The position numbers and the translations under genes are program-made. A model generated the notes under the pieces. It made no database searches. It was not told the DNA's origin and worked only from the letters and a program-made list of their open reading frames with translations. Shown piece after piece: positions 1 through 43,793 of a stretch of 43,793 nt of DNA (within the stretch, counting starts at the first letter, position 1; each line of letters opens with the position of its first letter). The stretch comes from Bacteroidetes bacterium GWF2_35_48 (GTDB lineage: Bacteria > Bacteroidota > Bacteroidia > Bacteroidales > GWF2-35-48), in assembly GCA_001769125.1 (NCBI GenBank), contig MEOG01000013.1:1-43793 (forward strand). The letters are read 5' to 3'.

Positions 1-188
1 AAGGATTCTGTACATGTTGAGGAAGATGAAACATTTGTCGCTGTTGCTGTTGGTGAGACAGGATATGATGATGCACTATTGAAATCATAATTTACAATTA
101 CTGTCTGTGAATACATATTCCCTGAATAAAAAATTAATAAAAGGCAAGTGAATATTGCCGAACTTAGAAGTTGTAATTTCGTTCTCAT
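1..188 (-). CDS. Secreted protein, N-terminal fragment
   Basis: Leftward frame starting at ATG (complement of 186-188) and open to the window edge, so only about 62 residues are visible. It begins with a clear signal peptide: MRTK, a hydrophobic stretch (about residues 9-22) and a likely cleavage before Gln in YSQ, as is usual for exported proteins of this phylum. The mature start (VIVNYDFNSASSYPVSPTA) is rich in Ser and Thr and resembles the beginning of secreted or adhesin-like proteins with a type IX secretion tail, but no domain can be named from this piece. It was not in a long-ORF list because it is cut by the window edge. Real gene likely; function unknown. Confidence 0.7.
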   Translation of the reverse strand, partial: MRTKLQLLSSAIFTCLLLIFYSGNMYSQTVIVNYDFNSASSYPVSPTATATNVSSSSTCTES

Positions 189-271
189 AATTATTAAGAT
201 TTTAAGATTAATATTTGATTTGTGAAAATTTTATAAAAAACAATAAGTTATGCAAATGCCGGATGGGCAAG

Positions 272-338
272 AGCAGCTCTTTGATTGTTGTGGTTAAGGG
301 GCATGCGTGGGGGAGACCACAACAAGCAATGTGCTGCT
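272..338. repeat. Nested hairpin, 10-bp inner and 6-bp outer stem
   Basis: The inner arms TTGTTGTGGT (285-294) and ACCACAACAA (316-325) are perfect inverse complements. Outside them AGCAGC (272-277) pairs with GCTGCT (333-338). The apical loop is G-rich (295-315). It lies about 85 bp upstream of the leftward secreted gene and is markedly richer in GC than its surroundings. It could be a palindromic repeat element or a small structured RNA. Confidence 0.5.
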
Positions 339-664
339 GTGAATAGGTGGTGGTTCTTTATTTTTCAAATAAATTAACATTTTCTAATTCTAAAAATTAT
401 ACCCCTTCAATAATATTAATTGCATAAGGTCGAAAATGTAACCCTGCTTTTAATATGTTATATAACATAAGGCCATATTTGTTTCTTTAACTGTTTCAAA
501 AACCTTTATTTCTAATTTGTGCGGTGGGGAGAAATTTTATCATAACTTCGAGACATAAGTTTTACGAAATATCCAGTTAGAGAAAAAATTCAAAAAAAAT
601 TCTTTCAATCTCGATACCCTCTTATACAAAATTACGCATTAAAATATCTACTACCTGAATTTCT

Positions 665-701
665 AAAGTAAATTTGTATATAAGTAACACAAATTTACTT
701 T
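665..701. repeat. Perfect 13-bp inverted repeat
   Basis: AAAGTAAATTTGT (665-677) and ACAAATTTACTTT (689-701) are exact inverse complements around an 11-nt spacer. No T tract follows on either strand, so it does not look like a terminator. The arms are long enough for an operator or for a short foldback RNA. No gene lies within 450 bp on either side. Confidence 0.5.
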
Positions 702-1238
702 ACGTGTGAAGAAAATTTGTTAACGTTTAATTTGAAAAAGCGTTCGAGGGTAAATAAATAATCTTTGTTTTATAGTAAAGACAATGTGTAGGGGTACTCT
801 CTAAAACTTAAAGAGTATTCGATTTATGACTATGATTTTTTTCCGGCAAAATTTCACAAAACTAAAAATCCAACTTTCTCGATATCTAACAAATTTACCC
901 TGTTTTTAGTGGAAAATACAGAGCTCGGTTTACTCTGGTGCAGAGGGCTTATTCATCGGAATCGATAGAACATTATCGTCAGTAATATTCATTCTATGTA
1001 ATTTTAGCAAGAAAAACTTAACTAAAATATTTCTAATAAAGGTTAACTTGTACTGGCTATTGATAATTATCAGTTAATTAATAATTGCTAAAAGCAAGAA
1101 AAGTCCACTTTTCTCGTTTACTATAAATATATTGTATCTCCTATAATTTGGGGCAAGCTGTGAGTTCACTTTGTTCGTTTCCTGATTGCACTTAGAACTT
1201 TTCTTATTTATCTTGCTAATGTATATATTAAAAACCTA

Positions 1239-1269
1239 TTGGCTTTATTTGTTGATTTAATTATATTTG
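1239..1269 (+). promoter_or_regulatory. Promoter of ddl
   Basis: TTG at 1239-1241, a 20-nt spacer and TATATTTG at 1262-1269 match the Bacteroidota -33/-7 consensus. Transcription would begin near 1275, leaving a leader of about 14 nt before the ATG at 1289. Confidence 0.6.
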
Positions 1270-1288
1270 CTGTCTTAAAATTTTCGAT

Positions 1289-2266
1289 ATGAAAAAAAAT
1301 ATTGCAATTCTTTACGGAGGAGATTCTTCGGAAGTTAAAGTTTCTTTGAAAAGCGGATTACAGGTTGCAAAAATTATTGATACCAAAAAATACAATGCGT
1401 TTCTTGTACTGGTAAAAGGTCCCAAATGGCTCGTTAAATCTGAACCTTTCAAAGACTGTAAGGTCAATAAAGATGATTTTTCCTTCACTGCAGATAATAA
1501 AAAAATAAAATTCGATTTTGCCCTAATTGCAATTCACGGAACTCCCGGTGAAAATGGCGTTTTACAAGGATATTTTGATATTATAGGCATTCCTTATTCA
1601 ACATCGGGCTTGCTGACCTCTGCTGTTACATTTAACAAATACGCTTGTAAACTTTACTTAAAAGATATTAATATTGACACAGCAAAGGCTGTTTTACTTC
1701 GTGAAAAAGATAAAATCGAACCCGATAAAATAATTGCGAAAGTCGGATTGCCATGCTTTGTTAAGCCTAATAACGGCGGCTCCAGCTATGGGATTACAAA
1801 AGTAAAAACAAAAAACGCTCTGACTGCCGCTGTTAAAAAAGCATTTGCTGAGGATACCGAAGTGATTATTGAAGAATATATTCAGGGCACAGAACTTACT
1901 TGTGGCGTATTTAAAACGAAGAAAAAAGATATTGTTTTTCCTATAACAGAAATCGTCCCCTTAAATGAATTTTTTGATGTGGATGCTAAGTACAACGGAG
2001 CGTCTAATGAAATAACTCCTGCCAGAATTTCTGCGAGGGATGAAAAAAATTGCAAAGAATTAACCTCCCTGATTTATGACACATTAAATTGCAAAGGAAT
2101 CTGCCGCGTTGATTATATTCTGACAAAAAACAGGCTTGTCTTTCTCGAGATAAACACCGTTCCGGGAATGACAAAAGCAAGCATTATTCCTCAGCAGGCA
2201 GAATATCTTGGTATCAATATGACAGAACTTTTTAATATGGTTATTGAGGATGGATTAGTATTGTAA
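1289..2266 (+). CDS. ddl: D-alanine--D-alanine ligase
   Basis: Cytoplasmic ATP-grasp enzyme that joins two D-alanines for the peptidoglycan peptide stem. The 325 residues are the normal family length. Visible marks: GGDSSEVKVS (10-19) with the substrate-binding Glu15; HGTPGENGVLQG (83-94); the ATP-grasp loop KPNNGGSSYG (159-168); EEYIQGTE (195-202); and the metal- and phosphate-binding EINTVPGMT (287-295). The ATG at 1289 sits just after a good promoter, and GGDSSE lies at the expected distance from it. Transcribed alone or with the DUF4175 gene 72 bp downstream; a hairpin lies between them. The family assignment is firm. Confidence 0.96.
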   Translation: MKKNIAILYGGDSSEVKVSLKSGLQVAKIIDTKKYNAFLVLVKGPKWLVKSEPFKDCKVNKDDFSFTADNKKIKFDFALIAIHGTPGENGVLQGYFDIIGIPYSTSGLLTSAVTFNKYACKLYLKDINIDTAKAVLLREKDKIEPDKIIAKVGLPCFVKPNNGGSSYGITKVKTKNALTAAVKKAFAEDTEVIIEEYIQGTELTCGVFKTKKKDIVFPITEIVPLNEFFDVDAKYNGASNEITPARISARDEKNCKELTSLIYDTLNCKGICRVDYILTKNRLVFLEINTVPGMTKASIIPQQAEYLGINMTELFNMVIEDGLVL

Positions 2267-2310
2267 AATCGCTCCACCTGTGCTGAGCGAAGTCGAAGTA
2301 TGGAGCGATT
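2267..2310. repeat. REP-like hairpin with core CTGAGCGAAGTCGAAG
   Basis: It begins directly after the ddl stop. AATCGCTCCA (2267-2276) and TGGAGCGATT (2301-2310) form a perfect 10-bp stem; the loop carries CTGAGCGAAGTCGAAG (2283-2298). The same core with one change recurs at 40448-40463 between unrelated arms. There is no clean T tract, so terminator function is possible but not shown. Confidence 0.65.
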
Positions 2311-2338
2311 GCACAATAAAAAAAGTAAATAAAAAAAA

Positions 2339-5300
2339 TTGAACCAAAATCTCGATATATTAATTGTTAAACTGGATGGATTTATTCGTAAATTCTACAA
2401 GAATCAAATCATCAAAGGATTTATTCTGACCACAACTCTGTTTCTTGCATTTTTTCTTTTTGCAGCAATAACAGAATATTTCGGGCACTTTTCTTCGGGA
2501 TTTAGAACTGTGCTATTTTATGGGGTTTCAGCGATTTCTTTTGCAATTTTTATCAAACTGATTTTAATTCCCACGCTGCAATTTTTTAAAATAGGGAAAA
2601 TAATTTCTTACAAACAAGCATCAAATATTCTTGCAAAACATTTCGGCGAATTGCAGGACAAACTTACCAATACTCTTGAACTTGCAGATATAAAAAATAT
2701 TCCCGGTTTCTCACAGGAACTTATTATTGCAAGTATAAACAAACGTATTTCTGCGTTAAAACCCATCCCTTTTAACAAAGCTGTCAACCTGAAAGAGAAT
2801 CTAAAATACGCCCGGTATCTCGCTTTTGTTGGTTTTATTATTCTTGTTATTTTAATCTTTTGGCCATCTGTTATTACAGAAGGAACGGAAAGAGTTGTAA
2901 AATACGATTCCCATTTTGAACCAAAAGCGCCCTTTGATTTTATTTTACTCAACGATACATTATCTGTTCAAAAAGGAAACGATTTTCAGGTAAAGCTTGA
3001 AATGCGTGGAAATTTCGTACCTGAAATCGTGTATATTGTTTTTGGAAACAGCAATTTTCAAATGACAAAAATTTCCAAATCAAAATTTTCATATACATTT
3101 AAAAATATCAATAATAATGTAGAATTTTCATTCAGTGCTGATCAGTACCGCTCACAACAATATGTTATAAAAGTGCTGCCCGCGCCTACAATTCTTGATT
3201 TCAGCATTGCTGTTGATGTGCCCGCATATACCCGCGATACAAACAAACTATACGAAAACATAGGCGATATAACCGTTCCGTGCGGTTCCAAAATCAAATG
3301 GAATTTCAACACAAAAGATATAGACTCTCTTACAATCGTTTTTAATGATAGCATAAAACTAAGGGCAAGTAAAGGAGTTGAAGGATTTTCTGTTTCTAAA
3401 TTATTTCTAATAGGCAGTAATTATAAAATTGCGGTTTCCAATAAACATTTCAAAAAATCCGATTTGGTAAAATATAATATTAATGTAATACCCGATCTTG
3501 GTCCCGGTATCAAAGTAAACACCATAAAAGATTCTGCAAAATTTGCATCTTTCTATTTTAATGGAATAATAAACGATGACTACGGGTTTCAGAAACTTAC
3601 ATTTAATTATAAAATTACAGGCAAAGATGCTCCCGATAATAGTGATACAATAGTCTCTATCTTGCTTCCTTTAAATGCCGGATTATCTTCGCAGGAGTTT
3701 TATTATGCTTTTGATTTTTCTTCCATCAAAGTTCCTGACAATAAAAAAATTGAATATTATTTTGAAGTGTGGGACAACGATGCTGTGAATGGCAGCAAAT
3801 CTGCGCAGTCTACAGTATATGATGTTATTATTCCAACAAAAGATGATTTGCAAAAATTTGAAGACGAATCTTCAAAAAATCTTGAAGCAAAAATGGATGA
3901 AAGCTTAAAGCTTGCAAAAGAACTGAAACGCGACATTAATAATCTTCAGGAAAATCTCATTAATAAAAATCTTTCATCCTGGGACAAAACAAAAATTATG
4001 GAGCAGATTTCTTCAAAACAGAACCGACTTGAAGATCTCACACAGCAGATTTCAAAAGAATTTGAAAAGAAAAACGAAATGCTGAATTCTTTCTCTGAAC
4101 AGCAAAAAGAAATTCTTGAAAAACAAAAACAAATGCAGGAACTGCTGGAAAATGTTTTTACTGACGAGATGAAAAAAATGCTGGAAGAACTGAACAAACT
4201 TATGCAGGATGTGGATAAGAAAAAAGTCAACGAGCTTGCAAAAGACATGAAGCTCAATTACGAAGACCTTTCCAAGCAGCTTGACAGGAATATGGAGTTG
4301 CTGAAAAAATATGAAATTGAGAAAAAAATTGACAACACCATTGAGCGACTCAATGAACTGGCAGAAAAACAAAATGAATTATCGGAAAAAACAGCAGAAA
4401 AAGGAGCTGATGAAAACAAAGAAGCATTAAGCGAAGAACAGAAAAAACAAGCCGAAGAATTTGAAAAAATTTCGCAGGAATATGAAAAAGTTCTCGACGA
4501 AAATAAAGAACTTAAAAATCCGATGGATTTAGATAAATTCGAGAAAGAAAAAGAAGACATCAGCAATGATTTCAAAGAAGGCAGCAAAGAAATGAAGGAA
4601 AATAAAATGAAAAAAGCTTCCAAAAAGCAAAAAGAAAATTCTTCCAAAATAAAGAACATGTCCGAGAACATGAAAAACATGATGCAGAAGCAACAGGCGC
4701 AGCAACAGGAGGAAGATCTGGATGCATTGCGGAAAATTCTCGAAAATATTGTAACATTCAGTTTTAATCAGGAAAATTTAATGGAAGCACTTAAAGAAAT
4801 GCAGGCAAAAAATCCAAAATTCATCGAAGCTGTCAGTACACAAAAAAATCTTTCTGATAATTTCAAAGTAATAAAAGATTCTTTAACTGCTCTGGCAAAA
4901 AGAACCCCTCAGTTAAAATCTATTGTAAACAAAGAAATTGGCATTCTGGATAAAAGCATGGAGAAAACGCTTGAGTCCATGGGAGACCGAAATATACATC
5001 AATCGCGAACAAGCCAGCAGTTTGTTATGACTTCTGCAAATAATCTTGCGCTGTTGCTTTCAGAGGCTTTAAAGCAAATGGAAAACAACATGGAGGGAAT
5101 GTCGGGAGGTCAATGCTCTAAACCCAAAAAAGGAGGGAAAAAAGGGAAAAAACCTAATATGAAAGGCATGAAAGAGCAGCAGGAGTCCTTAAAACAACAG
5201 CTCCAGCAAATGCTCGACCAAATGAAAAAAGGAGGAAAAGACGGAAAGGGAAATTTCGACCCAAATGCTACGAACAAACAATTATCTAAAATGTTGGCGC

Positions 5301-5695
5301 AACAGGAAATTTTTTCTCAAATGATGGATGAATTAATGAGCAACTCTAAGCTAAGTCCTCAGGCACAAAAGGCTTTGAACGATATTAAAGGGCTGATGGA
5401 GAAAAACCAAACCGACCTGATTAATAAAAACATTACCCCAGAAATGATGAAGCGTCAAAATTTAATTGAAACGCGACTTTTAGATGCTGAAAATGCTGAA
5501 TTTCAGAGAGAAATAGACAATAAGCGCGAATCGAAGGAAGCAAAAGATGAAAAATATAGTAACCCTGAGGAGATTTTTAAGTATAAAGGTATAAATTCGA
5601 AGTTTAATGAGATGATTAATTTTACCGATATTAAACTTTATAAATATTATAAAAACAAATACAAAGAATACCTAATTAAACTAAACGATAATTAA
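2339..5695 (+). CDS. DUF4175-type membrane protein with long coiled coil
   Basis: Large (1118 aa) inner-membrane protein of the DUF4175 kind, common in this phylum; molecular function not established. Two membrane segments (about 26-47 and 56-80) and a third (about 157-180) are followed by a beta-rich extracytoplasmic part (about 190-500). A very long Lys/Glu/Gln coiled coil then runs from about 505 to 790, and a Met/Gln/Lys-rich region (about 790-1050) contains lysine-glycine-rich patches. Start is TTG: an in-frame TAA at 2330-2332 leaves no upstream choice, and the next Met would remove the membrane segments. Its TAA overlaps the ATG of the ATPase by one base, so they are probably translationally coupled. 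Confidence 0.85.
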   Translation: MNQNLDILIVKLDGFIRKFYKNQIIKGFILTTTLFLAFFLFAAITEYFGHFSSGFRTVLFYGVSAISFAIFIKLILIPTLQFFKIGKIISYKQASNILAKHFGELQDKLTNTLELADIKNIPGFSQELIIASINKRISALKPIPFNKAVNLKENLKYARYLAFVGFIILVILIFWPSVITEGTERVVKYDSHFEPKAPFDFILLNDTLSVQKGNDFQVKLEMRGNFVPEIVYIVFGNSNFQMTKISKSKFSYTFKNINNNVEFSFSADQYRSQQYVIKVLPAPTILDFSIAVDVPAYTRDTNKLYENIGDITVPCGSKIKWNFNTKDIDSLTIVFNDSIKLRASKGVEGFSVSKLFLIGSNYKIAVSNKHFKKSDLVKYNINVIPDLGPGIKVNTIKDSAKFASFYFNGIINDDYGFQKLTFNYKITGKDAPDNSDTIVSILLPLNAGLSSQEFYYAFDFSSIKVPDNKKIEYYFEVWDNDAVNGSKSAQSTVYDVIIPTKDDLQKFEDESSKNLEAKMDESLKLAKELKRDINNLQENLINKNLSSWDKTKIMEQISSKQNRLEDLTQQISKEFEKKNEMLNSFSEQQKEILEKQKQMQELLENVFTDEMKKMLEELNKLMQDVDKKKVNELAKDMKLNYEDLSKQLDRNMELLKKYEIEKKIDNTIERLNELAEKQNELSEKTAEKGADENKEALSEEQKKQAEEFEKISQEYEKVLDENKELKNPMDLDKFEKEKEDISNDFKEGSKEMKENKMKKASKKQKENSSKIKNMSENMKNMMQKQQAQQQEEDLDALRKILENIVTFSFNQENLMEALKEMQAKNPKFIEAVSTQKNLSDNFKVIKDSLTALAKRTPQLKSIVNKEIGILDKSMEKTLESMGDRNIHQSRTSQQFVMTSANNLALLLSEALKQMENNMEGMSGGQCSKPKKGGKKGKKPNMKGMKEQQESLKQQLQQMLDQMKKGGKDGKGNFDPNATNKQLSKMLAQQEIFSQMMDELMSNSKLSPQAQKALNDIKGLMEKNQTDLINKNITPEMMKRQNLIETRLLDAENAEFQREIDNKRESKEAKDEKYSNPEEIFKYKGINSKFNEMINFTDIKLYKYYKNKYKEYLIKLNDN

Positions 5696-6093
5696 TGAAC
5701 ACAGAAATTTCATTCCCATCCAAAATTGAAAATATTACTCTGGTAGAGAAATTTATTGACGACATTTCTGTTGAATATAAACTTGGAACAGAAATTTACG
5801 GAAACATTCTTGTCGCTATAATTGAGGCTGTCAATAATGCTATTCTGCATGGTAATAAATTCGACCCGCGCAAAACAGTTAAAGTAATTTTCTATAACGA
5901 CATCCAAATGCTTTCTTTTAAAGTGTTTGATCAGGGGCCAGGCTTTGATTCTACATCTATACCAGATCCTACCACTGCCGAGAATATAGAAAATCCGCAT
6001 GGCAGAGGAATTTTTCTAATGCGTCATCTTGCAGATGAAGTAAATTTTTACGACAAAGGTCGCGAAGTTGAGCTTAAATTCAAGCGTTGCTAA
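5695..6093 (+). CDS. RsbW-like serine kinase/anti-sigma ATPase
   Basis: Small GHKL ATPase (132 aa) of the HATPase_c_2 group that includes anti-sigma kinases RsbW and SpoIIAB. The N box EAVNNAILHGN (44-54), the G1 box DQGPGFD (79-85) and the G2 box HGRGIFLMR (102-110) are all present, so it should bind ATP. It overlaps the DUF4175 stop and the ybeY start by one base each. An STAS-domain anti-anti-sigma partner is not in this window; a SpoIIE-type phosphatase is at 30905. Whether it controls a sigma factor or another target cannot be told from sequence. Confidence 0.9.
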   Translation: MNTEISFPSKIENITLVEKFIDDISVEYKLGTEIYGNILVAIIEAVNNAILHGNKFDPRKTVKVIFYNDIQMLSFKVFDQGPGFDSTSIPDPTTAENIENPHGRGIFLMRHLADEVNFYDKGREVELKFKRC

Positions 6094-6515
6094 TGTCTGT
6101 TTCTTTTTTCTATCTGAATAAATACAAACCCTTCCAGCAAACCACTCCTGTTAAAAAATGGATTGAGCAAACTGTAGCTGCCGAGAAAAAACAAGCAGGC
6201 GCTATTAATATAATTTTTTGTAGCGATGATTATTTGCTCAATATTAATAAACAAAGCCTGAATCACGATTATTATACCGATATAATTACCTTTGATTATT
6301 GTTCCGGAAAAATCATCAGCGGCGATTTATTCATCAGCACAGACAGGGTAAAAGAAAATGCCCTGAAATTTGCGGTTCCGGTTAAAAAAGAATTCCAGCG
6401 CGTAGTAATACATGGTGTTCTGCATCTTCTTGGCTATAAAGACAGCAATGATAAACAACAAAAAATTATGCGGAAAAAAGAGGATGAATATTTACAATTT
6501 TGGGCAAAATGCTAA
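6093..6515 (+). CDS. ybeY: Endoribonuclease YbeY
   Basis: Single-strand endoribonuclease needed for 16S rRNA 3' maturation and ribosome quality control; 140 aa. The signature region reads HGVLHLLGYKD at 107-117: the first two zinc-ligand histidines (107, 111) are present, but the third, at 117, is Asp instead of His. Start: a TTG at 6087 is also in frame, but the ATG at 6093 overlaps the preceding stop in the same TAATG arrangement as the gene before it, and MSVSFFYLNKYK is a natural start. Last gene of the ddl-side cluster; the next gene begins 123 bp later with its own promoter. Confidence 0.92.
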   Translation: MSVSFFYLNKYKPFQQTTPVKKWIEQTVAAEKKQAGAINIIFCSDDYLLNINKQSLNHDYYTDIITFDYCSGKIISGDLFISTDRVKENALKFAVPVKKEFQRVVIHGVLHLLGYKDSNDKQQKIMRKKEDEYLQFWAKC

Positions 6516-6569
6516 ATTCAGATATAGTGTAGTCAAAATAAATACTTTAATAATTAAAATCAATATTTC

Positions 6570-6617
6570 TTTCATAGAAAGATAAAAAAGAGTATATTTG
6601 TATCTCCAAGAGAGATA
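6570..6617 (+). promoter_or_regulatory. Promoter with dyad at start site, AAA_14 gene
   Basis: TTTC (6570-6573), 19 nt, TATATTTG (6593-6600). Immediately downstream, over the expected transcription start, lies TATCTC (6601-6606) / GAGATA (6612-6617) with a 5-nt spacer. A dyad at that place suits a repressor site, possibly autoregulatory; no regulator gene is nearby. Confidence 0.5.
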
Positions 6618-6638
6618 AAAATATAAAAAATTGTATCT

Positions 6639-7928
6639 GTGAAAAAGGAAATTTTCAAAACCCTTATACGCGAAAATCAGGAATTGGTAATGGCAAAGGC
6701 TTTAAAACCGCGCCAATTGAAGTTGCCTGATGTTAATAAAATCATTTCATTAATTGGTCCTCGCAGGTGTGGTAAAACCAGTCTTTTGCATCATCGGATG
6801 CAGCAGCTTGCAAAAAAATCAGAGCGTCAGGCAGTCTTTTACATCAATTTTGAAGACGATCGGCTTCATCCCCTTGAGTTGAACGATCTTCAATACATCA
6901 CAGAGGCATATTATGAATTGTATCCTAAAATGTCAAAGAAAAGAGTGTATGCTTTTTTTGATGAAGTGCAGGTAGTGAAAGGTTGGGAAAAGTATATCCG
7001 AAGAATTTATGATACAAAAAATCTGCGAATATTCATTACAGGTTCTTCATCAAGCCTCTTAAACAGAGAACTTGCCACCGAACTCAGGGGGCGTACTCTT
7101 TGCTACGAATTGTTTCCCTTATCGTTCAGAGAATATCTGGCATTTTTAAAAATCAACCCGGACATATATAATCCCCACTCAGTAGGAGAAATTCAGAATG
7201 CTCTAAATAAATATCTCTACACCGGGGGCTTTCCCGAAATTGTTTCTTTTGATGAACCTTTGGTAAGAAAAACCATTCACGACTATATGCAGCTTATGCT
7301 TTACAAGGACGTGGTGGACAGATACGATATTAAAAACCATGCAGCTATTAATCATTTTATGCGTCATGTGTTCAGAAATTCTGCCGGACTGCTTAGTATC
7401 AATAAAGTATTTAACGATATGAAATCTATAGGACTGGTGCTTGCAAAAAATTCCCTGTATGATTATATCTCGTATTTTGAAGATGTTTTTGCGTGTTTCA
7501 CTGTTCCAATACATAGGAAATCCATAAATGAACAAAACAGGAATCCCAAAAAAGTGTATGTTGCAGACAACAGTTATTATTGCTCTCAGCTTGTGGTACC
7601 TGAAAAAAGCAAGCAGTACGAAAATGTTGTATTTAATCACCTGAGAAGAATAAGCAACCAGATTTTTTATTTCAAAGGCGTACAAGAAACGGACTTTGTA
7701 TATTTTCATGATGGGAAAAAACATCTGATTAATGTGGCTTATGATATTTCAGATGCTTCAACGCTGAAAAGAGAAATAAACGGTCTGAAAGAATCAATGG
7801 ATGCAGAAGGTGTAAAAAATGCTCTTTTGATAAATGCTGTTATTGAAAAAGAATGGAAAACCGAAGAAGGTAAAATCAAGGCAGTCCCCTTATGGAAATG
7901 GCTGCTGACGTATGATGATAAAGTATAA
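6639..7928 (+). CDS. AAA_14/DUF4143 ATPase (first copy)
   Basis: 429-aa ATPase of the AAA_14 plus DUF4143 architecture. Walker A is GPRRCGKTS (40-48), Walker B VYAFFDEV (103-110), followed by the family sensor GSSSSLL (135-141) and LRGRTLCYELFPLSFREYL (149-167). The C-terminal half (about 200-425) is DUF4143, including ETDFVYFHDGKKHLINVAYD, the spot where relatives carry a nuclease-like strand pattern; acidic and Lys catalytic residues are incomplete here. Start GTG at 6639; the Met at residue 18 is a less likely alternative. Function of the family is unknown; it is patchily distributed and often near toxin-antitoxin genes, as here (MNT/HEPN next). A second, distant copy is at 35928. Confidence 0.9.
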   Translation: MKKEIFKTLIRENQELVMAKALKPRQLKLPDVNKIISLIGPRRCGKTSLLHHRMQQLAKKSERQAVFYINFEDDRLHPLELNDLQYITEAYYELYPKMSKKRVYAFFDEVQVVKGWEKYIRRIYDTKNLRIFITGSSSSLLNRELATELRGRTLCYELFPLSFREYLAFLKINPDIYNPHSVGEIQNALNKYLYTGGFPEIVSFDEPLVRKTIHDYMQLMLYKDVVDRYDIKNHAAINHFMRHVFRNSAGLLSINKVFNDMKSIGLVLAKNSLYDYISYFEDVFACFTVPIHRKSINEQNRNPKKVYVADNSYYCSQLVVPEKSKQYENVVFNHLRRISNQIFYFKGVQETDFVYFHDGKKHLINVAYDISDASTLKREINGLKESMDAEGVKNALLINAVIEKEWKTEEGKIKAVPLWKWLLTYDDKV

Positions 7929-7949
7929 TGTGATTACTGTAACACATAT

Positions 7950-7963
7950 TAACGGTACCGTTA
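7950..7963. repeat. 14-bp perfect palindrome
   Basis: TAACGGTACCGTTA is self-complementary and lies between the AAA_14 gene and the MNT promoter. Short enough to be chance, but it is placed where an operator of the MNT/HEPN pair would be. Confidence 0.35.
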
Positions 7964-7989
7964 GCACCAAGCGAATATGGCATCCGACC

Positions 7990-8018
7990 TTGATAATCAA
8001 AATAAATGAGTATATTTG
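7990..8018 (+). promoter_or_regulatory. Promoter of MNT/HEPN pair, near-leaderless
   Basis: TTG (7990-7992), 18 nt, TATATTTG (8011-8018). The start codon begins only 5 nt after the -7 box, so the transcript would begin at or within a few bases of the ATG. Confidence 0.55.
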
Positions 8019-8022
8019 AAAC

Positions 8023-8340
8023 ATGAAACATAAAAATGACATATTATTTAAAATCAAACAAATAATCTACAAATCAGTGCCAGATGCTGAGATTATACTT
8101 TATGGTTCAAGAGCAAGAAATAAGTCTAAAAAAATGTCTGATTGGGATTTATTGATTTTATTAAATTCGACAAATATATCTTTTGATCTGGAGACAAAGC
8201 TAATGGATGATTTGTATGAAATAGAGATTGATACAGGAGAAATCATTTCTCCATTATTTTATACGAAAAATGATTGGAATGAAAATCATTTTATCACTCC
8301 TTTATATGAAAATATTAAAAAAGATGGTATAAGAATATGA
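8023..8340 (+). CDS. MNT-type nucleotidyltransferase (antitoxin)
   Basis: 105-aa minimal nucleotidyltransferase. The motif GSRARNKSKKMSDWDLL (28-44) gives the GS pair and the two metal-binding Asp (40 and 42) of the polymerase-beta-like fold. In MNT/HEPN toxin-antitoxin pairs the MNT protein neutralises the HEPN RNase, in studied cases by adding AMP groups to it. The next gene, overlapping by ATGA, is the remains of such a HEPN partner, so this looks like an antitoxin left without a working toxin. ATG at 8023 is the only sensible start given the promoter. Confidence 0.88.
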   Translation: MKHKNDILFKIKQIIYKSVPDAEIILYGSRARNKSKKMSDWDLLILLNSTNISFDLETKLMDDLYEIEIDTGEIISPLFYTKNDWNENHFITPLYENIKKDGIRI

Positions 8341-8507
8341 AAGGAACTAAAGATGATTTAATAAAATATCGGATTGAAAGAGCAAAAGATACTTATGATG
8401 ATGCATTGATTCTTTCAAAAAAAAGTAAATGGAATTCTGCAATAAACTTTGAACCTGTTAAACAATTAATCTCCACAATTGAAATTATGATACAAGAAAA
8501 TAATTAA
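8337..8507 (+). pseudogene. HEPN-domain partner with internal deletion
   Basis: 56-aa reading frame overlapping the MNT gene by ATGA. Its first 37 residues, including IERAKDTYDDA and KWNSAIN, match the start of HEPN proteins of the PF05168 type, which run to roughly 125 residues. The text then jumps to FEPVKQLISTIEIMI, which resembles the last helix of that family. The middle, with the aromatic helix after WNSA and the RNase motif R-x(4-6)-H, is absent. The join keeps the frame, so a short protein may still be made, but it should lack RNase activity. Read as an in-frame deletion derivative rather than a new family. Confidence 0.7.
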
Positions 8508-8657
8508 CAATCGCCAGGTGCTAAGATTAATCAAATGTGAAATGTTCGTTACACGTTTATACCCTACAATTTTCATGACAAAATCACGTTTTTAGCAACG
8601 GATAACAAATATTGAGAATAACAATTACGATGTAATAAACCCAAAAAATTTAATAAT

Positions 8658-9365
8658 ATGAGACTACTCTTAATAAGCAATTCAACCAATGCAGGCGAGG
8701 CTTATCTCGACTATCCCAAGATGAATATTAAAGATTTTCTTGGTTCAAATATTAAAAAAACATTGTTTATTCCTTATGCCGGAGTAACTTTTAGTTTTGA
8801 CGAATACGCACAAAAAGTTCAATCCCGTTTTGATGAAATCGGTTACACAGTGGATTCAATTCATAAATATGAAAATCCGGTTGCAGCAGTTGAAAATGCT
8901 GAAGCTATTGTTGTTGGTGGCGGAAATACATTCCAACTGATAAAAATGATGCACGAAAATAAATTGATGGAAGCTATCAGAAAAAAAGTATTGGCTGGAA
9001 CTCCTTTTGTTGGCTGGAGTGCAGGAAGCAATGTTGCCTGCCCTACAATTTGCACTACCAACGATATGCCAATCGTAGAACCTGAAAGTTTTAAAGCGCT
9101 GAATCTCGTCCCTTTTCAGATTAATCCCCACTACATTGACGCCAACCCCGATGGTCACGCCGGAGAAACACGCGAGCAACGTATTGCCGAATTTTTAGTT
9201 GCAAATCCAACAGTTACAGTAATAGGACTGAGAGAAGGAACCATGCTGCTTGTTGAAAACAAAAAAATGTCCCTTGTCGGTAATAGAAGCGCACGCATCT
9301 TTAAAAAAGTTATTGCTCCCTATGAAATAACAGACAAAGAAGATTTTAGCGAGTTTATTGGTTAA
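8658..9365 (+). CDS. pepE: Dipeptidase E (peptidase family S51)
   Basis: Cytoplasmic alpha-aspartyl dipeptidase releasing Asp from Asp-X dipeptides; 235 aa, normal length. The nucleophile is Ser121 in GWSAGSN, and Asp136 (TTNDMP) and His158 (NPHYID) fall where the E. coli enzyme has its other triad residues (Ser120, Asp135, His157). GGGNTFQL (87-94) is the conserved loop before the nucleophile. ATG at 8658 starts MRLLLISNST, the usual beginning. About 150 bp separate it from the HEPN remnant and I see no clear promoter there. Followed by a large hairpin that probably ends its transcript. Confidence 0.95.
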   Translation: MRLLLISNSTNAGEAYLDYPKMNIKDFLGSNIKKTLFIPYAGVTFSFDEYAQKVQSRFDEIGYTVDSIHKYENPVAAVENAEAIVVGGGNTFQLIKMMHENKLMEAIRKKVLAGTPFVGWSAGSNVACPTICTTNDMPIVEPESFKALNLVPFQINPHYIDANPDGHAGETREQRIAEFLVANPTVTVIGLREGTMLLVENKKMSLVGNRSARIFKKVIAPYEITDKEDFSEFIG

Positions 9366-9435
9366 AAAAACGCATATTGAATCTTTTTTATTCATCATGA
9401 ATTTTGGTTATTCGACAAAATTAGTGAATGTTTAA

Positions 9436-9534
9436 ATATCCGGCTACTTATGCAATAAAGACACCCTCAATGTTTATACACTGTCGGTGCGCTTAAACCT
9501 TGAGGGTGTTTTCCGTTTGAAAATAGCCGTATAT
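9436..9534 (+). terminator. Large two-tier hairpin after pepE
   Basis: Inner stem: 16-nt arms 9461-9476 and 9494-9509 with a single mismatch, a 17-nt loop that itself contains CAC/GTG, and TTTT running on. Outer stem: ATATcCGGCTA (9436-9446) with TAGCCGtATAT (9524-9534), one mismatch. The gene-free stretch 9366-9696 holds this element and the rpsT promoter, nothing else I can identify. Most likely a terminator for pepE, but it is larger than a plain one. Confidence 0.6.
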
Positions 9535-9632
9535 CACTTGTCTAAAATATCATTTTTATTTATTATCCACTAAAAATGGCGAATAGCCTGAATTTTAAGG
9601 TTTCCCGAAAAAATAAAAAAATCTTAAAATAA

Positions 9633-9663
9633 TTTGTATGTAACAGATTTTTATTTACATTTG
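9633..9663 (+). promoter_or_regulatory. Promoter of rpsT
   Basis: TTTG (9633-9636), exactly 19 nt, TACATTTG (9656-9663): a full match to the Bacteroidota consensus and the best promoter in the window. Expected start near 9669, leader about 28 nt. Confidence 0.8.
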
Positions 9664-9696
9664 CAGTCCTTATTTTAAAAAATAAAATTTACAGAA

Positions 9697-9951
9697 ATGG
9701 CAAATCATAAACAATCCGAAAAAAGGATACGTCAGACAGAGAAAAGAAGGTTACATAATAAATATTATACCAGAACAATGCGTAATGCATTGAAAGAATT
9801 CCGTCTTTCTAAAGATAAAAAAGCGGCTCTTGAGCAAATGCCTCAATTGTCTTCTTTTTTAGATAGGTTGGCAAAGAAAAATATTATTCACAAGAACAAA
9901 GCTGCAAATCTGAAATCAAGCCTTGCTTTGCACGTAAGCAAATTGCAGTAA
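9697..9951 (+). CDS. rpsT: 30S ribosomal protein bS20
   Basis: 84-aa basic helical protein that binds 16S rRNA in the body of the small subunit. It starts MANHKQSEKRIRQ and carries the conserved HKNKAANLKSSLALHV near the end, both diagnostic for bS20. Single-gene unit: its own consensus promoter upstream and a strong intrinsic terminator 22 bp after the stop. Confidence 0.97.
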   Translation: MANHKQSEKRIRQTEKRRLHNKYYTRTMRNALKEFRLSKDKKAALEQMPQLSSFLDRLAKKNIIHKNKAANLKSSLALHVSKLQ

Positions 9952-9973
9952 TAAATTCTTTATTTTACACAAG

Positions 9974-10001
9974 AGCCTTTCTTTTCAGAAAGGCTTTTTT
10001 T
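9974..10001 (+). terminator. Intrinsic terminator of rpsT
   Basis: Perfect 9-bp stem AGCCTTTCT (9974-9982) / AGAAAGGCT (9987-9995), loop TTTC, then a run of T to 10001. The convergent tyrS gene ends 24 bp further on. Confidence 0.9.
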
Positions 10002-10024
10002 GTTTGTAGTCAGTCAATCAATTA

Positions 10025-11305
10025 TTATTCGGCAATAATCAGAAAATAATTTTTCTTTCCTTTCTGAGCGAGAATATATTTTCCGTTTATCAGGTTTGAT
10101 GCGCCAATACTCATTTCGGGCGCACTTACAAGCTCTTTATTCATATACACGCCACCACCCTGAAGTGTTCTGCGCAATTCGCCTTTTGAAGGAAAAATGC
10201 TTGCTTTGTCTACAAATAATTCTGCGATAGGAATTCCTTTTTCCAATTCACTTTTTGAAACCTTAAACTGTGGCACTCCTTCAAAAACAGATAAAAAAGT
10301 TTCCTCATCCATTTTTGATAAAGATTCAGAAGTTCCTTTTCCGAAAAGAATTTCTGAGGCTTCTACTGCGGCATTATAATCTTCTTCGGAATGAACACGA
10401 ATCGTAATATCTTTTGCAAGGGATTTCTGTAAAATTCTCAAATGTGGTGCCTGTTCATGCTCTTTTTCTATTGCAATAATTTCATCCTGTGTGTATAAAG
10501 TAAAAATGCGTATGTATTTTTTTGAATCTTCGTCGGAGCTGTTAAGCCAGAACTGATAAAATTTATAGGGAGATGTTTTTTTTCTGTCGAGCCAGATATT
10601 TCCGCTTTCGGTTTTTCCGAATTTTGTGCCATCTGCTTTTTTAATAAGCTGTGTTGTTAGCGCGAAGGCCTCACCTCCTGTTTTACGCCGTATTAACTCG
10701 GTTCCCGTAACGATGTTTCCCCATTGATCCGATCCGCCCATTTGCAGCTTGCAGTTTTTTGCCGTATATAAATGATAAAAATCGAAGCCCTGCAATAGCT
10801 GGTACGTAAATTCACAAAACGACATTCCTCCTTCAAGACGGTTCTGAACAGAATCTTTTGCCATCATATAATTAATGGTAATGTGCTTTCCGATATCTCT
10901 TATAAACTGAAGAAAAGAAACATCTTTCGTCCAGTCGTAATTATTGACTAACTCAGCGCTGTTTGCTCCGCAATTGAAATCAAGAAATTTTGCTAATTGT
11001 TTTCCAATGCAATCTACATTGTGTCGCAATTCTTCTTCATCGAGTAAATTCCGCTCCTGAGACTTTCCCGAGGGATCTCCGACCATTCCGGTTGCGCCTC
11101 CGACCAAAGGCATGGGTTTGTGTCCCGCGCGCTGAAAATGCAGGAGCGTCATAATCTGAGCCAGACTGCCCACGTGAAGCGAATCGGAAGTCGGATCAAA
11201 ACCAATGTAACCCGAGGTCATTTCTGTTTCAAGCAATTTATCTGTTCCGGGCATCACATCGTGAATCATGCCGCGCCATTTCAGTTCTTCAATAAAATTT
11301 GTCAT
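10025..11305 (-). CDS. tyrS: Tyrosyl-tRNA synthetase
   Basis: Class I synthetase charging tRNA-Tyr; 426 aa from the chosen start. The HIGH motif is HVGS (44-47 in DSLHVGSL). The KMSKS loop is represented by KFGKTESG in the middle of the protein, as in the bacterial TyrRS type. MGGSDQWGN binds tyrosine, and a C-terminal S4 RNA-binding domain ends the protein ([17 protein letters not shown]). The frame opens at a TTG 15 bp upstream, but the ATG at 11305 ([12 protein letters not shown]) matches normal TyrRS starts and lies about 17 bp after the predicted transcription start. It has its own promoter, so it is not simply read through from hemW across the repeat array. Confidence 0.96.
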
Positions 11306-11327
11306 AGCTTTATTTTTCAAATCGCTG

Positions 11328-11335
11328 CAAATATA
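11328..11335 (-). promoter_or_regulatory. -7 box of tyrS
   Basis: TATATTTG on the leftward strand, ending 22 bp before the tyrS ATG. The -33 element is only a weak TTTA at 11353-11356 with a 17-nt spacer. The 11-bp repeat array begins about 25 bp upstream of that. Confidence 0.5.
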
Positions 11336-11380
11336 GGAAAGATTAAATAAAATAAATTAGGAATGAAATATTCAATTTTG

Positions 11381-11556
11381 TTCAATAGAAATTCAATAGC
11401 AATACAATAGGAATACAATAGAAATTCAGTAGGAATACAATTGTACCTCTATCGAAGAAACAATTGAACATCTACCGAACATCAATTGTTGCACTACTGA
11501 ATTCCTACAGAACACCTATTGTCGCACTACCAAACATCCATCAAACAACAATCAAA
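11381..11556. repeat. 16-unit array with exact 11-bp period
   Basis: Starting at 11381 the sequence divides into 16 consecutive 11-nt units with no insertion or deletion, for example TTCAATAGAAA, TTCAATAGCAA, TACAATAGGAA, TACAATAGAAA, TTCAGTAGGAA, then CATCTACCGAA, GCACTACTGAA, TTCCTACAGAA, CACCTATTGTC, GCACTACCAAA, CATCCATCAAA. The left five are close copies around CAATAG. The right units carry CCTATTG or CTAC, roughly the inverse complement, so the array changes polarity near 11440. It fills the hemW-tyrS gap and runs over the hemW stop codon (11541-11543). Confidence 0.8.
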
Positions 11557-12668
11557 TCCCGTATCACTGCATCCGAAATAAATTTCCCTGAATCACTTAA
11601 AATAAATTTTTCTTCGGATTGAATCAGATTGCCCGCCATTAAATGATGTTGAATATTTTTTAAAATTGTCTTAAAATATTTTTCCGGAAATGTTTTCTTA
11701 ATATAATTCATATCTGTGCCCCAGATTGTCCGCAGCGAGGTTAATATATAATCATTCAGCTTATCTTTTTCAGATAAAATTTCTTCTTCATAAAAATTTT
11801 TTCTATCGTCAGTATTTTGAATATACGTGTTAATATCAGCAACATTCCATCTTCTTGAAATGCCATTGTACGAATGCGCTGCGCAGCCAAGCCCAAGATA
11901 CGAAGTCTGTTTCCAGTAAGATGAATTGTGTTCGGAAAAATAATTTTCTAATGCAAAATTGGATATTTCATAATGAATAAAGCCCTTTTCCTTTGTGTGC
12001 TTTACTAGTATTTTATATTGTGCAAGACTATCATCATCTGTGGGTAAAATTAGTTGCCCTTTGTGCAGTAAATCTGAAAGAACTGTCCCTGCCTCTATAG
12101 AAAGATGATATGCTGAAATATGCTGAACATTCAGGGCTAAAACTTTTTCTATATTTTCTTCCCATCCCTGCAGCGACATTCCGGGTAATCCATACATCAG
12201 GTCAACGCTTATATTCCGGAATCCCGCTTCCTGAGCTTCGACTACAGCTTTCATCGCCTGAGCTGAAGTATGTCGCCTGTTTAGCAATTTCAAATCTGTA
12301 TCATTCAGCGATTGCAATCCTATGCTCAAACGATTAATGCCTGCGCTTAAAATTTCTTTGTAATAATTTATTGAAACATCGTCAGGATTGGCTTCAAGTG
12401 TAACTTCAGGGCATTCTGAAATTTTATAATGAGCATAAATTATTTCTAAAATTTCGTTTATCTGTTCTGTGTTTAACAAGCTGGGAGTTCCTCCTCCGAA
12501 ATAAATACTCGAAACCGGCTTGTTGTGAAGGTATTCTTTTCTCTCTACTGCTTCTTTTTTTAGCGCAGAAATATATTTTTCTACATGTGTCAGATTTGAA
12601 ACAGAAAAAAAATCGCAGTAAAAACACTTGCTCTTACAGAATGAAATATGAATGTAAATGCCCGACAT
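11541..12668 (-). CDS. hemW: Radical SAM heme chaperone HemW
   Basis: 375-aa radical SAM protein of the HemN/HemW group. The cluster-binding motif CKSKCFYC (Cys11, 15, 18) is followed by Asp-Phe rather than the extra Cys of true HemN. That points to the heme-trafficking HemW branch, not oxygen-independent coproporphyrinogen oxidase. GGGTPSLL, EANPDD and the C-terminal HemN_C region are present. ATG at 12668 gives MSGIYIHISF, the standard start. It lies 60 bp downstream of the giant repeat gene on the same strand and may share its transcript. The last five codons fall inside the 11-bp repeat array, so the protein end (DLIVV) is set by repeat DNA. Confidence 0.93.
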   Translation of the reverse strand: MSGIYIHISFCKSKCFYCDFFSVSNLTHVEKYISALKKEAVERKEYLHNKPVSSIYFGGGTPSLLNTEQINEILEIIYAHYKISECPEVTLEANPDDVSINYYKEILSAGINRLSIGLQSLNDTDLKLLNRRHTSAQAMKAVVEAQEAGFRNISVDLMYGLPGMSLQGWEENIEKVLALNVQHISAYHLSIEAGTVLSDLLHKGQLILPTDDDSLAQYKILVKHTKEKGFIHYEISNFALENYFSEHNSSYWKQTSYLGLGCAAHSYNGISRRWNVADINTYIQNTDDRKNFYEEEILSEKDKLNDYILTSLRTIWGTDMNYIKKTFPEKYFKTILKNIQHHLMAGNLIQSEEKFILSDSGKFISDAVIRDLIVV

Positions 12669-12728
12669 AGAATGATAATAAATCTGTATATTAATAATTT
12701 TTCTTTGCAGGTTGCAACTCTCCCCACC

Positions 12729-15700
12729 TCAACTCCCCTTAATTCTTTTTTCGTCAATACCTTTTCCTTTTAGCTTTTTATAGTTGGAACGTAACCGCAG
12801 AAACCACAATATACGGTCTTCCTGATAAAATTCTTCTGTGTCTGGAATCTGCCGTTTGAATGAATTATAAAAGTGAAAGAACACAGACAAAGATTTGTTT
12901 CCGTTTTTTTCTTCTGTTTTATGATAAAATGGGAATAGGCTTTTTTCAATATTTCCATCTTTTTTCACATTCGCGTATACTAAATGCAAGACACGATGCT
13001 CAAAATCGCCGTTATAATAATTATCCCATTTTACAGCTTTCCACAAAAAATTTGTTGATGTTTTAACATTAAAATAATTTCTTCTGTTCATAAGCAACCA
13101 GAAAATATTATAACCGCTGCTTAATGAATCAGAGCTTGCATAAAACAAGGGCTGAATAGAAAAATAGCGGCTTGCGGCAGTTTTTTCATACCATACGATG
13201 GGAGCAAAACGAAAATACCGATAATCAATATCTTTTCGATATTCTACAATGGGCCAAAGAATACTTGTTGAGGTTTTTGTTTTATCATGCAATCTTCTGA
13301 AAAGAAAAAACATAAAATTCATATTGGAACGCTGCATTGTATCTGAATAAGCCATGAAGAAGGGCAGCAAAAGTGTTCTTTGATGATCTCCTGATTTTGT
13401 TTTCCAGAAAAGAGGTGTTATCATCAGATGGCTTTTCAAATTATCGTTAGATCTTCCATAAGAAAACAAGGGCGCAAAAGTGAATGATTTATATCTGTAA
13501 TTGTTCATGCTCCATACAAAGGGAAAAAGCACTTTATTGTCGTGGCGTAAATTTTTCTTTGACCAGTAAAATGGAAAAACGACATTGCGGCATTCCTGAT
13601 TTTCTCCTTCTCCTTTTTTCTTTTGCCACCATAAAGGGAACAGAATGTTTCTGCGGGTTTCACCATCTTTTACATGCCAGAATAAAGGGCTTACAACCAA
13701 ATGGCTCTGCTTTCCGTTTGTAGAAATTCCCTTTGAATAAAACGGAAAAACTGTGAACGATTTATACTCCTCGTTTTTAATTCCCCATACTAAAGGAAAT
13801 AAAACTTTTGTATCACGATCGCGGTCTTTTTTCGCCCAGTATAAAGGAAAAATTACATGCCTAGATTCCTCTGCGGGAGAGCCCTTCCAGCGTGAAAATT
13901 GCCACCACAGCGGAAATAATACTCTGTGAAAATCATCGTGTTTTTTTCGTTGCCAGAAAAGCAATGAGATCATTAAATGATGATCATTTCCGGTAAGCGA
14001 ACGACCGTATGAAAATAAAGGAGGCACTGTAAATGAGCTGTAGTCGTAATCTTTCAGCTTCCACACGAGCGGAAACAAAATTTTGTTGTTGTATTGATTA
14101 TCTTTATACGACCAGTACAAAGGAAAAATGGTGTGAAAATCTATGGTGTCATTTGCCTTGCATTTTCGTTGTTTCCACCATAATGGAAAAAATACATTTT
14201 TATAATTTTCTTTTTCCCGGATGTGCCAAAACAGAGGTGTTATAACAGCATGTGATGCGGTGTTGTCTGTAGATTTTCCAACAGAGAAAAATGGAAAAAT
14301 CGTCTGCGAGCTGTATTTTTCATCTTTAAAATTCCACAACACAGGAAACAAAACGACTGAATGTCTGTCGCCGTTTTTAACATTCCAGAACAAGGGAGTG
14401 ATAACTTTATGCGTAGTGCTTCCATCTGCTGTACTGCCTTTTGAAAAGACAGGAAAAAAGGTATACGAACTATATTTTTTATTTTTAAAATCCCAGACAA
14501 ATGGAAACAGTATTTTGTTTTCATACGCAGGTCCTTTCGTGTGCCAGAAGAATGGGAAAAAAACATTATGATAATTTTCTGTTCCCGCATGGATATTTTT
14601 CTTTTGCCACCATACAGGGAATAAAATATTCTGATAATTTTCGCCTTTCCTCAAATGCCAGAAAAAGGGTGTGATGGTTAAATGTTTTTGTGTTTTGTCC
14701 GGAGATTTTCCGTATGAAAAAAGCGGTGGTACAGTATATGAAGTATACTCTTTATCTTTAAATTTCCACACTAAAGGAAAAAGTACTGTATTCTCTTTTC
14801 CCTGATATTTTCTCGACCAGTAAAATGGAAATACTGTGTTGGAATAAAGTGTATCGCTCCCCTTGCATTTCTGAAACTGATACCATACAGGCAACAATAA
14901 ATTTTTATAATTGCATTGATCTTTAAAGTGCCAGAAAAGTGGCGTAATTACAAGATGTCCCGCACTTTTATCCGAAGACGTTCCTTTTGAAAAAAACGGA
15001 GCAAATGTTACAGATTTATAGCGCTCATCTTTGATGGTCCATAACACGGGAAACAGCACCCTGTAATCTTTTTGCTTATTCTTATACGACCACCAGAAAG
15101 GGAAAATCACATTTGTATATTTCAAATTATCGCCATCTCCCGATTTTCTTTGCCACCAAAGCGGGAAAAGGGTATTGCTGTAACTGTCTTTATTTTTAAA
15201 ATGCCAGAAAAGTGGCGTAATCATGCGGTGTTTCATGCTGCTGTCCTGAGAACAACCGGAAGATAAAACGGGAAACACAGTGAAGGACTCATACTTTTTG
15301 TTCGACAAACTCCATATCAGGGGAAAGAAAACTCTGTTGTGCTTTTCCTTGTCTTTATATTTCCACCAGAAAGGAAACAAAACATTGGTGGTTTCTGCAT
15401 TTTCTCCTGTACCCTGCTTTATGTTCCACCATAAGGGAAAAAGTAGTTTCGTGTATTCTTCTCCATGCTGAATGTTCCAGAACAAAGGTGTTATGACCGT
15501 ATGCTTTACTTTTTCATCTATAGAATGACCTGTGGAGAAAAGCGGAGCGATAGTCCAGGAGCGGTATCTGGAGTTTTTTAAATCCCATAGCACGGGAAAT
15601 AAAACCTTATTGTTTTTATTTTGATCTTTGTAAGAAAACCATAAAGGAAATATCACATTTGAATACTCCCTTGCTGCGCCATATCCTCTTGCTTTCTGCC

Positions 15701-17195
15701 ACCACAGAGGGAAAAGAACATTCGTAAATTCTTCGCCATTTTTCACATGCCAGAACAGAGGCGTAATCATTAAATGTTTTTCATTTCCATCTTTTGAATG
15801 ACCTGAAGACAACAGGGGGGCAAGGGTAAAGGACTTGTATTTATTATTATCAAAACTCCAGATGAGCGGAAATAATACTTTATTATTTTTATCCCTGTCC
15901 TTGAAAGCCCAATAAACAGGGAAAACAACATTTGAATATTTTTCATTCTCACCGGAGCCTTTTTTATGCTGCCACCAAAGAGGGAACAAAACATTTCGGG
16001 TTTCATCTGTTTTACGGGTATGCCAGAAAAAAGGAGTAAGCATCAGGCGACTCCTGGAGCCATCTTCCGATTTTCCATAAGACATAAATGGCAAGAATGT
16101 GAAAGACCTGTAATGTTCGTTCTTCCTGCTCCAGATCAAGGGAAACAAAACTTTATAACTTTTTATATTATCCTGATACGACCAATAAAACGGAAAAATA
16201 GTATTAGAATACACTTCATAATTTCCCTGTTTAATTTTTTTCTGCCACCATATTGGAAACAATATATTCCGGTAAGCGTTTTCATTTGAAAAGTGCCAAA
16301 ACAGAGGCGTTACGGCAAGATGTTTTTTCTCATTCTTTTTTGAATGACCCGAAGAAATCAGGGGGAAAAAAGTAAATGATTTATACCGTGAATTATTAAA
16401 ACTCCAGACAAACGGAAATAATATTTTGTTGTTTTGAAACTTGTCTCTGTAGCTCCAGAATAAAGGCATTACAATATTCTGTACCTTTTCATTTTCTCCG
16501 CTTTCCCATTTATTTTGCCACCAGAAAGGAAATAAAACATTGCTTACCGATTCTTTCTCCTTGAAGTGCCAAAACAGAGGCGTTACAACAAGATATTTGC
16601 TTTCCCTGTTATGATAAGAACCCCCGGAATACAGGGGAAATAAAGTGTAAGAAGAACGATCGGGATTTTGAAACGACCAGTAAAAGGGGAACAACACAAG
16701 ATGTGAATGTTTACGTTTCTGATCGTTTTTATGCCATAGTAAAAATAAAATATTATTCTGAATAAACAAACCATCTTGTGAGCGGGTTAACTCAACCATA
16801 CTTATTTTAGGCGCAATTTCTAAAAACCGTGTTGAGCGTATTTGCTGTTTGTAGTCCGTGGTTCTGTGAAACAAAGATGGATAGTACAAAGATGCAAAAC
16901 GAAAGTCGTTCAGCAGGGGCGATTTTTCCTGAATGTAAAAAGGAATAAAATGCGAATATTTTAAAGAATCATTATAAATTTCTCTTGACCTGTAAATTGA
17001 AAAAAAAGCATCAACTTCTTTTTTATCTCTGCTTTTTATTCTGCGAAACAAAGGCCATGCATCAATATTTTTTCCCCGTGTAATTCCAAAGTCGAATGAC
17101 ATATCTTCCCTTGTTGTATCTTTTTGTGCTGCAACAGGAATCGCACTGCAACAGACAAAAAAGAAAAGAAAAAATATTTTGACTTTGTTTTTCAA
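12729..17195 (-). CDS. Giant secreted protein of 91-aa FPLxW tandem repeats
   Basis: 1488-aa protein of no family I recognise. A signal peptide (1-24, cut before Gln in VAAQ) is followed by a unique head to about 165. Tandem repeats fill 166-1275, and a degenerate tail, still showing ILWPIV, RFAPIVW and SLFPFY, runs to 1488. The repeat unit is 91 residues, in three blocks. A is 21 aa, like VLFPLWWQ. B is 16 aa, like VIFPFYWS..KD. C is 54 aa, like KVLFPLIWS, FTLAPLLSSGHS, HLMITPLFWH. I count 11 A, 11 B and 13 C blocks; one C at about 948-1001 directly follows another C, so one A+B pair is missing. Prolines recur at spacings of 21, 17, 17, 19 and 17, with charged turns between: short beta strands, likely a solenoid, propeller or barrel at the cell surface. 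Start is TTG (17193-17195); no in-frame ATG was found nearby upstream. Confidence 0.9.
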   Translation of the reverse strand: MKNKVKIFFLFFFVCCSAIPVAAQKDTTREDMSFDFGITRGKNIDAWPLFRRIKSRDKKEVDAFFSIYRSREIYNDSLKYSHFIPFYIQEKSPLLNDFRFASLYYPSLFHRTTDYKQQIRSTRFLEIAPKISMVELTRSQDGLFIQNNILFLLWHKNDQKRKHSHLVLFPFYWSFQNPDRSSYTLFPLYSGGSYHNRESKYLVVTPLFWHFKEKESVSNVLFPFWWQNKWESGENEKVQNIVMPLFWSYRDKFQNNKILFPFVWSFNNSRYKSFTFFPLISSGHSKKNEKKHLAVTPLFWHFSNENAYRNILFPIWWQKKIKQGNYEVYSNTIFPFYWSYQDNIKSYKVLFPLIWSRKNEHYRSFTFLPFMSYGKSEDGSRSRLMLTPFFWHTRKTDETRNVLFPLWWQHKKGSGENEKYSNVVFPVYWAFKDRDKNNKVLFPLIWSFDNNKYKSFTLAPLLSSGHSKDGNEKHLMITPLFWHVKNGEEFTNVLFPLWWQKARGYGAAREYSNVIFPLWFSYKDQNKNNKVLFPVLWDLKNSRYRSWTIAPLFSTGHSIDEKVKHTVITPLFWNIQHGEEYTKLLFPLWWNIKQGTGENAETTNVLFPFWWKYKDKEKHNRVFFPLIWSLSNKKYESFTVFPVLSSGCSQDSSMKHRMITPLFWHFKNKDSYSNTLFPLWWQRKSGDGDNLKYTNVIFPFWWSYKNKQKDYRVLFPVLWTIKDERYKSVTFAPFFSKGTSSDKSAGHLVITPLFWHFKDQCNYKNLLLPVWYQFQKCKGSDTLYSNTVFPFYWSRKYQGKENTVLFPLVWKFKDKEYTSYTVPPLFSYGKSPDKTQKHLTITPFFWHLRKGENYQNILFPVWWQKKNIHAGTENYHNVFFPFFWHTKGPAYENKILFPFVWDFKNKKYSSYTFFPVFSKGSTADGSTTHKVITPLFWNVKNGDRHSVVLFPVLWNFKDEKYSSQTIFPFFSVGKSTDNTASHAVITPLFWHIREKENYKNVFFPLWWKQRKCKANDTIDFHTIFPLYWSYKDNQYNNKILFPLVWKLKDYDYSSFTVPPLFSYGRSLTGNDHHLMISLLFWQRKKHDDFHRVLFPLWWQFSRWKGSPAEESRHVIFPLYWAKKDRDRDTKVLFPLVWGIKNEEYKSFTVFPFYSKGISTNGKQSHLVVSPLFWHVKDGETRRNILFPLWWQKKKGEGENQECRNVVFPFYWSKKNLRHDNKVLFPFVWSMNNYRYKSFTFAPLFSYGRSNDNLKSHLMITPLFWKTKSGDHQRTLLLPFFMAYSDTMQRSNMNFMFFLFRRLHDKTKTSTSILWPIVEYRKDIDYRYFRFAPIVWYEKTAASRYFSIQPLFYASSDSLSSGYNIFWLLMNRRNYFNVKTSTNFLWKAVKWDNYYNGDFEHRVLHLVYANVKKDGNIEKSLFPFYHKTEEKNGNKSLSVFFHFYNSFKRQIPDTEEFYQEDRILWFLRLRSNYKKLKGKGIDEKRIKGS
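13371..16538 (-). repeat. 273-bp coding tandem repeats
   Basis: The DNA of the giant gene repeats with a 273-bp period (11 full units and one 159-162-bp C-only unit near 14190-14350). Units are diverged at the nucleotide level, although short tracts encoding FPLWW and TPLFWH stay similar. Open frames on the other strand and in other frames here are by-products of the repetition. Confidence 0.8.
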
Positions 17196-17526
17196 AGGGT
17201 AATAATATGAACCGTTTTCAGGAAAAAAAACATTATAATATCAAGCAAAAATAATACCGTAAAGATATTAAAAAAAGAGGAATGAAGCAATCCTGTGAGG
17301 TATTGTGTGAAGGCAAAGAGGGCTGGCTCCTCACAGGTTTGCGGATATGGAAAAATTAAAATATGGATTTAAGACCTGCCTGCTTGATGCAGTCTGGCAG
17401 GTTAAGAAGTAGAAGTAGGATTTAGGAGAAGAAAAACGCTGTTTCGTTCTTTAATCCTTAATCCTCATCCTCAATCCTTAATCCAAAAAATTTCCTTCCT
17501 GTCAAATATTTGCATAAACTTGCATC
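17196..17526. other. Divergent intergenic region with two dyads
   Basis: 331 bp between the leftward giant gene and the rightward transporter. Contents: the -7 box above; a perfect 9-bp inverted repeat CCTGTGAGG (17292-17300) / CCTCACAGG (17329-17337); a GC-rich hairpin ACCTGCC (17374-17380) / GGCAGGT (17396-17402) of the CCTGCC/GGCAGG kind also seen at 42388; and five near-tandem 6-7-nt units of the TTAATCC type (17451-17484). No gene. Confidence 0.6.
17246..17253 (-). promoter_or_regulatory. -7 box of giant repeat gene
   Basis: TATTTTTG on the leftward strand, about 50 bp before the TTG start. No convincing -33 element is seen at the right distance, so this is a partial match. Confidence 0.4.
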
Positions 17527-18420
17527 ATGCAATATTATGGAGAAATAGCCGCGGTTGCAACCACCATTTTCTGGACGGTAACATCCCTTGCTTTTGAAGT
17601 AGCAAGCAAAAAAGTAGGATCCCTTGTTGTTAATCTTACCCGTTTATTTCTTGCTTTTATTCTTGTTTCTTTGGTTGCATATTATCAACGTGGAATTTGG
17701 TTTCCTACAGATGCCAGCAGTCATGCATGGCTTTGGCTTTCGCTTTCTTCGGTTATCGGATTTATTATTGGAGATTTCTGCTTGTTCAAAGCTTTCGCAA
17801 TAATGAGTTCCCGCATATCCCAGCTTTTTATGACATTAGTTCCTCCACTGGCTGCTGTTACAGGATGGATTATGATGGGCGAAGGCATGAGTTTTTTTAA
17901 TTTTATTGGCATGGGGCTTACAATTGTTGGTATTATTGTAGCTGTTACAGGCAGAAAAAATGGAAATAAAATTACAGGCAAACTTCCTTTATACGGAATA
18001 CTTTTAGCCATTGCCGGAGCAGTAGGGCAAGCAGTAGGATTGGTTTTCAGTAAATACGGCATGGGCGATTACAATGCATTTGCTGCAACGCAAATCCGCA
18101 TCATTGTTGGTCTTGTGGGCTTTGGAATTATAACTGCAATAGCGCAACGCTGGAAAGAAGTTTATGCTGTTCGTAAAGACAAAGTTGCTTTGCGGGGTAT
18201 TTTAATTGGTTCTGTTTTCGGACCCTTTCTCGGAGTTTCAACATCGCTTATTGCTGTTCAGAATACCTCTGCTGCTGTTGCATCAACCATTATGGCAACG
18301 GTTCCGATATTAATCATTCTTCCTTCGGTAATTCTTTTCAAACACAAAGTTACCTGGCGCGAAGTTGCAGGCGCCGTTGTCAGCGTTGCCGGTATTGTGT
18401 TGTTTTTTATGAAAAGCTAA
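17527..18420 (+). CDS. EamA/DMT-family membrane transporter
   Basis: 297-aa integral membrane protein with about ten hydrophobic segments in two similar halves, as in the drug/metabolite transporter superfamily (two EamA domains). First half: IAAVATTIFWTVTSLAFEVA, then the helix with FLAFILVSLVAYY and the conserved end of the half (PPLAAVTGWIMMGEG). Second half: GKLPLYGILLAIAGAVGQAV to VAGIVLFFMKS. Substrate cannot be inferred. ATG at 17527. Single gene; it ends two bases before the end of the convergent YdcF-like gene. Confidence 0.92.
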   Translation: MQYYGEIAAVATTIFWTVTSLAFEVASKKVGSLVVNLTRLFLAFILVSLVAYYQRGIWFPTDASSHAWLWLSLSSVIGFIIGDFCLFKAFAIMSSRISQLFMTLVPPLAAVTGWIMMGEGMSFFNFIGMGLTIVGIIVAVTGRKNGNKITGKLPLYGILLAIAGAVGQAVGLVFSKYGMGDYNAFAATQIRIIVGLVGFGIITAIAQRWKEVYAVRKDKVALRGILIGSVFGPFLGVSTSLIAVQNTSAAVASTIMATVPILIILPSVILFKHKVTWREVAGAVVSVAGIVLFFMKS

Positions 18421-18421
18421 A

Positions 18422-19177
18422 TTAACAATATCCCATTACCCTATAAACAACAAATCCCATTATCTCGTGCAATAAAACATTCCAGCCTTCTAATGCTTTT
18501 GCGCTGGGAAGAAATAGAACATCGGGATAAAATTTTCGTGATACGGCATATCTGTCTACCACAAAAGAGTCCACAACAAGTCCGGTTTTTTTGAAGCAGG
18601 CAAGAGAGCGCCGCATGTGATACGATGAGGTAATCAATAAATTTCTTGATTTTTTATTGCCAAGTAATTTGTTTGTGAACACAGCATTTTCATACGTATT
18701 CCGCGATGCATTTTCTGCAATTATATCCTGCGTGGGAATTCCAAGCTTTTCAATATATTTTTTTATAATCGCAGCCTCTGAAGTATTTCTGTTTTTCAGA
18801 CTTCCCGCTCCGCTTGAAATGACAATTTTTTTAATTTTTCCTTCTTTGTATAATTCCAGCGCCTGCATCACACGGTTAACGCTTCGTACAAATTGTATTT
18901 TATCTGTTTCCGAATCATACGTAATCATTCCCCCTAAAACAATGCCGTAATCATAAGGCTCTTTAATGGCTCCCTTTCTCACACCGGAAGTTTCCCATGC
19001 TCTCATACATTCATTCAAAAGAAATGTGTTTGAGAAAAGATACAAAAGTACGAATGTAGTAATTAAAAATATTTTCTTTCTGCTGGGAATATGCGTGATT
19101 AAACCATATAAAAACAGCACAAAAACCCATATAATGGGAGTCGTTAAAAAATCAAGCAGTCTTGATAGAAAAAACAT
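18422..19177 (-). CDS. YdcF/ElyC-family (DUF218) membrane protein
   Basis: 251 aa: two N-terminal membrane segments (about 10-28 and 35-53) and an extracytoplasmic or cytoplasmic DUF218 domain. Family marks are DYGIVLGGMI (86-95), VISSGAG, EAAIIKKYIEKLGIP, the ASRNTYENA motif, and LLITSSYHMRRSL. E. coli ElyC, a relative, affects cell-envelope and peptidoglycan assembly; the biochemical activity of the domain is unclear. ATG complement of 19175-19177. Upstream on the same strand lies rseP, with a 30-bp palindrome between them. Confidence 0.88.
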   Translation of the reverse strand: MFFLSRLLDFLTTPIIWVFVLFLYGLITHIPSRKKIFLITTFVLLYLFSNTFLLNECMRAWETSGVRKGAIKEPYDYGIVLGGMITYDSETDKIQFVRSVNRVMQALELYKEGKIKKIVISSGAGSLKNRNTSEAAIIKKYIEKLGIPTQDIIAENASRNTYENAVFTNKLLGNKKSRNLLITSSYHMRRSLACFKKTGLVVDSFVVDRYAVSRKFYPDVLFLPSAKALEGWNVLLHEIMGFVVYRVMGYC

Positions 19178-19238
19178 TGAGCAGTAAAATAAATTTATGC
19201 ATTGAAATGCAACTATTTTAAAGCAAATGGATACTAAA

Positions 19239-19268
19239 TGTAGAATCGTTCCATGGAACGATTCTACA
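19239..19268. repeat. 30-bp perfect palindrome
   Basis: Arms TGTAGAATCGTTCCA and TGGAACGATTCTACA are exact inverse complements with no spacer. It lies between the rseP stop and the YdcF-like start. A smaller dyad TGCATT/AATGCA sits at 19198-19211. Its form (TGTAG...CTACA ends around a CCATGG centre) resembles dispersed palindromic repeats; a terminator for rseP is the other option. Confidence 0.7.
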
Positions 19269-19293
19269 ATCCATCATTTGCCTTAATACCCCA

Positions 19294-20652
19294 CTATTTA
19301 AACAACCTGAAAATATCATTTCCAATAACAAGAACCATCAGCGAAAGTATAATAACCATCCCGACAATCTGTACGCGTTCCATAAATTTGTCAGAGAATT
19401 TTTTTCGTGTAATTGCCTCTATCGTCAGAAATATCACATGACCTCCGTCTAATGCAGGAATGGGCAGAATATTCATAAACGCAAGAATCATTGACAGTAA
19501 CCCTGTAATAGCCCAGAACTTCCTCCAATCCCATGTGCCTCCATAAATTTTTGCAATTCCAATAGGACCCTGAACCGATTCGGAAACCTTTTCTTTTCCC
19601 TTGAAAATCATTGCAAGCCCTTTGGCATTGGCAACCAATGTTTCTATTGCATCAGAGGCTCCATATTTTATAGCTTTTATTACGGTATAATCTGCCAGCT
19701 TGTAATCCGGTTTATTGGAGGCAATTCCTATTTTTCCCAATGAGTCAATGGAAACCATTAATTCTAAAGTAGCATTATTACGGGATACTTTAAACAAAAC
19801 TGTTTTTCCAATATTTTCCTGCATTAGCTCTCTGAAATGACCGAAGCTTTCTACAGGTGTTTGTCCTACATATTTAATCTCATCGCCTTTAAGTAAGCCC
19901 GATTTGAATGCGGGGGTTACTATTTCCTGTTTCTTCGCAAGTCGCTCCCTATAATCCTCAAACACTTTTAGCACACTATCTACAACAAAAGAATGATTTT
20001 CAAAAGAGATAAATAATTCTTTTTTCTTCTGCGCAATCATTTTATACAAAGTGTCGGGAACTACAATGCCTGTTTTTAGGCTGTTTCTTTCAACAGTAAC
20101 CGTAGAGCCAAAAAGAACTTTCGTGGATAGAATATCTTCAAAGCGCACAACTTTTTTCCCATCAATTTCGAGAATTTTATCACCGGATTGAAAGCCGATC
20201 ATTCGTGCCGCAGGATAAGCGTAAATGCCATCTTTTACGGATTCAACAGGCAAATATTGTTTCGTGTAAAAAAGTAAAATGCAGGTATAAATAATAATCC
20301 CCAGAATAACATTCATAAGCACACCGCCAACCATCACAATCAGTCGCTGCCAGGCAGGTTTCGATCGGAACTCATAAGGTTGCGGCGGTTTTTTCATCGC
20401 TTCTTTGTCCATAGACTCGTCAATCATCCCTGCAATTTTAACATAGCCGCCAAGAGGCAGCCAGCCCATTCCGTATTCAGTATGTCCTACTTTAAAATTA
20501 AAAAATTTAAAACCCCAGGCATCAAAAAACAGGTAAAATTTTTCTACACGAATGCCAAATGCGCGCGCTGCAAGATAATGTCCCAGCTCATGCAATACAA
20601 CTAAAATAGATAACCCCAGAATAAGCTGGGCAGCCATAATTAAACCACTCAT
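19294..20652 (-). CDS. rseP: Site-2 zinc metalloprotease RseP
   Basis: 452-aa inner-membrane protease that cuts substrates within the membrane, classically anti-sigma factors in envelope stress. The zinc motif HELGH (21-25) is in the first membrane helix. Two PDZ-like segments follow (about 135-180 and 240-300; FQSGDKILEIDGKKV and LLKGDEIKYVGQTPV), then the second active-site segment NILPIPALDGGHV near the C-terminus. ATG overlaps the dxr stop by four bases (ATGA). Order M23-dxr-rseP, all overlapping, indicates one transcript. Confidence 0.95.
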   Translation of the reverse strand: MSGLIMAAQLILGLSILVVLHELGHYLAARAFGIRVEKFYLFFDAWGFKFFNFKVGHTEYGMGWLPLGGYVKIAGMIDESMDKEAMKKPPQPYEFRSKPAWQRLIVMVGGVLMNVILGIIIYTCILLFYTKQYLPVESVKDGIYAYPAARMIGFQSGDKILEIDGKKVVRFEDILSTKVLFGSTVTVERNSLKTGIVVPDTLYKMIAQKKKELFISFENHSFVVDSVLKVFEDYRERLAKKQEIVTPAFKSGLLKGDEIKYVGQTPVESFGHFRELMQENIGKTVLFKVSRNNATLELMVSIDSLGKIGIASNKPDYKLADYTVIKAIKYGASDAIETLVANAKGLAMIFKGKEKVSESVQGPIGIAKIYGGTWDWRKFWAITGLLSMILAFMNILPIPALDGGHVIFLTIEAITRKKFSDKFMERVQIVGMVIILSLMVLVIGNDIFRLFK

Positions 20653-21812
20653 TTCAACGATATTTTTTTAATTAGATTTTTTGCCAGCTTTCTGGCTTCT
20701 GCGTCAGAGTCCACGTAATCCTGTAAAGTAGGGTCTGAACTATGCGATATTGTAATCATTGTCTTCTCTATTACTTCCGAAATATCGAAGAAATTAATTT
20801 TATTATTGAGAAAAGCTTCAACGGCTTCTTCATTGGCCGCATTCATGATACAGGGCATATTTCCGCAAACACGCAAAGCTTCAAATGCCAAATCAAGATT
20901 TCTGAAAAGACTTGTATCCGGCTTTGAAAATGAAAGTTGTCCTATTTCTATAAAGTCAGGACGAGGCAAATCAGAATGCAATCTTTTTGGAAAACTCAGC
21001 GCATATTGAATCGGCAGACGCATATCGGGAATACTCATCTGCGCTTTAACAGAGCCATCGCCAAACTGAACCATTGAATGAATTATGGATTGCGGATGAA
21101 TAACAATTTCAATTTGTTCAGGAGAAAGATTAAAAAGCCAGCGGGCTTCAATAGCCTCAAGGCCTTTATTCATAAGCGTTGCAGAGTCTATCGTTACCTT
21201 TGCACCCATTTGCCACACCGGATGATGCAACGCATCGGTGCTTGTTACTTGTTGAAGCTGCTCAAAATTCATGTCGCGAAACGGCCCTCCCGATGCAGTA
21301 AGAATAATCTTCTCAACCGGATTATAATATTCGCCTACCAAGCACTGAAATATGGCAGAATGTTCAGAGTCAACAGGAATTATTCCCACTTTATTTTCTG
21401 CGGCAATTTTGGTAATATATTTTCCAGCAACGACCAATGTTTCTTTATTTGCAAGCGCAATATGTTTACCGGCCTCAATCGCTTTTATCGTGGGCAGTAG
21501 TCCGGAAAAGCCCACCATTGCTGTCAGAACCATATCTACACCCGACATTCCTACTACCTGTTCCAACGATTTCGCTCCCGCAAAAACTTTTATTCCGTGT
21601 TTGAAAAGCGCATTTTTAACTTCTTTATATTTTTCTTCGTTGGCAACAACAACTGCATTAGGCTTGTATTTCATAGCCTGCTCTATCAAAAGCGATATAT
21701 TTTGATTTGCAGTCAAAACTTCAACCGCAAATTCATCAGGGTTCTTAGAAATAACATCTAATGCCTGTGTTCCGATAGAACCTGTTGATCCTAAAATAGC
21801 AATGTTTTTCAT
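20649..21812 (-). CDS. dxr: 1-deoxy-D-xylulose 5-phosphate reductoisomerase
   Basis: 387 aa; converts DXP to 2-C-methyl-D-erythritol 4-phosphate with NADPH, the first committed step of the MEP isoprenoid pathway. The NADPH-binding GSTGSIG (8-14) is at the N-terminus. The catalytic regions DSEHSAIFQC, ASGGPFRD, MNKGLEAIEARWLF and CIMNAANEEAVEAFL are all intact. ATG at 21812 overlaps the M23 stop by one base; its TGA overlaps the rseP start. Confidence 0.97.
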   Translation of the reverse strand: MKNIAILGSTGSIGTQALDVISKNPDEFAVEVLTANQNISLLIEQAMKYKPNAVVVANEEKYKEVKNALFKHGIKVFAGAKSLEQVVGMSGVDMVLTAMVGFSGLLPTIKAIEAGKHIALANKETLVVAGKYITKIAAENKVGIIPVDSEHSAIFQCLVGEYYNPVEKIILTASGGPFRDMNFEQLQQVTSTDALHHPVWQMGAKVTIDSATLMNKGLEAIEARWLFNLSPEQIEIVIHPQSIIHSMVQFGDGSVKAQMSIPDMRLPIQYALSFPKRLHSDLPRPDFIEIGQLSFSKPDTSLFRNLDLAFEALRVCGNMPCIMNAANEEAVEAFLNNKINFFDISEVIEKTMITISHSSDPTLQDYVDSDAEARKLAKNLIKKISLK

Positions 21813-22678
21813 CAGAATACAATAAAATTTTCAGGGTTAACAGGTAATCCGTTATACCAAAGTTCAAAATGCAGATGTGGACCGGTAGTCTGTTCACCGG
21901 AATTACCAAATACAGCAATTGCTTCGCCTGTTTTTACAAAATCTCCGGTTTCTTTTAGTAATTTATTGTTGTGCTTATAGACAGATACAAGGTTGTTTTC
22001 GTGCTGAATGTGCATTACGTAACCCGTTTGAAGCGTCCATTCTGCAAAAATTACTGTACCGCTTAAAGTGGCACAAATCACATTATCTCCAGAAGCAACA
22101 ATATCAGTTCCATTATGACCCTGCGAGGGTTGAAAGCGGTTTGTTACCATTCCTTTTATTGGAGGGAAAAATTTAAGCTTATTAATATCTTTATTGGTTT
22201 TTTTTATTTCTGAAACAGATAAATTATAACGCTCTTCTTGCTCTATCTGGTGCACAAAAAGCGAATCTGCAATAGACTTTGAAAAATCAATGTTTTTCGT
22301 GTCAATATTTTTTTTCCGCGCAGTGTCTCTTTCCAAAGGTACTCCTCCGTTAAGAATAATTTTCAGAGTTGTAAGATATTGATGATTTTGTCGCAATGCA
22401 TTTTCAATAGAATCTATTTTATAAGAACTGGTAATAATATTATGCTTCATTTCTGTATCCATGTAACCCGGAATAAATTCTCTGACAGGAGTTAGAAAAA
22501 TCAACAAAACAACAATCATTGCAATAAGCGTTGAAATGAAACCAACAAAAGTAAAAAAAGTACCGCGTGTAATGTTTTGCGACCACACCTCTTCCAGAGT
22601 ACTGTAATTATATACCGTAATCCTGTATTTCAGACGCATGCGCTGCCAGATGTTTCTTTTCTTTTTTGTCGAACTCAT
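21812..22678 (-). CDS. Membrane-anchored M23 peptidase
   Basis: 288 aa: a basic cytoplasmic tail (KKKRNIWQRMRLKYR), one membrane anchor (about 38-64), a predicted coiled stretch and a C-terminal LytM/M23 domain (about 175-285). Zinc-binding motifs are HNGTDI and HLHFELW; the latter is complete, so it is probably an active endopeptidase acting on peptidoglycan cross-bridges. First gene of the overlapping set with dxr and rseP, with a consensus promoter just upstream. ATG complement of 22676-22678. Confidence 0.93.
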   Translation of the reverse strand: MSSTKKKRNIWQRMRLKYRITVYNYSTLEEVWSQNITRGTFFTFVGFISTLIAMIVVLLIFLTPVREFIPGYMDTEMKHNIITSSYKIDSIENALRQNHQYLTTLKIILNGGVPLERDTARKKNIDTKNIDFSKSIADSLFVHQIEQEERYNLSVSEIKKTNKDINKLKFFPPIKGMVTNRFQPSQGHNGTDIVASGDNVICATLSGTVIFAEWTLQTGYVMHIQHENNLVSVYKHNNKLLKETGDFVKTGEAIAVFGNSGEQTTGPHLHFELWYNGLPVNPENFIVF

Positions 22679-22697
22679 TGCTGTTTTTAAAGAAAAG

Positions 22698-22729
22698 CAA
22701 ACCTACATGATTTTTTTCAGATACACAAA
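22698..22729 (-). promoter_or_regulatory. Promoter of M23-dxr-rseP
   Basis: On the leftward strand: TTTG (22726-22729), 20 nt, TAGGTTTG (22698-22705). Start expected near 22692, about 15 bp before the ATG. Confidence 0.7.
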
Positions 22730-22776
22730 TGATGCGTTTTTAACGCTGGAGACCTGCCTATGCAATAGACATTTGC

Positions 22777-22896
22777 TTAATTTCCGGCAAGTAAAGTTCG
22801 TAAGGGATTAATAAAACGCATTATCAAACGTTCGTCTTCAGTAATGATTTCAGCAGTACCTTTCATATCATGACTGAACTCAAGTTTTTTATTAAA
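22777..22896 (-). pseudogene. Tail of an HlyD-type membrane fusion protein
   Basis: A 39-residue leftward frame ending at TAA (22777-22779), with a stop directly upstream (22897-22899) and no start codon. Its text, KKLEFSHDMKGTAEIITEDE then RLIMRFINPLRTLL, has the pattern of the extreme C-terminus of HlyD-family adaptors that work with peptide-exporting ABC transporters (GMxGTAEIITED...ER..NPLR). Read as the last piece of a deleted export locus. The gene-free stretch 22679-23073 otherwise holds the M23 promoter and a REP-like element. Confidence 0.6.
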
Positions 22897-22987
22897 TTAT
22901 AGTAATTAGTTTGAAACTGACGATGAATCAATAAAAATAACACCATCATATACATTTTTCAAAATCATTGATTCATTTGCGAAACCT

Positions 22988-23019
22988 GCTATCTCGGATT
23001 TGCAATCCGAGCGATAAGC
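22988..23019. repeat. REP-like element, copy A
   Basis: 32 bp around a perfect 8-bp hairpin CTCGGATT (22993-23000) / AATCCGAG (23004-23011), loop TGC, followed by GCGATAAGC. It is 28/32 identical to copy B at 23336-23367, and its hairpin arms recur exactly at 40475-40493. Confidence 0.75.
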
Positions 23020-23073
23020 AGGGCAAGCAATAACAACACAGTATAACACAACAGAAACCAAAACCAAAACCAA

Positions 23074-23280
23074 ATGAAACCCATAAACCTAAGCCTTTCA
23101 GAAAGCGAGCTGTTCAAATTTTTACTGTGGCAGCATTTAGGTGTGTTAGTTTATGAGCAAAGCTGTATATTAGAAGGCATACCGGAAGAGCACCTGACCC
23201 CTGTTCGGCGAATTTTCCGAACTTCATTGAACTCGAATATTCCTCTGTACGGCGTTGCTTGCAGCTATGACGTTAAATAA
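23074..23280 (+). CDS. Small hypothetical protein
   Basis: 68-aa frame starting MKPINLSLSESELFKFLLWQ. I recognise no domain, no signal peptide and no membrane segment. The start follows a short (CCAAAA) repeat at 23057-23073, an A/C-rich leader with no ribosome-binding site. It lies between the HlyD remnant and the truncated toxin, in a region full of repeats and debris, so it may be a chance frame. Confidence 0.3.
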   Translation: MKPINLSLSESELFKFLLWQHLGVLVYEQSCILEGIPEEHLTPVRRIFRTSLNSNIPLYGVACSYDVK

Positions 23281-23304
23281 CAAAACAAAAACACCCCCAA
23301 CAGT

Positions 23305-23331
23305 CAAATTAATCTTCCCTCCAATAAAATA
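23305..23331 (+). repeat. 27-bp direct repeat, left copy
   Basis: CAAATT followed by AATCTTCCCTCCAATAAAATA (positions 23311-23331). 26 of 27 bases match the copy at 24114-24140; the only change is T at 23310 versus A. The two copies bound the 782-bp segment that contains the damaged toxin-antitoxin pair. Confidence 0.75.
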
Positions 23332-23335
23332 CCCC

Positions 23336-23367
23336 GCTAGTGCGGATTTGCAATCCGTGCGATAAGC
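23336..23367. repeat. REP-like element, copy B, inside toxin gene
   Basis: 28/32 identical to copy A (differences at element positions 5-7 and 23). It covers the last nine codons and the stop of the leftward RelE/ParE-like gene, so those residues (LIARIANPH) are encoded by repeat DNA. Confidence 0.75.
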
Positions 23368-23591
23368 TGCAAATAAGTCATAACCCTAACACCGCCACGC
23401 TTACCTTTACCTTTGCTGGCAACAGCAACCCTGATTTTATAAATATTGTTGCCCAGTGGTGTTCCCTGTGTTGGGTTTATTTGCAGGTCTTGAATCAAAT
23501 CGGCTATTTCATTTTTAAGAGAGCCGTATTTTTTAATAAGTCTCCGGGCTTCTTTTTCAAAGTTTTCGGTAGTTAATACACTATAGTTCAT
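23337..23591 (-). pseudogene. RelE/ParE-family toxin, 3' end replaced
   Basis: 84 aa. The first about 74 residues, with FEKEARRLIKKYGSL, NPTQGTPLGNNIYKIRVAV and KGKGKRGGVRVMTY, are typical of RelE/ParE ribosome-dependent RNases or gyrase toxins of this phylum. Relatives continue for another 25-35 residues with the last beta strands and C-terminal segment that carry active-site residues. Here the frame instead enters the REP-like element and stops. Starts at ATG 23589-23591, overlapping the antitoxin stop by 11 bases, the normal toxin-antitoxin arrangement with the antitoxin first. Probably inactive as a toxin. Confidence 0.75.
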
Positions 23592-23796
23592 TTAAAAACT
23601 CATTAGCAGACCTGGCCTTTTTTTTGCCCTTTTCAATTTGTTTTAATTCTTCGAGTCCTGATTTGATATTAGCAAGTATTTCTTTTTTTGAATCCCCTGC
23701 ATCCATATTATTGACTTTAACAAAATCAAAGTTGCGTATAATGTCCATAAAGAACTGAAATTTATTTTCCTGAATATAAAGCGTTACTTCTTTCAT
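23581..23796 (-). CDS. Antitoxin of the RelE/ParE pair
   Basis: 71 aa. Its C-terminal half (IKSGLEELKQIEKGKKKARS then ANEFLNEL) matches the helical toxin-wrapping region of antitoxins that precede RelE/ParE genes in this phylum. The N-terminal half (VTLYIQENKFQFFMDIIRNF) predicts a strand and helix for dimerisation rather than a classical helix-turn-helix. Complete and unbroken, unlike its toxin. No clear promoter was found upstream. Confidence 0.75.
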   Translation of the reverse strand: MKEVTLYIQENKFQFFMDIIRNFDFVKVNNMDAGDSKKEILANIKSGLEELKQIEKGKKKARSANEFLNEL

Positions 23797-24113
23797 TTTG
23801 TATATAATATTTAATAAGTCTGCTGTTTTATTTTCTTAACGAAAAGAATAAATATAAAATACAAAGATAGAATAATGTGGATTTTATTCCAAACAGATTT
23901 TATAGCTTTTTTATTTTTATACTGGTTCTTATTAGATTTACATGGTTATTGAGTTCGCCTGTTTACCAAGCCTTGCATGGCTCTGCTTTAGCGGTGGTCG
24001 AAATACACGCCATACGACATGCAGTGCCCCTGCCATATTTGTCATAGTTTATCCCGAAAAAATCGGGACTTTTTGCAAATCCCCCCGCTCGGCGTAATTT
24101 CAAAACTACATCG

Positions 24114-24140
24114 CAAATAAATCTTCCCTCCAATAAAATA
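24114..24140 (+). repeat. 27-bp direct repeat, right copy
   Basis: 26/27 match to 23305-23331. It lies 28 bp upstream of the -7 box of the YwqK-like gene, so it may have belonged to that promoter region originally, with the left copy created by insertion or duplication. Confidence 0.75.
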
Positions 24141-24167
24141 TTAATTTTATATCTTTAACGTTTATTG

Positions 24168-24175
24168 TATTTTTG
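24168..24175 (+). promoter_or_regulatory. -7 box of YwqK/MORN gene
   Basis: TATTTTTG at 24168-24175, 24 bp before the GTG start. A T-rich -33 candidate (TTTT, 24145-24148) gives a 19-nt spacer but is a weak match. Confidence 0.45.
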
Positions 24176-24199
24176 AAAATTGCATAATTTTTTATTCAG

Positions 24200-25753
24200 G
24201 TGAAATTTTTTCTTTTAATCATATTATTATTTCTCTGTCGGTTCTCATTTAGCCAGTCTGCAAAAGATACCAGCAACGGTTATGTGAAATATTACTATGG
24301 AAACGGGGCATTGTCGAGTGAAGGTCTTATGGTAAACGGCAAACCCGAGGGATACTGGAAAACATATTATGTGGATGGTAAACTGAAATCTGAAGGATAT
24401 AGGAAAAATTTTCAGCTCGACAGTGTCTGGACTTTTTACGATGAGTCGGGAGTTACTGAAAAAATTATCAATTATTTATACGGGAAAAAGAACGGCCATT
24501 ATTATACTTTCAGCATAAAGAATACCGACAGCACAAAAGCAGGAGTTTTACTTTCCAAAGAATTATATCTCGACGACCAGAGGCAGGGTTTTTCTTACTT
24601 TTATTACAGCGATGGAAAAATTTACCGTATTATTCCCTACAAAGATGGAAAAAAAGACGGCATTGTCAAAGAATTCTCACGAGATAGTGTTATTATAACG
24701 CTTACCGAGTACCGCCGTGATTTTTATATTGACAGGGAAAAAATAAATCGCACAGATAAAAAAGGTCGCAAGCAGGGGGTTTGGAAAGATTTTTATCCCA
24801 ATGATAAAGTTAAAACCGAAGCAAATTATATGGATGGTTTGCTAACCGGATATTATAAAGAATATGACATAGCCGGAAAAGTAATCAAAGAAATTAAATA
24901 CGATAAAGGGCTGGAAATTATTGATACTGTCTCAACGGAAAAAATTGTGCAGAAAAATTTATATCACGAAAACGGGATTGTAAAATACAATGGTGCTTAC
25001 AGAGATAGCGTTCCCATTGGTATACACCGCGAATATTCTGAAAGTGGGGAAGTTGTAAAAGCCTATGAATATAATGATTTTGGAAAAAAAACAGGCGAAG
25101 GCATTGTTGATAAAACAGGTTTAAAACAGGGCAAATGGAGGCATTTTTTTGAAGAAGGAACAATTCAGGCTGTAGGAGAATATAAGAATAACCGGAAAAC
25201 CGGCGAATGGTCGTATTTTTTTCCAGGCGGAAATGTGGAACAAAGAGGAGTATATATCCATGGAAAACCTGATGGAGTGTGGAAATGGTTTTATAACAAT
25301 GGAAAATTATTAAGGGAAGAAAATTTTGAAAGAGGCATGGAAGAGGGCTTGTTTGTTGAATATTCAGAGGACGGAAAAGAAATAACTAAAGGTGAATATT
25401 CGGAGGGAGAAAAACTGGGATCTTGGTTTCATGATGTGGGAGATTACCGCGAAGAAGGCAATTACAAACATGGGCTTCAGGATGGTATCTGGAAATGGTA
25501 TTATAATAACACTGGTACTTTACAGTTTGAAGGTCGTTTTATCGAAGGAGAGCCAGACGGCATGCATAAATTTTATCATGAAAACGGTATGCTAAAGTTA
25601 GCGGGAAAATATATTATGGGGAAAAAAGAAGGCAACTGGAAACGCTATTCCGAACAGGGAGTTATAGAAATAGAATTTACCTATAAAGCAGGAAAAGAAA
25701 TTCGCGTGGATGGCATGAAATGGAAATGGCCCGACGAAACAAAGAAAAAATAA
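24200..25753 (+). CDS. Secreted YwqK/MORN-2 repeat protein
   Basis: 517 aa, signal peptide (about 1-19, cut before Gln in SFSQ), then tandem repeats of about 23 residues of the MORN-2/YwqK kind along the whole length. The pattern is G-x-W-x-x-[YF]-[YF]-x-[ND]-G-x-[LV]-x-x-E-G-x-Y, for example EGYWKTYYVDGKLKSEGYR and TGEWSYFFPGGNVEQRGVY. Such beta-hairpin repeats occur in surface or periplasmic proteins; annotation as antitoxin by homology to YwqK is common but not supported here. GTG start at 24200; the signal peptide begins immediately after it. A shorter relative is at 42522. Confidence 0.88.
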   Translation: MKFFLLIILLFLCRFSFSQSAKDTSNGYVKYYYGNGALSSEGLMVNGKPEGYWKTYYVDGKLKSEGYRKNFQLDSVWTFYDESGVTEKIINYLYGKKNGHYYTFSIKNTDSTKAGVLLSKELYLDDQRQGFSYFYYSDGKIYRIIPYKDGKKDGIVKEFSRDSVIITLTEYRRDFYIDREKINRTDKKGRKQGVWKDFYPNDKVKTEANYMDGLLTGYYKEYDIAGKVIKEIKYDKGLEIIDTVSTEKIVQKNLYHENGIVKYNGAYRDSVPIGIHREYSESGEVVKAYEYNDFGKKTGEGIVDKTGLKQGKWRHFFEEGTIQAVGEYKNNRKTGEWSYFFPGGNVEQRGVYIHGKPDGVWKWFYNNGKLLREENFERGMEEGLFVEYSEDGKEITKGEYSEGEKLGSWFHDVGDYREEGNYKHGLQDGIWKWYYNNTGTLQFEGRFIEGEPDGMHKFYHENGMLKLAGKYIMGKKEGNWKRYSEQGVIEIEFTYKAGKEIRVDGMKWKWPDETKKK

Positions 25754-25780
25754 ATTTACCCATATTAAATTCTTTTGTAC

Positions 25781-25801
25781 AGACGTTGCGATGCAACGTC
25801 T
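25781..25801. repeat. Palindromic repeat between convergent genes
   Basis: AGACGTTGC (25781-25789), loop GAT, GCAACGTCT (25793-25801). The ACGTTGC...GCAACGT arms have the form of a palindrome found dispersed in many bacterial genomes. Placed between two convergent genes, it may also stop transcription from both sides. Confidence 0.65.
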
Positions 25802-25813
25802 CTCCATATTTAA

Positions 25814-26359
25814 TCAATACCCATTAAGCCGACTCATTTCTTCTGTTGTTTTGCGAATTTTATTTCTAAGCGGATCATCTGTTGCCGGATAACCTAATGT
25901 TATAAGCAGTCCGATTCTTTTCTTTTTAGGAATATTCAATAATTTCTGAATAGGTTTTTCATTAAACCAGCCGAGCATGCAAGTTCCAAGACCGAGTTCT
26001 GCTGCTTGTAAACAAAGATGTTCTGCTGCTATGCCAATATCTATTAAAGGAAATTCACGGTCTTTGATAAAAGCCCCGACTTGTGTAATAAGCTTTGTTT
26101 TTTCTATCACAATTACAATAATCACAGGTACCTGATGAACAAATTTATTGAAAGAAACTACAGAGCCATAGGTTTCTACAGCTACTTTTTCTTTCAGCTC
26201 GGGGTTATCTACCACGATAAATGTCCATGGCTGAGAATTTGAAGCCGATGGAGCCATTCTGGCAGCCTCAATACATAATTGAATTTTTTCTTTCTCAACA
26301 TTGATGTCGCTATACCTGCGGGTACTCTGTCTTGTTTTTATCAGTTCCTGAAAATTCAC
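25814..26359 (-). CDS. Nitroreductase-family flavoprotein
   Basis: 181-aa FMN-dependent NAD(P)H oxidoreductase of the nitroreductase superfamily. The N-terminal FMN phosphate site is RQSTRRYS (10-17). APSASNSQPWTF (36-47) is the conserved second FMN segment, and EHLCLQAAELGLGTCMLGWF is the helix and loop before the C-terminal GYP motif (TLGYPATDDP). Substrate unknown. Start GTG (26357-26359); no in-frame ATG gives a better N-terminus. Own promoter upstream. Confidence 0.9.
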   Translation of the reverse strand: MNFQELIKTRQSTRRYSDINVEKEKIQLCIEAARMAPSASNSQPWTFIVVDNPELKEKVAVETYGSVVSFNKFVHQVPVIIVIVIEKTKLITQVGAFIKDREFPLIDIGIAAEHLCLQAAELGLGTCMLGWFNEKPIQKLLNIPKKKRIGLLITLGYPATDDPLRNKIRKTTEEMSRLNGY

Positions 26360-26380
26360 GTGAAATTATTTTAATGCAAC

Positions 26381-26412
26381 CAAATTAATAAAAATAACGT
26401 CTGCTATTCAAA
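26381..26412 (-). promoter_or_regulatory. Promoter of nitroreductase gene
   Basis: Leftward TTTG (26409-26412), 20 nt, TTAATTTG (26381-26388), one mismatch to TAnnTTTG. Confidence 0.5.
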
Positions 26413-26563
26413 GCTCGAAATTATAAAAAATACGAAGATAAATAGCCTTTTTATATTCGTTTATCATATTTTCATCAATTTTATGATATTTTTAACACGC
26501 TGCTTAAAAAAAAATATTAGTTTCGGACTTTGAATAATTGAATAGTAATCAAATTTTATTTAT

Positions 26564-28735
26564 ATGAAAACAAAAATTACACTTCTTGCCTTTGCTTTTT
26601 TATTGACAATTGGTATTTCTTTTGCGAAGCATGTTCCTGTTGAATATGCGCAGAAAATCGGGAAAAACTTTTTTTATGAAAGAGCTAAATTATCAAAATA
26701 TGTTGTATACAACAATATTTCGTTAAGTCTTCTTACCATGAATAAAACAACAGACCCCGATTTTTATATTTTTAATGTTAATGATAATCAGGGTTATGTT
26801 ATTATTTCTGCAGACGATCTTGTTCGCCCGATTTTGGCTTACAGCATTGAGCAGCCTTTTAATCTGGAAAAAACTCCCGCTCCTGTTACCATGATGCTGG
26901 AAGGATACGGCAGAGTTATTCAGGAAGCAAAATCCGGAAAAGCTGTTTCTGATGATGAAATTCGTTCTGTTTGGGGTCGTTTTGATTATAACAGCCCCCA
27001 AAAAGCTACTAAAGAAACAACAGCTCTTGTTTCTCCTTTGTTATTGACAAAATGGGATCAGGGCTCTCCTTTTAATATTGCTTGCCCTGTAGATGCTGCC
27101 GGAGATGGTGGTCATGTTTATGTTGGATGTGTTGCAGTAGCTATGGCACAGGTTGTAAAATATTATAATTTTCCCACAACAGGTACTGGTTCTTATACGC
27201 ATTACAGTTTTGCAAATGGCGGTTATGGAAACATAACAATAAATTTTGCCAATCAAACTTATGATTGGTCTGCAATGCCATTTACAACTGCCGGTACTTC
27301 TTATTTCGATGAAATGGCAAAACTAATGTATCATTTAGGTGTTGCATGTAAAATGAGCTGGAGTGCCGACGGATCAAGTTCTAATGCATCCAATGCTTAC
27401 AACGGTTTAAAAAATTATTACAGATACGATCCTTCTATTGCTTTGGTTTATAAAACGAGTTATACAGACGCTTCCTGGAAAACCTTACTTAAAAATTCTT
27501 TAAATGCTAAAAGACCTTTGATATATGTTGGAAGACCTGTTTCAGGAGCCGGACACGCATGGAATTGTGATGGATACGATGATGCTTCTGGTGAAGATAT
27601 GTTTCACATGAACTGGGGTTGGGGTGGTTATAATGATGGTTTTTATCTTCTTACCAACTTATATGCTCCTGCATCTCCAGGTCAACCCGCTTCTTCTTTA
27701 ATGGAAGATCAGCAAGTAATTCATAATATATTCCCTCCAACAACACTTGCTGCCCCCAATAATTACCCACTTAATTGTACAACAAGTAGAACGTTTACAA
27801 ACATTGAAGGAAATTTTGAAGATGGCAGCGGTCATAATGATTATCAGAATAATCAAACATGTACGTATCTTATTAATCCAACATGTGGTGCTTATGTAAG
27901 ATTATATTTTGATGCATTTGATGTTGAAGCCAGTGATGCTTTGTATATTTATGATGGTGATTCTGATACCGACAGTCTGATTGCTGTTTACCACGGCGGA
28001 GATACTCCTGAAATGCATAACGCATCAGGCAAAAATGTATTTTTGAAATTTATTACAAATGGTTCCGGAACGGCTCCAGGTTGGGTAGCCAGATATGCAA
28101 TTGACTACTGCAAGTCCTCATTGGCATTTACTACACAAAGTGGTACTTTCAGCGATGGAAGCGGTCCTTGTGAATATAAGAAATCAACAAACTGCACCTG
28201 GTCAATCAATGTTCCGGGAGCTACATCTATTAATATTAATTTTACCGAATTTGCCCTTGCATCTGATGCTGATTTCTTATCTGTTTATAAAAATGAAATT
28301 TCAACGGCAAACCTTATTCAGAAATTTACATATCTGAATGTTCCTTCTGGTACTATTACAGTTCCGGCTGGTATATCTACCCTGAGATTTTTTACCAATA
28401 CCTCTTTAAGTACTCAAGGTTGGGCTTTAAATTACAATGCTATTGTTTCAGATGTGAATAATCTTTCTGAGCCTACTTCAGAAGTGTATGTTTATCCGAA
28501 TCCTTTTAATGAGGATGCTGTTATCAGTTATGATATAAATGTTTCCGGAAAAGTAAGGTTAAGTATTTCAAATGTGATAGGACAGGAAATTTATGTAAGA
28601 GAAAAAAATACTCCTGCCGGACATTATGAAAACAGTATTAAGTCTTTGATTCCTTCATTAAAACAGGGAATTTACTTAATAAAACTCGAATCAGAAGGAA
28701 AATCTGTTGTTAAACGTTTGGTCTATACAAAATAA
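26564..28735 (+). CDS. Secreted C10 (streptopain-like) protease, type IX tail
   Basis: 723 aa. Signal peptide 1-21; Spi-like propeptide about 22-145 with FYIFNVNDNQGYVIISADD, which inhibits the enzyme until cleaved. The C10 cysteine peptidase domain is about 155-390, with nucleophile Cys189 in VGCVAVAMAQ, catalytic His331 in GAGHAWNCDGY, and MNWGWGGYNDGFY (349-361). Two CUB-like domains follow, about 405-514 and 515-625, each with paired Cys. The last about 80 residues are a Por secretion tail (VYPNPFNEDAVI ... KQGIYLIKLESEGKSVVKRL), directing export by the type IX system. So it is an extracellular or surface protease, likely for nutrient acquisition or attack on other cells. Single-gene unit with a terminator. 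Confidence 0.93.
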   Translation: MKTKITLLAFAFLLTIGISFAKHVPVEYAQKIGKNFFYERAKLSKYVVYNNISLSLLTMNKTTDPDFYIFNVNDNQGYVIISADDLVRPILAYSIEQPFNLEKTPAPVTMMLEGYGRVIQEAKSGKAVSDDEIRSVWGRFDYNSPQKATKETTALVSPLLLTKWDQGSPFNIACPVDAAGDGGHVYVGCVAVAMAQVVKYYNFPTTGTGSYTHYSFANGGYGNITINFANQTYDWSAMPFTTAGTSYFDEMAKLMYHLGVACKMSWSADGSSSNASNAYNGLKNYYRYDPSIALVYKTSYTDASWKTLLKNSLNAKRPLIYVGRPVSGAGHAWNCDGYDDASGEDMFHMNWGWGGYNDGFYLLTNLYAPASPGQPASSLMEDQQVIHNIFPPTTLAAPNNYPLNCTTSRTFTNIEGNFEDGSGHNDYQNNQTCTYLINPTCGAYVRLYFDAFDVEASDALYIYDGDSDTDSLIAVYHGGDTPEMHNASGKNVFLKFITNGSGTAPGWVARYAIDYCKSSLAFTTQSGTFSDGSGPCEYKKSTNCTWSINVPGATSININFTEFALASDADFLSVYKNEISTANLIQKFTYLNVPSGTITVPAGISTLRFFTNTSLSTQGWALNYNAIVSDVNNLSEPTSEVYVYPNPFNEDAVISYDINVSGKVRLSISNVIGQEIYVREKNTPAGHYENSIKSLIPSLKQGIYLIKLESEGKSVVKRLVYTK

Positions 28736-28759
28736 AAGTTTATTGAATTTTAATAAATA

Positions 28760-28787
28760 AAAAAAGCTCCTTTCGGGGCTTTTTTTT
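28760..28787 (+). terminator. Intrinsic terminator of C10 protease gene
   Basis: AAAAAAGCTCC, loop TTTC, GGGGCTTTTTTT; the stem has one G-T wobble. It starts about 25 bp after the stop and ends in a T run. Confidence 0.85.
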
Positions 28788-28827
28788 ATATTCGTTGCCG
28801 GATTTTAAATTAATAAATCAAAAAGTC

Positions 28828-30843
28828 ATGACAAAAAAAGAATTTCAAAAAGCCGTATTGCAGGGAATTCCTGAAGTTTTACCAAGTGTTAAATCCTACG
28901 AAACAAACATAAATCATGCTCCAAAACGTAAGGACATTCTTACAAAAGAAGAAAAAAAATTAGCCCTGAAAAATGCATTACGCTATTTCGATAAAAAGCA
29001 TCATGCTGTACTTGCTCCTGAGTTTTATAAAGAATTAGAAATCTATGGTCGTATCTACATGTACCGATTCCGTCCGGATTATCCTATTTCAGCGCGCACA
29101 ATCAATGATTTTCCTCACAAATCAACACAAGCGGCTGCTATTATGCTTATGCTTAGTAATAATCTTGATTATGCAATAGCGCAGCATCCGCATGAACTCA
29201 TTACCTACGGTGGCAATGGCTCTGTTTTTCAGAACTGGGTACAATACCTGCTTACAATGAAATATCTGGCTACAATGACCGAGGAACAGACGCTCGTGTT
29301 GTATTCGGGTCATCCTATGGGTTTGTTTCCCTCGCATAAAGACGCACCACGTGTTGTTGTAACAAATGGCATGGTTATCCCAAATTATTCAAAACCCGAT
29401 GACTGGGAGCGTTTCAATGCGCTTGGTGTTTCGCAATACGGACAAATGACTGCTGGCTCTTTTATGTACATCGGACCACAGGGAATTGTGCATGGAACAA
29501 CAATTACGGTTTTGAATGCAGGGAGAAAAATATCAAAGAAAAAAGGAGAAACAGATTTGGGCGGAAAATTATTTGTAACCTCCGGACTTGGCGGAATGTC
29601 AGGCGCACAACCGAAAGCTGCTGTTATTGCAGGCTGCGTAGGTGTGGTTGCAGAAATCAATCCCAAAGCAGTTCAAACAAGACACACTCAGGGCTGGGTG
29701 GACGAAGTTTATGAAGATCTTGAGTTGTTAATGGAGCGTATTGATGTTGCTGTTGACAATAAAGAAGCTGTGTCGCTGGCATATCAGGGAAATATTGTTG
29801 ATTTGTGGGAGGCGCTGTTAAAAGCAGGGCGTAAGGTTGACATGGGATCAGATCAGACCTCTCTGCACAATCCGTGGGCAGGGGGCTATTATCCTGCTGG
29901 TTTAAGCTTCGAGGAATCGAAAAAAATGATGGTAGAAAAACCTACAAAATTTAAAGAAAAAGTTCAGGAATCATTACGCAGACACGTTACTGCCATTAAT
30001 AAACTTGCCACAAAAGGAATGTATTTCTTCGATTATGGAAACGCTTTTTTACTGGAATCAAGCCGTGCAGGAGCCGATATTTTAAATAAAGAAGGCAAAT
30101 TCAAATATCCTTCATACGTGCAGGACATCATGGGTCCTATGTGTTTTGATTATGGCTTTGGTCCTTTCCGTTGGGTATGCACTTCTTCTGATCCAAAAGA
30201 TTTAGATATTACAGATAAAATTGCCATGAACGTGTTGGAGAAAATAGCTGTAACTTGTCCGCCTGAAATAAAACAACAAATGAAAGACAATATCAAATGG
30301 ATAAAAGAAGCGAAACAAAATAAATTAGTAGTGGGCTCACAAGCGCGTATTTTATATGCCGATTGCGAAGGCCGCACTAAAATTGCAGAAGCATTTAACA
30401 AGGCTATTCGTGATAAGAAAATATCAGCACCTGTTGTCTTAGGCCGTGACCATCACGATGTATCAGGAACCGACTCTCCCTACCGTGAAACGTCCAACAT
30501 TTATGATGGCTCTTCATTTACAGCCGACATGGCAATACAGAATGTAATTGGTGATTCGTTCCGTGGCGCAACCTGGGTTTCCATTCACAATGGCGGTGGC
30601 GTTGGCTGGGGCGAAGTAATTAACGGAGGCTTTGGAATGGTACTCGATGGCAGTAAAGATGCCGACCGCCGCCTAAAAATGATGCTTCACTGGGACGTAA
30701 ACAATGGTATTGCGCGCCGCAGTTGGGCAAGAAACGAAGGTGCGGTATTTGCCATAAAACGCGAAATGAAACGCACACCAAGCCTGAAAGTAACAGTTCC
30801 TAATATTGCAGACGACAAGCTGATTGATAAAGTTGTAAAGTAA
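28828..30843 (+). CDS. hutU: Urocanate hydratase
   Basis: 671 aa. Uses tightly bound NAD+ to hydrate urocanate to imidazolonepropionate, the second step of histidine breakdown. Recognised by YGGNGSVFQNWVQY, SGHPMGLFPSH, GSFMYIGPQGIVHGT, GGLGGMSGAQPKAA and YADCEGRTKIA. Longer than the 550-560 aa of Bacillus-type enzymes and close to the longer form of this phylum and eukaryotes. Start: the frame opens at a TTG (28795) inside the terminator tail of the previous gene; ATG 28828 (MTKKEFQKAVLQGIP) is preferred. No hutH, hutI or folate-linked hut gene is adjacent, so the pathway must be completed elsewhere. Confidence 0.95.
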   Translation: MTKKEFQKAVLQGIPEVLPSVKSYETNINHAPKRKDILTKEEKKLALKNALRYFDKKHHAVLAPEFYKELEIYGRIYMYRFRPDYPISARTINDFPHKSTQAAAIMLMLSNNLDYAIAQHPHELITYGGNGSVFQNWVQYLLTMKYLATMTEEQTLVLYSGHPMGLFPSHKDAPRVVVTNGMVIPNYSKPDDWERFNALGVSQYGQMTAGSFMYIGPQGIVHGTTITVLNAGRKISKKKGETDLGGKLFVTSGLGGMSGAQPKAAVIAGCVGVVAEINPKAVQTRHTQGWVDEVYEDLELLMERIDVAVDNKEAVSLAYQGNIVDLWEALLKAGRKVDMGSDQTSLHNPWAGGYYPAGLSFEESKKMMVEKPTKFKEKVQESLRRHVTAINKLATKGMYFFDYGNAFLLESSRAGADILNKEGKFKYPSYVQDIMGPMCFDYGFGPFRWVCTSSDPKDLDITDKIAMNVLEKIAVTCPPEIKQQMKDNIKWIKEAKQNKLVVGSQARILYADCEGRTKIAEAFNKAIRDKKISAPVVLGRDHHDVSGTDSPYRETSNIYDGSSFTADMAIQNVIGDSFRGATWVSIHNGGGVGWGEVINGGFGMVLDGSKDADRRLKMMLHWDVNNGIARRSWARNEGAVFAIKREMKRTPSLKVTVPNIADDKLIDKVVK

Positions 30844-30858
30844 TTTTTTAAAATTAAG

Positions 30859-30889
30859 GAGCGGAGCAGTATCAGTATTTACTCCGCTC
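30859..30889. repeat. 8-bp hairpin after hutU
   Basis: GAGCGGAG (30859-30866) / CTCCGCTC (30882-30889) with a 15-nt loop, 15 bp before the next start codon. No T tract; may be a weak terminator or palindromic repeat. Confidence 0.5.
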
Positions 30890-30904
30890 AGTATCCCCAA
30901 ATAA

Positions 30905-33900
30905 ATGACAAAAGTTTTTGTATTTATAGTACTCTTTTTATTTCCTGCAATTTTTTTTGCGCAATCGCCTGTTTTTAGAAATTATTCTACCAGAAACGGG
31001 CTTCCTTCCAATGAAGTTTTTCAGGTATATCAAGACTCCAAGGGTTTTATTTGGGCTTGCACCAATTCCGGGGTAAGCAAATTCGATGGCTATAAATTCC
31101 GAAATTTCGACAGATCTAGTGGCTTGCCGGATAACGTTGTGTTTAATATTTATGAAGATTATTCTGGAAAAATTTGGTTTTTACCCTTGTCGAATAAATT
31201 ATCTTATTTTTTTAAAGACTCTATTTTTCAATACCCCTTTAATGATACGCTAACAAAAATTATTAAGGGTACGAAACCAATGGTGAAAAATAGTTTTTTC
31301 GTGAGTGAGAAGGGAGTTGTGAGTTTTGGAATCCGGTCGTCTGGTTTTTTTGAAATTTCTCCAAATGGTACATATAAAATTAGCTTTACCGATAGCCTTG
31401 AATCAAATTATCTGTTCAATAAATCGGGGAAAGTTATATATGTATCAACTGTTTCAAAAAACATGTCTTTACGTTATTATTTGAATGATCGATATTGTCC
31501 TATTGATAGCCTATGCTGGAAAACTACAGGGGCATTCCCATTAACTGTTTTAATGAAAAATGGTCATGTGTTGTTTGCCGCAGACAACGAAGTGCTGGAA
31601 ATTATTGATGGCAAAAGCGTAAAGCGTCACTCAATTTTTGCAACAGTTATTTGGTTATATGTTGACAAACACGGAGGAGTTTGGATTGGAACGAGCAAAA
31701 ATGGTGTGAAATATTATAAAAATGGAAATCTTAATTCCAAACCAGAACATTATTTTAAATCATTATCTGTGACTGGGATTATTTGTGATACAGAAGGAGG
31801 AGTATGGCTTAGCACACTTGAAGAGGGGCTTTTTTACACCTCAGGACTGGAGTTTAAAACTTTTACTATGGATGATGGTTTGGCTGCAAAAAAAATAACA
31901 TGTCTATCTGTTGATCAGAATAATAATTTATTAGCAGGAACAGCTGTTTCTGTGATTCATCAATTTATGAAAAATTCAAATATTAAAACAATCCTGATGA
32001 AAGAAAGTAAGGATCTTTACATAAATTGTTTTTTACAAATAGACAAAACTATTTATTATGGGTCGAATAAATTTATTGGTTCTATTGACAATAAAATTTT
32101 ACAAGACGATAAACGAGAAGCTGTTCTTTCATATATTGATACGAATAAAACATCTGCATTATGTCTGCTTTCTGGAGATAGTAATGAAATTTGGATAGGT
32201 GGCTCCTGGGTTTTTGGGAAAACATGCAGAACCTTCTCAAAATGTAAAACAGAGTATTTTCATAGATCAATCCGTTGTCTTGCTCTTGAAAAAAATGATA
32301 AAGGTGCTGTTTACATTGGCACACCAAATGGTTTAATGATATACAAGGATGGTAAATTTATTGAAGGAAACACCCTGAACCCTGTATTTAATGAACGCAT
32401 TAGTAAAATTATTAACTTGGATAATGGAATTTTTGCATTTGGTACAAAAGGCGCAGGGCTTCTGCTTTTGGATGAAAAGCGTCTTTTATTAAAGAAAATT
32501 TCGAGCAAGGATGGACTTACCGGAAATACTATTACTGCTTTATACAGAGAGGGCAATGAATTGTGGATTGGTACAGAATCGGGTTTAAATAAAATGATTA
32601 TCCCTTTGTTTACAGATACAGTTTATCGAATTGAAAAATATACAATTGAAACAGGATTACCTACAAATGAAGTGAATGATATCGTTATTCAGGATTCCAT
32701 TGTTTGGATTGCCTCCAACAGTGGGGTAACCCGTTTCAATCGCTATAATGTTTCCAGAGTTTTTCCTGCCCCTCCTGTATATTTATTGGGCTTCACTGTG
32801 AATCAGAAAAAAACAGCACTAAAAAATTCGTATGAACTTACCTACGACCAGAATTTTCTTGTATTTGATTTTGTCGGTTTAAGCTATAGAAATGCAGGCA
32901 ATCTGACATACAAATACAAGATGCAAGGTCTTAGCGATGAATGGATACGAACATCTGTATCTCAGGTAATGTTTCCATTTCTTCCTCACGGAGAGTATAT
33001 TTTTACGCTTATTGCATTAAATAACGAAGGACTGGAAAGTCCGAACCCTTTAACAATTCACATTACAATTTTACCTCCCTTTTGGAAAACAAAATGGTTT
33101 ATGGCGATAGTTCTTTTATTAATTGCAGCATGTATTTACGCCTATATTAAGATGAGAGAAAAAAAGCTGATAGCCGAAAAGTTAAAACTGGAAAATCTTG
33201 TTATCGAAAGAACCAAAGAAGTTGTTATGCAAAATGAGGAGATCAGCATTCAGAAGGAAGAGATATTAGCCCAGCGCGACGAACTTCAGCTGCAAAAAGA
33301 TATAGTAGAAGAAAAAAACAGAGATATAACATCCAGCATTGAATATGCGCACCGGATACAGCAAGCTGTTCTTCCTTCAGATGATTTTTTAAAAAATACG
33401 TTTGCCGCAGTTGGCTTGCAGGATTTTTTTATTCTTTTTAAACCAAAAGACATTGTCTCTGGAGATTTTTATTTTATTGAAAGAAGGAAAGAAATGCTTT
33501 TGATAGCAGTTGCAGACTGTACAGGCCATGGGGTTCCGGGTGGTTTTATGAGTATGCTGGGCATTTCTTTTCTGCATGAAATTATTGCCCGCGAAGAGGT
33601 TTTTTCTGCAGCACACGTACTTGATGAATTACGTAAATCAGTTATAACCTCTTTACAACAAGAACCAAATATTGAAAATACGTTTTCTCGGGAAATGAAA
33701 ATTCGTGATGGTATGGATATTTCTTTCGTGGCTTTAAATACCAAAACACTGGAATTGCAATTTGCCGGGGCGAATAATCCTATTTATATTGTACCATTGC
33801 GCCATGGCGCAATGCCACAATTATTAAATGAAATTCGCCCCGACAAACAACCAATAGGGATTTACGAAAACATGAAACCATTTACCAATAATGTATTACA

Positions 33901-34147
33901 ATTGCAAAAAGGAGATATCATTTATTTAATAAGTGATGGCTATCAAGATCAATTTGGAGGCTCCTTGTCCGATAAAGGAAAAAAATTCAGGACAAAGCAA
34001 TTAATACAGGTTCTTGAAAAAAGATGTTCTCTTTCAATGGAATTACAGAAACAGGCACTTGATGCAACAATGCACCAATGGATGTTCGGACACGGATTCA
34101 GGCACGAACAGACCGATGACATTACTGTTGTTGGAATACGAATTTAG
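30905..34147 (+). CDS. Sensor with beta-propeller and SpoIIE-type phosphatase
   Basis: 1080 aa. Signal peptide (1-19, cut before Gln). Two-component-regulator propeller repeats (about 25-640; for example GLPSNEVFQVYQDSKGFIWA and GLPTNEVNDIVIQDSIVWIA) form periplasmic beta propellers. A Y_Y_Y domain follows (about 655-725; YKMQGLSDEWI), then one membrane helix (about 733-750), a coiled coil (about 755-815) and a SpoIIE PP2C-like serine phosphatase (about 835-1080). Metal-binding residues are in SGDFYF, ADCTGHGVPGGFMSM, DGMDISF, SDGYQDQFGG and QTDDITVVG. It senses an outside ligand and dephosphorylates a cytoplasmic target, probably an STAS-type protein. A palindrome at 33795-33814 sits inside the phosphatase domain. 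Confidence 0.92.
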   Translation: MTKVFVFIVLFLFPAIFFAQSPVFRNYSTRNGLPSNEVFQVYQDSKGFIWACTNSGVSKFDGYKFRNFDRSSGLPDNVVFNIYEDYSGKIWFLPLSNKLSYFFKDSIFQYPFNDTLTKIIKGTKPMVKNSFFVSEKGVVSFGIRSSGFFEISPNGTYKISFTDSLESNYLFNKSGKVIYVSTVSKNMSLRYYLNDRYCPIDSLCWKTTGAFPLTVLMKNGHVLFAADNEVLEIIDGKSVKRHSIFATVIWLYVDKHGGVWIGTSKNGVKYYKNGNLNSKPEHYFKSLSVTGIICDTEGGVWLSTLEEGLFYTSGLEFKTFTMDDGLAAKKITCLSVDQNNNLLAGTAVSVIHQFMKNSNIKTILMKESKDLYINCFLQIDKTIYYGSNKFIGSIDNKILQDDKREAVLSYIDTNKTSALCLLSGDSNEIWIGGSWVFGKTCRTFSKCKTEYFHRSIRCLALEKNDKGAVYIGTPNGLMIYKDGKFIEGNTLNPVFNERISKIINLDNGIFAFGTKGAGLLLLDEKRLLLKKISSKDGLTGNTITALYREGNELWIGTESGLNKMIIPLFTDTVYRIEKYTIETGLPTNEVNDIVIQDSIVWIASNSGVTRFNRYNVSRVFPAPPVYLLGFTVNQKKTALKNSYELTYDQNFLVFDFVGLSYRNAGNLTYKYKMQGLSDEWIRTSVSQVMFPFLPHGEYIFTLIALNNEGLESPNPLTIHITILPPFWKTKWFMAIVLLLIAACIYAYIKMREKKLIAEKLKLENLVIERTKEVVMQNEEISIQKEEILAQRDELQLQKDIVEEKNRDITSSIEYAHRIQQAVLPSDDFLKNTFAAVGLQDFFILFKPKDIVSGDFYFIERRKEMLLIAVADCTGHGVPGGFMSMLGISFLHEIIAREEVFSAAHVLDELRKSVITSLQQEPNIENTFSREMKIRDGMDISFVALNTKTLELQFAGANNPIYIVPLRHGAMPQLLNEIRPDKQPIGIYENMKPFTNNVLQLQKGDIIYLISDGYQDQFGGSLSDKGKKFRTKQLIQVLEKRCSLSMELQKQALDATMHQWMFGHGFRHEQTDDITVVGIRI
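33795..33814. repeat. 20-bp perfect palindrome within coding sequence
   Basis: CATTGCGCCATGGCGCAATG, encoding the stretch LRHGAMP of the phosphatase domain in a surface loop between two strands. Its CCATGG centre and GC-rich arms resemble intergenic palindromic repeats and stand out from the AT-rich gene. Confidence 0.65.
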
Positions 34148-34309
34148 ATAAAAAAGTTGTTTGCAGAATTCTCTCACTCATTTTAACCTGCAATTTTACT
34201 ATACATCATAAGAGAAATGGTTTTGGATATTTAAGGAAATTGGGCTTAGATATTGAAGTTATGGTTCAGAGTATAGAGATTTTGGAATAATAATTATTAG
34301 TTTTAGTTT

Positions 34310-35752
34310 ATGAAAAATATCTTAACATCAGTACAAGAAAACAAACTTGATAGTAAATCAAGTAACTTATTTGATAAATTAAAATCTCTTGGTTGGATTA
34401 TGTTAATCGCAATTTTTTCTTCAAATTGCGATAATCAGCCAAAAATAAATGAAGAAAATTTAGCAGACAATAAAAATATTTTTTCTACTCCTTTTTCTGA
34501 CATTCAAATTGAGAAAACAATTTACGAGATAAGCAATGCGCAGGATACTGTCTTGTTCTCTAAAAACGGTAGCAAAATAATTATTCCCCAAAATGCTTTT
34601 CTTGATAAAGATGGTAAGATTATTGACAGTCCGGTAAAATTATCTTTTCGTGAATTTACTAATGCATTTGATATTTACCTTGCAGGAATACCAATGCTCT
34701 ATGATAGTGCAGGGATTGAACAGGTTTTTGAAACTGCGGGAATGCTTGAAATTAATGCTTATTCACAGGGGCGTCCGGTTTTTCCAAATCCGAAAAATAA
34801 AATACAGGTTAAAATGAGTAGTTTCCAGAAAGAAAGTAAATATAATGTTTATTATCTTGATACAAATACCGGAAAGTGGGCTTACGCAGGAAAAGATGAT
34901 ATTGAAATTAACGATTACGAAAAAAGCAAAGCATCTTTACCGCAAATCCCTCCCATGCCTAAAAAAGCAACGCAATACTCGTTCAGCATCGGGGATGATA
35001 CCGGAAAATATCCGGAATTAAATGTTTATAAAAATGTTTTATTTGAACCAGTTGATAAAAAAAGGTGCGGGTATAATTCTACAGAAATCAAAATCAAAGA
35101 TTCAGGCAATGGAATTTATGATGTAATTTTTATTGTTGATGCCTATGGCGTTCATAAAGAACAAAGTTGCAGATGTTATCTGGCTTTTAAAGAGGGAGCA
35201 GATTATGATAATGCAATGAAGGTTTATCAAAATAAGTATAAATTTCTTATAGATAAAAGAGATGCCATGAAGAAAGAAATTGAAGAGCAGTGGGAAAAAT
35301 ATTTAGAAGTAAAAAGACAATATAACCAATTAGGATTTTTAGATTTATTCAATAAAAAAGAAGTTGCAAATCTTGAAGGAGAAGAAAAAATTATCAGAAC
35401 ATTGGATATTAGCGGTTTTGGCTTTATTAATTGTGATTTTCCTTCTTCCTATCCTCAAGGCGCAGAAATAATTGCAAAGTATAAGGATGCAAAAGGAAAT
35501 CCGTTAAATTTAAAGAACATAGCCCTAATTGAAAAAGGGAGAAACGCAATATTCCGCTATGAAACAAAAATTAAATTTAATCCGCAACAGGAAAATATTT
35601 TATGGGGAATTACAATTGATAATAAATTGGCATACTTTAAAGCAGAAGATTTCAAAAAAGTTAATCAGACAAATGGAGAATATACCTTTATCATGAACGT
35701 TTCTTCTGTGCCTTTAAAAACCTATGAAGATATTTGTAACGTTTTATTTTAG
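34310..35752 (+). CDS. Predicted lipoprotein, unknown function
   Basis: 480 aa. A hydrophobic segment WIMLIAIFSSNC ends in a likely lipobox Cys (residue 40), so the protein is probably lipidated. The preceding 28 residues are unusually long and polar for a signal peptide, so translation may in fact begin at the Met of IMLIAIF (residue 31), although that leaves very little before the lipobox. Residues 75-180 (SKNGSKIIIPQNAF, KLSFREFTNAFDIYLAGIPM, FETAGMLEIN) look like a beta-sandwich of a kind frequent in large surface proteins of this phylum. A helical charged stretch follows (about 300-345). No promoter seen. No enzyme motif. Confidence 0.75.
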   Translation: MKNILTSVQENKLDSKSSNLFDKLKSLGWIMLIAIFSSNCDNQPKINEENLADNKNIFSTPFSDIQIEKTIYEISNAQDTVLFSKNGSKIIIPQNAFLDKDGKIIDSPVKLSFREFTNAFDIYLAGIPMLYDSAGIEQVFETAGMLEINAYSQGRPVFPNPKNKIQVKMSSFQKESKYNVYYLDTNTGKWAYAGKDDIEINDYEKSKASLPQIPPMPKKATQYSFSIGDDTGKYPELNVYKNVLFEPVDKKRCGYNSTEIKIKDSGNGIYDVIFIVDAYGVHKEQSCRCYLAFKEGADYDNAMKVYQNKYKFLIDKRDAMKKEIEEQWEKYLEVKRQYNQLGFLDLFNKKEVANLEGEEKIIRTLDISGFGFINCDFPSSYPQGAEIIAKYKDAKGNPLNLKNIALIEKGRNAIFRYETKIKFNPQQENILWGITIDNKLAYFKAEDFKKVNQTNGEYTFIMNVSSVPLKTYEDICNVLF

Positions 35753-35837
35753 CAATGAGAATATTGTCTCTGGTATAATCGGATAAGAACCTTAAATGCT
35801 CCTCCTCGGTTCATCCGCAATCAAAAAAAAGTATATT

Positions 35838-35845
35838 TATATTTG
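35838..35845 (+). promoter_or_regulatory. -7 box upstream of second AAA_14 gene
   Basis: TATATTTG, 83 bp before the ATG; no well-spaced -33 element. The same AGTATATTTG-like core occurs before the first AAA_14 gene (6592-6600) and the MNT gene (8010-8018). Confidence 0.4.
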
Positions 35846-35927
35846 AATATGATTTATTTTTCAATAAAAATTTCATTTATAATTGAAAGTTTTATATTAT
35901 TGCCACATAAAATAGAATATACCTTGA

Positions 35928-37151
35928 ATGATAAAACGAGAAAAATACCTTAAGAAAATTAAACCGTTTATAGATAAACCCCTTATTAAAGCTATTACTG
36001 GTATCAGGCGCTGTGGTAAGAGTGTATTGTTGCAACAAATCTGTGACGAATTGCTTGAAAGAGGTGTTAGCACCGGACAAATCATCAGCATTAATAAGGA
36101 ATTATACGAATATGATTTTATAAAAAATTATACAGATTTGCATCGGTATGTTTCTTCAAAACGTGATTTAAACAGTAAAAAAACATACTATGTTTTTGTA
36201 GATGAAGTGCAGGAGATAGATCAATGGGAAAAATGCATCAATTCTTTGTTGGCTGAAAATCATTACGATCTCTATATAAGCGGTTCGAGCGCTCGTTTTC
36301 TGTCGTCCGAATTGGCAACTTTAATATCTGGTCGCTATGTTGAATTTCAGATTTATACATTCAGCTTTTCAGAATTTGTCGAACTTTATATCCAGAAAAA
36401 TACGGAGGGTAAAACAGATAGGGATTTTTTATTCAGTGAATACCAAAAGTATGGAGGCTTTCCGGGACTATTCAGTATAGAATGGGAAGAAATTGTACTA
36501 CGTCAATATTTACAGTCTGTTTTTAATACCATTCTTTTGAAAGATGTTATCACGCGGAACAAAGTTCGTGATGCAGCAATGCTTCAGCGAATTTTATTTT
36601 TTCTGGCAGACAATTGCGGTAATATTACTACGGCAAAAAATATCAGCGACTTCTTAAAATCGCAGAAGATGAAAATTTCGCCGGAAACAGTTCAAAATTA
36701 TATTCAATTTGCCTTGGATGCGTATTTGCTTATACAAAGCAAGCGTTATGATATTAAAGGAAAGCGATTGCTTGAACTGCACGAAAAATATTATATGGGC
36801 GATTTGGGATTACTGTATGCTATGAAAGGATTTGAACCGGATATGATTTCAGCAAGATTAGAAAACATTGTGTTACACGAAATGCTTACCAGAGGATATC
36901 AGGTAAAAGTAGGGAAAAATACACAACGCGAAGTTGATTTTATATGCGAAAAAGGCAATGATAAAATTTATCTTCAGGTTTGCAAATCATTGTATGAAGG
37001 AAATGCCTATGAACGAGAATATAAAGCTTATGAGGGCATAGAAGATTTTTTTCCTAAATACGTTCTTTCATTGGATCAGGGGTTTGATACAGATAAAAAT
37101 GGAATAAAATGGATGAATATCAAAGATTTTTTATTTGAAAACAAAATTTAA
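35928..37151 (+). CDS. AAA_14/DUF4143 ATPase (second copy)
   Basis: 407 aa, same architecture as the protein at 6639 but clearly diverged. Walker A GIRRCGKS (25-32), Walker B YVFVDEV (88-94), sensor GSSARFLSSELA (119-130), LISGRYVEFQIYTFSFSEF (132-150), then DUF4143 (about 185-395). The C-terminal part reads REVDFICEKGNDKIYLQVC, the family's nuclease-like strand pattern with Asp present but Gln where an ExK nuclease would have Glu. ATG at 35928. It is followed after 6 bp by the WG-repeat gene, so the two may be cotranscribed. Role unknown. Confidence 0.9.
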   Translation: MIKREKYLKKIKPFIDKPLIKAITGIRRCGKSVLLQQICDELLERGVSTGQIISINKELYEYDFIKNYTDLHRYVSSKRDLNSKKTYYVFVDEVQEIDQWEKCINSLLAENHYDLYISGSSARFLSSELATLISGRYVEFQIYTFSFSEFVELYIQKNTEGKTDRDFLFSEYQKYGGFPGLFSIEWEEIVLRQYLQSVFNTILLKDVITRNKVRDAAMLQRILFFLADNCGNITTAKNISDFLKSQKMKISPETVQNYIQFALDAYLLIQSKRYDIKGKRLLELHEKYYMGDLGLLYAMKGFEPDMISARLENIVLHEMLTRGYQVKVGKNTQREVDFICEKGNDKIYLQVCKSLYEGNAYEREYKAYEGIEDFFPKYVLSLDQGFDTDKNGIKWMNIKDFLFENKI

Positions 37152-37157
37152 CTCAAC

Positions 37158-38528
37158 ATGAAGATTTCAATAGTATTTACCCTGTTTATTTTTAATATTT
37201 TTTACTCTTTTTCTCAGTCGCTTCCCGACCGTATCCCCTTTTTTAAAGACGGACTCTGGGGTTTTTGCGACACTACGATGAAAGTGGTTGTTCCCTGTAA
37301 ATATTTAAAGGTGCAGCCGTTCAATGGAAATTATGCTGCTGTTCTCGATTCATTTGCGTACTGGGGTTTTATCAACAAAGCAGGTAAAGAGGTTTTGCCT
37401 CCAAAATATGAAGAAGTAGCGGGATTTGTTCATAATTATTGTCGTGTAAAATCGGGTGATAATTATGGTTTTATTGATGCAAAACTCAGAGAACTTGTTC
37501 CTCCTCTTATCCCGCAAATATGTGAAGACATGAATAAAATGCTTTCAGAAAATGGCATTGCGGTTTGCGGAAAATTGGTTTTCGATACAACCGGAAAAAC
37601 AATGGAATTAAAAGAATACGAAGCTACCGGCTATTTTTCAGAAGGACTCCTATGGGTAGAAAAAAACAAAAAAGGCGGCTTTATTGACAGAACCGGAAAA
37701 ATCGTAATACCCATAAATAATCTTGAAGAAGGCGAAACAAAGCCCCTGTTCTCAGAAGGACTCTGCGGTGCTCGTAAAAAAGGAAGCTGGGGATATATTG
37801 ACACAACAGGCAAAGAAGTTATTCCATTTGATGATAAATACGACAGCGGATATCCATTTAATAAAGGCTTTGCTGCTGTTAGCAAAAAATGGAAATGGGG
37901 ATTTATTAATAAAACCGGAAAAGAAATTGTTCCGCTTCAATACGATTTTATTCAGCCCTTTAAAGAAGGTATGGCTATTGCCGTGAAAAACGATAAGTTC
38001 GGATATGTGGATGAAGCAGGCAAAAATGTTATTACCTGCCAATTTCAGAGAGGTACAGATTTCCGTAATGGAAGCGCAATTATCAATCACCTTGCAAAAA
38101 GATATCTGATAGATAAAAAAGGAAAGAAAATTTCTAAAGATTATGAGACAATTTACTTTGTAAATAAAGGTAACTTTTATATGACAGAAAATAAAAGCAA
38201 ACGTTTCGGGGTTATTTCGCATAATGGTAAAGAATTACTGCCAACAAAATACAAAGATGTAACCTGGTACGATTATCAATTAGACATTGGAATTGTGATG
38301 GTTGAAAATATAAAATATGGTCTTATCAATTCTAAAGGAAAATTTATTATTCCTGCCGAATACGATTATCTTGAATATCGTGGCAGTGGCCTTATTTATG
38401 CTGAATTCTATAATCTCGATGGCAAAGGAACAGAAATTAAAAATGTGTATGTTGGCGATAAACTGCAATCCCGCGCCTGGCTCCAGCGTGGCTTTTTCAA
38501 TATAAATGGAAAAAAGTTTTTTGAATAA
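37158..38528 (+). CDS. Secreted WG-repeat protein
   Basis: 456 aa. Signal peptide about 1-20 (cut before Ser or Gln in SFSQS). About ten WG repeats follow, each a three-stranded beta unit of 30-40 residues of the form K-x-G-[YF]-I-[DN]-x-x-G-K-x-[VI]-[IV]-P-x-x-[YF]. Examples are YWGFINKAGKEVLPPKYEEV, GSWGYIDTTGKEVIPFDDKY and KWGFINKTGKEIVPLQYDFI. Exported, possibly periplasmic or surface; molecular role not known. Starts 6 bp after the second AAA_14 gene. Confidence 0.9.
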   Translation: MKISIVFTLFIFNIFYSFSQSLPDRIPFFKDGLWGFCDTTMKVVVPCKYLKVQPFNGNYAAVLDSFAYWGFINKAGKEVLPPKYEEVAGFVHNYCRVKSGDNYGFIDAKLRELVPPLIPQICEDMNKMLSENGIAVCGKLVFDTTGKTMELKEYEATGYFSEGLLWVEKNKKGGFIDRTGKIVIPINNLEEGETKPLFSEGLCGARKKGSWGYIDTTGKEVIPFDDKYDSGYPFNKGFAAVSKKWKWGFINKTGKEIVPLQYDFIQPFKEGMAIAVKNDKFGYVDEAGKNVITCQFQRGTDFRNGSAIINHLAKRYLIDKKGKKISKDYETIYFVNKGNFYMTENKSKRFGVISHNGKELLPTKYKDVTWYDYQLDIGIVMVENIKYGLINSKGKFIIPAEYDYLEYRGSGLIYAEFYNLDGKGTEIKNVYVGDKLQSRAWLQRGFFNINGKKFFE

Positions 38529-38598
38529 TCCTATTTATAAGTAGTTTTTGTAATTTTGACATACGATTGCAAATTTACACAAAGAATAAAATGATTAT

Positions 38599-39028
38599 GC
38601 CACAGATTATTTAAATCTGTGATAACCTGCCTTGTCGGCAGCTACCGTGTGGACACAAATCGTTTTATTATAATACGCTCGCATCCGCCTTAGCAGATAA
38701 AAATGCGTTTAAGATGACCCTTGAGAGCTTATCCCGCTTGGGGGATTTACCTGATTGCCTTGCCTGATTGAGCAAGTGAATCGGCTGGCAGGTGAATAAC
38801 CCCGAGCTTTAGCTCGGGGGTTCTAAAACAAATGTAAATTAAAGATTTTGGCGGAAAATTTGCTACATCACAGAGTTTATTTTGTACAAATTAATGCTTG
38901 CAAATTTTGTGACAAAATCACAACATTGTATTGTACGAGAAGACAGGAGTTTTTAATAAACTTTCTCTCTTCTCAAAGATGTGTCCACACGGTAGCTTAT
39001 CGGCAGACAGGTCCGTGTAATCTGTGGC
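38599..39028. mobile_element. MITE-like element with terminal inverted repeats
   Basis: 430 bp without a gene. Ends are perfect 11-bp inverse complements, GCCACAGATTA (38599-38609) and TAATCTGTGGC (39018-39028). A second, 18-bp perfect pair lies inside them: AGCTACCGTGTGGACACA (38640-38657) and its complement at 38980-38997; the stretch between the pairs is also partly complementary. The centre carries the GC-rich hairpin CCCCGAGC/GCTCGGGG (38800-38819). No transposase is encoded and no certain target duplication is visible. The whole gene-free gap is 38529-39112. Confidence 0.6.
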
Positions 39029-39112
39029 AAATATTAAAAAAAAGAATTTAAGCATGATGTCAATTGGGGTTTTTAGGTATTTTTACTGATAATCAAAAAG
39101 AATAATTCATTC

Positions 39113-40414
39113 ATGACCTACCAGCAAACCCTCGATTATATTTTCAGTCAGCTTCCCATGTTTCACAGGATTGGAGCGGCTGCATACAAGGCAAATCTTG
39201 ATAACACGCTTGCATTAGATAATTATTTCGGATATCCCCATAAAAAATTTAAAACAATACATGTTGCCGGAACAAACGGTAAAGGCTCTGTTTCTCATAT
39301 ACTGGCATCCGTTCTGCAACACGCGGGTTATAAAACGGGACTCTACACTTCACCACATCTGAAAGATTTCCGCGAACGTATTAAAATCAATGGTGTTACG
39401 ATTTCAGAAAAAAGTGTTACTGAATTTTTCATCAAGCACAAGCCTGTTTTTGAGAAAATAAAACCTTCGTTTTTTGAAATGACCGTTGCGCTTGCCTTTG
39501 ATTATTTTGCACAGCAAAATGTTGATATTGCAGTTATAGAAGTTGGTTTGGGAGGTCGTCTTGACTCCACAAACATTATAACTCCGGAGCTTTCTGTAAT
39601 TACAAATATAAGTTTCGATCATACAGCGCTTTTGGGAAAAACTTTAAAAAAAATTGCAAAAGAAAAAGCAGGCATTATTAAACCGGGAATTCCTGTTGTT
39701 GTTGGAGAAAGTCAGCCGGAAACAAACTCTGTTTTTATTGAAAAATCAAAAAAATTAAAATCAACAATTTTTTTTGCAGACAAAGAATACAAGGCACTTC
39801 TGACCGGAAAAAATTCGGAAAAACAGGTATTGGATATTTTTTCATGTAAAGAAAAAAATAAGATACTATACAAAGAGCTGCAAGCGGGTCTATTGGGTCA
39901 TTATCAGAAACAAAATATTCAAACTGTTTTAAAGAGTATAGACGTTCTTGTTGATATTGGTTACGAGCTGAATAAACAAAATATATATAAAGGAATCAAA
40001 GATGTTGTTACGACTACAGGCTTACTCGGTCGCTGGCAGATACTGGAAAGAAAACCGTGTATGATTTGTGATACAGGTCATAATATCGCAGGAATAAAAA
40101 TGGTTTTAAAACAAATAAAAGAAACCCCGCATAAAAAATTGCATTTTGTTTTTGGCTGCGTGAATGATAAAGATGTAGATGCGATTTTAAAAATTTTACC
40201 CAAAAGAGCGAAGTATTATTTTTGTCGCGCTTTGGTTCCTCGCGCCCTCGATGAAAAAGTTCTCGCTTCCAAAGCAGCATGTTTTGGTTTATCGGGTATT
40301 ATTTTCAACAATGTTCAGGATGCCGTATTAAATGCAAAAAAGAACGCAATGCCCGAAGATTTAATTTTTATCGGAGGCAGTACTTTTGTTGTTGCAGATG
40401 CCTTGAATAGCTAG
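39113..40414 (+). CDS. folC: Bifunctional folylpolyglutamate/dihydrofolate synthase
   Basis: 433-aa Mur-ligase-like enzyme adding Glu to dihydropteroate and to folates, with ATP. The P-loop GTNGKGSVSHIL (53-64) is followed by TGLYTSPHLKDFRERI, the Mg2+/carbamoyl-lysine region EVGLGGRLDSTN (about 144-155), and the C-terminal domain marks ILERKPCMICDTGHN and VFGCVNDKD. ATG at 39113 starts MTYQQTLDYIFSQLPMF, the phylum's usual FolC start. Transcription start not recognised; the upstream MITE-like element ends 84 bp away. Confidence 0.95.
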   Translation: MTYQQTLDYIFSQLPMFHRIGAAAYKANLDNTLALDNYFGYPHKKFKTIHVAGTNGKGSVSHILASVLQHAGYKTGLYTSPHLKDFRERIKINGVTISEKSVTEFFIKHKPVFEKIKPSFFEMTVALAFDYFAQQNVDIAVIEVGLGGRLDSTNIITPELSVITNISFDHTALLGKTLKKIAKEKAGIIKPGIPVVVGESQPETNSVFIEKSKKLKSTIFFADKEYKALLTGKNSEKQVLDIFSCKEKNKILYKELQAGLLGHYQKQNIQTVLKSIDVLVDIGYELNKQNIYKGIKDVVTTTGLLGRWQILERKPCMICDTGHNIAGIKMVLKQIKETPHKKLHFVFGCVNDKDVDAILKILPKRAKYYFCRALVPRALDEKVLASKAACFGLSGIIFNNVQDAVLNAKKNAMPEDLIFIGGSTFVVADALNS

Positions 40415-40443
40415 TGTTGCTGCGAAACGCTGATTTTTATTAG

Positions 40444-40493
40444 GTGCCTGAGCGGAGTCGAAGGCACTCGCTGGCTCGGATTTGTAATCCGAG
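40444..40493. repeat. Two REP-like elements side by side
   Basis: First: GTGCC (40444-40448), core TGAGCGGAGTCGAAG, GGCAC (40463-40467); the core matches 2284-2298 with one change while the stem is different. Second: CTCGGATT (40475-40482), loop TGT, AATCCGAG (40486-40493), arms identical to the element at 22993-23011. They lie in the gap between folC and the polyprenyl synthase. Confidence 0.7.
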
Positions 40494-40609
40494 TCCTTCT
40501 ATACAATACACAAACAGTATTTTTTTTCGCATTTTTACCTGTTTCGTGAAATTTTGTGTTTTTGTGTTTTAGTGGCGTATTCCTTCAAACAAAACATACT
40601 CAAATCAAA

Positions 40610-40640
40610 TTTGCGGATTTCTACATTTATATTACTTTTG
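40610..40640 (+). promoter_or_regulatory. Promoter of polyprenyl synthase gene
   Basis: TTTG (40610-40613), exactly 19 nt, TACTTTTG (40633-40640): full consensus. Start near 40646, leader about 18 nt before the TTG start codon. Confidence 0.75.
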
Positions 40641-40663
40641 ACAAGGTAATAAATTGAATAAAA

Positions 40664-41638
40664 TTGTCAGCAATAGATATCATAAAAGCACCGATTCAGG
40701 AGGAAATGAAAAAGTTTGAACCTTTTTTCAGAGCCTCGATGAAAAGTCCTGTTCCCCTGCTTAACATTATTACGCATTATATTCTTCGCAGAAAAGGAAA
40801 ACAAATGCGTCCGATGTTTGTGTTTTTATCTGCTAAATTAAACGGCGAAATAACAGAAAAAAGTTATCTTGCTGCGGGCTTGATAGAGCTGCTTCATTCG
40901 GCAACTTTGATACACGACGACATTGTGGATGATGCTTATGAGCGCCGTGGTTTCTTTTCTATCAACGCATTATGGAAAAATAAAATTGCAGTTCTGGTGG
41001 GCGATTTCTTTCTGTCAAAAGGCTTGTTGCTGGCAATTGAAAAAAAAGAATTTTCACTTTTAGAAATTGTTTCTGAAGCTGTGCGCGATATGAGCGAAGG
41101 AGAATTATTGCAGATAGAAAAGGCGCGCCGACTGAATATTTCAGAAGATATTTACTTTGAAATTATCAGAAAAAAAACTGCCTCGCTGATGGCTTCCTGC
41201 GCTGCATGTGGTGCTGATTCTGTGGGCGTGGATGCAGAAACAAAAGCAAAAATGAAACAGTTCGGCGAATACGTCGGAATAGCATTTCAGATTAAAGATG
41301 ATATTTTTGATTATAATCCAAATAATTTAACCGGAAAACCTTCGGGAAATGATATAAAAGAGAAAAAACTTACGCTGCCCTTAATTCATGTTTTAAATAA
41401 AGTTGATAAGACGAATCGGAATTTTATAATAAATGTTGTGAAAAAGCAAAACAGCAACAAGAAAAAAGTAAAGGAGGTTATAGACATGGTGGTGCAGAAT
41501 GGGGGAATCGAATATGCTGAAAAAATGATGAATTCGTACCGCGATAAAGCTATTGATCTTTTAATGCAGTTTCCCGATAATGCAGCCAGAAATTCTCTTA
41601 AAGAACTGGTATGCTACACAACAAGCAGAGAAAAATAA
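40664..41638 (+). CDS. Long-chain polyprenyl diphosphate synthase
   Basis: 324-aa trans-isoprenyl transferase that lengthens farnesyl or geranyl diphosphate with IPP, likely for the quinone side chain. First Asp-rich motif DDIVDD (85-90), second DDIFD (212-216), and the KGKQMRP substrate-binding stretch (44-50). The residues just before the first motif (LLHSATLIH) are small, consistent with a long product. Start is TTG at 40664: an in-frame TGA at 40655-40657 excludes earlier starts, the promoter fits, and the next Met (residue 15) would delete the first helix. The AlkD-like gene follows after 5 bp. Confidence 0.92.
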   Translation: MSAIDIIKAPIQEEMKKFEPFFRASMKSPVPLLNIITHYILRRKGKQMRPMFVFLSAKLNGEITEKSYLAAGLIELLHSATLIHDDIVDDAYERRGFFSINALWKNKIAVLVGDFFLSKGLLLAIEKKEFSLLEIVSEAVRDMSEGELLQIEKARRLNISEDIYFEIIRKKTASLMASCAACGADSVGVDAETKAKMKQFGEYVGIAFQIKDDIFDYNPNNLTGKPSGNDIKEKKLTLPLIHVLNKVDKTNRNFIINVVKKQNSNKKKVKEVIDMVVQNGGIEYAEKMMNSYRDKAIDLLMQFPDNAARNSLKELVCYTTSREK

Positions 41639-41643
41639 ACATT

Positions 41644-42330
41644 ATGAACCTGAACGATATATTAAAATTACTGGAATCGCATCGTAGCGATAAAGAAAAA
41701 CCAGGACTTATAAAATCTGGACAGAAAAAGTTGCAGAGCTGGGGAATTAGTATTCAAAAGTTGAAAGATATCGGCCGGCAGATAGGAAGCAATCACAAAT
41801 TAGCTTCTGAACTTTGGGATACCTTAATTTATGATGCTTTAGTGCTTTCAACCATTATTGATAATCCGAAGGAAATTACCCGCGAACAAGTGGATATGCA
41901 GATCAAAGATGTTGACTTTTGGCAATTGAGTACCTTATTTACCAATATGGTTTGTAAAACAAATTTTGCTAAGGAAAAAGCCGAAGAATGGACATCCAGC
42001 GACGATGACGTGCAGCGCAGATGTGGATATGCGTTGTTGTACCACATTGCCCGTGATGATAAAAAAATTGAAGATGCTTTTTTCGAGAAATTTCTTGAAA
42101 TAATAAAAAATAAAATTTCTTCGGAAGCTAATCAGGTTAAAGAAGCTATGAATAAGGCTTTGTTGCAGATAGGGCAGCGGTCAGAAAATCTTAATAAAAA
42201 AGCACTGGCACTGTCGCGGGAAATCGGGAATATAGAAATAGCATCTGATAGTATTCATGAAGAAATTCCTGATGTTGTGAAAATATTAAGCAGTAAAAAA
42301 GTTCAGGAAAATCTAAGGAATGATTCTTGA
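41644..42330 (+). CDS. AlkD-like HEAT-repeat protein
   Basis: 228 aa, all-helical, of the DNA alkylation repair (AlkD/AlkC-like) HEAT family; typical segments are KLKDIGRQIGSNHKLASELW and DVQRRCGYALLYHIARDDKK. In active AlkD relatives the stretch around the catalytic Asp reads like W-D-x-x-D. Here the equivalent site is DFWQLSTLF (91-99): Trp93 is present but both acidic positions are Gln and Thr. It may therefore bind DNA without glycosylase activity, or do something else. ATG 41644 (MNLNDILKLL) is chosen over an earlier TTG inside the preceding gene. Cotranscribed with the polyprenyl synthase by spacing. Confidence 0.8.
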   Translation: MNLNDILKLLESHRSDKEKPGLIKSGQKKLQSWGISIQKLKDIGRQIGSNHKLASELWDTLIYDALVLSTIIDNPKEITREQVDMQIKDVDFWQLSTLFTNMVCKTNFAKEKAEEWTSSDDDVQRRCGYALLYHIARDDKKIEDAFFEKFLEIIKNKISSEANQVKEAMNKALLQIGQRSENLNKKALALSREIGNIEIASDSIHEEIPDVVKILSSKKVQENLRNDS

Positions 42331-42364
42331 TATTTACAGATTAGGATATTTTAAACTTGGCAAC

Positions 42365-42434
42365 CTGGGTTTCGACTCCCTGCCTACCCTGCCTCGCCGG
42401 CAGGCAGGCGGACAGGCAGGCGCTCAACACCCAG
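42365..42434. repeat. GC-rich nested palindromic element
   Basis: CTGGGT (42365-42370) pairs with ACCCAG (42429-42434). Inside, CCTGCC (42388-42393) pairs with GGCAGG (42399-42404), and further GGCAGG copies give alternative pairings. Strikingly GC-rich against an AT-rich background; related CCTGCC/GGCAGG hairpin at 17374-17402. Confidence 0.6.
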
Positions 42435-42521
42435 TTACCTTGCAACCTGCAACCCAAAAAAATTACAACGAAAGTTTTTCTAATTAGTTAAAAGATACTT
42501 ACTTTGCAAAAAAAAGATAAA

Positions 42522-42926
42522 ATGAAATACCTGTTTATTATAGCCAGCCTGATATTTTCTATAAATATTTTTGCTCAAACGCCTATTGATTTCACGAAGC
42601 TTCAGGAAATGAAAGAAGTTTTTTTTAATAACGGTCAACCTTTTACCGGAGAATGTTTTCAAAATTATCCGTCAGGGCAAAAGGGCATGGAAGGTTCTTT
42701 TAAAGATGGAAAAAGAGATGGGATTTGGAATTGGTATTATGATGACGGGTCGAGAAAAAGGGAAACAAATTACCGCTGGGGTAAAATGCACGGTCTTAGC
42801 ATTATTTGGTATAAAAATGGACAGAAACGCTCTGAAATTGTTTATGATATGGGTCAAAATGTGAAGCAAATCCGCTGGGACGAAGAAGGAAATTTTCTCC
42901 CTCCACCTACTTTTGGTGGGCAATAA
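42522..42926 (+). CDS. Small secreted MORN-2 repeat protein
   Basis: 134 aa. Signal peptide MKYLFIIASLIFSINIFA with cleavage before Gln, then about three MORN-2/YwqK repeats: GECFQNYPSGQKGMEGSF, DGIWNWYYDDGSRKRETNY and HGLSIIWYKNGQKRSEIVY. Ends in a Pro-rich tail (LPPPTFGG). Same family as the 517-aa protein at 24200. ATG at 42522 chosen over a TTG six codons earlier, because the signal peptide starts at this Met. Confidence 0.85.
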   Translation: MKYLFIIASLIFSINIFAQTPIDFTKLQEMKEVFFNNGQPFTGECFQNYPSGQKGMEGSFKDGKRDGIWNWYYDDGSRKRETNYRWGKMHGLSIIWYKNGQKRSEIVYDMGQNVKQIRWDEEGNFLPPPTFGGQ

Positions 42927-42998
42927 TTTTTTTCTACACTTGTTAACCTGTAGACATATATCTTGCAATAATATCAGGTTGAAAACACATAATATGTA

Positions 42999-43385
42999 AT
43001 GGTTGAATTCATTCTTTACATTGAAAATCAAAGTCTGAGCAGAGATTTTTATTCAAAGCTTTTACAAAAAGAACCTGTTCTTGATGTTCCCGGAATGACC
43101 GAATTTTTGTTAGCAGAAAATTGCAAGCTTGGGCTGATGCCTTCGTCGGGGATTGCCAAAATTATTGGAAAGTCAATGATGCATCCCACGAATGGAAAGG
43201 GGATTCCCCGTTGTGAGTTATATTTGTTTATTGGAGACGTCGCAGATTGTTTTAATAGAGCGGTAACTATGGGAGCAACTCCTGTTAGCGAACCTGATCG
43301 CCGCGACTGGGGCGATATTGTAGCTTATGTTGCTGATCCCGATGGACATATCATTGCATTTGCCGAAAAACCAAGTAACCATTAA
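42999..43385 (+). CDS. VOC-superfamily (glyoxalase-like) protein
   Basis: 128 aa with the duplicated beta-alpha-beta-beta-beta fold of vicinal oxygen chelate proteins: VEFILYIENQSLSRDFYSKLL at the start, ELYLFIGDVADCFNRAVTMG as the second half, and RDWGDIVAYVADPDGHIIAFAE at the end. The last segment carries the usual D-P-D-G-x-x-[IL] turn and a Glu (about 123) in the metal-ligand place. Substrate unknown; possible lyase, dioxygenase or antibiotic-binding protein. ATG at 42999; the next gene follows after 10 bp. Confidence 0.87.
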   Translation: MVEFILYIENQSLSRDFYSKLLQKEPVLDVPGMTEFLLAENCKLGLMPSSGIAKIIGKSMMHPTNGKGIPRCELYLFIGDVADCFNRAVTMGATPVSEPDRRDWGDIVAYVADPDGHIIAFAEKPSNH

Positions 43386-43395
43386 TAGAAAAACT

Positions 43396-43755
43396 ATGAA
43401 ATACGTAATAACCATAATTGTTGTTTTTGCAATTTCCTGCACATCAAAAAAGGGAGTTTTTTACTCAGAAATGAATAAAACGGTTGTTGTAAAATATGAA
43501 AAGAATAAACTCGTGCTTTATACAGGAAACTCTAAAGATCATTCTGCATATCTGATATATGATGTAACTGCAAAAGCCGATAAATCTAAAAAAGAACTTC
43601 ATATTAGTGCTTGGCAGGCACCAAAAAAAGAAAACAAAGACCGTTTTGAGATAGATATTCAGAAGCTTGGAATAAGCGATATTCAGGACTATAAAATTAT
43701 CTGGCTTGATCCTGATGGAAAATCTACAAATCTCCAGCTCGAAAAAAATCAGTAA
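43396..43755 (+). CDS. Small predicted lipoprotein
   Basis: 119 aa. MKYVITIIVVFAISC is a lipoprotein signal peptide with lipobox AISC (Cys15). The rest predicts mostly strands (VVVKYEKNKLVLYTG, ELHISAW, YKIIWLDPDGK) with no recognised domain. The ATG at 43396 lies 10 bp after the VOC stop, so they are likely cotranscribed; earlier in-frame starts overlap the VOC gene and would bury the signal peptide. Function unknown. Confidence 0.75.
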   Translation: MKYVITIIVVFAISCTSKKGVFYSEMNKTVVVKYEKNKLVLYTGNSKDHSAYLIYDVTAKADKSKKELHISAWQAPKKENKDRFEIDIQKLGISDIQDYKIIWLDPDGKSTNLQLEKNQ

Positions 43756-43793
43756 ATTTTATATTTTGGGGAAGTCATTATTACCATATAACA

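Follow-up and report, generated by a model that had tools for sequence, protein, structure and literature searches.

Among IS4-family elements, the IS50 subgroup is described in the relevant part of PMC2266710 by an end consensus of CW------Y---CA-A--W-, a length of 1350-1550 bp, and direct repeats of 8-9 bp. Insertion of an IS4-family element into palindromes is reported in the passage of PMC1525189 that concerns ISRm22, nine copies of which were found inserted in REP elements, at the palindrome axis. The window analyzed here, a stretch of 43,793 nucleotides from contig MEOG01000013.1 of Bacteroidetes bacterium GWF2_35_48, carries before folC a 354-bp element with IS4-type ends. Judged from its sequence and from that of its relatives, this element is very probably a non-autonomous MITE that moves by cut-and-paste through an IS4-family, Tn5-like transposase acting in trans, duplicates 9-12 bp of its target, and prefers the centers of palindromes. 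The parts of the locus are listed here in order of position.

38598..38609, no strand: outer inverted repeat TGCCACAGATTA, belonging to the insertion site and outside the MITE
38626..38630, no strand: CCTGC, left arm of the palindromic target, the one-repeat version of which (CCTGCCTTGTCGGCAGACAGG) is found unoccupied elsewhere in the genome
38631..38641, plus strand: left direct repeat CTTGTCGGCAG, target duplication
38642..38995, plus strand: the mobile element proper, a 354-bp MITE with IS4-type ends; the same ends occur in 30 complete relatives (itself included)
38642..38657, plus strand: left terminal inverted repeat (TIR) CTACCGTGTGGACACA, followed inward by AATC
38800..38819, plus strand: hairpin B, the GC-rich central hairpin of the first-pass annotation
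38844..38919, plus strand: stem C, with arms GATTTTGGCGGAAAATTTGC and GCAAATTTTGTGACAAAATC and a 36-base loop that differs among copies
38980..38995, minus strand: right TIR, with TCTT next to it on the inner side when read from the end
38996..39006, plus strand: right direct repeat CTTATCGGCAG, one mismatch to the left one
39007..39011, no strand: ACAGG, right arm of the palindromic target
39018..39029, no strand: outer inverted repeat TAATCTGTGGCA, partner of TGCCACAGATTA
39113..40414, plus strand: folC, the downstream gene (TIGR01499, E 1.7e-113, above cut-off)

Two nested inverted repeats had been claimed for the locus, a terminal one of 11 bp and a subterminal one of 18 bp. Both are real and perfect, the outer one having a length of 12 bp rather than 11 (38598-38609/39018-39029, zero mismatches) and the inner one the 18 bp stated (38640-38657/38980-38997, zero mismatches), of which 16 bp, also perfect, are the element's own TIR. 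When the 18-mer was sought in the window at up to three mismatches, it matched its own two arms only, and it was absent from 100 shuffles. The mobile unit was placed at 38642-38995 because the direct repeats, CTTGTCGGCAG and CTTATCGGCAG, which are identical at 10 of 11 positions, sit immediately outside CTACC...GGTAG. The body is non-coding, as had been proposed, insofar as no listed ORF of at least 40 aa lies wholly within these coordinates; two ORFs of 67 and 45 aa overlap them, both extending beyond the right end. No match to 38642-38995 was found in plasmid and phage collections at E 1e-5.

The window's own genome (G000) is a draft of 142 contigs and 5.98 Mb. A search of it with 38598-39029 returned at least 161 matching pieces, the best 40 of 107 first-look candidates having been scored, while CTACCGTGTGGACACA at up to one mismatch matched 68 times versus zero for a reversed-pattern control. 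Pairing of opposed ends among the fetched loci, at most 700 bp apart and with up to two mismatches per end, yielded 30 complete elements, 140-388 bp long, and unpaired ends lie outside these on contigs C2, C41, C89, C99, C81, C126, and C5. The sequence is therefore not single-copy, whereas a single copy was half of what had been named in advance as speaking against a transposon. On the other half, conservation in place before folC in relatives, a search for folC in the one other genome of the family covered, G001 of the same genus, was run with no positive control, and its lack of a hit carries no weight. Direct repeats border 29 of the 30 copies; 24 are perfect (9-12 bp), bearing out the expectation of short target duplications at several copies, five have one mismatch (the window copy among them), and one copy, L063, has none. 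Their length is 9 bp in two copies and 10-12 bp in 27, with one copy left unassigned, and is mostly 10-11 bp. L063 is identical inside to L056, and its missing direct repeat may therefore be due to a later rearrangement of the copy. In the seven closest copy pairs, the interiors are 95.7-100% identical and the flanks 46-56%, the latter taken for the level expected of unrelated sequence in the global alignment used; the window copy and the copy on contig C93 share 97.2% identity inside and have unrelated flanks.

Insertion sequences that carry a transposase between the same ends (16 of 16 bp) are present in other genomes. Among the matches listed, they comprise a 1459-bp element of an uncultured Pedobacter and two 1433-bp elements, one in a Flavobacteriales MAG and the other in a Bacteroidales MAG; read by eye, the direct repeats are AATGCACTATT (11 bp) for the first and CCTTTAGGTG (10 bp) for the second, and none was seen for the third. 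The two transposases tested, those of the Bacteroidales and Pedobacter copies, both score above cut-off against NCBIfam NF033590, of the IS4 family (E 1.9e-94 for the Bacteroidales protein), and against Pfam Tnp_DNA_bind and DDE_Tnp_1, with Dimer_Tnp_Tn5 just below. The Bacteroidales transposase also matches its Tn5 counterpart in the PDB (E 2.4e-26), and its translation contains the Y-(2)-R-(3)-E-(6)-K signature, read by eye as YSCRWTIEEVFRTLK. Just inward of the TIR, 29 of the 30 MITEs carry AATN on one side and TCTT on the opposite one; at the same positions, the Pedobacter element and the ends in G001, a genome of the same genus as the window's, have AATA/TCTT, the Flavobacteriales element AATA/TCTC, and the Bacteroidales element TTTA/TCTC. 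G001 carries the ends at nine places, seven of them close to a contig start and two close to a contig end (each at roughly 140 bases or less), and the sequences inside are of two kinds, one encoding the C-terminus of the transposase and one corresponding to the other end of the insertion sequence.

A full-length relative with a transposase had been suggested as the thing to look for, and it exists in other genomes as described; within the 142-contig draft of the window's genome, no matching autonomous insertion sequence was found, a partner that MITEs usually, though not necessarily, have in their own genome. A single IS4_3-type gene of that genome scores above cut-off; it runs off the end of contig C30 and is associated with a divergent end, CTACCGTGTACCCATA (12 of 16 bp), and one weak match below cut-off lies on C42. 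The divergent end is present at the contig ends of both C30 (L281) and C82 (L099), where the flanks point to a 9-bp repeat, GTTACAAAC, within a palindrome; paired in this way, the two could be halves of one IS4-type element. Elsewhere, Flavobacterium sp. HJJ has a 205-bp MITE at two loci (L107 5647-5851 and L169 3703-3907) with the same 16-bp ends, another interior, and direct repeats of 8-9 bp, and in Runella zeae (L174) a pair of ends, read at the ends only, lies 4.4 kb apart. Single matches to the 16-mer in other phyla (L104, L106, L110, L159, and others; Christensenella, Planctomycetaceae, Granulosicoccus, Pseudomonas) may be due to chance.

Removing the element together with one copy of the repeat restores CCTGC[CTTGTCGGCAG]ACAGG, and this 21-mer, CCTGCCTTGTCGGCAGACAGG, is found unoccupied at C39:29432, C43:13625, and C93:29749, among the places listed. 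More generally, the pattern CCTGYCT-N3-7-AGRCAGG occurs unoccupied at 83 places in the genome versus none for its reversed-pattern control. By a strict rule, the target arms are present on both sides of 20 of the 30 elements and 10 lack the full pair. The mean palindromic match of the reconstructed targets is 0.49; 5000 positions drawn at random from the same loci give 0.27 (sd 0.12), a control not matched for composition. Read together at the level of sequence, occupied and empty sites establish a landing preference of the element for the center of a dispersed CCTGYCT...AGRCAGG palindrome. The window itself contains an unoccupied target palindrome, CCTGCCTCGCCGGCAGGCAGG, at 42388-42408, 3.4 kb downstream of the element.

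The first-pass annotation had called the locus a non-autonomous transposon, a reading borne out by the copy number, the direct repeats at 29 of 30 copies, the near-identical copies in unrelated flanks, and the transposase-bearing relatives in other genomes. The element has the attributes of a MITE, being short, non-coding, and bounded by TIRs, with dispersed copies in unrelated flanks, a target duplication, and ends in common with an autonomous element. As to how it moves, we infer that an IS4-family, Tn5-like transposase, supplied from elsewhere, would recognize the 16-bp ends, cut out the 354-bp unit, and join it to the middle of a palindrome, and that repair of the resulting gap of about 11 bases would duplicate 9-12 bp of target, roughly one helical turn. 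The IS4-type element that would have supplied the enzyme has perhaps since been lost from the genome, or a matching autonomous copy may be concealed by the draft state of the assembly (142 contigs). The likely order of nesting is a CCACAGATT palindrome, then a CCTGCC palindrome, then the MITE. The target palindrome would thus have lain within a larger CCACAGATT...AATCTGTGG repeat before folC, which is why two nested repeats are seen there.

The element as such is of an ordinary kind, and its interior is the one part that could go beyond this. The GC-rich central hairpin noticed at the outset is present at 38800-38819 as CCCCGAGC-TTTA-GCTCGGGG and constitutes hairpin B of a three-hairpin module, A-B-C, the third inverted repeat of the window (38844-38863/38900-38919, 85% complementary) being stem C. 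Hairpin A is missing from the window copy, which has B and C. Stem C is recognized by its motif in 22 of the 30 elements, the other eight lacking it; with simple motifs, hairpin B accompanies it in 19 of the 22 and the complete A-B-C in 13. A wider set of 54 modules from seven genomes, in which motif-defined stem C and hairpin B were both required and identical stem Cs counted once, has hairpin B preceding stem C throughout, the presence of B being imposed by the selection. The 28 modules of the window's genome in this filtered set are fewer than the copies actually there; 14 lie between the ends, one has a single end, and 13 have neither. A covariance model of the module, applied to 295 genomes of the order (best 10 candidates per genome), matched at least 13 at E 1e-4, the window's own included. 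With the same number of candidates and strict filters, G001, of the same genus, gave zero matches at that level. Upon inspection, A, B, and C were all present in G028, G235, G268, G141, and G068, and B and C, with no clear A, in G224; the other six genomes have only a partial match.

Comparison of the modules indicates that stem sequences change across genomes with pairing retained. For stem C, the inner helix forms 93% of its pairs when each arm faces its own partner, versus 59% with arms exchanged across genomes (seven genomes and 11 distinct arm pairs, of which the one from L039 was parsed wrongly and has 4 of 8 pairs). Corresponding values are 100% versus 58% for hairpin A and 99% versus 57% for hairpin B. 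The 54-module set required hairpin B and stem C, so the pairing of A and B was favored by selection; since A and B were chosen by pairing, stem C provides the one near-fair test, its offsets having also been picked for best pairing. The outer helix of stem C is nearly invariant (88% own, 87% swapped) and therefore uninformative on pairing. Covariation inside the window's genome is slight, with a double change in 2 of 27 pairs, one in a hairpin B and one in a stem C.

The module also occurs without the CTACC ends, both in the window's genome and in the six inspected genomes of the order. Two of the four modules in G235 lie within another perfect inverted repeat, AGGGCTTGCTGAATAAC, of 15-17 bp, where shuffles reached at most 10 and 13; the other five inspected genomes showed no flanking repeat that clearly exceeded the longest in shuffles, one G028 copy having 12 bp versus 10. 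In the window's genome, two modules without CTACC ends (L048 and L038) are flanked by the inverted repeats TTCAGAACTCCT (12 bp) and GCAGATAAAAAGG (13 bp), which might represent a third kind of end. Hairpin B often carries a further repeat, GGTTATTGAGCGAAGTCGAAAT, in its loop (L033, L034, L035, L041, L051, L053, and L065, all in the window's genome), as though hairpin loops were insertion sites for short repeats. On contig C68 of G028 (L253), stem Cs are grouped in one cluster of about 1.3 kb and another of about 1.5 kb, other repeated pieces lying between the two. The integron attC motif is RYYYAAC/GTTRRRY. A likeness of stem C to attC sites was considered and rejected, as the arms do not fit this motif and the clustered copies in G028 show no recognizable cassette array.

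It is conceivable, although less likely than not, that A-B-C is a functional unit under structural selection, as single-stranded DNA or as RNA, that spreads by itself and has been picked up as cargo by two or more unrelated MITE families, the CTACCGTGTGGACACA family here and the AGGGCTTGCTGAATAAC family elsewhere in the order. If so, a single conserved hairpin module would be using exchangeable transposon ends as its vehicles. Retaining its stems as their sequences change between genomes, the module perhaps matters more than the MITE. Because it is found both free-standing and inside two sets of inverted repeats, selection for a function can be tested against mere carriage.

Hairpins A and B are plausibly REPs of the RAYT type, as suggested by pairs of A-B type next to RAYT genes together with an excess of hairpins there. 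There are 10 RAYT-family matches in the window's genome and seven in G001; directly upstream of three of the seven lie hairpin pairs of A-B type, about 10-15 bases apart. Beside 20 RAYT loci, taken from 37 matches and with some flanks shortened by contig ends or Ns, perfect hairpins average 2.8 per up to 600 bp, versus 0.18 in 34 control stretches farther away, and 5 of the 20 have none. One RAYT gene of the window's genome (L205, contig C105) has arrays of alternating hairpin types on both sides, with 13 perfect hairpins in 600 bp, and in G001 (contig C139, L208 1950-2460) units of about 34 bp, gaattaccccgtgcttcagctcaggaataaagct, are repeated in tandem just downstream of a RAYT-family gene. 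RAYT genes as carriers of the whole module were rejected, since stem C was present at 0 of 17 RAYT matches in the two same-genus genomes within about 1.5 kb on each side (less at contig ends). The module motifs as a set occur beside none of the 10 RAYT matches of the window's genome, and among 20 RAYT loci listed, lone, scattered motif matches occur at five, none pairing into stem C.

Other readings of the locus start from features that are real. The outer 12-bp inverted repeat is perfect, which favors the whole 430 bp as the mobile unit, with CCACAGATTA ends, as first annotated; the TGCCACAGATTA/CCACAGATTA arms flank both sides of only 1 of the 30 copies and one side of two more, and were therefore assigned to the insertion site. 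The 30 were found by their inner ends, and direct repeats stand immediately outside those ends in 29. The element stops at the inner 16-bp repeat, and the larger boundaries are very improbable as those of a general unit. Movement as single-stranded DNA by a RAYT or IS200-type route, with the CTACC ends as mere extra hairpin arms, draws on the resemblance of the interior hairpins to RAYT-adjacent repeats and on the 10 RAYT-family matches in the genome. Such a route is contradicted by the 9-12 bp direct repeats at 29 of 30 copies, by ends in common with insertion sequences carrying an IS4-family transposase, and by the absence of stem C within about 1.5 kb (less at contig ends) on each side of the 17 same-genus RAYT loci, and we regard it as extremely unlikely.

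Strong folding and a location before folC might suggest a fixed, single-copy structured regulator of that gene. Relative to shuffles, 38598-39029 folds with z -8.4 as single-stranded DNA and z -10.7 as RNA of the other strand. Against this, the copies are dispersed at many unrelated loci, that on C93 being nearly identical in unrelated flanks, and a promoter and terminator scan, which covered sigma-70-type consensus sites only, showed no excess over shuffles; the probability left to a folC regulator is negligible, and it was rejected. A known RNA family was likewise discarded, Rfam giving none at gathering score in the window at 38400-39200 or at 11 further loci, and the lowest sub-threshold E-value (snR46, 0.011) being judged chance. 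A 354-bp MITE with IS4-type ends thus remains by far the best account, and the locus offers a worked example of an IS4/Tn5-like MITE family landing in dispersed Bacteroidota palindromes, in which direct repeats and unoccupied targets accompany parent-type ends.

In the open-access papers covered, no account of an IS4/Tn5-like MITE of Bacteroidetes was found, by which we do not claim absence from print, and the listed papers containing GTGTGGACACA as a text string were unrelated by title. Like the RUP, NEMIS, ERIC, and Nezha MITEs, as these are presented in the pertinent part of PMC3733652, the element is short and non-coding, has TIRs, and is of a kind thought to be moved in trans; unlike them, its interior is mostly a recurring hairpin module, and an unsystematic look noticed no relic of the parent insertion sequence beyond the ends. 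Its hairpins A and B resemble the pairs upstream of the three G001 RAYT genes and in this recall the REPs and REPINs of RAYTs, to judge from the portions of PMC3116915 and PMC3733652 that treat them, whereas stem C lies near no RAYT checked.

Closer likenesses are found within the IS4 family. Direct repeats of about one helical turn, as in that family, occur in the MITEs (9-12 bp) and in the Pedobacter (11) and Flavobacteriales (10) elements. Set beside the IS50 (Tn5) subgroup as characterized in the relevant section of PMC2266710, the ends, CTACCGTGTGGACACAAATA and CTACCGTGTGGACACATCTT, fit the consensus, the full-length relatives (1433-1459 bp) fall within the size range, and the transposase is Tn5-like with YREK; the direct repeats of the MITEs, mostly 10-11 bp, differ from the 8-9 bp given there. 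Ends and length fit and direct repeats do not, and the putative parent was therefore filed as IS4 family, IS50-like, and not as IS50 proper. Palindrome targeting by an IS4-family element is already known from ISRm22, as told in the corresponding passage of PMC1525189 on it and other REP-targeting insertion sequences, and the present locus, like ISRm22, has IS4-family ends in a dispersed palindrome. It differs in that the insertions here are MITE derivatives, in a Bacteroidota host, and in another family of palindromes.
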